From assembly GCA_025362495.1 (NCBI GenBank), contig JANYGI010000106.1, forward strand, positions 1-50,299: 50,299 nt of DNA, written 5' to 3'. Both the position numbers and the translations under genes were made by a program. How positions within the stretch are numbered: the stretch's first letter is position 1; each line of letters starts with the position of its first letter. Shown piece after piece: positions 1 to 50,299 of the stretch. The DNA is from Byssovorax sp. (GTDB lineage Bacteria; Myxococcota_A; Polyangia; Polyangiales; Polyangiaceae). A model generated the notes under the pieces. That model saw nothing but the letters and a program-made list of their open reading frames with translations, ran no database searches and was not told the origin of the DNA.

Positions 1-41
1 TGCTAGGGCGACCTAGTGGGAGAGTAGGACGCCGCCGGGAT
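1..41 (+). rRNA. rrf: 5S rRNA, 3' end (partial)
   Basis: The first bases match the conserved 3' arm of bacterial 5S rRNA: GAGAGTAGGA followed by a GCCGCC-type closing strand. The body of the gene lies upstream of the window. A strong hairpin plus U-tract terminator follows within about 50 bases on the same strand, as expected at the end of an rRNA operon. The exact 3' end is approximate because the pairing 5' strand is not visible. Confidence 0.75.
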
Positions 42-90
42 TTTCTCATGGAAGAACCCCGCCTGCTTGCAGGCTGGATCCCGCGCACGA

Positions 91-120
91 AGCCCAGACG
101 TTAATTCGTCTGGGCTTTTT
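91..120 (+). terminator. Rho-independent terminator of the rRNA operon
   Basis: A perfect 10-bp stem (91-100 with 107-116) with a 6-nt loop is followed at once by a T-run (116-120). It is the only textbook hairpin plus U-tract I found in the window. A smaller GC hairpin (61-74) sits just before it. Together they insulate the downstream glycosyltransferase gene from rRNA transcription. Confidence 0.9.
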
Positions 121-337
121 GCGTTTTGTCCCGTGCGACGAGCCTGCGCTGGCCGCGAGATCTCACTTCCGGCGGGCCGCGAACGCGGGGCGGGCGTCCA
201 CCGCGCGGGCTGGCGAGACGGTGGAACTGCCACCGGCTTGGGTCGGAGTCAAAACTGAGTTTGCTCAGTCATTTTTCTTCGCGGTAGCAGGGGTCGCGCT
301 TTCAACGACGCCCTGGAGGTCGTCGCTCCGCGTGGAA

Positions 338-2836
338 ATGGCGCCGCCAGACGATGGCCGGCGCCGGTCCTGGGCAGGCGAAACGCTCGAGAGCCGGGCT
401 GGAATCCTGCGCAGATACTTGGTTTATTTTGCGTCGGGCTGGACGTTGATACCCTGGGACCAGGTGATATCCAGGCGCTTCAAGATTGCGGTGGCCTTCG
501 GGGCCGTGGCGGGCGTTGCGGCCGTCGGGTCCTTCGGTCCCATCGTGCGGTACGAGGCAGATCGCGCGGCAGCTCGCTACGGGGCCGATCTCTCGATCGA
601 TCGCGTCGTTCCGTCGTGGCACGGCGCGCGGCTGCGCGGTGTCAAGGTCACCCTCGCCGAGGTGCCCAGCGTCGAGGTCACCCTCGACGAGGTCGAGGTT
701 TCGTACGGCTCCAGCGGGCGAACCGTCGAGCTTCGCGGGGGTGCCGTTTCGGCCGTCGGGGCGCGCGAGGTCATCCTCCACCAGGTCGATCGCTGGAAGG
801 CCCGTTACGCGTCCAATAGCGCGGCTGGCGACGCTACCGGGAAGAGCGGGGGGGGAGGGCGAACTGCCTTCGCCGGCCTGCGTTTCAGCTGGAAGGACGA
901 CGCGGCGACGCCGACCGAGGCGGTGTCGGCGTCGGATGTACAGGTCTCGCGCGAGGACGAGGCGCTGAGCATCTCGGCGGACGCAGTGTCGGCTGCGTTC
1001 GGTCGCGCGAGCGTCGAAATCGAGAACGGCAAGGCCAGGCTGGTTCGTCACGCCGGCGCTGGCTATCGCGTCGCAGAGCTCGGCGCCGACAAGGTCGAGG
1101 CGCAGCTCACCGTGCCTGCGAAGACGATCGAGGGCGCGCCCGTCATCACCCGCGCCGCGCTGGGGAACGCGCCGCCGCCGCCGAAGCTGGCGGTGCTCGA
1201 CGGCGAGGCGTCGGCGAGCAGCACCGGCTCGATTCGCAGAGGGCTGATCACGGCGGCGCATGCGCTCGACGCGCTGCTCGAGCCGGACGCCAAGGTGCGA
1301 CTCGCCGGCCTTCATGCGCGCGTTCGCCACGGCGACGACTCCGTGACGCTCGGGCCGGGGCAGCTCGGGATCACCCGATCCGCGGGGCATTTGGTGGTCG
1401 ATCTGGCGCCCGAGCTCCACGCGCCCGTGCCGGCCAAGGCAGGAGACGCGGCCGCCGCGCCCGACGAGGCGCTGACGTTCAAGCTCAGCCTGCCGCTCGG
1501 CGACGCGCCGGAGCCCATCGTCGCCGACGTGCAAGGCGGCCCGATCTCGCTGTCGGCGCTCGGCGTGAAAGAGGGCGACTTCGGCCTGCTCGACGTCGCG
1601 CGGGCGTCGCTCTCCACGCGATCGCACGTGGTGCTCACCGCGGAAGGCGACAGCCTGCGCGTCGATGGTGAGGGCAAGGTGCACAACCTGTCGATCCGGA
1701 GCGCCGCGCTCTCCGACGAGCCCGTCGCGGGCCTCGAGCTCGCATTTCGCGTGAAGGGCGACGGTCGCCTCGACGGGACCCACCTCCACGTCGATCAGGG
1801 CGAGGTCGATCTCGGGGCGCTGCGCGTGCTGGCTGAAGGAGATTTCGACCGACAGAAAGAGTCGTTCCGGGTTCGCGGGGGCTTCGAGGTGCCGCTCACC
1901 GCCTGCCAGTCGATGCTCGACTCGGTGCCGAAAGGCCTCGTTCCGAAGCTCCAGGGGATGCGCATGGCCGGCTCCTTCGCCCTCAAAGGCAAGGCCGCCT
2001 TCGACACCAGCCACCTCGATCACGGCTTCGGCCTCGACTGGGACACGTCGAACAGCTGCCGCGTGACCGAGGCGCCGCCCGAGATCAACGTTCGCCGCTT
2101 CCAGAAGGCGTTCACGCGCACCGCGTTCGATCCGCAAGGGCGACCCGAGCCGGTCGAGACCGGGCCCGGTACCGCGCCGTGGGTCTCGTTCGGCGCCATC
2201 TCGAAGTTCATGGAGGTCGCGGTGTTGACCACCGAAGACGGCGGGTTTCACCGGCACCACGGCTTCGATCAGGAGGCGATCCGCAACTCGATCCGCGAGA
2301 ACCTCCGCAAGAAGAAATTCGTGCGCGGAGCGAGCACCATCAGCATGCAGCTCGCGAAGAACCTCTACCTCGATCGCGGAAAGAACCTGTCGCGCAAGCT
2401 GCAGGAGGCGATCCTGACGATGTACCTCGAGCAGGAGCTGACCAAGGAGCAGATGCTCGAGCTCTACTTCAACGTGGTGGAGTTCGGCCCGATGATCTAC
2501 GGGATCGGCCCCGCGGCGCGGTACTACTTCGAGGCCTCGGCGAGCGAGCTCTCGCTCGGCCAGGCGCTCTACATCTCGTCGATCATGCCGAACCCGAAGG
2601 TGCAGCACTTCGGCGCCGGCAACGCCGTGAGCGCGTCGTGGATGAGCTACCTGCGCAAGCTGATGAAGCTCGCCCACGATCGCAGCCGGATCACCGACGA
2701 AGAGCTCGACGAGGGGCTGCGCGAGACGGTGGTGCGGGGCTCGCCGTCGCCGCACCGGTCGGCGCACGCGGTCCGCGTCGAGGGCGACGACGAAAACGTC
2801 GAGCCGCCCGAGGGCGGTGAGTGGCTCAGCCCGTGA
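338..2836 (+). CDS. AsmA-like / GT51 peptidoglycan glycosyltransferase
   Basis: The last ~220 residues carry the GT51 (monofunctional transglycosylase) motifs in order: TEDGGFHRHHGFD with the presumed catalytic Glu633, RGASTISMQLAKNLYL, RKLQEAILTMYLEQ, then ELYFNVVEFG and YGIGPAARYYF. The family polymerises lipid II into glycan strands at the outer face of the inner membrane. No transpeptidase domain follows. The N-terminal part has one membrane segment (near residues 43-60) and about 500 residues of beta-rich repeats that resemble AsmA/DUF3971-type proteins. The ATG at 338 (832 aa) is chosen because upstream starts overlap the rRNA terminator zone; a GTG at 464, just before the membrane segment, is a good alternative. 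The family assignment of the C-terminus is firm; that of the N-terminus is inferred. Confidence 0.85.
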   Translation: MAPPDDGRRRSWAGETLESRAGILRRYLVYFASGWTLIPWDQVISRRFKIAVAFGAVAGVAAVGSFGPIVRYEADRAAARYGADLSIDRVVPSWHGARLRGVKVTLAEVPSVEVTLDEVEVSYGSSGRTVELRGGAVSAVGAREVILHQVDRWKARYASNSAAGDATGKSGGGGRTAFAGLRFSWKDDAATPTEAVSASDVQVSREDEALSISADAVSAAFGRASVEIENGKARLVRHAGAGYRVAELGADKVEAQLTVPAKTIEGAPVITRAALGNAPPPPKLAVLDGEASASSTGSIRRGLITAAHALDALLEPDAKVRLAGLHARVRHGDDSVTLGPGQLGITRSAGHLVVDLAPELHAPVPAKAGDAAAAPDEALTFKLSLPLGDAPEPIVADVQGGPISLSALGVKEGDFGLLDVARASLSTRSHVVLTAEGDSLRVDGEGKVHNLSIRSAALSDEPVAGLELAFRVKGDGRLDGTHLHVDQGEVDLGALRVLAEGDFDRQKESFRVRGGFEVPLTACQSMLDSVPKGLVPKLQGMRMAGSFALKGKAAFDTSHLDHGFGLDWDTSNSCRVTEAPPEINVRRFQKAFTRTAFDPQGRPEPVETGPGTAPWVSFGAISKFMEVAVLTTEDGGFHRHHGFDQEAIRNSIRENLRKKKFVRGASTISMQLAKNLYLDRGKNLSRKLQEAILTMYLEQELTKEQMLELYFNVVEFGPMIYGIGPAARYYFEASASELSLGQALYISSIMPNPKVQHFGAGNAVSASWMSYLRKLMKLAHDRSRITDEELDEGLRETVVRGSPSPHRSAHAVRVEGDDENVEPPEGGEWLSP

Positions 2837-2863
2837 TGGGCCGAGCGAAGGGGAGGATCATTC

Positions 2864-4162
2864 ATGAGCGCCGAGGCAACGCGAACACTTGATTTCGAGG
2901 TGATCATCGTCGGAGGCCGGCCCGCGGGGGCGTCGCTCGCGGCGCGGCTCGGGGCCCGCGGCGTGCGCGTGCTGGTGATCGACAAGGCCGACCTTCGCTC
3001 GCAGCCCGCGGTCCCGTCGTGCCCCGTCATCTACCCGGCCGCGATGCGTCTCCTCGACGAGATCGGGCTCGACGAGGCGGCGTACGCGGCGGTGTCGGAG
3101 CGCTGTGCGGTGCTCGAGATCAACTTCCACCCCCATTTCAAGGCGACGATCGAGGTCCCCTCGATGTTCGGGCGCGACTACGTTTACGGGCTCGATCGCG
3201 CGCTGTTCGATCACGTGCTGTGGACCCACCTCGAGCGCTTCCCGAGCGTGACCACGCGGCGGGGCTTCGCTTTCGTCGATCTGGTGCGTGACGCGGGTGG
3301 CGAGGTGATCGGGATCGAAGGCCAGGAGGGCGACGGCCCGAAGGAGACGATCCGCGCCCGCTGCGTCGTCGGCGCCGACGGTCGCTTCAGCCTCGTGGCC
3401 CGGCGCGCCGGGGCGAAGGTGATCGCCGACCACCCCGAGCACGCGAGCACCGTGTACTTCTCCGACTGGGTGGGCGTGGACGCCTCGACGGCGACCGGTC
3501 GCCCGACGCAGATCTACGCCACGGGGCGCGGCACGAACGTGATGTTCTTCCCCCTGCGCGACGGGCGGATCTGCGTGGCCACCCACATGCGCGCGGATCG
3601 CGTCGACGTCGGCGGCGATGCCGAAGCCTTCTACGACGGCGTGCTCCAGCGCTACCCGTGGGTCCAGGAGAGGCTCGGCGGCGGCCACCGCGTCGGGCCG
3701 TTCCTGGGCATGAAGCGCATCGCCAACCGCTACATGGAGGCCGGTGGACCAGGCTGGATCCTGATCGGCGACGCCCTTCATCACAAGGATCCCGTCGATG
3801 GTCAGGGCATCTACGATGCGCTGATCGAGGCGAAGATCCTCGACGAAGAGGTCGCCCCGTTCGTGGCGGGCGAGCGATCGTTCGCGCCCACGCTCGACGC
3901 CTACCGACGCCGCGTCGACGCCGCGACGCGCCCGATGTTCAAGGCGACGCTCGATCGCCTCAAGCGCGAGCTCTACGAAGAGCCGCCGACCCTGGTGATC
4001 AAGACGCTGATCCGCTGGATGCTCACCGATCCCGAGTACCAGTCGCGCTTCGTTCGCTTCCTCGGCCGGGATCTCGCCCCCGAGACATGGTTGACGCCCG
4101 CGCTGATGCGCGCCTGCGCAGCCCGCGGGGTGGTCCGTGACGTGCGGCGCCTCTGGGCCTGA
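2864..4162 (+). CDS. FAD-dependent monooxygenase/oxidoreductase
   Basis: This 432-aa protein belongs to the PHBH/geranylgeranyl-reductase-like flavoprotein class. It starts with a dinucleotide-binding fold whose glycine motif is VGGRPAGASLA, has the mid-protein VGADGRFS motif, and has the second FAD motif GDALHHKDPVDGQG near residue 305. A strong Shine-Dalgarno (GGGAGG at 2851-2856) fixes the ATG. It lies 27 bp behind the glycosyltransferase and may be co-transcribed. Such enzymes hydroxylate aromatics or modify lipids and secondary metabolites; the substrate cannot be told from this context. It converges on tadA with a 22-bp gap. Confidence 0.85.
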   Translation: MSAEATRTLDFEVIIVGGRPAGASLAARLGARGVRVLVIDKADLRSQPAVPSCPVIYPAAMRLLDEIGLDEAAYAAVSERCAVLEINFHPHFKATIEVPSMFGRDYVYGLDRALFDHVLWTHLERFPSVTTRRGFAFVDLVRDAGGEVIGIEGQEGDGPKETIRARCVVGADGRFSLVARRAGAKVIADHPEHASTVYFSDWVGVDASTATGRPTQIYATGRGTNVMFFPLRDGRICVATHMRADRVDVGGDAEAFYDGVLQRYPWVQERLGGGHRVGPFLGMKRIANRYMEAGGPGWILIGDALHHKDPVDGQGIYDALIEAKILDEEVAPFVAGERSFAPTLDAYRRRVDAATRPMFKATLDRLKRELYEEPPTLVIKTLIRWMLTDPEYQSRFVRFLGRDLAPETWLTPALMRACAARGVVRDVRRLWA

Positions 4163-4184
4163 CCCCGTTGGACACCCGGGCCGG

Positions 4185-4730
4185 TCACGCGGCGGAAGGG
4201 GCCCCGCCGGCGCCGGGCGGGGCTGCCTTACGCCTGGCCCGGAGCACCGCGAAGAACGATCGCAGCACCCCCGAGCAGGCGTCCCCGAGTACGCCGCGCT
4301 CGACCGTGAAGCGGTGATTCAGGCGAACATCCTGGCCAATCGTGAACAGGGTGTCGACGGCGCCGGCCTTGGGATCGGCGCAGCCGTAGACGACGCGCGC
4401 GATCCGGGCGTTCACCAGGGCGCCGGCGCACATGGGGCAGGGCTCGAGTGTCACGTAGAGCGTGGCGCCTTCGAGCCGCCAGTGGCCAAGCGCTGCCGCG
4501 GCGCGACGAAGCGCGTAAATCTCGGCGTGACCCGTGGGATCGTGATCCGCCTCGCGGCCGTTGCGCCCGACCGCGAGCAGATTGCCCGCCGCGTCGACCA
4601 CGACCGCACCCACGGGCACATCGCCGACGGCCGCCGCAGCGTCGGCCTCGACGAGGGCGGCGCGCATCCAGCGCTCGTCCACCGTCTCCAGCGCGTCCGG
4701 GATGACGGTCGTCGATTCCATCTCACTCAT
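4185..4730 (-). CDS. tadA: tRNA adenosine(34) deaminase TadA
   Basis: TadA deaminates adenosine 34 of tRNA-Arg(ACG) to inosine, which lets that tRNA read CGU, CGC and CGA. The cytidine-deaminase-like zinc site is complete: His68-Ala-Glu70 (HAE, Glu as proton shuttle) and PCPMC with Cys98 and Cys101. The protein has 181 aa from the ATG at 4730; a second ATG at 4721 is possible. The frame stays open further upstream, but there it translates a non-coding 28-bp tandem repeat, so the longer start is rejected. Its substrate tRNA lies about 200 bp upstream in the same orientation, so one transcript could carry both. Confidence 0.93.
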   Translation of the reverse strand: MSEMESTTVIPDALETVDERWMRAALVEADAAAAVGDVPVGAVVVDAAGNLLAVGRNGREADHDPTGHAEIYALRRAAAALGHWRLEGATLYVTLEPCPMCAGALVNARIARVVYGCADPKAGAVDTLFTIGQDVRLNHRFTVERGVLGDACSGVLRSFFAVLRARRKAAPPGAGGAPSAA

Positions 4731-4798
4731 TTGCCACCCGACGTCGCCAGAGTTGGCTCGGGCGACAAACACGCGCGCAGCGCGTGGGGGTTTGGGGT

Positions 4799-4926
4799 CG
4801 CTTGCGGCCCCATCGCAACTGCGGGCCGCTTGCGGCCCCGTCGCAACTGCGGGCCGCTTGCGGCCCCATCGCAACTGCGGGCCGCTTGCGGCCCCATCGC
4901 AATTGCGGGCCGCTTGCCGTCCCATC
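4799..4926. repeat. 28-bp tandem repeat with internal palindrome
   Basis: Four full head-to-tail 28-bp units start at 4799, 4827, 4855 and 4883, followed by a degenerate partial unit from 4911. They differ by single bases. At each junction the sequence GGCCGC-TT-GCGGCC gives a near-perfect hairpin, so the array can form several adjacent stem-loops. Because 28 is not a multiple of three, the array changes frame each copy and is not coding. It sits between tRNA-Arg(ACG) and tadA. There are no variable spacers, so it is not CRISPR. Confidence 0.9.
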
Positions 4927-4935
4927 GTGAAGTAG

Positions 4936-5009
4936 CGCGACCAGGAAGATTCGAACTTCCGACCCCCGGCTTCGTAGGCCGATGCTCTATCCAGCTGAGC
5001 TATGGTCGC
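4936..5009 (-). tRNA. tRNA-Arg(ACG)
   Basis: The minus strand folds into a full cloverleaf. The acceptor stem is GCGACCA/TGGTCGC with discriminator G. The D arm is GCTC-AGCTGGATA-GAGC. The anticodon arm has the 7-nt loop CTACGAA, and the T arm is GGAAG-TTCGAAT-CTTCC. The anticodon is ACG (4973-4975 on the plus strand), the only bacterial tRNA class normally carrying A34 for deamination by TadA. CCA is not encoded. A TTGACA-type promoter lies about 55-80 bp upstream. Confidence 0.96.
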
Positions 5010-5062
5010 GTGCTGCGCCGCCCCGCCTCCGTGCGGAGCCGATGCGTTGAAGCGAGGTCCGC

Positions 5063-5091
5063 CGTTTAAGCGACCGCGGCGGATATGTCAA
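5063..5091 (-). promoter_or_regulatory. Sigma-70-type promoter for tRNA-Arg
   Basis: On the minus strand a perfect -35 TTGACA (5091-5086) is followed, after a 17-nt spacer, by TAAACG (5068-5063), a weak -10. With a 16-nt spacer the -10 would be TTAAAC. An A/T-rich stretch about 20-40 nt upstream of the -35 could act as an UP element. Distance to the tRNA 5' end is about 54 nt. The -35 and position are good; the -10 is poor. Confidence 0.5.
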
Positions 5092-5654
5092 GCGAGACCG
5101 CGCGCTCAGAAAATTTTTTCCAATTTCCCGCGCATTTGCGTGCCGGGCGCGGTCCAGGAAGCGACGATCGGGCGTCGTCGGGAGCACAAAAGCACGGCGC
5201 GCGGGGATCGAGTCGATCTCCGCGCGCTGAATCGTGCGTCAGGGGAAGCTGAAGCAGGCAGAAAAAGCGAAACGAGAAGCAAACCAAAGAAGCCGAAGCG
5301 AAGTCTTAAGCCAAGCGACGAAGCCGCTCGAAGTCAGGAAGCTAAAGTCAGGGAAAGAACCGGCGTTCCACCGGAGGAGCATTCGGACCGAAGCGAAGGA
5401 CCCACCAGGGAGGAGGATGACCGCGGCACTGTAGCCCACAGCGTTTTATCGCGGTCGCCAACACGTGAAGCAGGGGTCGTGCCACCGTCGAGGCTGCCCT
5501 GGATGGCTCGTTCGACCTTCGATCGCCGTAGGGGAATAGGTGCCGCAATTGGCGGTTTTCCCGCAGCACCGCGGCGGCGGAGTCAGCGCGCGCCAGGCAG
5601 CCCTGTCGTGGTCGGCACAGAAGGTTGCAAAGTTTGCGTGATCGTTGACACCGG
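5092..5654. other. Intergenic stretch with an A-rich island; no gene assigned
   Basis: About 560 bp carry no convincing gene. The part from about 5225 to 5420 is clearly richer in A and lower in GC than anything nearby. It contains a 66-codon open frame from a GTG at 5234 that would give a very basic Lys/Arg/Glu-rich peptide; I do not recognise it and it lacks a clear ribosome site. Several other frames cross the area, as is usual at high GC. It could be decayed foreign DNA, an unrecognised RNA gene or a long upstream region. Confidence 0.4.
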
Positions 5655-6224
5655 TCAGCGTCCAGTGCCGAACAAGTGATCGTGCGGGGCGTCGGCATGA
5701 CAGCGCGCGCAGAGCGAAAGGCGGCCCCGTTGCTCGATGTGGCCCGCCCCGTCGAGGACCAGATACTCCCAGTCGCCGCCGCCGGGATCGTAGCCGGGGA
5801 TCCGCTTCACCATCGCGAAGTAGGCGGCCACGTCCGGCGCGCCGCGGGGCGATAGTCGCTCCAGCAGCGTGGCGCCCGTCGGGATTGGCCGGAGGGGACC
5901 GAGGGCCGGGTAGGCGGCGGCGCCGTCGTCGGCCAGGATTTCTCCGTCGAGCTGCCCGGTCAGGTGCTCCGACGGCGTGCGCGGCGATGCCGGGTGCACC
6001 CGACCGAGCTGCGACGCGAGATCCCAGGGCGGCGGAGGCGGCTCCGTCGCGGCGGCGCTGTCGGGCGGCGGCGGCGGTCGGAGAGGCTCGCCGCCGCGAG
6101 GGGCGTGGTCGGCCGCGTTGCCGAGGGCGAGGGACGACGGCTCGGGGCTGCAGGCCGCCAGCGTCGCCGTCAGGAGAGCGGCTCGTGCTCCGATTTGCGT
6201 GGCTCGCCGTGTCCGGGACTGCAC
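5655..6224 (-). CDS. Cytochrome P460-like haem lipoprotein
   Basis: The 189-aa protein has a signal peptide ending in the lipobox LAAC, so it is predicted to be lipid-anchored outside the inner membrane. A Pro-rich linker follows. The C-terminal half reads like a cytochrome P460-type domain: MVKRIPGYDPGGGDWEYLV, then a late c-type haem motif CARCH (Cys172, Cys175, His176) followed by DHLFG. P460 cytochromes oxidise hydroxylamine or bind NO using a cross-linked haem; whether this one does is not shown. It is divergent from the PDZ-thioredoxin gene with only 25 bp between the starts. Confidence 0.65.
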   Translation of the reverse strand: MQSRTRRATQIGARAALLTATLAACSPEPSSLALGNAADHAPRGGEPLRPPPPPDSAAATEPPPPPWDLASQLGRVHPASPRTPSEHLTGQLDGEILADDGAAAYPALGPLRPIPTGATLLERLSPRGAPDVAAYFAMVKRIPGYDPGGGDWEYLVLDGAGHIEQRGRLSLCARCHADAPHDHLFGTGR

Positions 6225-6249
6225 CAGCCGCGGATGCTACACTGAAACG

Positions 6250-7119
6250 ATGGTGCTTGCCCCGGACGACGCCCGCCGCGCTGCCCCCCCGATCTCGTCG
6301 TGGCGAAGGCGCGCGGCCGAGGCGCTGTTCGCGACGGCGCTGGTGGGGCTCGTGCTGGTCGCGCCCGGGCACGCCGCAGCGCAGTCGGGATCGCGGCGCG
6401 CCTGGCTCGGCGTCGAGCTCGACCAAGGGCCGGCCGGGTCAGTGCTCGCGAAGCACGTCGTCCACGGCTCGCCGGCCGCGAAGGCGGGCGTCGCAGATGG
6501 GGATGTGATCGTCTCGGCGGACGGCGTCGCGGTCGCGGATCCGAAGCAGCTCATCGCCCGCGTCGCGCTCGCGGGGCCGAACAACGCGCTCGCGCTCCAC
6601 ATCCGTCATGGCGCCGTCGAGCGCGACGTCTCGGCGATGCTCGCGGCGTTCCCCGGGCCCGACGAGATCCTTCGCCTCGACAAGCTCGGGAGCTTCGCGC
6701 CGGCGTGGAAGTCGCCCGTCGCCGTGAGCGGCGCCCTCCCCGCGAGCCTCGGCGCGCTGCGGGGCAAGGTCGTGCTGCTCGATTTCTGGGCGTCGTGGTG
6801 CGGGCCGTGCCGGATGATCGCGCCCAAGCTTTCGCAGTGGCAAGACGCCTACGGGGCGCAGGGGTTGACGGTCATCGGCATCACGACCGACGAGGTCGCC
6901 GTGGCCGCGCAGAGCTCGCAGGCGATGGGGATGCGCTACGCCGTCGGGTCCGACGCCAAGGGCGACACGTCAGCGGTCTACGGCGTCAGCGCGCTGCCGA
7001 CGATGTTCCTGATCGACAAGAAGGGCGTGATCCGCGACGTGGCGGTCGGCTACGATCCGGCGCACCACGCGAGCATGGAAAAGCTGATGCAGTCGCTCCT
7101 CGCCGAGCCGGCGCCGTGA
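6250..7119 (+). CDS. Exported PDZ-thioredoxin fusion
   Basis: The 289-aa protein begins with a signal or anchor segment (about residues 25-45, ending HAAAQS). A PDZ domain follows (AWLGVELDQG, GSPAAKAGVADGDVIVSADG) and then a TlpA/ResA-like thioredoxin domain with WCGPC (Cys184, Cys187) and the cis-Pro motif SALPTMFLID. Such proteins reduce disulfides or apocytochromes in the periplasm, with PDZ probably giving partner binding. The ATG at 6250 is chosen because it gives the signal peptide. It is divergent from a haem lipoprotein, which fits a role in cytochrome c maturation or redox upkeep, although that is inference. The next gene starts 1 bp after its stop. Confidence 0.85.
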   Translation: MVLAPDDARRAAPPISSWRRRAAEALFATALVGLVLVAPGHAAAQSGSRRAWLGVELDQGPAGSVLAKHVVHGSPAAKAGVADGDVIVSADGVAVADPKQLIARVALAGPNNALALHIRHGAVERDVSAMLAAFPGPDEILRLDKLGSFAPAWKSPVAVSGALPASLGALRGKVVLLDFWASWCGPCRMIAPKLSQWQDAYGAQGLTVIGITTDEVAVAAQSSQAMGMRYAVGSDAKGDTSAVYGVSALPTMFLIDKKGVIRDVAVGYDPAHHASMEKLMQSLLAEPAP

Positions 7120-7120
7120 A

Positions 7121-8551
7121 ATGAGCAGGGCGATGGGCGGGGGCGTTCTCCGGGGCCTCGACGAGCTGCTCTGGGTACTTCGCCGCGAGGGGTTCTCGAT
7201 CTCCACGGCGCAGGCCATCGACGTCGTGGGGATCGTGCGGCTCGTCGGCTTCGAGGATCCCGCGGTGCTCCGCGACGCCGTCGGGGCGGTGGTCGTCGAA
7301 AGGCGCGCGGATCAGGCGCATTTCGGCCGGGTGTTCGCCGAGTTCTTCGCGCACGGGCGCGCGCACCCGCAGGATCTCTGGGGCAAGCTGCGCGATCGTG
7401 GGTTCACCCTGGAGGAGCTCGACGCGCTCCGTCAGCTGCTCGACGGGGCGGCCGCGCAGAGCGGCGCGAGCGGCGACGCGATGGGGTTCGCGGCGCTGCT
7501 CGGCGGCGAGAGCGAGCTCGATCAGATCCTGATGGCGGCCGGGATCGCGCGGGCCCTCGCGCCGATGTCGAGCGCGCTCCAGACGGGATACTTCACACAT
7601 CAAGTACTCGATCAGATCGGCGTGCCGCGGGCCGCGAGCGCGCTGCACCGGATCCGCGATGCGCTGCGCGACGCGCTCGGCGACGAGCGCGGGAAGGCGC
7701 TGGCCGACGCCGTGGGCGAGGAGCTCGCGCGGGTGCGGCGGCGCGCGCGCGAGCACGTGAGCGATACGCTGGCGCGGCGCCTCCGCGAGCCCGCGGCGGG
7801 ATCGCGACGTCACGCCGAGGGGGTGCCGTTCACGGCGCTCTCGGCCGCGGAGGTCGACGAGGTTCGTCGCGCGGTGCGGGCCCTCGCCGAGCGCCTGCGC
7901 GGCGCGGAGCGCGTCCGGCGGCGTCACGCGGCGCGCGGGCGCATCGATCCTCACCGCACGCTGCGGCAGAGCCTGCGCACCGGGGGCGTGCCGTTCCAGC
8001 CGGCGCGGCGGCGTCGTCGACGCGACAAACCGCGGCTGATGGTGCTCTGCGACGTCTCCGACTCGGTGCGCGCGGCGTCGCTGTTCATGCTCGAGTTCGC
8101 GCACGCCGCGCAGGACCTGTTCTCGGGGACGCGATCGTTCGTGTTCGTGAGCGAGATCGGCGAGACGACGCGGCTCTTCGCCGATCAGCCGGTGACCGCG
8201 GCGCTGGGGCGCGTGTACAGCGGCGGCGTCGTCGATACGGGGCACAACTCCAACTACGGGCGCGTGCTCCGAGCCTTCGAGGAGCGGGTGGGCGGCGCCG
8301 TCGATCGACGGACGACGATCGTGATCCTCGGCGACGGGCGCACCAACTATTTCGCCGACGAGGCCGGGGTGATCCGGCGGCTCCGCGAGCGGGCCCGCGC
8401 CGTGCTGTGGCTCTGCCCCGAGGGGCAGGGGACGTGGGGCACGGGCGACAGCGCCATGCTCCGCTACGCCGCAGCGGCCACGAAGGTGCTCGTGGCGCGC
8501 ACCGCGAAGGAGCTGGAGGTGGCCGCGCGCGAGGTCGTCGCTCGACGTTGA
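7121..8551 (+). CDS. CoxE-type VWA domain protein
   Basis: The C-terminal ~180 residues form a von Willebrand A domain of the CoxE type: LMVLCDVSDSVRAAS with the metal-site DxSxS (Asp311, Ser313, Ser315), FVFVSEIGETTRLF, and TTIVILGDGRTNYF. The N-terminal 290 residues are helical and Arg-rich, as usual for the family. CoxE-type proteins work with MoxR AAA+ ATPases in metal insertion or complex remodelling, but no MoxR gene is in this window. It is tightly coupled (1-bp gap) to the PDZ-thioredoxin gene, which suggests joint expression. A later ATG at 7133 is possible. Confidence 0.82.
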   Translation: MSRAMGGGVLRGLDELLWVLRREGFSISTAQAIDVVGIVRLVGFEDPAVLRDAVGAVVVERRADQAHFGRVFAEFFAHGRAHPQDLWGKLRDRGFTLEELDALRQLLDGAAAQSGASGDAMGFAALLGGESELDQILMAAGIARALAPMSSALQTGYFTHQVLDQIGVPRAASALHRIRDALRDALGDERGKALADAVGEELARVRRRAREHVSDTLARRLREPAAGSRRHAEGVPFTALSAAEVDEVRRAVRALAERLRGAERVRRRHAARGRIDPHRTLRQSLRTGGVPFQPARRRRRRDKPRLMVLCDVSDSVRAASLFMLEFAHAAQDLFSGTRSFVFVSEIGETTRLFADQPVTAALGRVYSGGVVDTGHNSNYGRVLRAFEERVGGAVDRRTTIVILGDGRTNYFADEAGVIRRLRERARAVLWLCPEGQGTWGTGDSAMLRYAAAATKVLVARTAKELEVAAREVVARR

Positions 8552-8589
8552 CGCTTGCCTCCTTGAATCTGCGGCCGCAGCGCGCGACG

Positions 8590-9834
8590 ATGGCGCCCGC
8601 AATGGCAGGCCCACTCCAGCCCGGGACAGTCCTCCAGGACAAGTACCGGGTGGAGCACGTCCTCGGCGAGGGCGGCATGGGCATCGTCGTCGCGGCGATC
8701 CACCTCGGGCTCGATCAGCGCGTGGCCCTGAAGATCCTGCGGCCCGAGCTGCGGCGGATGCCCGAGGTCGTCGAGCGCTTCCAGCGCGAGGCGCGCGCCG
8801 CCTCGAAGATCGAAGGCGCGCACGTGGCCAAGGTGCTCGACGTCGGCGCGCTCGACGACGGGACGCCGTTCATGGTGATGGAGCACCTCGAGGGGAACGA
8901 TCTCTCCGCGGTGCGCCGCAACGGTCGGCCGCTCCCGCCGGCCCTCGTCGCGAGCTACCTGATCGAGGCCTGCGAGGCCATCGGCGAGGCGCACGGGCTC
9001 GGGATCATCCACCGCGACATCAAGCCCGCGAACCTGTTCCTGGCGCGGAAACGCAGCGGGAAGACCGAGATCAAGGTCCTCGATTTCGGCATCTCGAAGC
9101 TCGGTGGGCCGGGCGAGCCCGACGCCGGCCTCACGGGATCCGCCGTGGCGATGGGCTCGGCCGAGTACATGTCGCCCGAGCAGATGCTGTCGGCGCGCGA
9201 CGTCGATCTGCGCGCCGACATCTGGTCGATCGGCGTCTGCCTCTACGAGCTGTGCACGGCGCGCGGGCCCTTCAGCGGGGCGAGCCTCGGCGACACCTGC
9301 GCCCAGGTGATCCACGGGACGCCGGCGCCGCCGCGAAACTTCGCGCCGCAGATGCCGCCCGCGTTCGAGGCGATCATCCTCCGGTGCCTCGACAAGGATC
9401 GCACGAAGCGCTTCGCCAGCGCCGCCGATCTCGCCGCGGCGCTGATGCCCTTCACGGCCCGCCCCGCCGAGGAGCACGTCGTGCCGCCGGCGCGCTACTC
9501 GCGGCCGTCGCAACCTTCGCAGCCGGCGATCGCCGCGCCACGCTTCTCGCAGCCGTCGGTCCCGGTGATGGCGCCCGCCGCGCCGACGCCGAGCACCGAG
9601 CACACGCTGCCGCGCTTCGCGCCGCCGCCGCCGCGCTCGGCGGCGATCACGCCGCTGGTGCTTGCGGGGCTGATGGTCATCGCCGTGATGATCATCGGCA
9701 TCGCCTTCGCGCTCGGCCGCAGCCACGAGGTGCCCGCCGTGCCTTCAGCCACGCCGATCGCGCGCCCCACGGCCAGCGCGAGCGCGTCGAATCGCCCGCG
9801 CAATCCGCTCTATCCGCCCTCGCCTGGCCGCTGA
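8590..9834 (+). CDS. Transmembrane Ser/Thr protein kinase
   Basis: A Hanks-type kinase domain fills residues 12-280: glycine loop LGEGGMGIV, ATP-binding VALKIL with Lys48, catalytic loop HRDIKPAN with Asp143, DFG with Asp165, and MGSAEYMSPEQ. A Pro/Ser-rich linker and one membrane helix (PLVLAGLMVIAVMIIGIAFAL) follow, with a short extracytoplasmic tail of about 45 residues. All catalytic residues are present. It phosphorylates Ser/Thr of unknown targets at the inner membrane. Two in-frame ATGs (8590, 8602) are possible. The gene starts 38 bp after the VWA gene and converges on a lipoprotein gene with a 7-bp gap. Confidence 0.92.
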   Translation: MAPAMAGPLQPGTVLQDKYRVEHVLGEGGMGIVVAAIHLGLDQRVALKILRPELRRMPEVVERFQREARAASKIEGAHVAKVLDVGALDDGTPFMVMEHLEGNDLSAVRRNGRPLPPALVASYLIEACEAIGEAHGLGIIHRDIKPANLFLARKRSGKTEIKVLDFGISKLGGPGEPDAGLTGSAVAMGSAEYMSPEQMLSARDVDLRADIWSIGVCLYELCTARGPFSGASLGDTCAQVIHGTPAPPRNFAPQMPPAFEAIILRCLDKDRTKRFASAADLAAALMPFTARPAEEHVVPPARYSRPSQPSQPAIAAPRFSQPSVPVMAPAAPTPSTEHTLPRFAPPPPRSAAITPLVLAGLMVIAVMIIGIAFALGRSHEVPAVPSATPIARPTASASASNRPRNPLYPPSPGR

Positions 9835-9841
9835 GGCCCGC

Positions 9842-10339
9842 TCAGAAGTCGGGGCACACCTCGACGTCGACTTGGCCCTCGACGTGGTTGCTGTCGTCGA
9901 TCGTGGCGCGGATGCGGATCTGGCCCTTCTCGCCGACCTTCGTGGGCGCCTTGATCACCTCGATCCGGCCCGTCGTCGCGACGTTGTTCTCGATCGTGTC
10001 GCCCTTCGGGAACGACAGCGTCGCGTTATTCTGAAAGTCGAACGGGATCGCCGTGCCCTCTTTCCAGGCGACGCTGGTCAGCACCGCCGCGCCGTGGATG
10101 TTGCTGCTCGCGCAGGTGATGGCGTCGCCCGTGATGGTGATGAAGCGCTTCCCCGACGACGGATCGAGGTTGCTCCCGATCGCGCCCTTGGCCGTGAAAG
10201 CCTGGCCGTTGATCATCCCCGTGAGCGCCGTCGTGGCGACGGGGTCGGAGCTGGTGGAGTCGGATCCGCCGCAGGCGAGCGCGGAGAGGGGAAGCAGCGC
10301 GGTGATCAGCAGGGAAAAACGGGTCGAGGAGAGGTTCAT
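9842..10339 (-). CDS. Hypothetical lipoprotein
   Basis: This 165-aa protein has a signal peptide with lipobox SALAC, a short Ser/Thr linker, then a compact domain with two Cys residues (DAITCASS and VEVCPDF) that could form a disulfide. I do not recognise the domain; it is rich in beta-type sequence (LTGMINGQAFTAKGAIG). Similar small exported domains are common in myxobacteria. The ATG at 10339 is chosen over a frame-compatible start 15 codons earlier because it starts the signal peptide directly. Confidence 0.7.
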   Translation of the reverse strand: MNLSSTRFSLLITALLPLSALACGGSDSTSSDPVATTALTGMINGQAFTAKGAIGSNLDPSSGKRFITITGDAITCASSNIHGAAVLTSVAWKEGTAIPFDFQNNATLSFPKGDTIENNVATTGRIEVIKAPTKVGEKGQIRIRATIDDSNHVEGQVDVEVCPDF

Positions 10340-10499
10340 CGTCGAGGGCTCCAGTTCGAATCGCGTGGTTTCGAGGGGGCGCATTTTGCGTCTTCGTCGT
10401 CACCGCGGATAGCGCAAAAGAGCGGAGAACGCCGCGACCATGCGGCGCGCCGCGGGGCTTTTCCGGGCGCGAGCGCGTGGGCCTTGGTAGCCTCGAAGG

Positions 10500-12989
10500 G
10501 TGATCTCCCTTCGCTGCCGGCCCGCGTCGGCTCTCGTCGCTTCGGCCGCCCTCCTCCTTGCTTCGCCTTCGCTCGCCGACGCCCCCGCAGCCGCGCTGGT
10601 GCGCCTCCTCGGATCGCCGGGGCGGCCGCATCCGCTCGCGGATTCGAAGGGGCGCGTGCCCTTCACCGTCGTTCTTCCCGCGGGCGCCAGCGCCTCGGCG
10701 CTCGGGCTGCTCGAGGTCGCGCCCGGCATCGGCGCGGCTCGCCTCCCGCCCGCGGGGCTCACGGCCTTCGCCGCCTCGCACCCCGAGCTCTATCTCGGCC
10801 TCGAGCCGCCGCGCCGGCCGCTGCTCGACCTGTCGCGCGGCTGGGTCCACGTCGATCAGTTCCGCGCCAACAGCGGCAACAGCGGCGACGGCGCGGGCGT
10901 CGTCGTCGGCGTCGTCGACACCGGGATCGACATCCATCACCCGGATTTTCTCGACAAGAACGGCAAGACCCGCGTCGCGTGGATGCTCAACGCCGAGCCG
11001 CCGCGCGGCCTCCATCCGGACCTCGAGCACCGGTTCGGCTGCGACGATCCGAAGCAGTCCCAGTGCGCGATCTACAGCGCCGCCGACATCGACGCGCTGA
11101 TCGCGCAGGGCAGCACCGCGATCCACGACGCCGAGGGGCACGGCACGCACGTGACCTCGATCGCCGCGGGCAACGGCGGCGTCTCGATCCATTCGACCCC
11201 CAAGTACGCGGGCATCGCTCCGGCCGCGACGCTGGTGATCGCCAGCCCGTCGACCGACGGTGGCTTCTTCGACGCCGACGTCCTGCGCTCCGCCAGCTTC
11301 GTCTTCGATCGCGCGACGGCCCTCGGCGAGCCGGTGGTGTGCAACCTCAGCCTCGGCGGTGATTTCGGCCCGCACGACGGCACGAGCGCGCTCGAGAAGG
11401 GCCTCTCCGCGCTCGTCGGCGACGACAAGCCGGGCCGGGCGATCGTCGTCGCTGCGGGCAACAGCGGCGCGCTCACCGATCTCGGCGACGGCCCGTCGTC
11501 GGGCATCCACACCGAGGCCCGCGTCACGCCGGGCGGGATCACCCGCGTCCCGGTGCGCGCGGGCGCCTCGACGACCGGCCAGGGCTTCATCTGGATCACG
11601 TTCCGCCCGGGCGACGTCGTCGACGTGGCGCTCGAAGGGCCCGATGGATCGCGGTGGGTAGGCTTCCAGTCGCCCGACAGCGAGGCCGGCTACGACGACA
11701 AGAAGGGCACCACCGCCGGCGTCGTCAACAACCACCTCAGCAAGGCCTCGTCGCTCACGGCGGACACCAACGGCGCCGTCGTCGTCGTGCAGGGCGTGTG
11801 GGCCGATCACAGCGAGTTCAACGTGCTGCTGCGCGGCTCCGGCGACGCGTCGCTCTGGGTCGTCGGCACCGGCGACGTCGGCCCGACTTCGCCGATCGGC
11901 ATGGTGTTCGAGCGCGCGATCCGGCAGGGCACCGTCACCGTCCCCGCGAGCGCGGCCGGCCTCCTCGCGGTGGGCTGCACCCTCAATCGCCTCGGCTGGA
12001 AGCCGCTCGGCGAGACGGCGATCGCCATCACGGCCCTCGCCGGCGACGAGCACCCCGAGCCCGACGGCGCCTGTTATTTCAGCGCTTCGGGGCCCACGCC
12101 GCTCGGCGTGATGAAGCCCGAGATCAGCGCGCCGGGCGGCTTCGTCGTCGGCGCGATGAGCTCCGAGGCCGATCCGCGCAAGGTCATGGGCGGCCTCTTC
12201 GACTCCACCGGCTGCCCGCCCGCGAAGGATCCGACGCAGGCCACGAAGCCTTGTTTCCTCGTCGATGAGCAGCACGCGGTCGCCGCGGGCACGTCGATGT
12301 CGGCGCCCCACGTCGCGGGCGCGATCGCCCTCCTGATGCAGCTCGATCCCACGCTGACCCAGGGCCGCGTCACCGATCTCCTCGAGGCCGGCGCGCGCCA
12401 CCCGACGGGCCGCGTGCCGTTCGACTACCAGCTCGGCCCCGGCGCGCTCGACATCGAGGGCGCGCGCCAGGCGATGGCCGATCCGGTGAACAGCGGCGAT
12501 GCGCCGGATCTTTTGAAGAGCTGGTACACGCTGTCTAGCGCCTACGCGCAGCCCGACGGGGCGTTCCCGGTGTGGGGAACCATCGAGCTCCGCCACGCCG
12601 ACGGCAGCTTCGCGAACGGTTTCGACGGCACGATGCTCTCGGTCGTCGTCACCAACGGCGAGCTCGTGCGGCCGCTCGTGAAGGTGCGCCACGGGCTGTT
12701 TCGCTTCGCCGTCGCGGGCGCGGCGGGCCACGTCGGCGAGGCCCTCACGCTCGACGTCCGCTACGGCGGCGGCTCGCTCGGATCACGCACCTTGCCGATC
12801 GGCACCGACGTGTGGACCTCCGACGGCGTCGTGGACGCGGTCGGCGGCTGCGCGATCGATCGCGCGGCCACGCGCACCGGCGGGGCCTCGGCCCTCGCCG
12901 TCGTCGGCGCCCTCGGGCTCGCGCTCGCGCGCCGCCGCTACCGCGCCAGGAGATCCATCGCGCGGCGGTTGACGTCGAAGAGCCGCTGA
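10500..12989 (+). CDS. Secreted subtilisin-like (S8) protease with MYXO-CTERM-like tail
   Basis: The 829-aa protein starts at a GTG with a signal peptide (ending near ASPSLADA). The S8 triad is complete: Asp140 in VVDTGIDIHH, His214 in GHGTHVTS, and Ser599 in AAGTSMSAPHVAG. The region between His and Ser is long and holds an insert (about residues 340-480). The C-terminus reads GGCAID, then a hydrophobic stretch LAVVGALGLALA, then RRRYRARR. That is the Cys-membrane-Arg pattern of the MYXO-CTERM sorting signal, which anchors or sorts proteins to the cell surface. The 3' end overlaps the convergent small gene by 52 bp. Confidence 0.92.
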   Translation: MISLRCRPASALVASAALLLASPSLADAPAAALVRLLGSPGRPHPLADSKGRVPFTVVLPAGASASALGLLEVAPGIGAARLPPAGLTAFAASHPELYLGLEPPRRPLLDLSRGWVHVDQFRANSGNSGDGAGVVVGVVDTGIDIHHPDFLDKNGKTRVAWMLNAEPPRGLHPDLEHRFGCDDPKQSQCAIYSAADIDALIAQGSTAIHDAEGHGTHVTSIAAGNGGVSIHSTPKYAGIAPAATLVIASPSTDGGFFDADVLRSASFVFDRATALGEPVVCNLSLGGDFGPHDGTSALEKGLSALVGDDKPGRAIVVAAGNSGALTDLGDGPSSGIHTEARVTPGGITRVPVRAGASTTGQGFIWITFRPGDVVDVALEGPDGSRWVGFQSPDSEAGYDDKKGTTAGVVNNHLSKASSLTADTNGAVVVVQGVWADHSEFNVLLRGSGDASLWVVGTGDVGPTSPIGMVFERAIRQGTVTVPASAAGLLAVGCTLNRLGWKPLGETAIAITALAGDEHPEPDGACYFSASGPTPLGVMKPEISAPGGFVVGAMSSEADPRKVMGGLFDSTGCPPAKDPTQATKPCFLVDEQHAVAAGTSMSAPHVAGAIALLMQLDPTLTQGRVTDLLEAGARHPTGRVPFDYQLGPGALDIEGARQAMADPVNSGDAPDLLKSWYTLSSAYAQPDGAFPVWGTIELRHADGSFANGFDGTMLSVVVTNGELVRPLVKVRHGLFRFAVAGAAGHVGEALTLDVRYGGGSLGSRTLPIGTDVWTSDGVVDAVGGCAIDRAATRTGGASALAVVGALGLALARRRYRARRSIARRLTSKSR

Positions 12990-13177
12990 ATCCCGGCCAC
13001 GCGATCGGCGTCGGCGGGGCGCGACGTCTGCCACGCGAGGAACAGCGCCACGAGGCCGCGCGCCTCCTCGGCGAGGGCGAGCGCTTCGGGCGAGCTCTCC
13101 TGCTCGAGGCGCAGCGCGAGGTGCTCCGCGCTCTCGTGGAACAACGACGTCGAGGCGCTGGGCGCGCGGCTACTCAA
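12938..13177 (-). CDS. Small helical protein downstream of kinase
   Basis: A 79-aa, Ala/Leu/Glu-rich helical protein of unknown function, with no signal peptide. The only sensible start is a TTG at 13177, preceded by GGAG about 9 nt upstream; the nearby ATG opens a 7-codon frame only. It lies 21 bp downstream of the kinase gene on the same strand and could be part of its transcript. It overlaps the 3' end of the convergent protease gene by 52 bp. Amphipathic runs such as HLALRLEQESSPEALALAEE look like real protein. Moderate confidence. Confidence 0.5.
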   Translation of the reverse strand: MSSRAPSASTSLFHESAEHLALRLEQESSPEALALAEEARGLVALFLAWQTSRPADADRVAGIQRLFDVNRRAMDLLAR

Positions 13178-13198
13178 CAGGAGCTCTCCGGGTTCATG

Positions 13199-14695
13199 CT
13201 AAAATCCAGGGTTTCTGAACTTGTCGGCGCCGCCGCTCTTCGGCGGGGCGGCGGTGGATCGGGGCGCGCCGACCGCCGTCTTGAGGCTCGATCGGGCGGA
13301 TGCGCTCGCGGCCGCGACGGGCGCCGACGCGGCGAGCACGGGCGCTGACGCCGACGTCGTCGTGGCGATCGACGTGGTCGCCTCGATCGACGGAGCAAGC
13401 GCCGCGGCGCTCGCGCTGGGCTGCGGCGGCAGCGTCGCCGACAGCGACGACGCGCTCACCGCCGACGTGCTCGCCCCGCGCGTCGCCCAGATCAGCGCCA
13501 TGGCGCCGAGGATCGCCCCGAGGCTCACCAGGCCGGCCGCCCGCGCGAACCCGCCGCGCGACGGCTGGATAGGCGTCGCGATCGGGCCGTGCGTGTCCGC
13601 CAGGTGCGGCGCTGCGAGGACGGCGATCCCCGGGAGCGGCGTCGCGCTGGCGTCGATCGCCCGCCGCTCCGCGCGCTCGTCGGCGGCGCGTCGACCCTCC
13701 TTCAGCTGCGCGGCGCGGGCCTCGTGGCGGGAGCCGAGCGCCTCCTGGAGGAAGGCCTCGAAGCCCTGGGCGCCGCCCTCGCCGAGCCTGGCTTCGACCG
13801 CGTCGAGCGCGTCGGCAAAATCGCGCATCGAGGCGAAGCGCTGCGCCGGCTCCTTCGCGAGCGCCTTCAGCAGCACCGCCGCCAGCTCGCGCGGGTAATC
13901 TGCGACATGCATCGAAGGGTCGGGGACCGGCTCGGGGCTGGTGATCCGGGCCAGCGTCGCCAGCTCGTTGTCGGCGCGGAACGGGTGGTTCCCGGTGGTG
14001 AGCTGGTAGAGCACGATGCCGAGCGCGAAGACGTCGGTGCGCCGATCGACCTCGTCGCAGAAGGCCTGCTCGGGCGCCATGAAGTGGACCTTGCCCTTGA
14101 GGTGCCCGGCGTTCGTGGCCTGGTGATCGGTGCGCGCCATGGCCTTGGCCACGCCGAAATCGACGATCTTCACGATGCCGTCGTGGGTGACCAGAATGTT
14201 GTGCGGCGACACGTCGCGGTGCACGACGCCGACGAGCTCCCCGGCGTCGTCCTTGAGCTCGTGGGCGGCGTGGAGCCCGCGCGCGGCGTCGGCGCCGAGG
14301 TGCGCCGCGGCCGCGAACGGGACGCGGAGCCCGGCGCGCTCGCAGTCGCCGAGCAGCGTCACCAGCGACTCGCCGTCGATCCATTCCATCGCGAGATAGA
14401 GCACGCCCTCCTGCTCGCCGAGGTCGAGGATCTCGCACACGTTGGGGTGCTTGATCCGCGACGCGAGCTCGGCCTCGGAGAGGAACATCTTCTCGAAGCG
14501 CGGATCGCTCGAGAGGGCGGGCAGCATCGTCTTGATGGCGACGATCTTCGAGAAGCCGCGGGTGCCCCTCATCCGCGCGGCCCAGACCGTCGCCATGCCG
14601 CCCTGCGCGACGGGGAGCAGCAGCTCGTAGCGGCCGAGGATGTCGCCGGCCGCGAGGTTCTGGAGCGCGGGGGCGGCCGTGATACCGGCGCTCAT
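13199..14695 (-). CDS. Transmembrane Ser/Thr protein kinase
   Basis: A second Hanks-type kinase, 498 aa. The kinase domain spans about residues 18-300, with VAQGGMATVWAA, IVAIKTM, catalytic loop HRDVSPHN (Asp161), IVDFGVAK and VHFMAPEQ. The S in HRDVSPHN in place of K is typical of many myxobacterial kinases and not necessarily inactivating. A linker leads to one membrane helix (VSLGAILGAMALIWA) and an Ala/Ser/Thr-rich extracytoplasmic tail of about 110 residues. The ATG at 14695 has GAGG 9 nt upstream; an ATG at 14764 lacks one. It is divergent from the TPR protein gene, with about 150 bp between starts. Confidence 0.92.
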   Translation of the reverse strand: MSAGITAAPALQNLAAGDILGRYELLLPVAQGGMATVWAARMRGTRGFSKIVAIKTMLPALSSDPRFEKMFLSEAELASRIKHPNVCEILDLGEQEGVLYLAMEWIDGESLVTLLGDCERAGLRVPFAAAAHLGADAARGLHAAHELKDDAGELVGVVHRDVSPHNILVTHDGIVKIVDFGVAKAMARTDHQATNAGHLKGKVHFMAPEQAFCDEVDRRTDVFALGIVLYQLTTGNHPFRADNELATLARITSPEPVPDPSMHVADYPRELAAVLLKALAKEPAQRFASMRDFADALDAVEARLGEGGAQGFEAFLQEALGSRHEARAAQLKEGRRAADERAERRAIDASATPLPGIAVLAAPHLADTHGPIATPIQPSRGGFARAAGLVSLGAILGAMALIWATRGASTSAVSASSLSATLPPQPSASAAALAPSIEATTSIATTTSASAPVLAASAPVAAASASARSSLKTAVGAPRSTAAPPKSGGADKFRNPGF

Positions 14696-14849
14696 CGCCT
14701 CGACCTCGCGGCGGATCCCCCTCGTGAAGCCGGCAAATGAAGGCGCATCCTCGCCGTGGAGCATCGCAGATGCGTCGACGCCCCACAAGACGCGAGGTGT
14801 ACGCGGCCCGCGAGCTGCGATAGCCTCGCCTTGCCGCCGCTGACCCACG

Positions 14850-15911
14850 ATGACGCGCCCGACCCCAGCCTCCGCACTGTTGATCGTCGCGCTTGCCACG
14901 CTCGCCGCCGCGCCTCGGCTCGCCCTCGCCCAGCCGGCCGCGGCGGCCGCTCCCGAGCCCACCGCGCCCGAGCTCGCGACGGCGCGCCTGCTCTTCGCCG
15001 AGGCCCTCGCGGCGCAGGACCAGGGCCGCTGCGCCGAGGCGGTCGCCATCTACCAGCGCATCGCGAAGATCACCGTCTCACCGGTGCTTTACCTGCGGAT
15101 TGGCACCTGCCACGAGTCCCTCGGGCACGTCGTCGAGGCCATCAACGCCTTCGAGCTCGCCACGCAGGAGGCCGAAAAGAAGCGCGACACCGCGGTGGCC
15201 ACCGAGGCGCGCGCCCACCTCGCGCGGCTCCGCCCGAAGGTGGCGCACCTCGCCGTGCAGGTGCCCGCCGACGCGGAGGGGATCGCGATCATCCTCGACG
15301 ATCGCCCTGTCTCCGCGGCGCTCGCGGGCGCGACGATGGTCGTCGATCCCGGGCGCCGTCACGTCGTGGTGCGCGCCTCGAACTACGAACGAGCCTTCGA
15401 AGCCGACGTGGCGGCGACGGCCGAGCAGCCGTCGACGGTGACGGCGGATCTCGGCAAAAAGAAGGCGATCGCGTCGGTGAGCGCGGCGGTGATCGCGCCG
15501 GGGCCGCTGGCCTCGAAGCCCGTCGCCGAGCCGGTGAAGGCGCCTCCGCCCGAGCCGGCCGCGAACCGGATCCCCGGCGCCATCGCCGGCGGCGTGACCG
15601 GCGCCGTCGGGCTCGGCGCGCTGATCAGCGGCCTCATCGCCCACGCGAAATTCGATGAGTTCGTCATGGAAAACGCCAACCCTCGGGCGGGCAGCCTCGC
15701 CGGGCGGCAGCGCCTCCGCGACAGCGGCGAAGCGGCCGCGCTGGCGAGCACCGTGCTCACGGGCGTCTTCATCGCCGGCGCCGGCGTGACGGCGTACCTG
15801 CTGGTGAACCCGCCGCGACGCTCGCTCGCCGCGTCCGCCGCGCGGCGCCCCGCGCTCGCGCCGTGGATCGCCGCGACGGGCGGCGGCGTCGTCGTCCGGG
15901 GCGACCTGTGA
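14850..15911 (+). CDS. Exported TPR/PEGA-like membrane protein
   Basis: The 353-aa protein has a signal peptide (to about ALAQPAA). A TPR-like helical pair follows (LLFAEALAAQDQGRCAEAVAIY and LRIGTCHESLGHVVEAINAF), then a PEGA-like beta domain (about residues 130-200), a Pro/Ala linker, and two membrane segments (GAIAGGVTGAVGLGALISGL and LASTVLTGVFIAGAGVTAYLL). This layout is common in myxobacterial genomes, often beside Ser/Thr kinases, as here; the function is unknown. Its stop overlaps the next gene's start (GTGA), indicating translational coupling. Confidence 0.75.
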   Translation: MTRPTPASALLIVALATLAAAPRLALAQPAAAAAPEPTAPELATARLLFAEALAAQDQGRCAEAVAIYQRIAKITVSPVLYLRIGTCHESLGHVVEAINAFELATQEAEKKRDTAVATEARAHLARLRPKVAHLAVQVPADAEGIAIILDDRPVSAALAGATMVVDPGRRHVVVRASNYERAFEADVAATAEQPSTVTADLGKKKAIASVSAAVIAPGPLASKPVAEPVKAPPPEPAANRIPGAIAGGVTGAVGLGALISGLIAHAKFDEFVMENANPRAGSLAGRQRLRDSGEAAALASTVLTGVFIAGAGVTAYLLVNPPRRSLAASAARRPALAPWIAATGGGVVVRGDL

Positions 15912-17641
15912 AGGGGATCCGCCGCCCCGCCCGCGCCCGGCTCGCGATCCTGCCGCTGGCGCTCGGCGTCACGGTGGGCGCGTGCTCGTTCATCGATCAT
16001 TTCCCCGACGTCGTGCCCGATCCCGATCCGATGACGAGCGCGGGCAGCTCCGGCGACGGGAGCCCGTCGGCGTCCACGAGCGGCTCGACGTCGAGCAGCG
16101 GCGCCGCGAGCGCTGGAGGGATGGGGGGCGCGGCCGCGACGACGTCCACATCGTCCACGTCGTCCACGCCGGTGACGTCGTCGTCCAGCGCGAGCAGCGC
16201 GGGATCGACCGGGAGCGGCGGCGCCGGGGGGGCCTGCGTGCCGGCGTACGAGCTCTGCGCCACGGCCGCCGACGAGAACTGCGACGGCATAGGCTGCGTC
16301 GGCGCGTGGCTCGCGTCGGCGCGCTTCGGTGATGTCGGCGATCAGCGCGCGAAGGCCGTCGCCGCGGCGGGCGCGGACGCGATCTTCCTCGGCGCCGCCA
16401 CCGGCACGAGCGAGCTCGGGGGCGGGCCGCTGCCCGAGCTCGGCGATCCGATGATCGGCGACCTGCTCCTCGCGCGCTTCACGCCGACGCTGAGCGCCCT
16501 CTGGCAGAAGCGCTTCGCCGACACGTCGGCGGGCGGCGTGGCCGTCACCCCGAGCGGCGACGTGCTCCTCGCGGCGGGCGCGATCGGCGCGGTCGACTTC
16601 GGCGGCGGCGTCCTCACCGGCCCGCCGCCCCCGACCCACGACGCCGTCGTGGTGCGCTTCGACGCTTCGGGCAAGCACCTGTGGAGCCATCGCTGGGGCG
16701 ACGCCGCCGACCAGAACGCCAGCGCCGTCGCCGTCGCTCCGCCCGGCGACGCGGTGTTCGCGGGAGGCTTCGCGGGCAAGCTCGGGATCGGACCGGGCGC
16801 GCCGCTGACGGCCGTGGGCACGACCGATCTCTTCGTCGCCAGGCTCGATCCCGCGGGCGCCTCGCTCTGGAGCGAGTCCTTCGGCGCGTCGGGGTACGTG
16901 GCCCAGGCGCGCGGCGTCGCCGTCGACGGCGCCGGGAACGTGATCGTCGCCGGCTTCTTCACGGGCACCCTCGTCCTCGGAGGCACCGTCCTCGTGAGCC
17001 AGGGCGCCGAAGACATCTTCGTCGCCAAGCTCGACGCAGGCGGGGCGCCGCTGTGGGCCCGCTGCTTCGGCGGCCCGGGGACAGACCGGGCGTCCAGCGT
17101 CGCGATCGGTCCCGGCGATTCGGTCTTCGTCGCCGGCGGCTTCCGCGGCCTCGTGACGTTCGGCGCGCTCCCGCCCGTCGCGACTCCGAGCCTCGGCGAC
17201 GTCAGCGGCTTCCTCGTCAAGATCGATCCGGGCGGCACCCCGCTCTGGGTGCGCTCGCAGAGCGATCCCGCGACGATGGGCACGGGCACCGATCAGCAGT
17301 GCCTCGGCGTCGAGGTCGACGTCGAGGGCAACGCCGTCGTCACCGGCTTCGCCTCCGGTACGACGGTGTTCGATCCGGCGAACCCCGTCACCAGCGCTCG
17401 CCTCGCGGCCGGCGCGACCGACGCCTTCGTCGCCAAATACGATCCTGCGGGCGGCCTGCTCTGGGCGCGGCTCTTCGGCGACGCCAGCGCTCAGGGCGGC
17501 TTCTCGGTGGCGATTGGCCCGCTCGGCACGGTGTGGTCGACTGGCATCTTCGCCGGCACCATCGACTTCGGCGCGATGCCGCCGGGCGCCCTCACGAGCG
17601 TCGGCACCAACGACATCTTCCTCGCGCGCCTCTCGCCCTGA
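15908..17641 (+). CDS. Beta-propeller (SBBP-like repeat) lipoprotein
   Basis: The 577-aa protein starts at a GTG overlapping the previous stop. It has a lipobox VGAC and a Ser/Thr/Gly linker of about 80 residues, then a Cys motif with AADENCDG, and then six to seven ~60-residue repeats. Each repeat contains a DxFVAKLDPAG-x-LW core followed by a VAVDGAGNVIVAG-like strand, the pattern of SBBP-type beta-propeller repeats. It is likely a surface-exposed binding protein. The ligand is unknown. Confidence 0.8.
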   Translation: MKGIRRPARARLAILPLALGVTVGACSFIDHFPDVVPDPDPMTSAGSSGDGSPSASTSGSTSSSGAASAGGMGGAAATTSTSSTSSTPVTSSSSASSAGSTGSGGAGGACVPAYELCATAADENCDGIGCVGAWLASARFGDVGDQRAKAVAAAGADAIFLGAATGTSELGGGPLPELGDPMIGDLLLARFTPTLSALWQKRFADTSAGGVAVTPSGDVLLAAGAIGAVDFGGGVLTGPPPPTHDAVVVRFDASGKHLWSHRWGDAADQNASAVAVAPPGDAVFAGGFAGKLGIGPGAPLTAVGTTDLFVARLDPAGASLWSESFGASGYVAQARGVAVDGAGNVIVAGFFTGTLVLGGTVLVSQGAEDIFVAKLDAGGAPLWARCFGGPGTDRASSVAIGPGDSVFVAGGFRGLVTFGALPPVATPSLGDVSGFLVKIDPGGTPLWVRSQSDPATMGTGTDQQCLGVEVDVEGNAVVTGFASGTTVFDPANPVTSARLAAGATDAFVAKYDPAGGLLWARLFGDASAQGGFSVAIGPLGTVWSTGIFAGTIDFGAMPPGALTSVGTNDIFLARLSP

Positions 17642-17710
17642 GCTGTTCCGCCTCGCGGTGCTCCTCTTTCCGCGGGGCTCGTGATACGAGCGGAGGCTGG
17701 AGGGTCGTGA

Positions 17711-18235
17711 ATGCGCTGGCTGATGTGCCTTTTCGCCGTGGTCACCGCGATCGCTGCATGTGGAACGACGGAGGGCACGAGCGGCTCCGGCGCGGCGACG
17801 GGCAGCGCGACGTCGACGGGCGACGCGCCGGACTACACCTGCACCGGCAGCTGCGGGTGTGATCAGGCGACAGCGACCTGCACCTGCACCGCGGGCTCCA
17901 CGTGCGCGGCCACGTGCAACGGCGACTGCGCCCTCGATTGCGCCGGCGACGCCAAGTGCGACCTCACCTGCGGCGAGCGCTGCAAGGTCGATTGCTCGGG
18001 CAAGGGCGGCTGCCTCGCGCACGTCGGCCCGGGCGGCACCGGCTCGTGCTCCGCCGACGGCGTCTGCGAGTTCACCTGCGACGGCGACTGCGCGCTGGAT
18101 TGCCCCGGCAAAGCGCTCTGCCTCGTGCACTGCGCGCCCGGCGCGAAGTGCGAGATCACGACCTGCGACAAGCCGACGACGTGCCCGAAAGACGTGCTCA
18201 CCTGCCGCACGGCGTGCCCGCCCACCACCGGGTGA
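17711..18235 (+). CDS. Cysteine-rich lipoprotein
   Basis: A 174-aa protein with signal peptide and lipobox AIAAC, and a good ribosome site (GGAGGG). The mature part holds 27 cysteines, counting the lipidated one, spaced mostly every third or fourth residue, with repeated units such as CNGDCALDC and CDGDCALDC. The pattern suggests a stack of small disulfide-linked loops or a beta-helix-like rod. I know of no function; it could bind metal or simply be a rigid surface protein. It converges on another small Cys-containing lipoprotein with a 16-bp gap. Confidence 0.75.
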   Translation: MRWLMCLFAVVTAIAACGTTEGTSGSGAATGSATSTGDAPDYTCTGSCGCDQATATCTCTAGSTCAATCNGDCALDCAGDAKCDLTCGERCKVDCSGKGGCLAHVGPGGTGSCSADGVCEFTCDGDCALDCPGKALCLVHCAPGAKCEITTCDKPTTCPKDVLTCRTACPPTTG

Positions 18236-18251
18236 GCCCGCGCGAAGGCCG

Positions 18252-18671
18252 TCAGAGCGGGATGGCGATCCACGGGCAGCAGGCGATCGCACCGCCGCTG
18301 CAGAAGTCGGTCACGCCGCTGGTGGCGCAGCTGCACTTCGTGAAGCCGTTGAGCTGACACGCGCAGGCCGCGCCGGTGCAGATCGCGCCGTAGACGTTGC
18401 CGTTGGCGTCGCAGAAGTCGGTCTCGCACGTGGTCGGGCCGCCGCTGCCGACGCCGCTCGTCCCCGGGGTGCAGTCGGTGAGCGTGGCCGGCGAGGGGAC
18501 GACGAGATCCCCGCACGAGTGCGGTTCCCCCGTCGCCGTGCTCCCGCCGCCGCCGGTGTTCGTCGAGCCGCCGGTGTTGCTGGCGTTGCCGTCGACGACG
18601 ACCTTGCCGCCGCACGCGAGGAGGGTGACTGCCATCGAGCCGGCGCCGAGCCACGAGATGATCTTGTTCAT
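18252..18671 (-). CDS. Small Cys-containing lipoprotein
   Basis: A 139-aa protein with signal peptide and lipobox TLLAC, and a Gly/Thr/Ser linker (GGSTNTGGGGSTATG). A Cys-rich C-terminal domain of about 90 residues has pairs such as CACQLNGFTKCSC and ACCPW. Function unknown. The twin Cys and CxC motifs suggest a disulfide-rich exported domain. Confidence 0.7.
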   Translation of the reverse strand: MNKIISWLGAGSMAVTLLACGGKVVVDGNASNTGGSTNTGGGGSTATGEPHSCGDLVVPSPATLTDCTPGTSGVGSGGPTTCETDFCDANGNVYGAICTGAACACQLNGFTKCSCATSGVTDFCSGGAIACCPWIAIPL

Positions 18672-18732
18672 CGTCCCGGGAGTGTAATCGGATCGATGCC
18701 AGCGGGGCGCTTTTCCAGATCGAGATCGGCCC

Positions 18733-19653
18733 TCACGTGGCCACGCCCGGCGGCGGTTTGTTCTTCTCGATCTCCGCCTTGAGCCGGGCCACCTCGCCGG
18801 CGGCGGTATCCAGGGCAGCCTGCGCGGCGCTCGCCTGGCCGAGCTGGTCTTTGAGCTGCCTGGTCAGCTTCTCGTCCTGAGTCTTCGCGACCTTGTCCGT
18901 GATCTCTTTGAGCTGCGCCTCTTGCCTGGCGAGCTTCGCCTTCGTCTGATCGACGGCGTCCTCGAGGGCCTTCTGGGTCACGGCTCGGCCGCTCGTGTCG
19001 CGCAGGAAGAAGCGGTCCACGAAGCCGGCAGGGAGCGGCCCTTTCTGGGACGGGGGAGGGGCGTGATCGAGCTCCGAGAGCTGGCCGAAGACCAGCTTCA
19101 CGGCCGCGTTGCAAGCGTCGATGAACGCGGCCCGCGGGCCGGTGTCGAACTGCGCGAGCGCCGTCCCGGCCGTGCCGATGTCGTTGAGGAGCGTCGTCGC
19201 CTCGTCCGTCATCTGCTTCGATGCCGCCCCGAGCGCGTTGACCTCGGCGCGCGGTGAGCCGGCCATTTTTCCTGGCCAGAACGTCATCGTGGTCAACTGG
19301 GGGCCCAGGACGTACTTGCGCGTGTCGATCGGGCTCCTGTTCTCGAAGACGTCTTTGTAGAGCGCCACGCCGGCGTCGGACTTGTCGGCCGAGAGCGCGG
19401 CCTTGGTGTCGTCGAGGACCCGGTTCAGCTCGTCGTCGCAGAAGATCTGCCGGGCCTCGAGCGCGGCGACCACCCGGGCGAGCTGGCCGCGGGTCGCGCG
19501 ATGCTGGGCGACCTGATCGAGGAGCTGAGTGATGGGGAGCGAGAGTGCCTGAGTCAAAGCGCAGGCGCGGAGGTGGACGGAGAGATGCTCCAGGAACCCT
19601 TCAACAGCGTCGAAGGACTCGGAGACAGCGAGCGTTCGGGGGGCAGCAGCCAT
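18733..19653 (-). CDS. Coiled-coil protein of unknown function
   Basis: A 306-aa mostly helical protein without signal peptide. The N-terminal ~220 residues have helices and a Pro-rich break (HAPPPSQKGPLP). The last ~75 residues (QTKAKLARQEAQLKEITDKV onward) form a clear charged coiled coil ending in Pro/Gly. The ATG at 19653 is taken as the start; an upstream in-frame ATG at 19749 would add an unlikely Pro/Arg-rich leader. I do not recognise a family. It is divergent from the MNT-HEPN gene (about 200 bp between). Confidence 0.65.
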   Translation of the reverse strand: MAAAPRTLAVSESFDAVEGFLEHLSVHLRACALTQALSLPITQLLDQVAQHRATRGQLARVVAALEARQIFCDDELNRVLDDTKAALSADKSDAGVALYKDVFENRSPIDTRKYVLGPQLTTMTFWPGKMAGSPRAEVNALGAASKQMTDEATTLLNDIGTAGTALAQFDTGPRAAFIDACNAAVKLVFGQLSELDHAPPPSQKGPLPAGFVDRFFLRDTSGRAVTQKALEDAVDQTKAKLARQEAQLKEITDKVAKTQDEKLTRQLKDQLGQASAAQAALDTAAGEVARLKAEIEKNKPPPGVAT

Positions 19654-19859
19654 GGTAGGAAGGGAAACAGATTCCGGCCGCTCTGGAAAGCGCGGCGAGG
19701 GGTCCACGCAACAAGTCCTGCGCGGGATCTCCGGCGTGGAGGCCTCCATGTGCCAGGCGGGGCGCGGCCTCTTCCCCGTGGAAGCCTCCCTGCGGCGATC
19801 GCCCTCCTTGTACGCCCGATCGCGGGGCTCTAGGCTCGGCCGCCGACGCCGTTGCCGCC

Positions 19860-20699
19860 GTGAAGACCTCGCTCGACCACCTCCCCGCTCGCAAGCACGA
19901 AGAGCTCGCCACGCTCGTCGCCCTCCTGCGCGAGGCGGGCCCGGTCGAGATGATCGTCCTCTTCGGCAGCCACGCCCGCGGCGACTGGGTCGAGGACCCC
20001 GAGACCGGCTACGAGAGCGACTACGATCTCCTGGTCATCGTGAAGACGGCCAGGATCGCCGAAGATCTCATGGTGTGGGGCACGGCGGAGTCGCGCATCG
20101 CGGAGCTTTCGATGCCGTCGGTGAGCCTCATCGTGCACGACTACAAGTTCGTGAACGATCAGCTCAAGCGCGGGCAGTTCTTCTTCAGCGACATCGCCAA
20201 CGAGGGGGTGCTGCTCTTCACGTCGGGGGCCTACACGCTCACAGCGAAGCGCGCGCCCACCAAGGCGCAGCGGCTCGACCAGGCGCAGCGGGACTTCGAG
20301 CACCGGTTCACGAGCGCGAACGAGTTCTTCATCACGTACGAAGACCACGTCGCGCGCGGGTGGCTGACCAAGGCGGCGTTCGAGCTGCACCAGGCGGCGG
20401 AGCGGTACCTCGGGGCGATGCTGCTCGTCTTCACGGCGTACATGCCGGCGACGCACAACCTCGAACGGCTCGTGAAGCTCGCCGCGGGGCTGCACCCGGA
20501 TCTGCGGGCGGTGCTGCCGCGCGAGCTGCCCGAGGACAAGCGGCTGTTCGAGCTGCTCAAGAAGGCGTACGTCGACGCTCGGTACAACACGAACTACCGG
20601 ATCACGGCGGAGGAGCTCGGCGCGCTCGGGCCGCGCGTGCGCGAGCTGGGCTGTGTGGTCGAGCGGGTCTGCAACGAGAAGATCGCCGCGCTCGGGTAG
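19860..20699 (+). CDS. MNT nucleotidyltransferase-HEPN fusion protein
   Basis: The N-terminal part (residues 1-110) is a minimal nucleotidyltransferase: FGSHARGD (Gly36, Ser37, Arg40) followed by ESDYDLLVI with the metal-binding Asp54 and Asp56. The C-terminal part (about 135-279) is an all-helical HEPN domain (KAAFELHQAAERYLGAMLLV). MNT and HEPN usually form two-gene antitoxin-toxin pairs in which MNT adds AMP to HEPN; here they are one 279-aa chain from a GTG. The typical HEPN RNase motif R-x4-6-H is not evident: the late Arg241 is in RYNTNYRI with no His. It may therefore not be an RNase. Confidence 0.85.
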   Translation: MKTSLDHLPARKHEELATLVALLREAGPVEMIVLFGSHARGDWVEDPETGYESDYDLLVIVKTARIAEDLMVWGTAESRIAELSMPSVSLIVHDYKFVNDQLKRGQFFFSDIANEGVLLFTSGAYTLTAKRAPTKAQRLDQAQRDFEHRFTSANEFFITYEDHVARGWLTKAAFELHQAAERYLGAMLLVFTAYMPATHNLERLVKLAAGLHPDLRAVLPRELPEDKRLFELLKKAYVDARYNTNYRITAEELGALGPRVRELGCVVERVCNEKIAALG

Positions 20700-20819
20700 G
20701 TGGGGACCACGCGCCGCGTCGCTCCAGAGTGCGACGTGGGCGGCGGGGACGAGGCGCGCGAGGAGCGGGCTTTCGCTGTGGCGATTTCCACTCACTGCGC
20801 CGGACGTACCTGCCTGTCG

Positions 20820-20881
20820 GGCGGAGGAGAAGGAGAGGATTTTACAGGGAGGCGAGGAGACAGGGAGGTCAGAGGGGGATC
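20820..20881. repeat. Left 62-bp inverted repeat of GxxExxY element
   Basis: A purine-rich 62-bp sequence that is the reverse complement of 21415-21476, with 59 of 62 positions matching (differences at 20827, 20871 and 20880). It contains the core GGATTTTACAGGGAGG. Its inner edge reaches the stop codon of the GxxExxY gene (20880-20882). See the element entry. Confidence 0.93.
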
Positions 20882-21329
20882 AGGAGTTCCCGAGGGAGAG
20901 GAGGCTGCTGGTGCTTCGGCGGGTCAGCCGGCGGACCCCGCTTCGGAGCACGGGGGTGTTGAAGTTGACGAGCAAGCCCACGTCGAGGCCCGTCAGCTTC
21001 AAATACGTGAGCACCTGCGCTTCGTGGATCGGCAGCAGGCGATCGACGGCCTTGAGCTCCAGCACGAGCTTTCCCTCGACGATGACGTCGAGTCGGTAAC
21101 CGCAGTCGAACGTGACGCCTTTGTAGACCACCGGCACCAGCACCTGCCTCGCCAAGCTCAAGCCCACCAGCGACAGCTCGTGGCACAAGCACCGTTCGTA
21201 CGTGGACTCCAGCAGGCCGGGCCCGAGATGACGGTGAACCTCGATACACGCCCCCAGAACCCGCGCAGACAGCTCCCCGAATCTCCCCGCCGCCCGCTCC
21301 CCGAGCGTCGATTCTGTACTCATCTCCAT
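20880..21329 (-). CDS. GxxExxY family protein (PD-(D/E)XK-like)
   Basis: The 149-aa protein carries the defining motif G38-LL-E41-ST-Y44, followed by the family's later features: DCGYRLDVIVEGKLVLELKA (a D...ExK nuclease-like core), IHEAQVLTYLKLTG and GLLVNFNTPVLRSGVRR. The family is related to PD-(D/E)XK nucleases, is often multi-copy in a genome, and has no settled function. The start is the ATG at 21329, with an alternative at 21323. It is flanked closely on both sides by inverted repeats and lies 77 bp after the stop of the oxidoreductase gene on the same strand. Confidence 0.9.
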   Translation of the reverse strand: MEMSTESTLGERAAGRFGELSARVLGACIEVHRHLGPGLLESTYERCLCHELSLVGLSLARQVLVPVVYKGVTFDCGYRLDVIVEGKLVLELKAVDRLLPIHEAQVLTYLKLTGLDVGLLVNFNTPVLRSGVRRLTRRSTSSLLSLGNS

Positions 21330-21406
21330 ACATCGACGCGCGCCCGCCCCCGGTTGCGAAAAATCGACCCCACCCCATCAACCCCGCAAATCCCCCCTCT
21401 GAGCCC

Positions 21407-23326
21407 TCATCTCCGTTCCCCCTCCGACCTCCCTGTCTCCTCGCCTCCCTGTAAAATCCTCTCCTTCTGCTCCGCCCACCCTCTTCCGAGGCCGCTGATG
21501 TCCACCAGCCCATCGAGGCCCGCGGCGATCACCGCCTCTCGCGGCACGCTCCCATCCGCTCGCCACCCGCGCCCGAGGTTGTAGGCCTCGATCATCGCCC
21601 CGAGCCGCGCGCGCGAGAGCACCGTGCCCTTCGCGGCGCCGCTCGGGAGGGGCGTATCGAACAGGCGCGCCGGCAGCGTGTCCTCGGCGGGCGTCCAGCC
21701 TTCGCGAACGTTGAAGAGCTTCTTCAGCAGCACGATCCGGCCCGCCGTCGCGCGCAGCTCGTCGGCGCCGATCGCGTCGCCGGTCACCGCCGCGAGCAGC
21801 TCCGCGCACTCGCCGAAGAAGTCGGTGAGCGCGCCGCGGAGGAACTTGCAGAGGATGAGCGAATCCATCACGGCCGCGCGATCCTCGCTGGCGATCGCGT
21901 ACGCGGCGGCCTCGGGCCCCGCGGCCAGGCGATCGACCTTGCCGGAGAAATCGGCCTCGTACGCGCCGCTGCGGTTGTGATCGGCGCCGCGCGTCCCGAC
22001 GGCGAAGCCGAGCGCCATCGTCTGGAGCGCGCGAGGATCGTAGCCGGGGATCTCCAGGCCCTTCACGTGCGGCGCGATCTCCTGCGCGAGCGGTCCGAGG
22101 CGCGCCGCCGCGCTCCGGCTGCCCTCGGCGAGCAGATCGCCGAGCGCGCCGCGGCGATGCGCGATGGCGTCGATCAGCGCCAGCAGCCGCGCCCCGTCGC
22201 CGAAGCGCAGGCCCTCCGTTTCGTCGGCGAGCGGGCCTCGGGGGAAGAGGCCGCGCTCGGCGCACTCCATCGCGAAGGCGATCGTCCCGCCGGTGGAGAT
22301 CGTGTCGAGGCCGAGCTCGTCGCAGGCGCGCGCGGCCGCGAGCACCACGGCGGGATCGGCGATCCCGCAGAGGGGGCCGAGCGCGAACACGCTCTCGTAC
22401 TCGGCCTTCACGGCGGGAGCGCCGGGCGTGACCTCGTAGAAATGCTCGCAGCCGATCGTGCAGTTCGCGCACGAGCCGCGGCCGCGTTCGCGGGTGAGCT
22501 TGAGCTCTTCGCCCGACACCTCGCGCGCGCCCTCGAACGTGCTCGCCTGGAAGTTGCGCGTCGGCAGCGCCGCGAGCCGGTTGAACGTCGCCAGGTTCGC
22601 GACGGTGCCGAGCTCGCGGTATTTCTCCGTCGCGGCGCCGAGCGATCGCCGCGCGAGATCCTTGGCGAGGGCCACCGCGCGCGGCGGATCCGCGATGGCC
22701 ACGCGCTGCGTCCCGCGCACGCCCACGGCCTTGATCCGCTTCGCGCCGAGCACGGCGCCGAGCCCGCCGCGGCCCGCGTGGCGCCCGCCGTTGACGACGC
22801 CCGCGTAGCGCACGAGCCGCTCGCCCGCCGCGCCGATCACCGCAAATTCAAAGCCTGGATGGCGCTCGCGCAGCGTCGCCTCGACTTCACCGATCGGTCG
22901 GCCGCCGCCCCACAGATCCTCGCACGGGGCGATCGTCACGCGCTCGCCGTCGACGAGCACGACCGAGGGGACGGCCGCTCGCCCGCGCACCACGATGGCA
23001 TCGAAGCCCGTGCGCTTGCCGGCGAGGGCGAAGTCGCTCGACGTCAGCGCGTCGCCGATCCGCCCGGTGAGCGGCGATTTTGCCACCACGGCGAGCTTGG
23101 CCGACGTCGTCAACGGTGTTCCACCGAGGGGACCAAAGGCGAAGATCAGCGCCGCGTCCGGGCCGAGCGGATCGAACCCGGCCGGCGTCTCGCGCAGCAA
23201 GAGCCACGCGCCGAGGCCCGCGCCGCCGATCACGGCCCGCAGCGCCGCGGCTTCGATCGTCACGATCTGCCCGGATCCCAGGCTCGCGTCCACGCGCAGA
23301 TACCGGCCGAACCATCCCCCGTTCAT
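21407..23326 (-). CDS. Aldehyde ferredoxin oxidoreductase family protein
   Basis: A 639-aa tungsto/molybdo-bis-pterin enzyme of the AOR family, which oxidises aldehydes with ferredoxin. The N-terminus has the usual GWFGRYLRVD and GGAGLGAWLL motifs, and LTTSAKLAVVAKSPLTG. The [4Fe-4S] ligands are CANCTIGC (Cys286, Cys289, Cys293) and a distal Cys493 in DSLILCKFL. The frame ends with a tail encoded by an inverted repeat (21415-21476), so the natural C-terminus, around GLDGLVDIS, has probably been extended or replaced. A MoaD-like gene lies 5 bp upstream, fitting cofactor supply. Confidence 0.9.
   Translation of the reverse strand: MNGGWFGRYLRVDASLGSGQIVTIEAAALRAVIGGAGLGAWLLLRETPAGFDPLGPDAALIFAFGPLGGTPLTTSAKLAVVAKSPLTGRIGDALTSSDFALAGKRTGFDAIVVRGRAAVPSVVLVDGERVTIAPCEDLWGGGRPIGEVEATLRERHPGFEFAVIGAAGERLVRYAGVVNGGRHAGRGGLGAVLGAKRIKAVGVRGTQRVAIADPPRAVALAKDLARRSLGAATEKYRELGTVANLATFNRLAALPTRNFQASTFEGAREVSGEELKLTRERGRGSCANCTIGCEHFYEVTPGAPAVKAEYESVFALGPLCGIADPAVVLAAARACDELGLDTISTGGTIAFAMECAERGLFPRGPLADETEGLRFGDGARLLALIDAIAHRRGALGDLLAEGSRSAAARLGPLAQEIAPHVKGLEIPGYDPRALQTMALGFAVGTRGADHNRSGAYEADFSGKVDRLAAGPEAAAYAIASEDRAAVMDSLILCKFLRGALTDFFGECAELLAAVTGDAIGADELRATAGRIVLLKKLFNVREGWTPAEDTLPARLFDTPLPSGAAKGTVLSRARLGAMIEAYNLGRGWRADGSVPREAVIAAGLDGLVDISGLGRGWAEQKERILQGGEETGRSEGERR
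21415..21476. repeat. Right 62-bp inverted repeat of GxxExxY element
   Basis: Reverse complement partner of 20820-20881. It lies inside the 3' end of the oxidoreductase reading frame, where its translation gives the C-terminal tail EQKERILQGGEETGRSEG. The left copy, read on the plus strand, can encode nearly the same peptide (EEKERILQGGEETGRSEG). Confidence 0.93.
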
Positions 23327-23331
23327 CGCGC

Positions 23332-23592
23332 CTAGCCTCCCGCTTCCGCCGAGAGCAGCACCACCACGTCGCCCTCGCGGAGCGGCGTCGCCGGATCGGC
23401 CGTGAGCTGTCGGCCGTTCACGGCGACGAGGTAGTGCGATCGCAGCCGGCCCTCCTGGACCACGGTGGGATCGAGCGCCGGGCACGCCACGCCCAGAGCG
23501 CGAAACGCTTCGCCCAGCGAGTCGGCCTCGACCACGACGGAGTCGCGCTCGGCGCGCATCCGGGGCACGCCGAAGAGCTCGATGGTGATCAC
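23332..23592 (-). CDS. MoaD/ThiS family sulfur-carrier protein
   Basis: An 86-aa beta-grasp protein starting at a GTG (VITIELFGVPRM) and ending in Gly-Gly (LLSAEAGG), the hallmark of MoaD/ThiS carriers, whose C-terminal thiocarboxylate supplies sulfur to molybdopterin or thiazole. The middle carries YLVAVNGRQL and PLREGDVVVLL, typical for the fold. The gene is 5 bp upstream of the AOR gene in the same orientation. A role in making the pterin dithiolene for that enzyme is the best reading. It is divergent from a lipoprotein gene, with 27 bp between the starts. Confidence 0.85.
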   Translation of the reverse strand: MITIELFGVPRMRAERDSVVVEADSLGEAFRALGVACPALDPTVVQEGRLRSHYLVAVNGRQLTADPATPLREGDVVVLLSAEAGG

Positions 23593-23619
23593 CGATTCTA
23601 ACGTACCACCGGCGGCGCT

Positions 23620-24639
23620 ATGCTCCGCCCGATGAAGCGCGCCGCCGCCACGATGACTGTCCTCGTCGCGCTGTCCGCTTGCGACTGGCTGCCTCCGCCG
23701 CCGCCCCCGTCGGCCTTCTCCGCCGCAGCATCGGCGGGAACGGGAGGACCGGGAGGCGCGGGCGGCGCGATGTCCACGGCCACGACATCGACAGCGAGCA
23801 CCGGCGCGGGCGGAGCGGGCGGGGCCGCGCTGATGTGCCCGGTGTGCGAGCCGCCCGAGGAGACGGGCAAGCTCGTCAGCGCCGAGGCGATCGAGATCTC
23901 CGGCGTCGTCGCCAGCCTCGCGCACGACGGCGTGTTCTACGTTCACAACGACTCGGGCGACACCGCGCGCTTCTTCGCGATCGACGTCAAGGGCGCGCCG
24001 CTCGCGACGTTCACCGTCACCGGCGCCGGCGCGATCGACTGGGAAGACATCGCGCGCGGACCGTGCGGTGGCGGTGCCGGCACGTGCCTCTTCCTCGGCG
24101 ACATCGGCGACAACAACTCGAAGCGCACCGGGTACGCCGTGTACCGCGTGGCCGAGCCCGGCGCGATCGCCGACGCCACGCTCGCGGCCGACACGCTCGC
24201 GTTCACCTACCCCGACGGCCCGCACAACGCCGAGACGCTGCTCGCCGATCCGGTGACGGGCGGCCTCTTCGTCGTCACGAAGACCATCGGCACCTCGTCG
24301 GTGTACGCGTTTCCTCTCCCGCTCACGCCTGGCAAGAGCGTGGTGCTGAAGAAGGCCGGCGATCTCTCGCTGCCGATCATGCCCGCGCTGATCACCGGCG
24401 GCGACGTGCACCCCGCAGGCCGCGGCGTGCTCATCCGCACGTACTCCGACGTGTGGCTCTTCCCGCAGGCGCCAGGCATGTCGGTCGTCGCCGCGCTCCT
24501 CGGCACGCCGTGCCCCGAGCCGGCCCCGAACGATTCGCAGGGCGAGGCCATCGGCTGGCTCGCCTCGGGCGCGGGCTACGTCACCACGAGCGAGGGCCTG
24601 AACGCCCCGATGCACCGCGTGAAATGCGTCGCGCCGTGA
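23620..24639 (+). CDS. Beta-propeller-like lipoprotein
   Basis: A 339-aa protein with signal peptide and lipobox LSAC, a Gly/Ala/Thr linker, then a C-terminal domain of about 260 residues. Strand-rich motifs include FYVHNDSGDTARFFAID, DWEDIARG, LFLGDIGDNNSKR, YAVYRVAEP and HNAETLLADP, a pattern seen in several exported propeller-like proteins of unknown function. A start at the ATG 23632 would give an equally good signal peptide. The Cys pairs may form disulfides. Confidence 0.75.
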   Translation: MLRPMKRAAATMTVLVALSACDWLPPPPPPSAFSAAASAGTGGPGGAGGAMSTATTSTASTGAGGAGGAALMCPVCEPPEETGKLVSAEAIEISGVVASLAHDGVFYVHNDSGDTARFFAIDVKGAPLATFTVTGAGAIDWEDIARGPCGGGAGTCLFLGDIGDNNSKRTGYAVYRVAEPGAIADATLAADTLAFTYPDGPHNAETLLADPVTGGLFVVTKTIGTSSVYAFPLPLTPGKSVVLKKAGDLSLPIMPALITGGDVHPAGRGVLIRTYSDVWLFPQAPGMSVVAALLGTPCPEPAPNDSQGEAIGWLASGAGYVTTSEGLNAPMHRVKCVAP

Positions 24640-24664
24640 ACGCCGTGCGCGCCCTCGGTCGCGC

Positions 24665-25141
24665 TCAGCCGGCGGCGCGCTTCTTCATGTAGGCGGCGAG
24701 CCCCTCGGCGGCGCCGCGACGGATCTTGTTCTGGAGCGGCGGCGACCACCCGAGCAGCTTGCCCGGCAGGCCGAGCGCCATCCCCGACCAGCGCCACAGA
24801 TCGAACGTATCGACGTGCTTGACGATTTTCCCGTCGCGGAACGTGAAGCTCGCGTCGATGCGGTTGTTGACCATGCGCCCCGTCGCCGAGAACAGGTAGT
24901 CCGCGTCCCAGTGGGCCTTGCCCGAGGTGTCGTCGGCGCTGATCCCGCTCGCCACGACCTTCAGATCCTTCGCGCGGCCGCAGAGCATGCGCCACATGCC
25001 CCTGGCCTCGTCGCCGCGGAGCGCCGGGAACACCGGATCCGAGAACTCCACGTCGTCTCCGTAGTGAGCGACCATCGCCTCGGCGTCGCGGCGGCCGAAG
25101 GCGTCGTAGAAGTCGTGGAGGATCTGGGCGTTGGGGTGCAT
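24665..25141 (-). CDS. SnoaL-like / NTF2-fold protein
   Basis: A 158-aa protein beginning ILHDFYDAFGRRDAEAMVAHY and continuing DDVEFSDPVFPALRG and FTFRDGKIVKHVDTFDLWRW, the classic SnoaL-like polyketide-cyclase/NTF2 signature. Members range from small isomerases and cyclases to non-enzymatic binding proteins; the role here is unknown. The ATG at 25141 is chosen because the domain starts directly after it. It converges on the lipoprotein gene with a 25-bp gap. Confidence 0.85.
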   Translation of the reverse strand: MHPNAQILHDFYDAFGRRDAEAMVAHYGDDVEFSDPVFPALRGDEARGMWRMLCGRAKDLKVVASGISADDTSGKAHWDADYLFSATGRMVNNRIDASFTFRDGKIVKHVDTFDLWRWSGMALGLPGKLLGWSPPLQNKIRRGAAEGLAAYMKKRAAG

Positions 25142-25221
25142 GGCGGGCCGAACGGTCGGCCAGCGCGCGGCAGGACGCAAGCTCCTCGACGCCGCGCCCG
25201 AAGGGCAGGCATGCTCGCCCC

Positions 25222-25701
25222 GTGGACAAGCGCGCACTGATTCGAGAGCTCATCGGCGTGGCCCGCGGCGAGATCGCCATCCTCGAGCGCGCGGCCCGCG
25301 CCACGCGCGAGGCGGCGACGCACGAGGAGGCCAAGCCCGAGAACGACAAGGACACCCGCGCCATCGAGGCCTCGTACCTGGCCGGCGCCCAGGCCGAGCG
25401 GGTGCGCGCCCTCTCGCAGGTCGTCAACGCGCTGGAGTTCCTGCCGCTCCGGGCCTTCGCCGCGGCCGATCCCATCGCCTCCGCCGCGCTCGTCGAGGTC
25501 GACGTCGACGGCAAGCGCTCGTGCTACTTCCTCGCGCCCCAGGGCGGCGGGCTCCGCGTGACGATCGACGGCGTCGTCGTCCAGGTGATCACGCCCCCGT
25601 CCCCCGTCGGCCGCGCGCTGCTCGGCCGCCTCGCCGGTGAGGTGGTCGAGGTCCGCGCCGAGGGCGGCGTCCGCGAGTACGAGATCGTCGCCGTGACCTG
25701 A
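25222..25701 (+). CDS. GreA/GreB-like elongation factor protein
   Basis: A 159-aa protein from a GTG with a charged N-terminal region (ALIRELIGVARGEIAILERA) and a C-terminal FKBP-like Gre domain: QVITPPSPVGRALLGRLAGE resembles the Gre 'SPlGrALlGk..GD.v' signature. Such proteins bind near the RNA polymerase secondary channel and modulate transcript cleavage or elongation. The acidic residues at the N-terminal tip that drive cleavage are hard to assign, so it may be a regulator rather than a true GreA. Confidence 0.75.
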   Translation: MDKRALIRELIGVARGEIAILERAARATREAATHEEAKPENDKDTRAIEASYLAGAQAERVRALSQVVNALEFLPLRAFAAADPIASAALVEVDVDGKRSCYFLAPQGGGLRVTIDGVVVQVITPPSPVGRALLGRLAGEVVEVRAEGGVREYEIVAVT

Positions 25702-25745
25702 CCACGACGCCGCAGCGGGCACGCGTCTTGTAACGTGCGGGGACC

Positions 25746-26837
25746 ATGAACCGTCAACTCCGCACGATCTCCTCGATCCTTGGCGCGGTGGGCCTCTTTG
25801 CCGGGCTCTCCCTGATCAGCGTTGCCGGATGTGGCAGCGTCGTTGGCACACCGGGCGGCAGCGGCGGCGGGGGCGGCGGCGCTTCGACCTGGGCCGCGTG
25901 CACCGCGCCCGGCCAGTGCCAGCTCGCGGCCAAGGGCTGCTGTGGTACCTGCGGTACTCCATCGATCAACGACGTCAACGGCGTCAACATCAACGAGAAC
26001 ACGGCCTATCAGGCCGACAACTGCTCCGGCCCGGTCCCGTGCCCGGCCTGCGCGACCATGATCAACCCCGAGCTCGCGGCCTTCTGCGTCGCCAGGACCT
26101 GTACGCCCATCGACGTGCGCAGCGACGACGTCTCGGCCTGCTCCACGGACGCGGACTGCCGCCTTCGCTACGCCGGCTGCTGCGAGGCGTGCGCCGACGC
26201 GTCGCCGAGCCAGCTCATCGCTCTCAGCCAGAGCGGCGCCGCGACGTACAAGAGCCAGGTCTGCGCCCCGGATCAAGCCTGCAACAAGTGCCTGCCGAGC
26301 TACCCGGCCTCCAGGACGGCCGTGTGCGCGGCGTCGAAGCACTGCGTCGTCGCGGCCGTGGACGTGTGCCCCCCGGCGCAGCCCGAGGCCAAGACCGCGT
26401 GCTCGATCGAGGGCCTCGCCTGCGAGTACGGCGACGACATTCGCCCGAGCTGCCGCCCGCGCGCCGAGTGCACCGGCGGCGCGTGGAACGTGCTTCAAGC
26501 GAAGTGCGCCGCGCTCTCGGTCCCCGGCGAGAACGGCTGTCCGACCGCCCCGACGGCCACCGGCGACTGCTCGCCCGACGGGCTGACCTGCGATCTTGGC
26601 CAGGGCAACAGCTGCGCGTGCGGCTCGTGCATCGGCGGCCCGTGCTCGATGACGCCGCACTGGGGCTGCTCCAGCCCGCCCGCGGGCGGCTGCCCGGCCG
26701 AGCCGGCGCTCCTCGGATCGTCGTGCACCATCGACGGCGCGAAGTGCGTTTACGGCACCTGCGGCGCCGCGACCTCGGCCGGGCGCGTCTGCGCCGCCGG
26801 CCTCTGGAAGGACGAGCCGATCGCCTGCGCCCAGTAG
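25746..26837 (+). CDS. Cysteine-rich lipoprotein
   Basis: A 363-aa exported protein with signal peptide and lipobox SVAGC, a Gly-rich linker, then two related Cys-rich modules (CTAPGQCQLAAKGCCGTCG and CSTDADCRLRYAGCCEACA) followed by a third, looser Cys-rich region to the end. The duplicated GCC-x2-C modules resemble those found in many myxobacterial surface proteins. Function unknown; disulfide-linked surface structure is inferred. Confidence 0.72.
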   Translation: MNRQLRTISSILGAVGLFAGLSLISVAGCGSVVGTPGGSGGGGGGASTWAACTAPGQCQLAAKGCCGTCGTPSINDVNGVNINENTAYQADNCSGPVPCPACATMINPELAAFCVARTCTPIDVRSDDVSACSTDADCRLRYAGCCEACADASPSQLIALSQSGAATYKSQVCAPDQACNKCLPSYPASRTAVCAASKHCVVAAVDVCPPAQPEAKTACSIEGLACEYGDDIRPSCRPRAECTGGAWNVLQAKCAALSVPGENGCPTAPTATGDCSPDGLTCDLGQGNSCACGSCIGGPCSMTPHWGCSSPPAGGCPAEPALLGSSCTIDGAKCVYGTCGAATSAGRVCAAGLWKDEPIACAQ

Positions 26838-26964
26838 CGGGGCACTCCACCGAGGCGCCGACGCTCACAGGAAACCATGGTGAATCGGCGCGCCGCGGTA
26901 TGCTACGGCGGCACTGGCCCATGCTCTTCGCGGGAACCACCGATCACCTCCGGGGCCGCCGCTG

Positions 26965-28917
26965 ATGTCGCGGTCGGCCGCGCTCGCCGCGATCGCGCAC
27001 GCCGTCGACGTCGGAGGCGACATCGACGTCGCCAACGCCGCGCTGTCGCGTCACGATCCGCTCCGGCGCCGCGGAGCCCGCCGCCTCGTGCGCGACGCTT
27101 ACGTCGACGCCCTGGTGAGCACGCAGATCAAGAAGGGCGAGCAGGCCAATCGCCACGTCATGCGCCTCGCGTACCTCGGCCTCGCGGGGACGCCGCCCGA
27201 CGCGGCGATCACCGATGATCCCGACGCGATCCTCGCCGCCTTCGACCACGCGCGAAAGGGCCGCCCGGCCGGCATTTCTCGCGTCTGGTGGGCCTCGGCG
27301 CTCCTCGTCCTCGCGATCGGCGGGGCCGTCTCCGCCGCGGCGTTCGCCTCGTACCGCGTGGTGGTTCCGCGCCGCTACGACGCCGCGGATCGGGCCGGCC
27401 CGCCGCCCCGCGGGGCCTTCGCCGGCGGCGGGAAACCCGCGATTCAAAGCCCCGCCGTCGCCCGGGCCCTCGGCGTCGAGCTGCCCGACTACCTCATCGC
27501 CGTCGACCAGTGGAGCCGCGCGCGGCGCGAGGGCGCGCTGGCGTCGCGGCTCGCCCGGCTCGCGGCCGACGCCGACGCCGCGCGCGCGAAGATCCTCGCG
27601 CCGCCGGTGCGCGCCGCCCTCGGCGAGGGCGCCTCGAAGCGCCTCGAGCAGCTCCTCGACGCCGCGCGCGATCCCGGCAAGAGCGACGAGCCGCAGCGCG
27701 CCCCGAGCGAGGGATCCACGGCGGATCGCGCCCACGCCGCGAACGAGCCGATGATGGCCGCCACCGGCGCCTTCGACGACGAGCTCGCCGCCGCGGGCCT
27801 CGGCTACTTCGTCGACGGCGACGTGATCACCGATCTGCGCACCGGGCATCGCCTGGTGATCATCTACGCCTTCACCGTCGAGAGCGTCAGCCTGTTCACC
27901 TCGAACGGCGCCACGATCCGCGCCCTCGATCTGCGCCGCCTCGACCACCTCAACTGGAGCCAGTCGCTCCTCGGCTTCACCCGGCCGCACCTGCGCGAGG
28001 CGCTGGTGCTGCTCGATCAGGTCGACGAGCAGCTCGTGACGTACGTGCTCCCGGGGCTGGGAAAAGGCTCCAGGATCGAGCTCTTCGATCCTGACGACGC
28101 CGGCGTGTCCACCGCGCTGCGCGACGCCGTGGAGAGCCGCGCGGGCGAGCTCGTGCGCGCGGAGTACGGCGGCGCGCCCGGCCTCGACTCCGCCCGCGCC
28201 GAGCGCCTCGGTCGCCTCCTCACGCGGCGCCGCGAGCTCTTCGAAAGCTTCGAAAAGCGGGTGTCCGCGCGCGGCCTCACGCTGCGCACGCCGAGCAAGC
28301 TCCGCCTCGACCAGGACTACGACGCCGCCCTCGCCGGCGCCGTCCCGCAAGGCGAGCTCGACGAGCTGCGGAGCCTCGATGACGAGGTCGGCGAGAAGGC
28401 CTGCCTCGATACCTACGCTCGCCTGCGCGACGTGCTCGTCGACTCGGTGGAGCGCCACGAGGCCCAGCACCGGATCGACTACGCCCGTCAGGATCCGCTG
28501 CCGATGCCAGCGCCGCTGGAAGCCCTGGTGGGGCCGGCGGGAGAGGGAGAGTCTCATCGCTTCGCCTCGCAGACCCGCGCCGAGCTCTCGGCTTACCTCG
28601 GTGAGCTCTCGCGCGACGAGCGCACCACCAGGGTCAACCTGACGATGATCTCGCGCTTCCTCTTCAAGAAGCAGATGCAGGGGATGGCCGAGAGCTACTC
28701 TGCGGTGGTGATCTTCGAGGGGCTGGCCGCCGAGCTCGGCGTGCCTCCTCGCGGCGGCCTCGTGACCCGCGGCAACATCCAGCGCGAGCGCGCCGCGGAG
28801 ATCTACCTGGCCTTGACGGCGCTCCCGGAAGAGGCGTTGAGAGGGGCCGCAGGGCGCCTGTGGGCGAAGCTCTTCGAGGGGCCTTTGCCGGAGCTGCGAC
28901 CCATCGTATCGCGGTGA
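26965..28917 (+). CDS. Membrane-anchored putative HExxH metalloprotease
   Basis: A 650-aa protein with a short cytoplasmic N-terminus, a single membrane helix (WWASALLVLAIGGAVSAAAFA), and a large soluble part. Near the C-terminus is ERHEAQHRIDY, an HExxH motif (His498, Glu499, His502), followed 37 residues after the second His by RAELSAYL (Glu540), a plausible third zinc ligand as in gluzincins. I do not recognise a named peptidase family. The motif could be chance, but its helical context and the downstream Glu make a zinc-dependent peptidase likely. Substrate unknown. Confidence 0.65.
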   Translation: MSRSAALAAIAHAVDVGGDIDVANAALSRHDPLRRRGARRLVRDAYVDALVSTQIKKGEQANRHVMRLAYLGLAGTPPDAAITDDPDAILAAFDHARKGRPAGISRVWWASALLVLAIGGAVSAAAFASYRVVVPRRYDAADRAGPPPRGAFAGGGKPAIQSPAVARALGVELPDYLIAVDQWSRARREGALASRLARLAADADAARAKILAPPVRAALGEGASKRLEQLLDAARDPGKSDEPQRAPSEGSTADRAHAANEPMMAATGAFDDELAAAGLGYFVDGDVITDLRTGHRLVIIYAFTVESVSLFTSNGATIRALDLRRLDHLNWSQSLLGFTRPHLREALVLLDQVDEQLVTYVLPGLGKGSRIELFDPDDAGVSTALRDAVESRAGELVRAEYGGAPGLDSARAERLGRLLTRRRELFESFEKRVSARGLTLRTPSKLRLDQDYDAALAGAVPQGELDELRSLDDEVGEKACLDTYARLRDVLVDSVERHEAQHRIDYARQDPLPMPAPLEALVGPAGEGESHRFASQTRAELSAYLGELSRDERTTRVNLTMISRFLFKKQMQGMAESYSAVVIFEGLAAELGVPPRGGLVTRGNIQRERAAEIYLALTALPEEALRGAAGRLWAKLFEGPLPELRPIVSR

Positions 28918-29039
28918 ATCCTCGCCGAAACCAGGCGCCGATCGGCCGGTTCGTGCGGCGAGCGTGCCTGTCGACGCCGCCGATCCTCGGCGCCGGATCG
29001 CGCCGGTTGTCCCCGTCGGTTCGTGCTAGCCTGCCCGGG

Positions 29040-29909
29040 ATGTCGTCGCTCGCGTCGTCCCACGCTCGCTCCGCCGCAGGCCGCCGTTCGGGGAAGCCGC
29101 GAGCGGGGCTGCCCGCGGTGGACGAGCGCCTGGTGATGCCCGAGACGCGCTTCGAGGTCATCGACGGAAAGGTCGAGCTCGTGCCCCCTGCCGACGAGTC
29201 GCACGGGAGTCGTCACTCCAAGATTTCCGCGCTCCTCGAGGCGTACGCGGCGCCCGGCTACGACGTCGCCTCGGACATGCTGACGCGCACCTCGGTGAAG
29301 AGCGATCTCGCGCCCGACGCGAGCGTGTTCCCCGCCGCGCGCGATCCGCGCACCGGCGGCCGTCAGCTGGAAGAGCTGGCGTTCGAGGTGCTCGGCACCG
29401 AGCGCCCCGGTCACGCCGCGAAGAAGGCCCGCGCTCTCGCCGAGCGCGGCGTGCGGAAGATCTTCGCCATCGACGTGAAGCGCAGGAGCGCGCTCAGCTG
29501 GTCCGCGACGACGAACACCTGGGAGATCCTGCCGCAAGGCGGCGCGATCGAGGACCGCGCGCTCGCGTTGCCGTTGCCCGTGCGCGCTCTCGTCGAGGCG
29601 ATGAGCTCGGACGACGCCGTGGCGCAAGCGCTCCTCGCGAAGCGGAACCCGGTGATCACCACGGCGCTCGACGACGCCGAGCGCAAAGGCCAGATCGAGG
29701 GCCGCCTCGCCGGCAAGCTGGAAGGCAAGGCCGAGGGCAAGGCCGAAGGCCGCATCGAGTCCTTGCTGGCCGTGCTCGCCGCGCGGGGCCTCAAGGTGCG
29801 CAAGAAGCACGAGAAGCGTATCCGCTCCACCACCGACGAGGCCGTGCTCGCCGGCTGGCTGGTGGGCGCCATGAGCTGCGTCAGCGTCGACGCCTTGCTC
29901 GGGAAGTGA
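29040..29909 (+). CDS. Uma2-type PD-(D/E)XK nuclease-like protein
   Basis: A 289-aa protein with the Uma2/DUF820 pattern: RFEVIDGKVELVPP at the N-terminus, DLAPDASVF mid-domain, then LAFEVLGTERPGHAAKKARALAERGV. This is the restriction-endonuclease-like fold with the acidic core D...E...K. The C-terminus has an RIEGRLAGKLEGKAEGKAEG-type repeated tail and a basic helix. The family is widespread and its biological role is poorly known. It starts 122 bp after the preceding gene and converges on a membrane protein gene with a 43-bp gap. Confidence 0.8.
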   Translation: MSSLASSHARSAAGRRSGKPRAGLPAVDERLVMPETRFEVIDGKVELVPPADESHGSRHSKISALLEAYAAPGYDVASDMLTRTSVKSDLAPDASVFPAARDPRTGGRQLEELAFEVLGTERPGHAAKKARALAERGVRKIFAIDVKRRSALSWSATTNTWEILPQGGAIEDRALALPLPVRALVEAMSSDDAVAQALLAKRNPVITTALDDAERKGQIEGRLAGKLEGKAEGKAEGRIESLLAVLAARGLKVRKKHEKRIRSTTDEAVLAGWLVGAMSCVSVDALLGK

Positions 29910-29952
29910 GCAGCCTCGATCGGCGCCTCCTGCGGTGCTGTCCGGGGAGTGA

Positions 29953-31497
29953 TCAGGGCGCGCGCAGCGCCTGTGCGATCCTCGCGCCGCCTGCCGACGC
30001 CGCCGTCTCGGCCTGCTTCGTGTAAACCATTCCATCGTCGATGCGATCGAGCATGGCGTCGCCCGAGCCGCCGAGAGGCCGGGGCTTCTCCCCGCCGAAG
30101 CTGAAGCGGCTGATCGACAGGTTGTCAGGCGGTAACACCGTGAACCTCGGGACGAGCAAGGTTGCCTGTTCGCCGGGGACGAGCAACGAGGTCTCGTAGT
30201 CGAACGAAAGGGCCGCGAAGGCGCGCTGGCCTTGCCCCTGGAACACGGCCAGCGTGGCGACGCTCGAGTGGACTTCGATCACCGGATCACGCGGATCGAG
30301 GTCCGGCACTTCGAAGCCTGAAGGCTCGCTCTCCACCTCGAGCACGTCAACCGGAATTGCCGCGGAGAAGGCGCTGGAGAGGCCTCTGGCGAGCTCGTCC
30401 TGGCCGACGCGGATCGCCGCCAGACTGACCACCTGATGATTGAGCGCCACCGGAGCCGCGGTGACGCCCGGGAGGCCCTTGATCCGCGCTTCGAGCTCGC
30501 GCGTCGCTGCGTCGAGCTGCGCCTGATCCGGCGTGACGAGGCGGACGCGCACCCGGGCGCTGTCCTGGGCCTCGAGGTAGGTCAGGAGACGCTCGACGGC
30601 GGCCCGGCGCTCCGGGACGATCTCGCGTGCGGCGATGGCGCGCGCCGCCTCGAAGCGCGCGTGGATCGCCGGGCGAACGCGGGAAAGCACCCAGTCGTGG
30701 GGATACGCGGTAGCCGCGGCGCGGAGGGCGCGAATCGATCCATCGTTCTCGGCGGCCCGCAGCGACAGCGCCGGGAGGACGAAGAGATGAAGGGCCAGCG
30801 CGGCGAGGAGCCCGGCGAGGCCGGCGACCTTCCACGGGTGATCGGAGATCTGGAGTCGCGCGCGGGCCGGCGCCGGCGGCGCGTCGATCGACGCACGGCG
30901 CGAGAAGCGATATCCGCCCTCGGATCGCTGCGTATCGCGGGCCGCGTCCCGGTGCGCCGAGAGATCGTCCAGCGCCGCGCGGGGCACGTGGTGCTCGAGC
31001 CCGAAGAGGTGAAACTTCTCGACCTGATCGCCGAAATGAACGCTGATGGTGAAGGGCCGGAGCTGCGTCGAGTGCGCCTCGCCTTCGTGGATGTCGACCC
31101 GGGTGAAGTCGGCTATCGGCAAGAAGCGCATCGGCCGGCGGCGCGTGTCGAGGAAGCCCTGCGCGAGCAGGTAACGCCCCGGCGCCCACGGGAGGCGCTG
31201 CACGCGAATCGCGCTGACGCTCTTGAAGAGGCCAATCGCCAGCGTCGCTGTCGCGAGCGCGTACGGGATCGCGATCCAGAGGCCGCGCGAGGCGAACGGC
31301 GAGGTGACGACGCCGAGGCCCCGCCAGAACAACAGGCCGCCGAGAGCCGCCGCGCCGAGGGTGCCAAGGACGATCCAGCCCACGGCGATCGCGCCACTCT
31401 CGGGCTCCGCGAGGATCTTCGGGCCCGCGAGCAGCCGCTCGATTTCTTCTCGCTCCACGGGCGGAAGCGCGGCGGGATCGATCTCCAGAGTGGCCAC
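29953..31497 (-). CDS. Multi-helix membrane protein of unknown function
   Basis: A 514-aa protein from a GTG. Two membrane helices near the N-terminus (AIAVGWIVLGTLGAAALGGLLFW and WIAIPYALATATLAIGLF) flank a short loop; a third (VAGLAGLLAALALHLFVLPAL) lies near residue 230. Between helices 2 and 3 is a cytoplasmic-type domain (FLPIADFTRVDIHEGEAHST), and after helix 3 is a large domain with helical and beta parts. I do not recognise a family. Confidence 0.65.
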   Translation of the reverse strand: MATLEIDPAALPPVEREEIERLLAGPKILAEPESGAIAVGWIVLGTLGAAALGGLLFWRGLGVVTSPFASRGLWIAIPYALATATLAIGLFKSVSAIRVQRLPWAPGRYLLAQGFLDTRRRPMRFLPIADFTRVDIHEGEAHSTQLRPFTISVHFGDQVEKFHLFGLEHHVPRAALDDLSAHRDAARDTQRSEGGYRFSRRASIDAPPAPARARLQISDHPWKVAGLAGLLAALALHLFVLPALSLRAAENDGSIRALRAAATAYPHDWVLSRVRPAIHARFEAARAIAAREIVPERRAAVERLLTYLEAQDSARVRVRLVTPDQAQLDAATRELEARIKGLPGVTAAPVALNHQVVSLAAIRVGQDELARGLSSAFSAAIPVDVLEVESEPSGFEVPDLDPRDPVIEVHSSVATLAVFQGQGQRAFAALSFDYETSLLVPGEQATLLVPRFTVLPPDNLSISRFSFGGEKPRPLGGSGDAMLDRIDDGMVYTKQAETAASAGGARIAQALRAP

Positions 31498-31686
31498 GCG
31501 GGCGAGGTTACACGGGGACGGCCTCGGCGGGTGGCTGATAGCGTGTCACGTGGACGATCCCCGCCGCGCCCCGGGCGAGCCACCGCACGCACGCGTCGGT
31601 TTCGTGTCGTGAGCAGGAATCGTTCGCGGCGCGGCATCCCTCTTGCTCGTCATCCTGGTGGGCGCTGGATGCCCCCGGAGGATGTC

Positions 31687-32253
31687 ATGGCGAGTGAGCT
31701 CAACGGAAAGAAGGTCGCGATACTGGTCGAGAGCGGGTTCGAGCAAGTCGAGCTCACCGGACCGAAGCGAGCGCTGGAGCAGGCCGGGGCCCGCACCTTC
31801 ATCGTATCTCCGCAGAAGACCGAGGTCCAGGGCTGGAATCATGACGAGAAGGCCGACCGTTTCCCCGTCGACGTGCCGATCGAGGCCGCCCGCGCGGAGG
31901 ACTTCGACAGCCTGCTCTTGCCCGGAGGAGTGATGAACCCCGACACGCTGCGCATGAACCCGGAGGCTGTCGCGTTCGTGCGCGCCTTCTTCGATGCGGG
32001 CAAGCCCGTCGCGGCGATCTGTCACGGACCCTGGACGCTGGTCGAGGCCGACGTGGTCCGCGGCCGCACGATGACCTCGTGGCCGTCGATCCGCACCGAC
32101 CTTCGCAACGCGGGCGCCACCGTCGTCGATCGCGAGGTGGTCGTGGACCAAGGCCTCGTGACCAGCCGCAAGCCCGACGACATCCCCGCCTTCAACGCCA
32201 GGATGATCGAGGAGTTCGCCGAGGGAAAGCACAAGGGGCGCAAGGCCGCCTGA
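31687..32253 (+). CDS. DJ-1/PfpI-family glutamine amidotransferase-like protein
   Basis: A 188-aa protein with the PfpI/YraA-type core: VAILVESGFEQVELTGP, SLLLPGG, and the nucleophile elbow AAICHGPW with Cys112 and His113. The ESGFEQ glutamate near the start is the usual helper residue. Family members act as stress-linked deglycases, chaperones or peptidases; the exact activity is debated. The ATG at 31687 follows a Shine-Dalgarno CGGAGGA. About 310 bp without a gene follow. Confidence 0.88.
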   Translation: MASELNGKKVAILVESGFEQVELTGPKRALEQAGARTFIVSPQKTEVQGWNHDEKADRFPVDVPIEAARAEDFDSLLLPGGVMNPDTLRMNPEAVAFVRAFFDAGKPVAAICHGPWTLVEADVVRGRTMTSWPSIRTDLRNAGATVVDREVVVDQGLVTSRKPDDIPAFNARMIEEFAEGKHKGRKAA

Positions 32254-32563
32254 GGCTCGTCGAGGCGAGGCGCGCCGCTCTCCGACGCTGCCTCTGCGGC
32301 GGCAAGGCTGGCAGGCCGCGCGCGCCGGGGCAATTCTGCACCTTCGCTCCCGCGGGCCCCACGCGTACTCAGGTTTCACGAAGCCTGAGCCTCGCGGTCC
32401 GGACGCGGCTCGATTGACGATCTTGCCACTTCGAGGGCCGCTGGCAGCACAATGGGGCCGCTGAGGACTCGGCCCCTCACCCCGTGTACGTTACCGCACC
32501 GCATGATTTCCAGCGATTTCAGGGGATTCCATTCGTGGTATCCCGCGTGCTATTCCTGCGCGC
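32254..32563. other. Intergenic stretch with two hairpins
   Basis: No gene is visible in these 310 bp. An inverted repeat (32368-32389, 9-bp stem CTCAGGTTT/AAGCCTGAG with one G-T pair) could end transcription of the PfpI gene, though no U-run follows. A second hairpin (32454-32476, GGGGCCG/CGGCCCC) lies about 90 bp upstream of the MscS start. The mscS promoter is expected here but I could not assign it. Confidence 0.4.
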
Positions 32564-33406
32564 ATGAAACCTGAATGGTCGGACGAAGGTAAACGCCTCC
32601 TGTTGACGTACGCGGTGCCGGTCGGCGGCAAGCTACTCGGGGCGCTGCTGCTGTGGATCGTCGGGCGCACCGTCATTGGCTGGGTTCGCTCCATGGCGCG
32701 CCACAGCCTCGAGAAGCGCAAGCTCGACGTCACCCTGGTGCGTTACCTCGACTCCGTCCTCGGGGTCGTGCTCAACCTGCTGCTGTTCCTCGCTGCGCTG
32801 AGCCTCTTCGGCGTCGAGACCACGTCGTTCGCGGGGATCATCGGCGCGGCCGGCGTCGCCATCGGCCTGGCCTGGTCGGGCCTCCTGTCGAACTTCGCGG
32901 CCGGCGTCTTCATGGTCGTCCTCCGCCCGTTCAAGGTGGGTGACATGATCAGCGCCGCCGGCGTCACCGGCGTCGTCCACGAGGTCGGCCTCTTCGCCAC
33001 CACCATCGACACCGCCGACAATATCCGCACCTTCGTCGGCAACAACAAGATCTTCGGCGACACCATCCAGAACTACACCACCAACCCGTACCGCCGGGTC
33101 GACATCAAGGCGCAGCTCGCCCACGGGTCCGACACCAAGAAGGCCATTTCCCTCCTCCGCGCCCGCCTCGTCAAGGTCCCTCACGTGATCGACGATCCGG
33201 CTCCCTCGGTCGAGCTGCTCGAGTTCAGCGCCGTCGGCCCCGTCATCGGAGTGCGGCCCTTCTGTCACAACAACCATTACTGGGACGTCTATTTCGCCAC
33301 CAACGAGGCCATCCTCGAGGAGCTGACGGCGGCGGGCTTCTCTGCCCCCGAGCCGATCACCATCCTCCGCGGCGAGGTCCCCAAGGCTCCTCCGTCCGCT
33401 CTTTGA
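32564..33406 (+). CDS. MscS-type mechanosensitive ion channel
   Basis: A 280-aa small-conductance channel that opens under membrane tension to release osmolytes. There are two to three N-terminal membrane helices (LLLTYAVPVGGKLLGALLLW, VVLNLLLFLAALSLFG) and the pore-lining TM3 region AGIIGAAGVAIGLAWSGLLSNFAAGVFM. The soluble part begins RPFKVGDMISAAGVTGVVHEV and contains NNKIFGDTIQNYT, all family hallmarks. Length fits an MscS-like protein. No partner gene nearby; it likely serves osmotic downshock. Confidence 0.93.
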   Translation: MKPEWSDEGKRLLLTYAVPVGGKLLGALLLWIVGRTVIGWVRSMARHSLEKRKLDVTLVRYLDSVLGVVLNLLLFLAALSLFGVETTSFAGIIGAAGVAIGLAWSGLLSNFAAGVFMVVLRPFKVGDMISAAGVTGVVHEVGLFATTIDTADNIRTFVGNNKIFGDTIQNYTTNPYRRVDIKAQLAHGSDTKKAISLLRARLVKVPHVIDDPAPSVELLEFSAVGPVIGVRPFCHNNHYWDVYFATNEAILEELTAAGFSAPEPITILRGEVPKAPPSAL

Positions 33407-33679
33407 GTCAGGCCGGCCCGCCGGCTCGCGCTGCCGCGAGCGGCGGCGCGGCAGGCAAACCGAGGCAGGCCATGGCCGACGCGATCGAACGAGCCAATCT
33501 GTCGTGGCCTCGGAGTGACCAGACTGGCATTCACGATCAGCGCGGCGAGCCAGTCCATCTCGTCAATATTCGTCCCGTCGAGGTCGCAAGATCGGTGACG
33601 CGGCGCACGAGCCGGGGCGTCAGCACGCGCTTGCCGGTTTTGTTGCCGCGCCCGGCGCGACATTGGCTACGCTGACACC

Positions 33680-34552
33680 GTGGCTCAACGTCTCGACGAT
33701 CGGGCGGCTCCGCCGGCGCGGGCACCGGAGCCCTCGATTCCCCACGACGATCGGCCGACGCCGATCGTCGATATTTCACGCGAGGTCGCGTCCGCGGTGA
33801 GCGACACGCGGGCGACGGCGCGGTTGCGTGTCAGTCAACTCACCAACCTCGTCAACTTGACGCGCGACGAAGCGGCCGCAAAGGCGGCGCCCGCGGCGGC
33901 AGTTCCCGAGCCCCCGCCGGCGGTGAGGGCGGGGCCGGCGCGCCAGCCGCGGAGCGTGGCAGTCCCGATGACGCTCGGCGTCGCGGCCCTGACGATCGCC
34001 GCCGTCATCGGCTACGCGCGGATCCGGCCCGCGCCCGCTCCGCCCGTCGAGATTGCCTCTGTCGTCGCGCCGGCGCTCTCTGTGGCCAAGTCGGCCAAGG
34101 TGACGCCGTCTGCGGCGCAGCCGCCCCGGCCTCCCGCCGTCACCGCGGCGGAGCTCCAGGCCCGCGCCACGCTCGAGCGCCTGCGGACTGGCCTCGACAC
34201 CTGCATTCGCAACGGGATCCACGCGCTCCCGGGCGGCTCGCCGGCGGTGCCACCCGGCCTCGCCGCGCTGAAGGACGGCGCGTTCACCCCGGCTCCGGGC
34301 GACTGGAAGACGGCAGTCTGGTCGTGCGCGCAGTTCCAGATCACCGATCCCATGGACTTCCAGCTCCAGTGGCAGCTGGTCAAGCCGAACGCCGAGGGCA
34401 GGGGCGTCGCCTGGATTGACCAGGATCGTGACGGCGTCGCCGACCGCGCCCTCGGCTTCTCGATCACGCTCGGTCCACGGGGCGAGCCGATCCTCGGCGA
34501 CATCCAGGGGATCGAGGCCACGACGCCAGTCTCCACCCTGCGTCGTCAGTAG
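33680..34552 (+). CDS. Single-pass membrane protein of unknown function
   Basis: A 290-aa protein from a GTG. The N-terminal ~85 residues are polar and probably cytoplasmic, then one membrane helix (VPMTLGVAALTIAAVIGYA), then a Pro/Ala-rich linker. The C-terminal domain of about 130 residues (LERLRTGLDTCIRNGIHALP, WSCAQFQITDPMDFQLQW, IDQDRDGVADRALGF) resembles the globular part of pilin-like proteins found in myxobacteria, with two Cys that may be joined. The likeness is loose. It converges on the GH43 gene with an 18-bp gap. Confidence 0.65.
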   Translation: MAQRLDDRAAPPARAPEPSIPHDDRPTPIVDISREVASAVSDTRATARLRVSQLTNLVNLTRDEAAAKAAPAAAVPEPPPAVRAGPARQPRSVAVPMTLGVAALTIAAVIGYARIRPAPAPPVEIASVVAPALSVAKSAKVTPSAAQPPRPPAVTAAELQARATLERLRTGLDTCIRNGIHALPGGSPAVPPGLAALKDGAFTPAPGDWKTAVWSCAQFQITDPMDFQLQWQLVKPNAEGRGVAWIDQDRDGVADRALGFSITLGPRGEPILGDIQGIEATTPVSTLRRQ

Positions 34553-34570
34553 TTAAATAGATACGCGCGC

Positions 34571-36196
34571 TCAGTCGTATCCAGGCCACGGGAGCGGCGT
34601 CCGGCTCGGTGTCCCGTCGTGGATCACCGGCCAGCCAGCTTGCCAGTCGATCCGATCGACGAGCACCTGGCGACCGTCGCCGTCGAGCTGCTTGCCGTTC
34701 CCGCTGTTGGTCCACGCGTGATAGACGAAGTAGTCCTTTGCGCCGACGGCGACGACCGAGCCGTGGCCGGGCCCGACCCAGCGCTCGTTGTTCCCCAGGA
34801 TCGGCGCCCCGTGCTTCACGTACGGCCCGAGCAGGCTCGCGGAGCGCGCGACGCCGGTGCGATAGCGGTAGTCGTACACGTTGCCGCTGTAGAACAGGTA
34901 ATACATGCTGTCGTGGAGCACCACCCACGGGGCCTCGACGACGCCGCCCTCCCAGGTCGCCGTATCGTTGACGAGGACTTTCGTGGCAACGCTGCCTGCC
35001 GCGAACGAGAGGCCGTTCTTCGCCAGCTCGCGGGCGTAGATCGGCGTCGGCTTGCCCTGCGAGTTCCCGTCGATCTTGTAGAACAACCAGCGCTTACCGC
35101 CCGGGTCCTCGAAGAACGTGGCGTCGATGACCCCGAGCGCGTTCTGCACGAGCGGGCCGCCGCTGTCGGTGTAGGGGCCGAGCACCGAGGGAGCGTGGGC
35201 GGCCGCGATCGAGAGCACGTTGGCGTCGTTCACCGTCGTGTAGTAAGCGACGAAGCCCGCGTCGACCGGGTGGATCTCGGGAGCCCAGTTGCGAGAGCCG
35301 TTGGCGGCCCAGGGCGGCTTGCCCGCGGGGAGCACCTTGTCCCCGGTGTCCGACCAGGTGACGAGGTCGCGCGAAGAGCGGATGGGGAATTTGCCGCCGG
35401 TGCACACCACATCGTAGCTCAGCGAGGTGCCCGTGCCGGAGGCGATCACCCCGGGATCGGGGCAATCGAAGGCGATCACCGGGTTCTGGTACGGCGGCGT
35501 CGGCCCGTGGAGCCCGCTCTTCATCGGCGCGGCGACCAGGCTCGTCGTGGGGATGATCTCCTTGTCGATCGTCGCGCTCGACCACGAGAGCTTCGCCGAG
35601 GCCGTGAGATCGAGCTCGAAGTACTCGAGCCGGATCGGTACGGGCACGCCGGCCTGGAGAGCGACCACCGTGTCGGTGGCGGTCGCGAGCTGTCCGTGCC
35701 AGTCGTCGATGACGAGCTTGCCGCCGATCCAGAGGCGCACGCCGTCGTCGGCGTCGGTCGTCAGCGTGTACATCCCGCTCTCGGGGGGGACGAGGAGGCC
35801 AGTCCATCGCGCCGAGAAGTCATCTTTGCCCAGGCCCGCTCCGGGGGCGCCGTCACCCCAGTCGTGGTCGACGCCCGGCTCGATCTGCTCGAGCGCGAGA
35901 TCGAGGTAGCTGGCGAAATACTCGGCGCGGAGCCCCGGTATCGCCGCGACCGGCGCGCCGCCCGCGCCCCCTGCGCCGCCGCTGCCGCTCGAGCTGCCGA
36001 CGACGCTGCCGCCGGTCCCCGCCTCGGCGGAGGCGCCGCCCGCGCCGCTCGACGTCGCGCCCGGCTGGAGATCGCTGGAGCACGCCGGCAGCGACGTCAG
36101 CAGCGCGGCAATCACCCAGGCGCCGCGGTGATCCGTCGGCGTTGCCCCGCTGGCCGACGACGACGCGGAGACAGTCCAGGCTCTCCGCGTTCGCAT
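34571..36196 (-). CDS. PA14-GH43 glycosidase lipoprotein
   Basis: A 541-aa exported enzyme: lipobox LPAC after an unusually long N-region, a Ser/Gly-rich linker, a PA14 carbohydrate-binding-like domain (about residues 88-215: LRAEYFASYLDLAL, GMYTLTTDADDGVRLWIGG) and a GH43 five-bladed propeller. Likely catalytic acids sit in CPDPGVI (base), GVIDATFFEDPGG (pKa modulator) and VVEAPWVV (acid). GH43 enzymes cleave arabinan- and xylan-type side chains, suggesting plant polysaccharide use. The start is uncertain because of the long N-region. Confidence 0.88.
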   Translation of the reverse strand: MRTRRAWTVSASSSASGATPTDHRGAWVIAALLTSLPACSSDLQPGATSSGAGGASAEAGTGGSVVGSSSGSGGAGGAGGAPVAAIPGLRAEYFASYLDLALEQIEPGVDHDWGDGAPGAGLGKDDFSARWTGLLVPPESGMYTLTTDADDGVRLWIGGKLVIDDWHGQLATATDTVVALQAGVPVPIRLEYFELDLTASAKLSWSSATIDKEIIPTTSLVAAPMKSGLHGPTPPYQNPVIAFDCPDPGVIASGTGTSLSYDVVCTGGKFPIRSSRDLVTWSDTGDKVLPAGKPPWAANGSRNWAPEIHPVDAGFVAYYTTVNDANVLSIAAAHAPSVLGPYTDSGGPLVQNALGVIDATFFEDPGGKRWLFYKIDGNSQGKPTPIYARELAKNGLSFAAGSVATKVLVNDTATWEGGVVEAPWVVLHDSMYYLFYSGNVYDYRYRTGVARSASLLGPYVKHGAPILGNNERWVGPGHGSVVAVGAKDYFVYHAWTNSGNGKQLDGDGRQVLVDRIDWQAGWPVIHDGTPSRTPLPWPGYD

Positions 36197-36277
36197 CCAC
36201 AGGCGCTATCACGCCTGTGGAAAGCATGTCAAACGAGGATTATCCCCGAGGCTGGTGATCGTACGCCGCGCGCCCGA

Positions 36278-37819
36278 TCACCACTGCGTCGGCGCGTAGT
36301 CCTTGAGGAACTTCCCCGAGACATGGACGCCGCTGAGGAGCCCCGAGAAGAACGGATCGCAGATCCGCGCCGCGCCGTCGACGATGTCGAGCGGAGCATG
36401 GAAGTCGTGCTCTTGCTGCTTGCGCGCCGAGAGCGCCGCCGGATCCTCGTCGGTGACCCAGCCGGTGTCGACGGCGTTCATGAAGATCCCGTCGGCCGCG
36501 TAGTCGGGCGCCGAGGTCAGCGTCATCATGTTGAGAGCGGCCTTGGCCATGTTGGTGTGAGGGTGCTTGTCCGTCTTGGTGCGGCGGGCAAACTGGCCTT
36601 CCATCGCCGAGACGTTGACGATGTGCTTCTCGCCGGTCGGGAAGCGCAGCATCAGCGATTTCAGCTTGCTGCAGAGGATGAACGGCGCGACGGCGTTGAC
36701 GAGCTGGACCTCGAGCATCTCGGGCGAGGACACCTGGCTCAGGGTGAGGCGCCAGCTGTTGATGGGGCGGAGATCGATCTGCTGGAGATCCGCGTCGGAT
36801 TTGCCCGCGGGGAACACGTCTTCTCCGTGGCCCGCGTCCTCGGCGCAGGGGATCTGCGAGAGCATCGCCGAGGCGCGGATCCCGATCCCGGGGCCGCCGC
36901 CACGCCAGGCGACGACGCCGCTCGGATCGACGTGGCCATGATCGATGATCGCCAGCGCGGGCTCGGCCAGGCCTGATTTGCAGGCCTCGTGGCCGCGGAG
37001 GAGCGACTGCACCTCGGGCGTGAGGTCGCCGAAAGCGCGCGACTCGTGCTCGAGGAGGTGGGCATAGAAGCCGGACGGCCGGCGCACCGTCTGGGCCGCG
37101 TTGTTGATCAGGATGTCGAGACGACTCTGGGTCTGCTCCAGGTAGCGCGCGAAGATCTCCACGCTGGGCGAGTGGCGGAGATCGAGGCCATAGACCTCGA
37201 GGCGAGAGCCCCAGTCGGCGAAATCGGCCTCGCGCGAGAAGCGAGACGCGGCGTCGTGGGGGAAGCGCGTCGTCACGATCACCCTGGCGCCGGCCCGCAG
37301 CATCATCAGCGCGGCCTGGAAGCCGATCTTGATCCGCGCCCCGGTGATGACGGCGGTGCGGCCCGCGAGAGAGGCAGTCTGGAAGCGCTTCTGGTAGTTG
37401 AGCTCGGCGCAGGGCGCGCACATCGAGTCGTAGAAGAAGTGGAGCCTTCGATACTCGGCCTTGCAGACGTAGCAGGCGCGCGACTGCATGAGCTCGGGCG
37501 CCTCGGCCTCGGCGGCCTCGATCACGCCCGGCGCGAGCTGCGGGGGCGCGCTGAAGACCTCGGCGCGGCGGGCGGCGCGGATCTCGGTGCTGGCCCGCGC
37601 CTCGCGATCCGACTCGCGATCGTTCTTGCGGGTGACCTTCCGGAAGTGCTTCGCGGTGCGCATCAGCTCGTGGCGCGTCGGGCGCGAGATGCGGCCGGCG
37701 GCGATGAGCAGGGCGACGCGCTCGTGGTCGTCCATGGAGGAGAGCAGGTTGCGATCGTCGACGATCTTCTCGAGCAGCTCGATGGCGGCGCGCAGCGCGG
37801 CAGGGGTGATCTCGGTCAT
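36278..37819 (-). CDS. SDR-like oxidoreductase with zinc-ribbon-like segment
   Basis: A 513-aa protein. The N-terminal ~160 residues are helical and contain [22 protein letters not shown], a CxxC-CxxC zinc-binding pattern. The rest is a Rossmann short-chain dehydrogenase: [37 protein letters not shown]. The usual YxxxK active site is replaced by [10 protein letters not shown], where the Lys stays but the Tyr position is Thr, so it may not be a classical dehydrogenase; related proteins share this feature as far as I recall. Substrate unknown. Confidence 0.78.
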
Positions 37820-37978
37820 GGGAGTGCGCGAGCGTATAGCGCAGCCGGCCGGCGATTGCCGCGCGGATCGCCCGGGAAGAGCCACGCCACTGGCTCCTTC
37901 GCGCGCGGAGGGGTGACGACGCCGCTCGTGAGGCCTGAAAAACGTGACTTTCGGCCGGGAATGCGCCACTTTCCGGCG

Positions 37979-38935
37979 ATGAAGCGCCTGCCCTTCGTCG
38001 TCGTGCTCGCCCTCACCGCGTGCAGCGCGGCGCCGCCTCCGGTGAGCACCCTCGCGCCCGCGGCGCCGCCTCCGGCCGCGGCCGTGGCGATCGACGCCCA
38101 TCCGGCCGTCGCGGCGGACGTGCCGAGTCCGGCCGCCACGGCGACGGCCGAAGCACCGGAGTCGCCGTCCGACGATCTGCCGGCCCCGCCGGACGTCGCG
38201 GCCCCGCCCGCAGACGCCGCGAAGACGGCCTCCGGCCTCGCGACTCGGGTCCTCGCGCCTGGCACCGGCAAGGATCACCCCGGCCCGGACGACAAGGTCG
38301 AGGTGAACTACTCGGGCTGGACGAAGTCGGGCCGGATGTTCGATAGCTCGGTCGTCCGCAAAGAGTCGATGAAATTCGGCGTGGCGCAGGTCATCCCGGG
38401 CTGGACCGAGGGCCTTCAGCTCATGGTGGTGGGCGAGAAGCGTCGACTCTGGATCCCCGCCGAGCTGGCCTATGGCGATCATCCCCGCGGCGGAGCGCCC
38501 GCCGGCGCGCTGACGTTCGATGTCGAGCTCCTCGACATCAAGCCCGCCGCCAAGCCGCCGCTCACCCCGAAAGACGTGAAATCCCCGCCGAAGACCGCGA
38601 AGAAGACGCGGTCGGGCCTGGCCTATCGGGTGCTGAAGAAGGGCCCTGGCAAAGGCCCCTCGCCGGGGCCGACCACGACGGTGAGCGTCGATTACACCGG
38701 CTGGACGACCGACGGGAAAATATTCGACAGCTCGGTCGTGCGGGGCGAGCCCATCTCGTTCGGCGTCAACCAGGTGATCAAGGGCTGGACCGAGGGGCTC
38801 CAGCTCATGAAGGTCGGCGACTCGTACCGCTTCTGGATCCCGGCCACGCTGGCCTACGGAGTCAATCCGGGCAGGCCCGGCGTCCCCGCCGGCATGCTGG
38901 TGTTCGACGTGAATCTGCTCCGGATCGAGGAGTGA
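37979..38935 (+). CDS. Tandem FKBP-type peptidyl-prolyl isomerase lipoprotein
   Basis: A 318-aa exported folding factor: signal peptide with lipobox LTAC, a Pro/Ala-rich linker (about residues 20-75), then two FKBP domains. Each has the [16 protein letters not shown] or [16 protein letters not shown] strand, [26 protein letters not shown] and the VFDVNLL end. The two domains are clearly related, so an internal duplication is likely. It catalyses cis-trans isomerisation of Xaa-Pro bonds outside the inner membrane. It converges on a membrane protein gene with an 18-bp gap. Confidence 0.92.
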
Positions 38936-38953
38936 TCGGCGCGCCCCTCCGGA

Positions 38954-40018
38954 TCAGACCGGCGATCGATCCGACTCGGGCCCGGACGGCACCTTGCCCC
39001 TGACGACGCTCTTCGGAGGATCGTTCGCAGGCCCGCTCTTGGCCTTCTGAACGGCGTTGGTGAGGTTGACGAGGCTGCCGAGCGTCGTCGCCCAGAACGG
39101 CGCTCCGAGCGAGAGCATCACGCATGAGAACACGATACCGACCAGCCACAGCAGCGTATCGCCGAGCAGCTCGCGCCTGGTGGGGGCGCGCTCGCCCGCC
39201 GCGCGATCCCGAGGCTCGCGCAGCGCCAGGCTCCAGCGACCGACGATGTAGCTCGACTGCCACCCGGCGCCGAGGCCCGAGCCCTCGAGGATCCGCGAGG
39301 TGCGCCGCAGCTCCTCGGTGAGCTCGCGGAGCGCGGGCTCGGGCGCACGAGGGGCCTTTGCGGCGTCGCCGTGCTCCCCGTGCTCCCCGTGCTCCCCGTG
39401 CTCTCCTGAGAGCTGCTCCGACGTGCGCTGGATCTCCTTGATTTCGTGGGTGAGCGCGTCGCGCTGGGTCTCGTCGCGGTGCAGATCGCCGATGAGCCGG
39501 ATCCCATCGAAGTTGAAGGTGATCACGAGCAAGCACGAGACCAGGAGCGTGAGCCGGCGCATCTTCAGCTTGAAGCGCTGCGACGACGTGGCGCCCACGG
39601 TCTCGTACCAGCGCTCCACGAATGCCGTGAAGCGCTCGACGTCGATCACCGCTTTGAGCACGGCGCGCCCTCTCGGCGTCGGCTGGCTGATCTCCGTCTT
39701 GACGAGATCGATGAGATCGTCTTGATCGAGGTACTCGATGGGTCGTGACACCTTCGCGCCGGCCACCGTCTTCGGCGGCAGCGTGTGCAAGAGTGGATGG
39801 GTGACGACGGCCGCGACGAAGGCCTTCTTCTCGTCGTCACTCAGGCTCTCCCCCTGGAGGATCGCATAGTTGTGGATCAGCGACACCAGCATGTCGTGGA
39901 GGCCCGACGCGCGCAGCCCGAGCGCGCTCTGGATCGCCTGCACGAGTGCGCTGACGAACAGGCTCACCACCAGCATCACCGCCGCGAAGGCGGCCGCCGT
40001 CTCGATCAAGGGGAACAT
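38954..40018 (-). CDS. Multi-pass membrane protein with GEH repeats
   Basis: A 354-aa protein with an N-terminal membrane helix (FAAVMLVVSLFVSALVQAI), a middle cytoplasmic-type region, a second helix (TLLVSCLLVITFNF), a charged stretch containing GEHGEHGEHGEHG, and a C-terminal pair of hydrophobic segments (LLWLVGIVFSCVMLSLGAPF). No known family recognised. The His/Glu-rich repeat is encoded by a 9-bp tandem repeat and may vary in copy number. The ATG at 40018 is chosen over a longer start at 40183. Confidence 0.65.
   Translation of the reverse strand: MFPLIETAAAFAAVMLVVSLFVSALVQAIQSALGLRASGLHDMLVSLIHNYAILQGESLSDDEKKAFVAAVVTHPLLHTLPPKTVAGAKVSRPIEYLDQDDLIDLVKTEISQPTPRGRAVLKAVIDVERFTAFVERWYETVGATSSQRFKLKMRRLTLLVSCLLVITFNFDGIRLIGDLHRDETQRDALTHEIKEIQRTSEQLSGEHGEHGEHGEHGDAAKAPRAPEPALRELTEELRRTSRILEGSGLGAGWQSSYIVGRWSLALREPRDRAAGERAPTRRELLGDTLLWLVGIVFSCVMLSLGAPFWATTLGSLVNLTNAVQKAKSGPANDPPKSVVRGKVPSGPESDRSPV
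39371..39406. repeat. 9-bp tandem repeat inside a gene
   Basis: Four copies of GTGCTCCCC (last with one change) lie at 39371-39406. On the minus strand they encode four GEH tripeptides. Because 9 is a multiple of three, copy changes keep the frame. It may be a site of length variation. Confidence 0.85.
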
Positions 40019-40248
40019 GAGGGTCGATGCTATCCGAGGCTGCTCCGGCGTGTCGCCATCGGCGGCGCGGTTCGTCCTCGATCGCATTGACTGGCGCGCG
40101 GGCAGCGTGTAGTGTCCCGAGACCGGCCCGGATCGGATCCGCCATTCCACCGACCGACGAGTCATGGCGGCCCAGTCACCCACTGGGGACGAATGTTTCG
40201 AGAAGGCGCGGCGCTCCAGAACGTGGGCGCGGCGCTGAAGAGGTCGTC

Positions 40249-41502
40249 ATGCGCAAGGCGGAGATAGACGCGCTGGTGCTCGCGCACCGGGGCCGTGCCC
40301 GGCCAGTGGCCTTCTTTCACGTGCTCCGGCAGCCGACGCTGGAGCCCGACGATCACGCCTTCCTCCTCGAGCACGCGAGCGAGCTCGGCGCCTCGGATCT
40401 CCTCCGCTGGCGCGCCCGCTGCGAAGAGGGGTTCACCGCCGCCGTGATTGGCCAGCTCGCCCGGCGAGCCATCGACGATCCGCGGAGCTTCCAGCATGAG
40501 GTGCTCGATCTACCGAAGATCGAGATGCACGAACACGAGTGGACCGAGCTCGCGTCTCTGGTGAACGGGCGGGTCCCGGCCGCGGTGTTCGCGGGGATCC
40601 TCGCGCGCGGCGGGGCCCGGCCGGTGCGCCCTTTGCCGGAGAAGCTCTTCACGCCCGGCGTGCTCGATCGCGGCCTGCTCCCGCTCGACGAAGACGACGG
40701 CGCGGCGGTCGAAGAGGCGATTCGCCAGCGCGGCATCGACGCGGTGCCGATCCGCGATCTGCTCAAGGCCAGGAGCGCCGGCAAGCTCTCGCTCGACGAC
40801 GCCGCGCTCGCGGTGCTGGCCCTGGCGCGCGCGGGCTCCCCGGCCGAGGACTGGAGCGCTGCCGCGCCCGATTTCCCTCCGGCGCTCCGCGACGCCGTGC
40901 TCGAAAAGGCCCGCTCCACGCCACGCAGCGCCGAGCGCGCCAACCTCCTCAACTGGCTCGATACGCAGGACATTTCGCGCGCCGTGCTGCTCCCGGTGGC
41001 GCTCGCGTCCATGCACGAAGGGCCGGTATCGTATGGCCTCGTGGCCTTCCTCGCGCGGCAGCTCGCCACCCGCGCGGCGTGGGACTCGCATGGACTCCAG
41101 GCCCTCTCGGCGCTGATGGCGCAGCGAGCCTTTCCGGAGATCGGCGAGCTGATCACCGTCGTTTGGAGCGAGGCGGGACGAGGCCCGGACGGGCCGCCGC
41201 GAGGCCTCCTCGAGGCCGTCCAGATGGCCTTTGCGATGGCCCTGATCGCCATCATCCGGGCCGCCCTCACCGCCGGCGACGAGGCCCGCGCCCTCGCGGC
41301 GCTGTCGGCTCTGGCCTGCCTCGATCCGCCGTCGCGCGCCAGCCGCGCCGTGCACGAGCTCCAGCGCATCCCCGGTGTCAGCGCCGAGATCGCCGAGCTC
41401 ATCGCGGTCAACGAGCGCCTCGTGAAGCACAGCAATGCTGGCGACGCCTCGCTCGAGGGCGTCATCGCGGCGCTGCACGCCATCGCCGACGCCTTCGCCT
41501 GA
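40249..41502 (+). CDS. Helical-repeat protein of unknown function
   Basis: A 417-aa all-helical protein without signal peptide or membrane segment. The N-terminal part has repeated short helices (HAFLLEHASELGASDLLRW), and the middle and C-terminal parts resemble HEAT/ARM-like solenoids (AALAVLALARAG, LLPVALASMHEGP, ALIAIIRAALTAGDEARALAAL). No family recognised. It lies 101 bp upstream of the MglA-like GTPase gene on the same strand, so it may act with it. It is divergent from the GEH-repeat membrane protein (230-bp gap). Confidence 0.6.
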   Translation: MRKAEIDALVLAHRGRARPVAFFHVLRQPTLEPDDHAFLLEHASELGASDLLRWRARCEEGFTAAVIGQLARRAIDDPRSFQHEVLDLPKIEMHEHEWTELASLVNGRVPAAVFAGILARGGARPVRPLPEKLFTPGVLDRGLLPLDEDDGAAVEEAIRQRGIDAVPIRDLLKARSAGKLSLDDAALAVLALARAGSPAEDWSAAAPDFPPALRDAVLEKARSTPRSAERANLLNWLDTQDISRAVLLPVALASMHEGPVSYGLVAFLARQLATRAAWDSHGLQALSALMAQRAFPEIGELITVVWSEAGRGPDGPPRGLLEAVQMAFAMALIAIIRAALTAGDEARALAALSALACLDPPSRASRAVHELQRIPGVSAEIAELIAVNERLVKHSNAGDASLEGVIAALHAIADAFA

Positions 41503-41581
41503 TCCGGCGGGCGCGGCGCCCCCTCTCGCGGGGCGCGATGCGGCGAAGCGCTTCGCCGCCAGAGGATTCATCCGTTCTCAA

Positions 41582-41597
41582 CCCTCTTCAAGAGGGA
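41582..41597 (+). promoter_or_regulatory. Hairpin covering the ribosome site of the MglA-like gene
   Basis: CCCTC (41582-41586) can pair with GAGGG (41592-41596) across a 5-nt loop. The second strand is the Shine-Dalgarno (GAGGGA, 41592-41597), 6 nt before the ATG at 41604. When folded, the stem would hide the ribosome site. Five pairs of GC-rich stem is modest but plausible. A regulatory role is inference. Confidence 0.4.
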
Positions 41598-41603
41598 CGA
41601 TTG

Positions 41604-42194
41604 ATGTCGTTCATCAACTTTCCCACGCGGGAAATCTGCTGCAAGATTGTCTATTACGGGCCGGGCCTCGGCGGCAAGACCGCCAACGTTCAGCACATCT
41701 TCGACCGGACGGCCGAGGGCTCGAAGGGGCGCTTGATCTCGCTCAAGACCGAGAGCGACCGGACGCTGTTCTTCGATTTTCTCCCCATCGATCTCGGGAA
41801 GATCAGCGGCTTCACGACGAGGCTCCAGCTCTACACGGTGCCGGGGCAGGTGCATTATCGGGCGAGCCGGCGCCTGATCCTCCGCGGGGTCGACGGGGTG
41901 GTGTTCGTCGCCGACTCGCAGCCCGGGCGGCTCGACGCCGACGCCGAGTCGATGTCGGATCTGGAGGAGAACCTCGCCGAGCAGGGGCAGCCGCTCGAGA
42001 GCGTGCCCCTCGTGATCCAGTACAACAAGCGCGATCTCGCCGACGCGGTCCCGGTGGCCGAGCTGCGCGAGCTGCTCAACCCGCGCCGCGTGCCCGAGCT
42101 CGAGGCCTCCGCGGCCAGGGGCCTCGGCGTGTTCGAGACGCTGAGGGCCGTGGGGCGATTGGCCCTCACCGGGATCAAGCTACCTCGGCGGTGA
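41604..42194 (+). CDS. MglA-type small GTPase
   Basis: A 196-aa Ras-like GTPase of the MglA family, which in Myxococcus sets cell polarity and drives gliding and pilus motility. It begins MSFINFPTREICCKIVYYGP as MglA does, has the P-loop GPGLGGKTAN (Lys25, Thr26; MglA usually has Cys in the third Gly-adjacent place), SDRTLFFDFLPIDLG, the switch motif TVPGQ, VVFVADSQ and the base-binding NKRD. All nucleotide-binding motifs are intact. No MglB-type GAP gene is nearby, so it may be a paralogue with other partners. It converges on hmgA with an 8-bp gap. Confidence 0.9.
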   Translation: MSFINFPTREICCKIVYYGPGLGGKTANVQHIFDRTAEGSKGRLISLKTESDRTLFFDFLPIDLGKISGFTTRLQLYTVPGQVHYRASRRLILRGVDGVVFVADSQPGRLDADAESMSDLEENLAEQGQPLESVPLVIQYNKRDLADAVPVAELRELLNPRRVPELEASAARGLGVFETLRAVGRLALTGIKLPRR

Positions 42195-42202
42195 GAAGCG
42201 GA

Positions 42203-43363
42203 TCAGCGAAAGCTCTCTTGATAGCCGGGATCCTCGACGGATCGAGCCGCGGCCGTCTCGCGGAGAGGCCGCGTGGTGTCGAGCATCACGGCCAGCTCCG
42301 ACGTCTCGCGGTGGCCGATGCTGGCCTCGTAGGCGCCGGGGTGCGGCCCGTGCGGCAAGCCCGCCGGATGAAACGAGATGCTCCCTGGCCCGACGCCGCG
42401 GCGCGAGGTGAAGTTACCTCGGCAATAGAAGAGGATCTCGTCGCAGTCGACGGCCGAGTGCGGGTAAGGGCAGGGGATGGCCTCGGGGTGAAAGTCGACC
42501 ATCCGGGGGACGAAACTGCAGATGAGGGCGCCTCGCGTCGCGAACGTACCGTGCCAGTCGGGTGGCAGATGAACCAGCCCGGCGCGGGCCTGGAAGTCGA
42601 GGATCGGGAACGCGAACGGGTACACGGTGCCGTCCCAGCCCACGACGTCGAGCGGCGAGTCTGGCACGGTGAAGCCGTGAAACACGTTGCCGCGCTTCAC
42701 CACCAGCTCGCGCAGGCCTTCGTCGAGGGGGCCGACGAACTCGGGGCGCCGGAAATCGCGGTGGCAATAGGGCGCATCCATCCGCAGCTGGCCGGCCTCG
42801 TTACGCCACTGGCGGGGGAGGTGGATGCCGCCCGGCGCCTCGATCGAGAGCCACACCTGCTCCTTGCTCGAGTCGGGCAGGAAGCGGTGGAGCAGCCCCT
42901 TGGGGACGTAGACGTAGTCGTCTTCCTCGAAGCGGAGATCGCCGAGCACGGTGCGGAGCAGGCCGCCGCCGCGGAGCACGAAGAAGAGATCGTCGGCATC
43001 GCCGTTGGAGAAATAGACGGGATCCGCCGCCGTCGGGCGCACCAGGCCGACGACGACGTCGTCGTTGAAGAGCAGCGGCGTGCGCACGTCGATCGGGGCG
43101 CCGCCCGATCGTTTGAGCTCCAACGACTTGTAGTGGCGCTTGGCGAGGTGGGGCGCGGGGAGCGCGGCCTCGGGCACCGCGAAGCCGTGGTGGGCCTCGG
43201 CGACGCGGTGCTCGTGCGGCCGGCGCTCGTGGTAGAGGATCGTGTACGGCCCGTCGAAGCCGTCGCGCGTCAGGCACTCTTCCCAGCGCAGGGTCCCCGC
43301 GGCGTCGCGGTGCGCGATGTGGTGCTTCCGCGGGAACGAGCCGACAGCGATCCGGTCGATCAT
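42203..43363 (-). CDS. hmgA: Homogentisate 1,2-dioxygenase
   Basis: A 386-aa enzyme that opens the ring of homogentisate to maleylacetoacetate in tyrosine breakdown. Family motifs are present: RKHHIAHRD near the start, a cupin core with GGLLRTVLGDLRFEEDDYVYVPKG, the iron-site region SFHPAGLPHGPHPGAYE, and ETSELAVMLDT near the end. The start ATG overlaps the stop of the upstream gene (TGATG), showing translational coupling in the order FAH-HPPD-HGD. No transcription factor lies beside the operon. Confidence 0.92.
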   Translation of the reverse strand: MIDRIAVGSFPRKHHIAHRDAAGTLRWEECLTRDGFDGPYTILYHERRPHEHRVAEAHHGFAVPEAALPAPHLAKRHYKSLELKRSGGAPIDVRTPLLFNDDVVVGLVRPTAADPVYFSNGDADDLFFVLRGGGLLRTVLGDLRFEEDDYVYVPKGLLHRFLPDSSKEQVWLSIEAPGGIHLPRQWRNEAGQLRMDAPYCHRDFRRPEFVGPLDEGLRELVVKRGNVFHGFTVPDSPLDVVGWDGTVYPFAFPILDFQARAGLVHLPPDWHGTFATRGALICSFVPRMVDFHPEAIPCPYPHSAVDCDEILFYCRGNFTSRRGVGPGSISFHPAGLPHGPHPGAYEASIGHRETSELAVMLDTTRPLRETAAARSVEDPGYQESFR

Positions 43364-44514
43364 CAGGCCGCCCCCTCTGCCTTCTGCGTGCGCTCGATGC
43401 TCTCGAACAGCGCGCGGAAGTTGCCCCCGCCAAAGCCCTGATCACCCTTGCGCTGGATGATCTCGTAGAAGAACGGGCCGGCCTCGCGATCGGCGTGCGT
43501 GCCGGCCGACTCCTTCAGGAAGATCTGGAGCATGTACGAGCGGTCGCGATCACCGTCGACGAGGATCTCCAGCTCGCGGAGCACGCTGACCTCCTCATCG
43601 ATCTGCTTGATGCCGAGGCGCTGGATCCGCTCCGGGAGCATGTCGTAGTAGGCCTGCGGCGTGGGCATGAACGAGACGCCGCGCGCCCGCATCTCGCGCA
43701 CGCACGCGAGGATGTCTCTGGTCGTCATCGCCGCGTGCTGGATGCCGTCGCCGCGGTGCTCCTCGTTGAAGATGTTGATCTGCGAGGCCTTGAAGAAGGG
43801 CCGGTAGGGCTCGTTGTTGGCGAACTTCACGCCCGACTGACGATCCCACATCACGGCCGATTTCAGGCCCGATCCGTGGGTCGCGCTCTCGTCGACGTCG
43901 CTGGTGTGGAACTCGATCGACCAGAAGCGCTCGAAGCCGCACACGTGCTCCATCCAGAGGAGCGCCGGGGCCATCGTCTGGAAGTTCGACGTGACATGAT
44001 CGAAGCGCTCGAGGGCGAGGCGGTTCTTGCCGCCGCGCGGCTCGGTGTAATGGACCGCGCCGGGGAAGAGCGCCCGGTAGCCGTTGCGCTCGACGAAGCG
44101 GAACGTCGTGTCGCCGAAGGGCGTGGTGATCGAGAACGAGGCGAACTCGCCGCCGGCGTCGGTGGCGCGCTGGATTTCGTCGATGGGTGTGCCGCCGCGC
44201 GACTCGAGGAGCTTGAACGTGCGCTCGATGTCCTCCACCTCGAAGACCAGCGTGCCCACGCCGTCAGGGTGCTTGCGGAGGAAGCGCGAGGCGCGCCCGC
44301 CCTCGCCGAGCGGCGACGAGCAGACGACGAGGCACTCGCCGGCCTGGAAGATCGCGCTGCGCTGCTTCGCCGCGGCCTCGAGCTCGGGGCCGCTCCCGCC
44401 GATCTCCGCGAAGTCGAGCTTCTCGGTGTAGAAGCGCCGGCTCCGCTCCAGATCGTGAACGTAATAGTGGATGGCCTCGAGCTTCTTGATCCCGAGCGGT
44501 TCGATGGTCGACAT
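43363..44514 (-). CDS. hppD: 4-hydroxyphenylpyruvate dioxygenase
   Basis: A 383-aa two-domain vicinal-oxygen-chelate enzyme that converts 4-hydroxyphenylpyruvate into homogentisate. The iron ligands are visible: His in ERFDHVTSNF, His in GIQHAAMTT and Glu in FFYEIIQRKG. DGVGTLVFEVEDIERTFKLL and WSIEFHTSDVD also fit. The ATG at 44514 starts directly before the first domain. It lies 26 bp after the FAH gene and overlaps the start of hmgA by one base. Confidence 0.93.
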   Translation of the reverse strand: MSTIEPLGIKKLEAIHYYVHDLERSRRFYTEKLDFAEIGGSGPELEAAAKQRSAIFQAGECLVVCSSPLGEGGRASRFLRKHPDGVGTLVFEVEDIERTFKLLESRGGTPIDEIQRATDAGGEFASFSITTPFGDTTFRFVERNGYRALFPGAVHYTEPRGGKNRLALERFDHVTSNFQTMAPALLWMEHVCGFERFWSIEFHTSDVDESATHGSGLKSAVMWDRQSGVKFANNEPYRPFFKASQINIFNEEHRGDGIQHAAMTTRDILACVREMRARGVSFMPTPQAYYDMLPERIQRLGIKQIDEEVSVLRELEILVDGDRDRSYMLQIFLKESAGTHADREAGPFFYEIIQRKGDQGFGGGNFRALFESIERTQKAEGAA

Positions 44515-44540
44515 GGGGTGTGGTTTGCTCCAGGTGGGCG

Positions 44541-45518
44541 CTACTTCGCCACGACTTTTTGCGCGATCCGGCCGAACAAACTGCGCCCTTCGAGATCGAG
44601 CATCTCGATGGCGATCGTGTCGCCGGGCTTCATGAACGGCGTCGCCGGCTTGCCCTGCTCGATCGTCTCGATCATCCGCTGCTCGGCGAGGCACGAGATG
44701 CCCCGCGCCCGATCGGCGTTGGAGACGGTGCCGCTCCCGAGGATCGTGCCCGCCGTGAAGGCGCGCGTCTTCGCGACGTGGGCGAGGAGCTCGTAGAACG
44801 AGAAGTGCATCTCCGGTCCGGCCTCGGGATCGCCGACGAGCGCGCCGTTGTACGTCGAGCGGAGGCGGAGGTGAACGCGGCCGTCGCGCCACGCGTCGCC
44901 GAGCTCGTCCGGCGTCACCGCGAACGGGGAGAACGCCGTCGCCGGCTTGGAGTTGAAGAAGCCGAAGCCCTTGGCCAGCTCGTCCGGGATCAGGTTGCGA
45001 AGGGTGACGTCGTTGACGAGCGTGACCAACCGGACACAGCGGTGCGCGTCGTCCTTCGTCGTCCCCTGCGGGACGTCGCCGAGGATCAGCGCGACCTCGG
45101 CCTCGAAGTCGAGGCCCCACGCCGGATCGCCGAGCACGAGGTCGTCGGTCGGCCCGAGGAGGACGCCGGATCCACCCTGGTAAACGAGGGGATCGCTGCG
45201 CAGCGTCGCCGGCGGCTCGGCCCCGCGCGCCTTGCGCACCAGGACGATGTGGTTGATGTACGCCGAGCCGTCGACCCACTCGTACGCGCGCGGCAAGGGC
45301 GCCGCGAAGCGCGCGGGATCGACCGGCACCCCGGGGGTCTCGCCGCTGTCGAGGCGCGCGGCCAGGGCGAGCAGCGCGGGCTCGGCGCGCTCCCAGGCGT
45401 CGAGGGCGGCCTGGAGCGTCGGCGCGACGCCGATCGCGGGCGTGTAAACTTGGTTGTCGCGGCGGACGACGACGAGCGTGCCGTCGCGGGTCGAATCACG
45501 GAGCGTCCCGAGCTTCAT
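44541..45518 (-). CDS. Fumarylacetoacetate hydrolase family protein
   Basis: A 325-aa enzyme with the FAH C-terminal fold: LDFEAEVALILGDVPQGT, RLVTLVNDVTLRNL, GFGFFNSKPATAFSPFAV, and a metal site of acidic residues in EAEV and ND. In this operon it most likely cleaves fumarylacetoacetate (or maleylacetoacetate) to fumarate or maleate and acetoacetate, the last step of homogentisate breakdown. No maleylacetoacetate isomerase gene is in the window. It heads the operon with HPPD and HGD and lies 53 bp after the BPSL0067-type gene on the same strand. Confidence 0.9.
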   Translation of the reverse strand: MKLGTLRDSTRDGTLVVVRRDNQVYTPAIGVAPTLQAALDAWERAEPALLALAARLDSGETPGVPVDPARFAAPLPRAYEWVDGSAYINHIVLVRKARGAEPPATLRSDPLVYQGGSGVLLGPTDDLVLGDPAWGLDFEAEVALILGDVPQGTTKDDAHRCVRLVTLVNDVTLRNLIPDELAKGFGFFNSKPATAFSPFAVTPDELGDAWRDGRVHLRLRSTYNGALVGDPEAGPEMHFSFYELLAHVAKTRAFTAGTILGSGTVSNADRARGISCLAEQRMIETIEQGKPATPFMKPGDTIAIEMLDLEGRSLFGRIAQKVVAK

Positions 45519-45571
45519 GGCGACGGGCGCCTACCATGGTCGTCGGGGAGCGTCGAACGATCGGGCGAGGG

Positions 45572-45937
45572 CTACTCGACGACGGAGAACATGTCGCCGT
45601 CGTTGCTCGCGCTGCCGTTGCCGCCGTGGAAATGAATGATGCGCTCGCTCGGCGCGTGGCCGAGCCACTGGTCGAGCACGCGGATCCCGTTGCTGTCTTC
45701 GGAGAGGAAGATCGCCGCGTGGTTGCCGTGCGAGTGGTTCGGGTAGTGCCCGTCGACGAAGGTCGCGATGACGGTCCCCTTCGTGATGAGGTGGCCGTTG
45801 CCCTTCACCTTGATGCCCTGGTGCCAGGAAGCGGTGTTGGGCGCACCGGCCCACGCTTGAACGAGGGCCACGCACTGTCCGGTTCCGACAGCGCTGCGAG
45901 TGGAACGATGCTCGAGATTGTGGGCGATGTAGCTCAT
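45572..45937 (-). CDS. BPSL0067-family (NlpC/P60-like) protein
   Basis: A 121-aa protein with the BPSL0067 pattern: VGTGQCVALVQAWAGAPNTA with a likely catalytic Cys, IKVKGNGHLITKGTVIATF, YPNHSHGNHAAIFL with a likely catalytic His, VLDQWLGH and NDGDMFSVVE. The fold is NlpC/P60-like, a class that includes peptidoglycan amidases and peptidases. There is no signal peptide, so it could be a lysis or effector-type protein that is moved otherwise. The ATG at 45937 is chosen; the longer frame is unlikely. Confidence 0.82.
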   Translation of the reverse strand: MSYIAHNLEHRSTRSAVGTGQCVALVQAWAGAPNTASWHQGIKVKGNGHLITKGTVIATFVDGHYPNHSHGNHAAIFLSEDSNGIRVLDQWLGHAPSERIIHFHGGNGSASNDGDMFSVVE

Positions 45938-46055
45938 GGCGGCGATAGTAGCCGGGCGCGCGTGCGGATCGCCATGGCCGTCTGCTCGCGACACGTTCGA
46001 ACACAATCGAGAGGTGGTAGAGAACGACGACGGGTCTCTCCTGACTCGACGCGCC

Positions 46056-48392
46056 ATGACCGAAGGCTCTCCGATCACCGCGCTCCTCGGGCCCACCAAC
46101 ACCGGGAAGACGCACCGCGCCGTCGAGCGCATGCTCGCCTACGACTCGGGGATGATCGGCCTCCCGCTGCGCTTGCTGGCGCGCGAGGTCTACGATCGGA
46201 TCACCGCGCGCGTGGGCGAGGCGCGGGTCGCGCTCGTCACCGGCGAGGAGAAGCGCGTCCCGCGGCGCCCGGATTACTGGGTGTGCACCGTCGAGGCGAT
46301 GCCGATGGATCGCGAGGTTGACTTCCTCGCGGTCGACGAGATCCAGCTCGCCGCGCACGATCAGCGCGGGCACGTGTTCACCGAGCGCCTCCTCGCCGCG
46401 CGAGGGCGCCGCGAGACGTGGTTCATGGGCGCCGACACCATGCGCCAGATGTTCGCCGAGCTCTGCCCCGCGGCGAAGATCGTCGAGCACCCGCGGCTCT
46501 CGCGGCTCACGTCGGCGGGGCCGGCCAAGCTCTCCAAGCTGCCCGCGCGCAGCGCCGTCGTCGCGTTCGGCATGCCGCAGGTCTACGCGATCGCCGAGCG
46601 GCTGCGCGCGCTCCGGGGCGGCGCGGCGGTGGTGCTCGGCGCGCTCTCGCCCCGCACGCGCAACGCCCAGGTCGCGCTGTTCCAGGCGGGCGAGGTCGAC
46701 TACCTCGTCGCCACCGACGCCATCGGCATGGGGCTCAACCTCGGCGTGACCCACGTGGCGTTCGCGGGCCTGCGCAAGTTCGACGGGCACGCCGTGCGCG
46801 ATCTCGACACGGCCGAGCTCGCGCAGATCGCCGGACGCGCGGGCCGCTACACCACCGACGGCACCTTCGGCACCGTGGCCCCGCAAGGCCTCTCGCCCGA
46901 GCTGGCGCAGGCGATCGAGCTGCATCGTTTCGCCCCGGTACGGAGGCTATTTTATCGCAACACCGATCTCGACACGACGTCCGTCGACGGGCTCGTGGCG
47001 TCGCTGCGGCAGCGCCCACGCTCGCACGCTCTCCGCCTCGTCGAGCACGCCGAGGACACCGCGGCGCTCGTCGCGCTCGCGCAAGATCCTGGCGTGCGCG
47101 CGCGCGCTCGCGGCACGGAGGCCGTCGCGCTGCTGTGGGAGGTGTGCCGCGTCCCCGATTTTCGCAAGCTGCTCCTCGATACGCACGTGACGCTGCTCGC
47201 CGAGATCTACGCGCAGCTCACCGGCCCGCGCGCGATCATCGATTCCGATTTTCTCGCGGCGCGCCTCGCCGAGATCGACGATCCCGAGGGCGACATCGAC
47301 ACGCTGCTGGCGCGGATCGCCTCGATCCGGACGTGGACGTACATCTCGCATCGCGCGCTCTGGATCGCCGACGCGGCCGCCTGGCAAGAGCGCACCCGCG
47401 CGATCGAGGATCACCTGAGCGACGCGCTCCACGACCGCCTGGTGCAGCGCTTCGTCGAGCACGGCGCGGGGAAGCGCGGGACCGCGAGCTCGAAGCGCGC
47501 CCGCGCGAGCGCCGCGAGCGAGAGCGAGATCGAGGCCGCGCCGGTGAACGCGTCGCATCCGTTCGCGGCCCTCGCGTCGCTGCGCGGCCGGCTCGCGCCG
47601 GATCCGCCGGATCCCGTCGCGGCGCCGGATCGCTGGGTCGAGTCGCTGGTGTCGGCCGGGCACGAGCGCTTCGCCGTCGACGCGAGCGGCCGCATCCTCG
47701 ACACCGAGAGCGAGCGCGTGCTCGGCCACCTCACGCGCGGCACCACGCTGCTGCTCCCCGAGGTCCGCCTGCTCGATCTCGACGAGCTCGGCGCCGGCGC
47801 GCGATCCCGCGTGCTCCGCCGCCTCGTGGCGTTCGCGCGCGATCTGGTGACCGAGCTGCTCTCCCCGCTCCGCGTCGACGCAGCGCGCGAGCTCTCCGCC
47901 GCTGGACGCGGGGTGGTCTACCAGATCGAGCAGGGCCTCGGAACGCTCGATGCCCGCGACGCGCGCGGCCAGATCGCCGAGCTCTCGCCGCGCGATCGCC
48001 AGATCTTCGCCGAGCTCGAGGTGACGATCGGCGGCCGCGTCGTCTACGCGTCGGCGCTGCTCAAGCGCCCCGCGGTGGAGCAGCGCGCCGCGCTGTACGC
48101 GACGTTCTTCGACGGGCGCGCCCGGCCGGCGTTGCCGCGGCCCGGCGCCGTCTCGATGCCCGCGGAGAAGGGCGTCGAGCCCAGGGCCTATGTGCTGATT
48201 GGCTATCCGGTGTTCGGCGCGCGCGCCGTCCGCGGCGACGTGGCCGAGCGCGTCCACCGGGCCCTCGTCGAAAAGGCTGCAAACGAAGGCGATCCCGAGC
48301 GACAGGGCCCCTCCGTCGGGCAGCTCGCGAGCCTGCTCGGGTGCCCGGCGCGCGAGGTGCCGGCGATCACCGCGGAGCTGATGGCGAGCTGA
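46056..48392 (+). CDS. SUV3-like ATP-dependent RNA helicase
   Basis: A 778-aa DExH helicase of the SUV3 type. Motif I is GPTNTGKT (Lys18), motif II DEIQ (Asp94, Glu95), then WFMGADTMRQM and the C-terminal RecA motifs VDYLVATDAIGMGLNLGV and QIAGRAGRY. A SUV3 C-terminal-like region follows (LFYRNTDLDTTSVDGLVASL). The C-terminal ~300 residues are a family-specific extension with Arg-rich parts. SUV3 unwinds RNA for degradation in mitochondria; bacterial relatives occur but their role is less clear. The ATG at 46056 is taken from the motif position. Confidence 0.9.
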   Translation: MTEGSPITALLGPTNTGKTHRAVERMLAYDSGMIGLPLRLLAREVYDRITARVGEARVALVTGEEKRVPRRPDYWVCTVEAMPMDREVDFLAVDEIQLAAHDQRGHVFTERLLAARGRRETWFMGADTMRQMFAELCPAAKIVEHPRLSRLTSAGPAKLSKLPARSAVVAFGMPQVYAIAERLRALRGGAAVVLGALSPRTRNAQVALFQAGEVDYLVATDAIGMGLNLGVTHVAFAGLRKFDGHAVRDLDTAELAQIAGRAGRYTTDGTFGTVAPQGLSPELAQAIELHRFAPVRRLFYRNTDLDTTSVDGLVASLRQRPRSHALRLVEHAEDTAALVALAQDPGVRARARGTEAVALLWEVCRVPDFRKLLLDTHVTLLAEIYAQLTGPRAIIDSDFLAARLAEIDDPEGDIDTLLARIASIRTWTYISHRALWIADAAAWQERTRAIEDHLSDALHDRLVQRFVEHGAGKRGTASSKRARASAASESEIEAAPVNASHPFAALASLRGRLAPDPPDPVAAPDRWVESLVSAGHERFAVDASGRILDTESERVLGHLTRGTTLLLPEVRLLDLDELGAGARSRVLRRLVAFARDLVTELLSPLRVDAARELSAAGRGVVYQIEQGLGTLDARDARGQIAELSPRDRQIFAELEVTIGGRVVYASALLKRPAVEQRAALYATFFDGRARPALPRPGAVSMPAEKGVEPRAYVLIGYPVFGARAVRGDVAERVHRALVEKAANEGDPERQGPSVGQLASLLGCPAREVPAITAELMAS

Positions 48393-48396
48393 TTTT

Positions 48397-48428
48397 CCGT
48401 GCTCGTCGCGGCATGGCGACGAGCACGG
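48397..48428. terminator. Bidirectional hairpin between convergent genes
   Basis: A perfect 13-bp inverted repeat (48397-48409 with 48416-48428), loop of 6 nt, in the 46-bp gap between the helicase and the small convergent gene. A T-run lies on the plus strand only before the stem, so neither strand gets a canonical U-tail. It likely ends transcription from both sides by pausing or as a 3' stabiliser. Confidence 0.6.
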
Positions 48429-48438
48429 CGGCGCGACT

Positions 48439-48669
48439 TCAGGCCTGCTTCAAGCGCCCGTCGAGCGAGACCGCGGCGCAGGCGAGCATCGACGCTTCCC
48501 GGAGCAGGTGGAGCACGGCGTCGCGATCGGGGCAGTCGGGGACCTCTTTCAGGATCACCTCGGCAAATACCTTCGCGCCCCGGTGGAGCGCCTCGTACTG
48601 CGCGAGCTTCGCGGGCGTGGCCGAGTGGTGCGAAAAGACGTAGTCGGGATCGAAGTTGCCAGGGGGCAT
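48439..48669 (-). CDS. Acb2/Tad1-like cyclic-nucleotide-sponge homologue
   Basis: A 76-aa protein: an N-terminal Tyr/His segment (YVFSHHSATPAKLAQYEALH) followed by two helices (AKVFAEVILKEVPDCPDRDA and VLHLLREASMLACAAVSLDG). This is the pattern I know from the phage anti-CBASS/anti-Thoeris small proteins Acb2/Tad1: FTYH at the start, Y-x2-iR-x3-e-A, then a P-D/S-R-x3-A loop and a final E-A-x-M-x-A-N-A-x-I helix. Those proteins bind cyclic oligonucleotide or gcADPR signals and block defence. Similarity is by eye only. GGAG precedes the ATG by 7 nt. No phage genes are visible nearby. Confidence 0.6.
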   Translation of the reverse strand: MPPGNFDPDYVFSHHSATPAKLAQYEALHRGAKVFAEVILKEVPDCPDRDAVLHLLREASMLACAAVSLDGRLKQA

Positions 48670-48739
48670 CGGGAGCTCCGTCGCGTGAAGGGGTGAGCCC
48701 GACGAATACCAGGAAGCAACGCGCGGCGGTGGGCCCTCT

Positions 48740-49387
48740 TCACGGCGCCCAGGTGTGGGCGGCCTGCTTGCAATCGACGACGGGCACCGAGCCGTCGGCC
48801 TTCTTGACGAGCACGACCTGGTTGGCCGCGGAGCGGGGATACGAAGTATCGCTCTCGTCGCAGGTCGCGCTCTGGCCGGGGCCGATCACCACCCTGGCTC
48901 CGGCCTCGATGGTGCACTCGCTGATCATGTCGAGATCGTTCCACTGCTTGCAGATCTCGTAGACGCTGCGGTAGGTCGCCGCGGTGCCGCCGGGCCTGTC
49001 GAGCGTCCAGTAAGCGCCTGTGGGGCCCGCGAGCCGGGACTCTTTCCACGAGGCGCTGAAGAGGCGATAGACGGTCACCGGGCCCTTGGCGGTGAAGACC
49101 CGACCGGCGCAGAGCGAGCCTTTGCCGGGCTCGCCGATCGACCACGCGGGCGCCGGCTCGTCGACCGCGACGAGCCCGGGTGGCGGCGTCGCGATCGGGC
49201 CGGCGCAGGCCGCGTGGACGGCGGGCGCGGCCGGCTTGATCGGTGGTGCCGTGATCGCCGGCGTCGGCGACGCGGCGGTGATGGCGACGGGGCCCGGCTC
49301 GGGGAGGGCAGGCGGTCGGGCGGCGCCCCCACAGGCGATCAGGACCACGGAGAGCGCCGTCGAAAGGCGTGCGATCGGGGTGCGCAT
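48740..49387 (-). CDS. Lipoprotein of unknown function
   Basis: A 215-aa exported protein with signal peptide and lipobox LIAC, a Pro/Ala linker, then a ~140-residue domain with conserved-looking Cys (AACAGP, SLCAGR, YEICKQW, SECTIEAG, SATCDESD, VDCKQ). No family recognised. The ATG at 49387 gives the signal peptide. It lies 70 bp upstream of the Acb2-like gene on the same strand, so the two could share a transcript. The upstream 340 bp are non-coding. Confidence 0.68.
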   Translation of the reverse strand: MRTPIARLSTALSVVLIACGGAARPPALPEPGPVAITAASPTPAITAPPIKPAAPAVHAACAGPIATPPPGLVAVDEPAPAWSIGEPGKGSLCAGRVFTAKGPVTVYRLFSASWKESRLAGPTGAYWTLDRPGGTAATYRSVYEICKQWNDLDMISECTIEAGARVVIGPGQSATCDESDTSYPRSAANQVVLVKKADGSVPVVDCKQAAHTWAP

Positions 49388-49728
49388 CCCACGAATATCT
49401 CGAATTCGCACCCGGGCTGCAAGCACCTCCAGGGCGCGCGTGAAGAGAGCCAATCGATCCGGCGGCTCCGGTCGAGCAATGGAGCGACGGTGATCGCGCC
49501 TGGCGTCCCGGCTCACGCCCCCTTCGACAGGCCTGCAGGGATCACGTATCGCGTGAACGCCACACGCACAGAACGACTGTGGCGACCTCGTGTCGCTGGG
49601 CGCCACGGCGACTGCACGAGCGGTGGGCGTCACCACCGGGAGAGCCCATCCAGGACGTGATCAATGGCTGTCTCGAACGGCACGTTCGTGGCGACGTTGC
49701 TTGTCAGACTCGAAGTCAGGAGGAAGCC
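49388..49728. other. Intergenic stretch between divergent lipoprotein genes
   Basis: About 340 bp without a convincing gene. The part next to 49400 is A/T-richer (AATATCTCGAATTCG) and may contain the promoter of the minus-strand lipoprotein gene. The right end has a clear Shine-Dalgarno for the next gene. Nothing else could be assigned. Confidence 0.4.
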
Positions 49729-49956
49729 ATGACGAAGAAGGTATCGATGTTTGCCGCGCTGGCGCTCGGGGCCACGTTCGGGCTCGCCCACTGTGCGTAC
49801 CACGCGCCGGCCGATCAACCCTCCCGCGATCAGGTCGCGCAGACGAGGCCGCAACCCACGCCGAGGCCCGATCCGCGGCCGCGGCCCGAGCCGGTGCCCA
49901 AGCCGCCCGCCCCCGCGCCGATCGACACCGGTGATCCGCCGGCGCCTCCGCTGTGA
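49729..49956 (+). CDS. Small proline-rich lipoprotein
   Basis: A 75-aa protein: signal peptide (KKVSMFAALALGATFGLAHC) with lipobox LAHC, then a Pro/Arg-rich tail (PTPRPDPRPRPEPVPKPP) and a short end. A strong ribosome site (CAGGAGGA) supports the ATG at 49729. The tail looks like a linker with no domain after it; a Cys-rich frame follows in another frame from about 49960, so the gene may be a truncated or frameshifted version of a longer lipoprotein. Confidence 0.6.
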   Translation: MTKKVSMFAALALGATFGLAHCAYHAPADQPSRDQVAQTRPQPTPRPDPRPRPEPVPKPPAPAPIDTGDPPAPPL

Positions 49957-49959
49957 GTG

Positions 49960-50098
49960 GAGCTTGACTGCTTTCGAGCTCCCGGCGCGCGCGGGGCTCT
50001 GCGTCGACGATCCGCGCAAGCCCGATCTCTGCAACGGTCGAGGTAGCTGCTCGAGAACCATCGGAGCTGCGGTGTGCGCGCCGGGTCCAGAGCGCTGA
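49960..50098 (+). pseudogene. Possible EGF-like C-terminal remnant
   Basis: Just after the Pro-rich lipoprotein, in another frame, the sequence reads LCVDDPRKPDLCNGRGSCSR then TIGAAVCAPGPER and stops at 50096-50098. The C-x-n-CNGRGSC-x-n-C pattern looks like an EGF-type or related disulfide module that often ends exported proteins. No start codon or signal fits this frame. A +1 frameshift near 49950 would join it to the lipoprotein gene. Weak support. Confidence 0.3.
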
Positions 50099-50183
50099 CG
50101 AGCGTCCCGCTTGCTCATTTGATGCAGTTGCTCTAGTAGACACGCAGCTGCTCGAATTGAGCGCGAGCCCGGGAGCCAGGACC

Positions 50184-50264
50184 ATGAACGTCGCGCGCGT
50201 GCTCGGAGGGCTCGGCCTCGGAATGCTCGGAGCCGTCTCGCTGAACGCGGGCGATGCAGGCTGA
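50184..50264 (+). CDS. Short hydrophobic ORF (uncertain)
   Basis: A 26-codon frame (MNVARVLGGLGLGMLGAVSL followed by NAGDAG) after a GGGAGCCAGG-type ribosome site. It looks like a bare signal peptide. It may be a small membrane peptide, the broken start of a longer exported protein, or chance. A further ATG at 50278 opens a frame that leaves the window. Confidence 0.25.
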   Translation: MNVARVLGGLGLGMLGAVSLNAGDAG

Positions 50265-50299
50265 CGAAGCCGCGAGAATGGCCGACGAGCCTCTCCCTC

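Follow-up and report, generated by a model that had tools for sequence, protein, structure and literature searches.

A chromosomal gene for a 76-aa relative of the phage-borne Acb2 hairpin proteins was found in the window, the whole 50,299-nt stretch of Byssovorax sp. DNA that was analysed, which is one complete contig (G000:C19) and displays the setting of the gene as far as the contig ends. The explanation that we consider best, and to which we give about half of our confidence, is a chromosomal, lineage-maintained Acb2-like sponge for a dinucleotide of the host. The presence of a small conserved relative of a phage alarm-molecule sponge among ordinary myxobacterial genes suggests that these bacteria keep the protein for a purpose of their own.

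The reading frame started with an ATG at 48669 and ended with a stop at 48439, which bore out the 76-aa product listed in an initial annotation of this DNA and placed it on the minus strand, a point that the annotation had left unstated. The GC content at the three codon positions (0.72/0.42/0.89) followed the pattern of most neighbouring genes, and on this codon-position composition the ORF is a real protein-coding gene. The gene and its immediate surroundings were as follows:

48439-48669, minus strand: gene for the Acb2-like hairpin protein, 76 aa (ORF, PF24729, PHROGs, composition and structural model)
48676-48679, minus strand: GGAG, a likely ribosome-binding site 6 nt before the ATG, as read from the sequence
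45936-48392, plus strand: SUV3-type helicase gene (PF22527), the convergent neighbour
48397-48428, unstranded: 13-bp perfect inverted repeat with a 6-nt loop, a possible terminator located where the SUV3-type and Acb2-like genes converge
48740-49636, minus strand: 298-aa ORF, the upstream neighbour, 70 nt from the Acb2-like gene, with no Pfam or PHROG match

Pfam PF24729 (Acb2_Tad1_hairpin) matched residues 14-67 of the protein with an E value of 3.2e-7 and 30.9 bits, above the cut-off of 27. This was the single match above cut-off in the 10.8-Mb Byssovorax sp. genome (listed as 96.6% complete), in which ten weaker matches (E 0.09 to 3) all lay within long frames; the Acb2-like gene was present there in a single copy. 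The protein also matched two PHROGs whose function is unknown, 31113 (E 5e-9) and 1454 (E 2e-6). The two PHROGs were matched by all 13 members of the host-type group, that is, the window protein and the 12 other intact copies described below, each of which also passed the PF24729 cut-off. No match was obtained when the protein was searched against NCBIfam or, with phmmer, against the PDB, and in a profile search the Acb2 homologue 9PTQ ranked below a designed bundle, with an E value no better than 0.06.

The AlphaFold2 model of the protein (mean pLDDT 81, with low values toward either end; pTM 0.63) consisted of one short and two long helices (residues 8-11, 19-42 and 47-75) and no beta strand. 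Besides the window protein, the input alignment included 39 viral relatives, and because it was mostly of phage Acb2-type the model leans toward Acb2. With Foldseek, the first three PDB matches were chains of 7UQ2 (probability 0.90-0.92, weak E values of 0.5-0.9), the best being T4 Acb2 (T4 Vs.4 with cGAMP) at a probability of 0.92 but an E value of 0.54; among viral models the top matches were annotated as Acb2/Tad1 hairpins, with Phabba first (probability 1.00, E 0.0018). VIA-align placed T4 Vs.4 at rank 24 among generic helical hairpins (Z 5.8, rmsd 6.9, 74 residues aligned), an unspecific result. The structural definitions of Acb2 and Tad1 used for comparison were those in the available text of PMC12043709 and PMC10419184. 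The resemblance to Acb2/Tad1 proteins proposed in the initial annotation was thus matched by the curated profile, the PHROGs and the predicted fold, including the helical hairpin that it had expected; the Acb2-like half of the label stood, and the Tad1-like half did not, since the 76-aa model has no beta strand. On sequence, we file the protein as a relative within the hairpin family and not as an Acb2, because the positions aligned with the T4 pocket residues carry other residues in it.

The annotation had also described a plain chromosomal setting beside a SUV3-like helicase, with no phage genes in view, and both descriptions agreed with the domain matches. The convergent gene carried PF22527, and no phage structural PHROG was matched by any of eight chosen window proteins between 34.6 and 49.6 kb, two of which had PHROG matches related to metabolism or helicases. 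Pfam matches, mostly to metabolic or housekeeping families, were obtained for five of nine window proteins scanned. The inverted repeat had no T run and was not scored as a terminator. Farther from the gene, genes at 42206-45518 had matches of fumarylacetoacetate hydrolase and glyoxalase/dioxygenase type and a weak, below-cut-off match to homogentisate dioxygenase, a group that resembles a tyrosine-degradation cluster. A frame of 734 aa at 36278-38482, part of which is of short-chain-dehydrogenase type, was 48% identical to the gene adjoining the Acb2-like gene of genome G074, which has a counterpart in G073.

The distribution of the gene was patchy. At E 1e-3, 13 of 108 genomes of the family were matched; one of these, G021, was rejected as a false positive with its match inside a histidine kinase-like frame, which left 12 intact copies, that of Byssovorax sp. 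included. Across the order, 13 of 183 genomes were matched at E 1e-4, one holder being from another family. The holders belonged to five genera of the family (g40, 6/8 genomes; g41, 2/3; g36, 2/12; g1 and g7, single genomes each) and to one genus of the other family, and their copies were 53-78% identical to the window's protein. G085, the genome nearest to Byssovorax sp. in a PGK tree of 19 genomes, was without the gene. A profile built from the 13 proteins identified one further genome, G064, where the match was split into two pieces lying in different frames; its contig agreed with a record of Labilithrix sp. RYN_370, listed under Polyangiales, at every one of the 301 bases compared. In this metagenome-assembled genome, the copy (L021, 979-1136) was frame-shifted and N-terminally incomplete, by loss or by assembly error. 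Phylum-wide, a Pfam search of 377 genomes recovered Byssovorax sp. and three phage-type copies, and the 13-protein profile recovered Byssovorax sp. and two of those three. No match to the window protein was found with tblastn among 72,556 plasmids.

The surroundings of the other copies were examined with Pfam alone, for ten of the twelve (the flanks of G008 and G161 lay outside the scan). Sixteen of the 20 flanking proteins had a Pfam match, mostly metabolic or housekeeping, and none of these matches was of a phage structural kind. An RNase HI gene was divergent from and adjoined the Acb2-like gene in G071, G072 (both by Pfam) and G076 (by similarity), and the Acb2-like proteins of G072 and G071 were only 53% identical despite this common neighbour. 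Other neighbours of host-type copies included glutathione peroxidase, acyl-CoA-binding protein, protein kinase, glycoside-active enzymes and Kelch-repeat proteins. In G073 and G074, the dehydrogenase-type gene adjoined the Acb2-like gene, EF-G was two genes away, and a PIN-domain gene lay within about 1.5 kb (L026, 11134-11562, in G074; L028, 10783-11214, in G073); in G074, a small frame was directly upstream of the PIN-domain gene, as in toxin-antitoxin pairs, in which PIN-domain genes are common. An acyl-CoA-binding protein gene (PF00887) followed the Acb2-like gene on the same strand in G073 (L028, 10478-10741), with a related frame in G074 (L026, 10024-10329).

A prophage or mobile-element locus was disfavoured by these mostly metabolic and housekeeping flanks, with the PIN-domain gene of G073 and G074 as the exception; a cryptic element may be present at the loci, given that eight of the 29 proteins scanned there and in the window had no Pfam match. 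A conserved operon was also rejected, as loci from different genera had nothing in common beyond the gene, kinase-type genes of a widespread sort and a single weak match of 33%. When the window genes between 38 and 50 kb were compared with the 12 other loci, none recurred except the Acb2-like gene (ORF 45575-46132 stood outside this comparison, its short matches reflecting its overlap with the start of the SUV3-type gene), and the SUV3-type gene was not near the Acb2-like gene in any of them. The dehydrogenase-type gene from 36-38 kb did recur: it was present in 10 of 13 holders, was 10 kb from the Acb2-like gene in the window, and was on a different contig from it in seven of the 10. An empty-site comparison drew on six genomes that have a SUV3 homologue, among them two holders; about 10 kb around the homologue contained no other gene of the window, and no scar was readable.

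Relatives in phages were distant. Searching 50,697 phage records by tblastn with the window protein returned four records from three Mycobacterium phages, which covered 83-93% of the query at 37-43% identity; with the member from G080, 41 records were returned, of which the best matched 76-83% of that protein at about 40-46% identity. Overall, the closest phage proteins found shared about 37-46% identity with host-type members. Scans of 2.9 million viral contigs, which need an exact short peptide and are not exhaustive, gave no relative with the window protein or the 13-row alignment; the G161 member led to one phage contig (41%) and the Myrna protein to three. The phage-type copy in G420 adjoined portal, major head and terminase genes, and that in G187 lay among small frames; of five that were tested, one had a match to a methyltransferase PHROG and another to a PHROG of unknown function.

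In a tree of 27 rows, the 13 host-type proteins formed one clade (support 99/99), with the Myrna protein nearest to it (94/86) under a root placed by midpoint only. The six g40 copies fell in different places within this tree rather than as one group, which makes transfer between bacteria possible, and inheritance may not have been purely vertical. The gene tree and the PGK tree were in clear agreement for just three pairs, G071/G076, G073/G074 and G062/G063, the PGK tree being a poor species tree, with two PGK matches in five of its 19 genomes.

Three close pairs had dN/dS ratios of 0.06, 0.10 and 0.12, and most of their differences fell at third codon positions; the Acb2-like gene is under purifying selection in the three pairs compared. 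The initial annotation had named a prophage remnant among its possibilities. A decaying remnant or a recently acquired phage-derived fragment would fit the frame-shifted Labilithrix copy and the patchy distribution, and we consider it very improbable given the low dN/dS ratios, the spread of copies over five genera of the family plus a sixth in another family, the distance to the nearest phage proteins found, the mostly housekeeping or metabolic contexts of the relatives and the lack of a phage structural gene among the eight window neighbours.

The host-type proteins were distinguished by motifs at both ends and by the residues aligned with the ligand pocket of T4 Acb2:

48625-48654, minus strand: N-terminal subtype motif FDPxYVFSHH, residues 6-15, from the 13-row alignment
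48583-48585, minus strand: codon of His29, aligned with the conserved Arg/Lys of phage members
48448-48462, minus strand: C-terminal tail DGRLK, residues 70-74, with G71 invariant and R72 and L73 nearly so in the 13 rows

In the N-terminal motif, F6, P8, Y10, V11, F12, H14 and H15 were invariant in all 13 proteins. Residues Y8, K23, T68 and F82 of T4 Acb2 aligned with H14, H29, H54 and S68 of the window protein, equivalences that are likely rather than certain in an alignment of 24% identity. Position 14 was His in 13/13 host-type proteins and Tyr in 84/84 viral rows, and position 29 was His in 13/13 and Arg in 84/84; the viral rows (69 distinct) are a biased set, 80 of them having been fetched by peptide patterns from one phage-type sequence. 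Among 11 diverse phage isolates, position 14 was Tyr in four, Phe in three, Ser in two, His in one (Bask21) and Ile in one, and position 29 was Arg or Lys in 10, T4 having Lys and Cuco aligning with Asp. Among the sequences compared, His29 is therefore specific to the host-type group, and His14 not quite. K23 of T4 Acb2 is presumably a pocket residue. The Y8A substitution is reported to abolish dinucleotide binding by T4 Acb2, and F82 to stack on the ligand (PMC12657218, available text); T68M is said to lower the affinity (PMC12657230, available text).

The altered pocket positions may mean either a new ligand or lost binding. By analogy with Y8A, the change from Tyr to His could mean loss of the site, which counts against a sponge. 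A hairpin exapted in this way, having lost nucleotide binding, would now have a different partner, either a protein or, through H14, H15 and H29, a metal. The replacement of all four T4 residues by H, H, H and S, the invariance of H14 and H29, and the new N- and C-terminal motifs are consistent with such a change of function; the Tyr position varies among the 11 phage isolates too and is not decisive, and metal binding is a guess. We regard this exaptation as quite unlikely, and binding of a cyclic nucleotide by the 76-aa protein, as judged from the predicted fold, as likely.

The nucleotide signals of the host bear on what would be bound. No match to the SMODS domain of CD-NTases was found in the Byssovorax sp. 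genome. Across the family, SMODS was present in nine of 108 genomes, two of the 12 holders (G074 and G080) versus seven of the 96 others, with no significant association (Fisher p 0.26). The c-di-AMP synthase domain (DAC) was present in all 12 holders, Byssovorax sp. included, and in 104 of the 108 genomes. Byssovorax sp. had 17 GGDEF matches, 14 of which could be read at the Hypr Ser position, which we take to be tied to the GHxxGD motif; all 14 had the canonical Asp, leaving no Hypr signature in 14 of the 17. Hypr enzymes carry Ser at that position of the GGDEF domain (PMC6456294, available text), and 3',3'-cGAMP has been reported in Myxococcus xanthus, a more distant myxobacterium (PMC8844925, available text).

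The initial annotation had offered a domesticated anti-defence gene or a host buffer for a signalling nucleotide. Taken together, these two are favoured; for a CBASS role no target is visible in this genome (no SMODS match), and the positions aligned with the phage dinucleotide pocket are substituted. An anti-defence gene or brake would still sequester the nucleotides of immune systems (CBASS, Thoeris, type III CRISPR), shielding the cell from accidental or incoming abortive-infection systems. Its predicted fold and its family are those of phage Acb2, its patchy presence fits an arms-race gene, and two holders do carry a SMODS cyclase; the window's genome does not, the holders are not significantly enriched, and the pocket positions are changed, and on balance we find the brake unlikely.

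Buffering of a host dinucleotide appears most likely, because two aligned pocket positions are invariant His, and the genome has a c-di-AMP synthase but showed no CBASS cyclase and, in the 14 GGDEF domains read, no Hypr signature. A phage was the probable source of the ancestral gene, a direction of transfer that we infer; the product of the gene would form a hairpin multimer as in Acb2, bind a cyclic nucleotide without cleaving it, and buffer a dinucleotide made by the host, with c-di-AMP as the first candidate. A housekeeping dinucleotide is our leading guess for the ligand, given the synthase; DAC is found in nearly all relatives and does not explain a gene kept in only 12 of 108 genomes. 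Also counted against the sponge are the patchy distribution, the frame-shifted Labilithrix copy, the PIN-domain neighbours, the weak Foldseek E value for T4 Acb2 and its VIA-align rank. A more specific proposal, that a phage sponge was turned into a resident Polyangiales regulator of a housekeeping messenger, a bacterial non-immune cyclic-dinucleotide buffer retuned by the two pocket His residues, is tentative and somewhat unlikely.

In the available text of PMC12043709 and PMC11722364, Acb2/Tad1-type sponges are presented as weapons of phages or prophages. Literature searched by protein and family names, mostly outside subscription journals, gave no paper on chromosomal bacterial copies among the matches listed. 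A conserved bacterial copy would raise the question whether cells buffer nucleotide signals of their own by non-enzymatic means, for which the 76-aa protein is a small and testable subject.

Acb2 is reported to bind cAA (PMC10419184 and PMC12043709, available text). Compared with Acb2 of T4 (Vs.4, 7UQ2), the window protein has the same hairpin domain, a similar length (76 versus 88 aa), a short N-terminal helix with two long helices, and an ASMxAC motif near the hairpin end; it differs in being chromosomal rather than phage-borne and in the four pocket positions. Tad1 (Thoeris anti-defence 1) has the Pfam hairpin domain name in common with it, whereas an antiparallel beta sheet precedes the Tad1 hairpin (PMC12043709, available text) and the 76-aa protein is predicted to contain helices only. 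The closest named phage proteins found, those of the Mycobacterium phages Myrna, Phabba and ScoobyDoobyDoo, begin with VFSYH and, like the window protein, have no Trp at position 62, but they retain Tyr14 and Arg29 and have a longer C-terminal part (165 aa in all for Myrna gp211).
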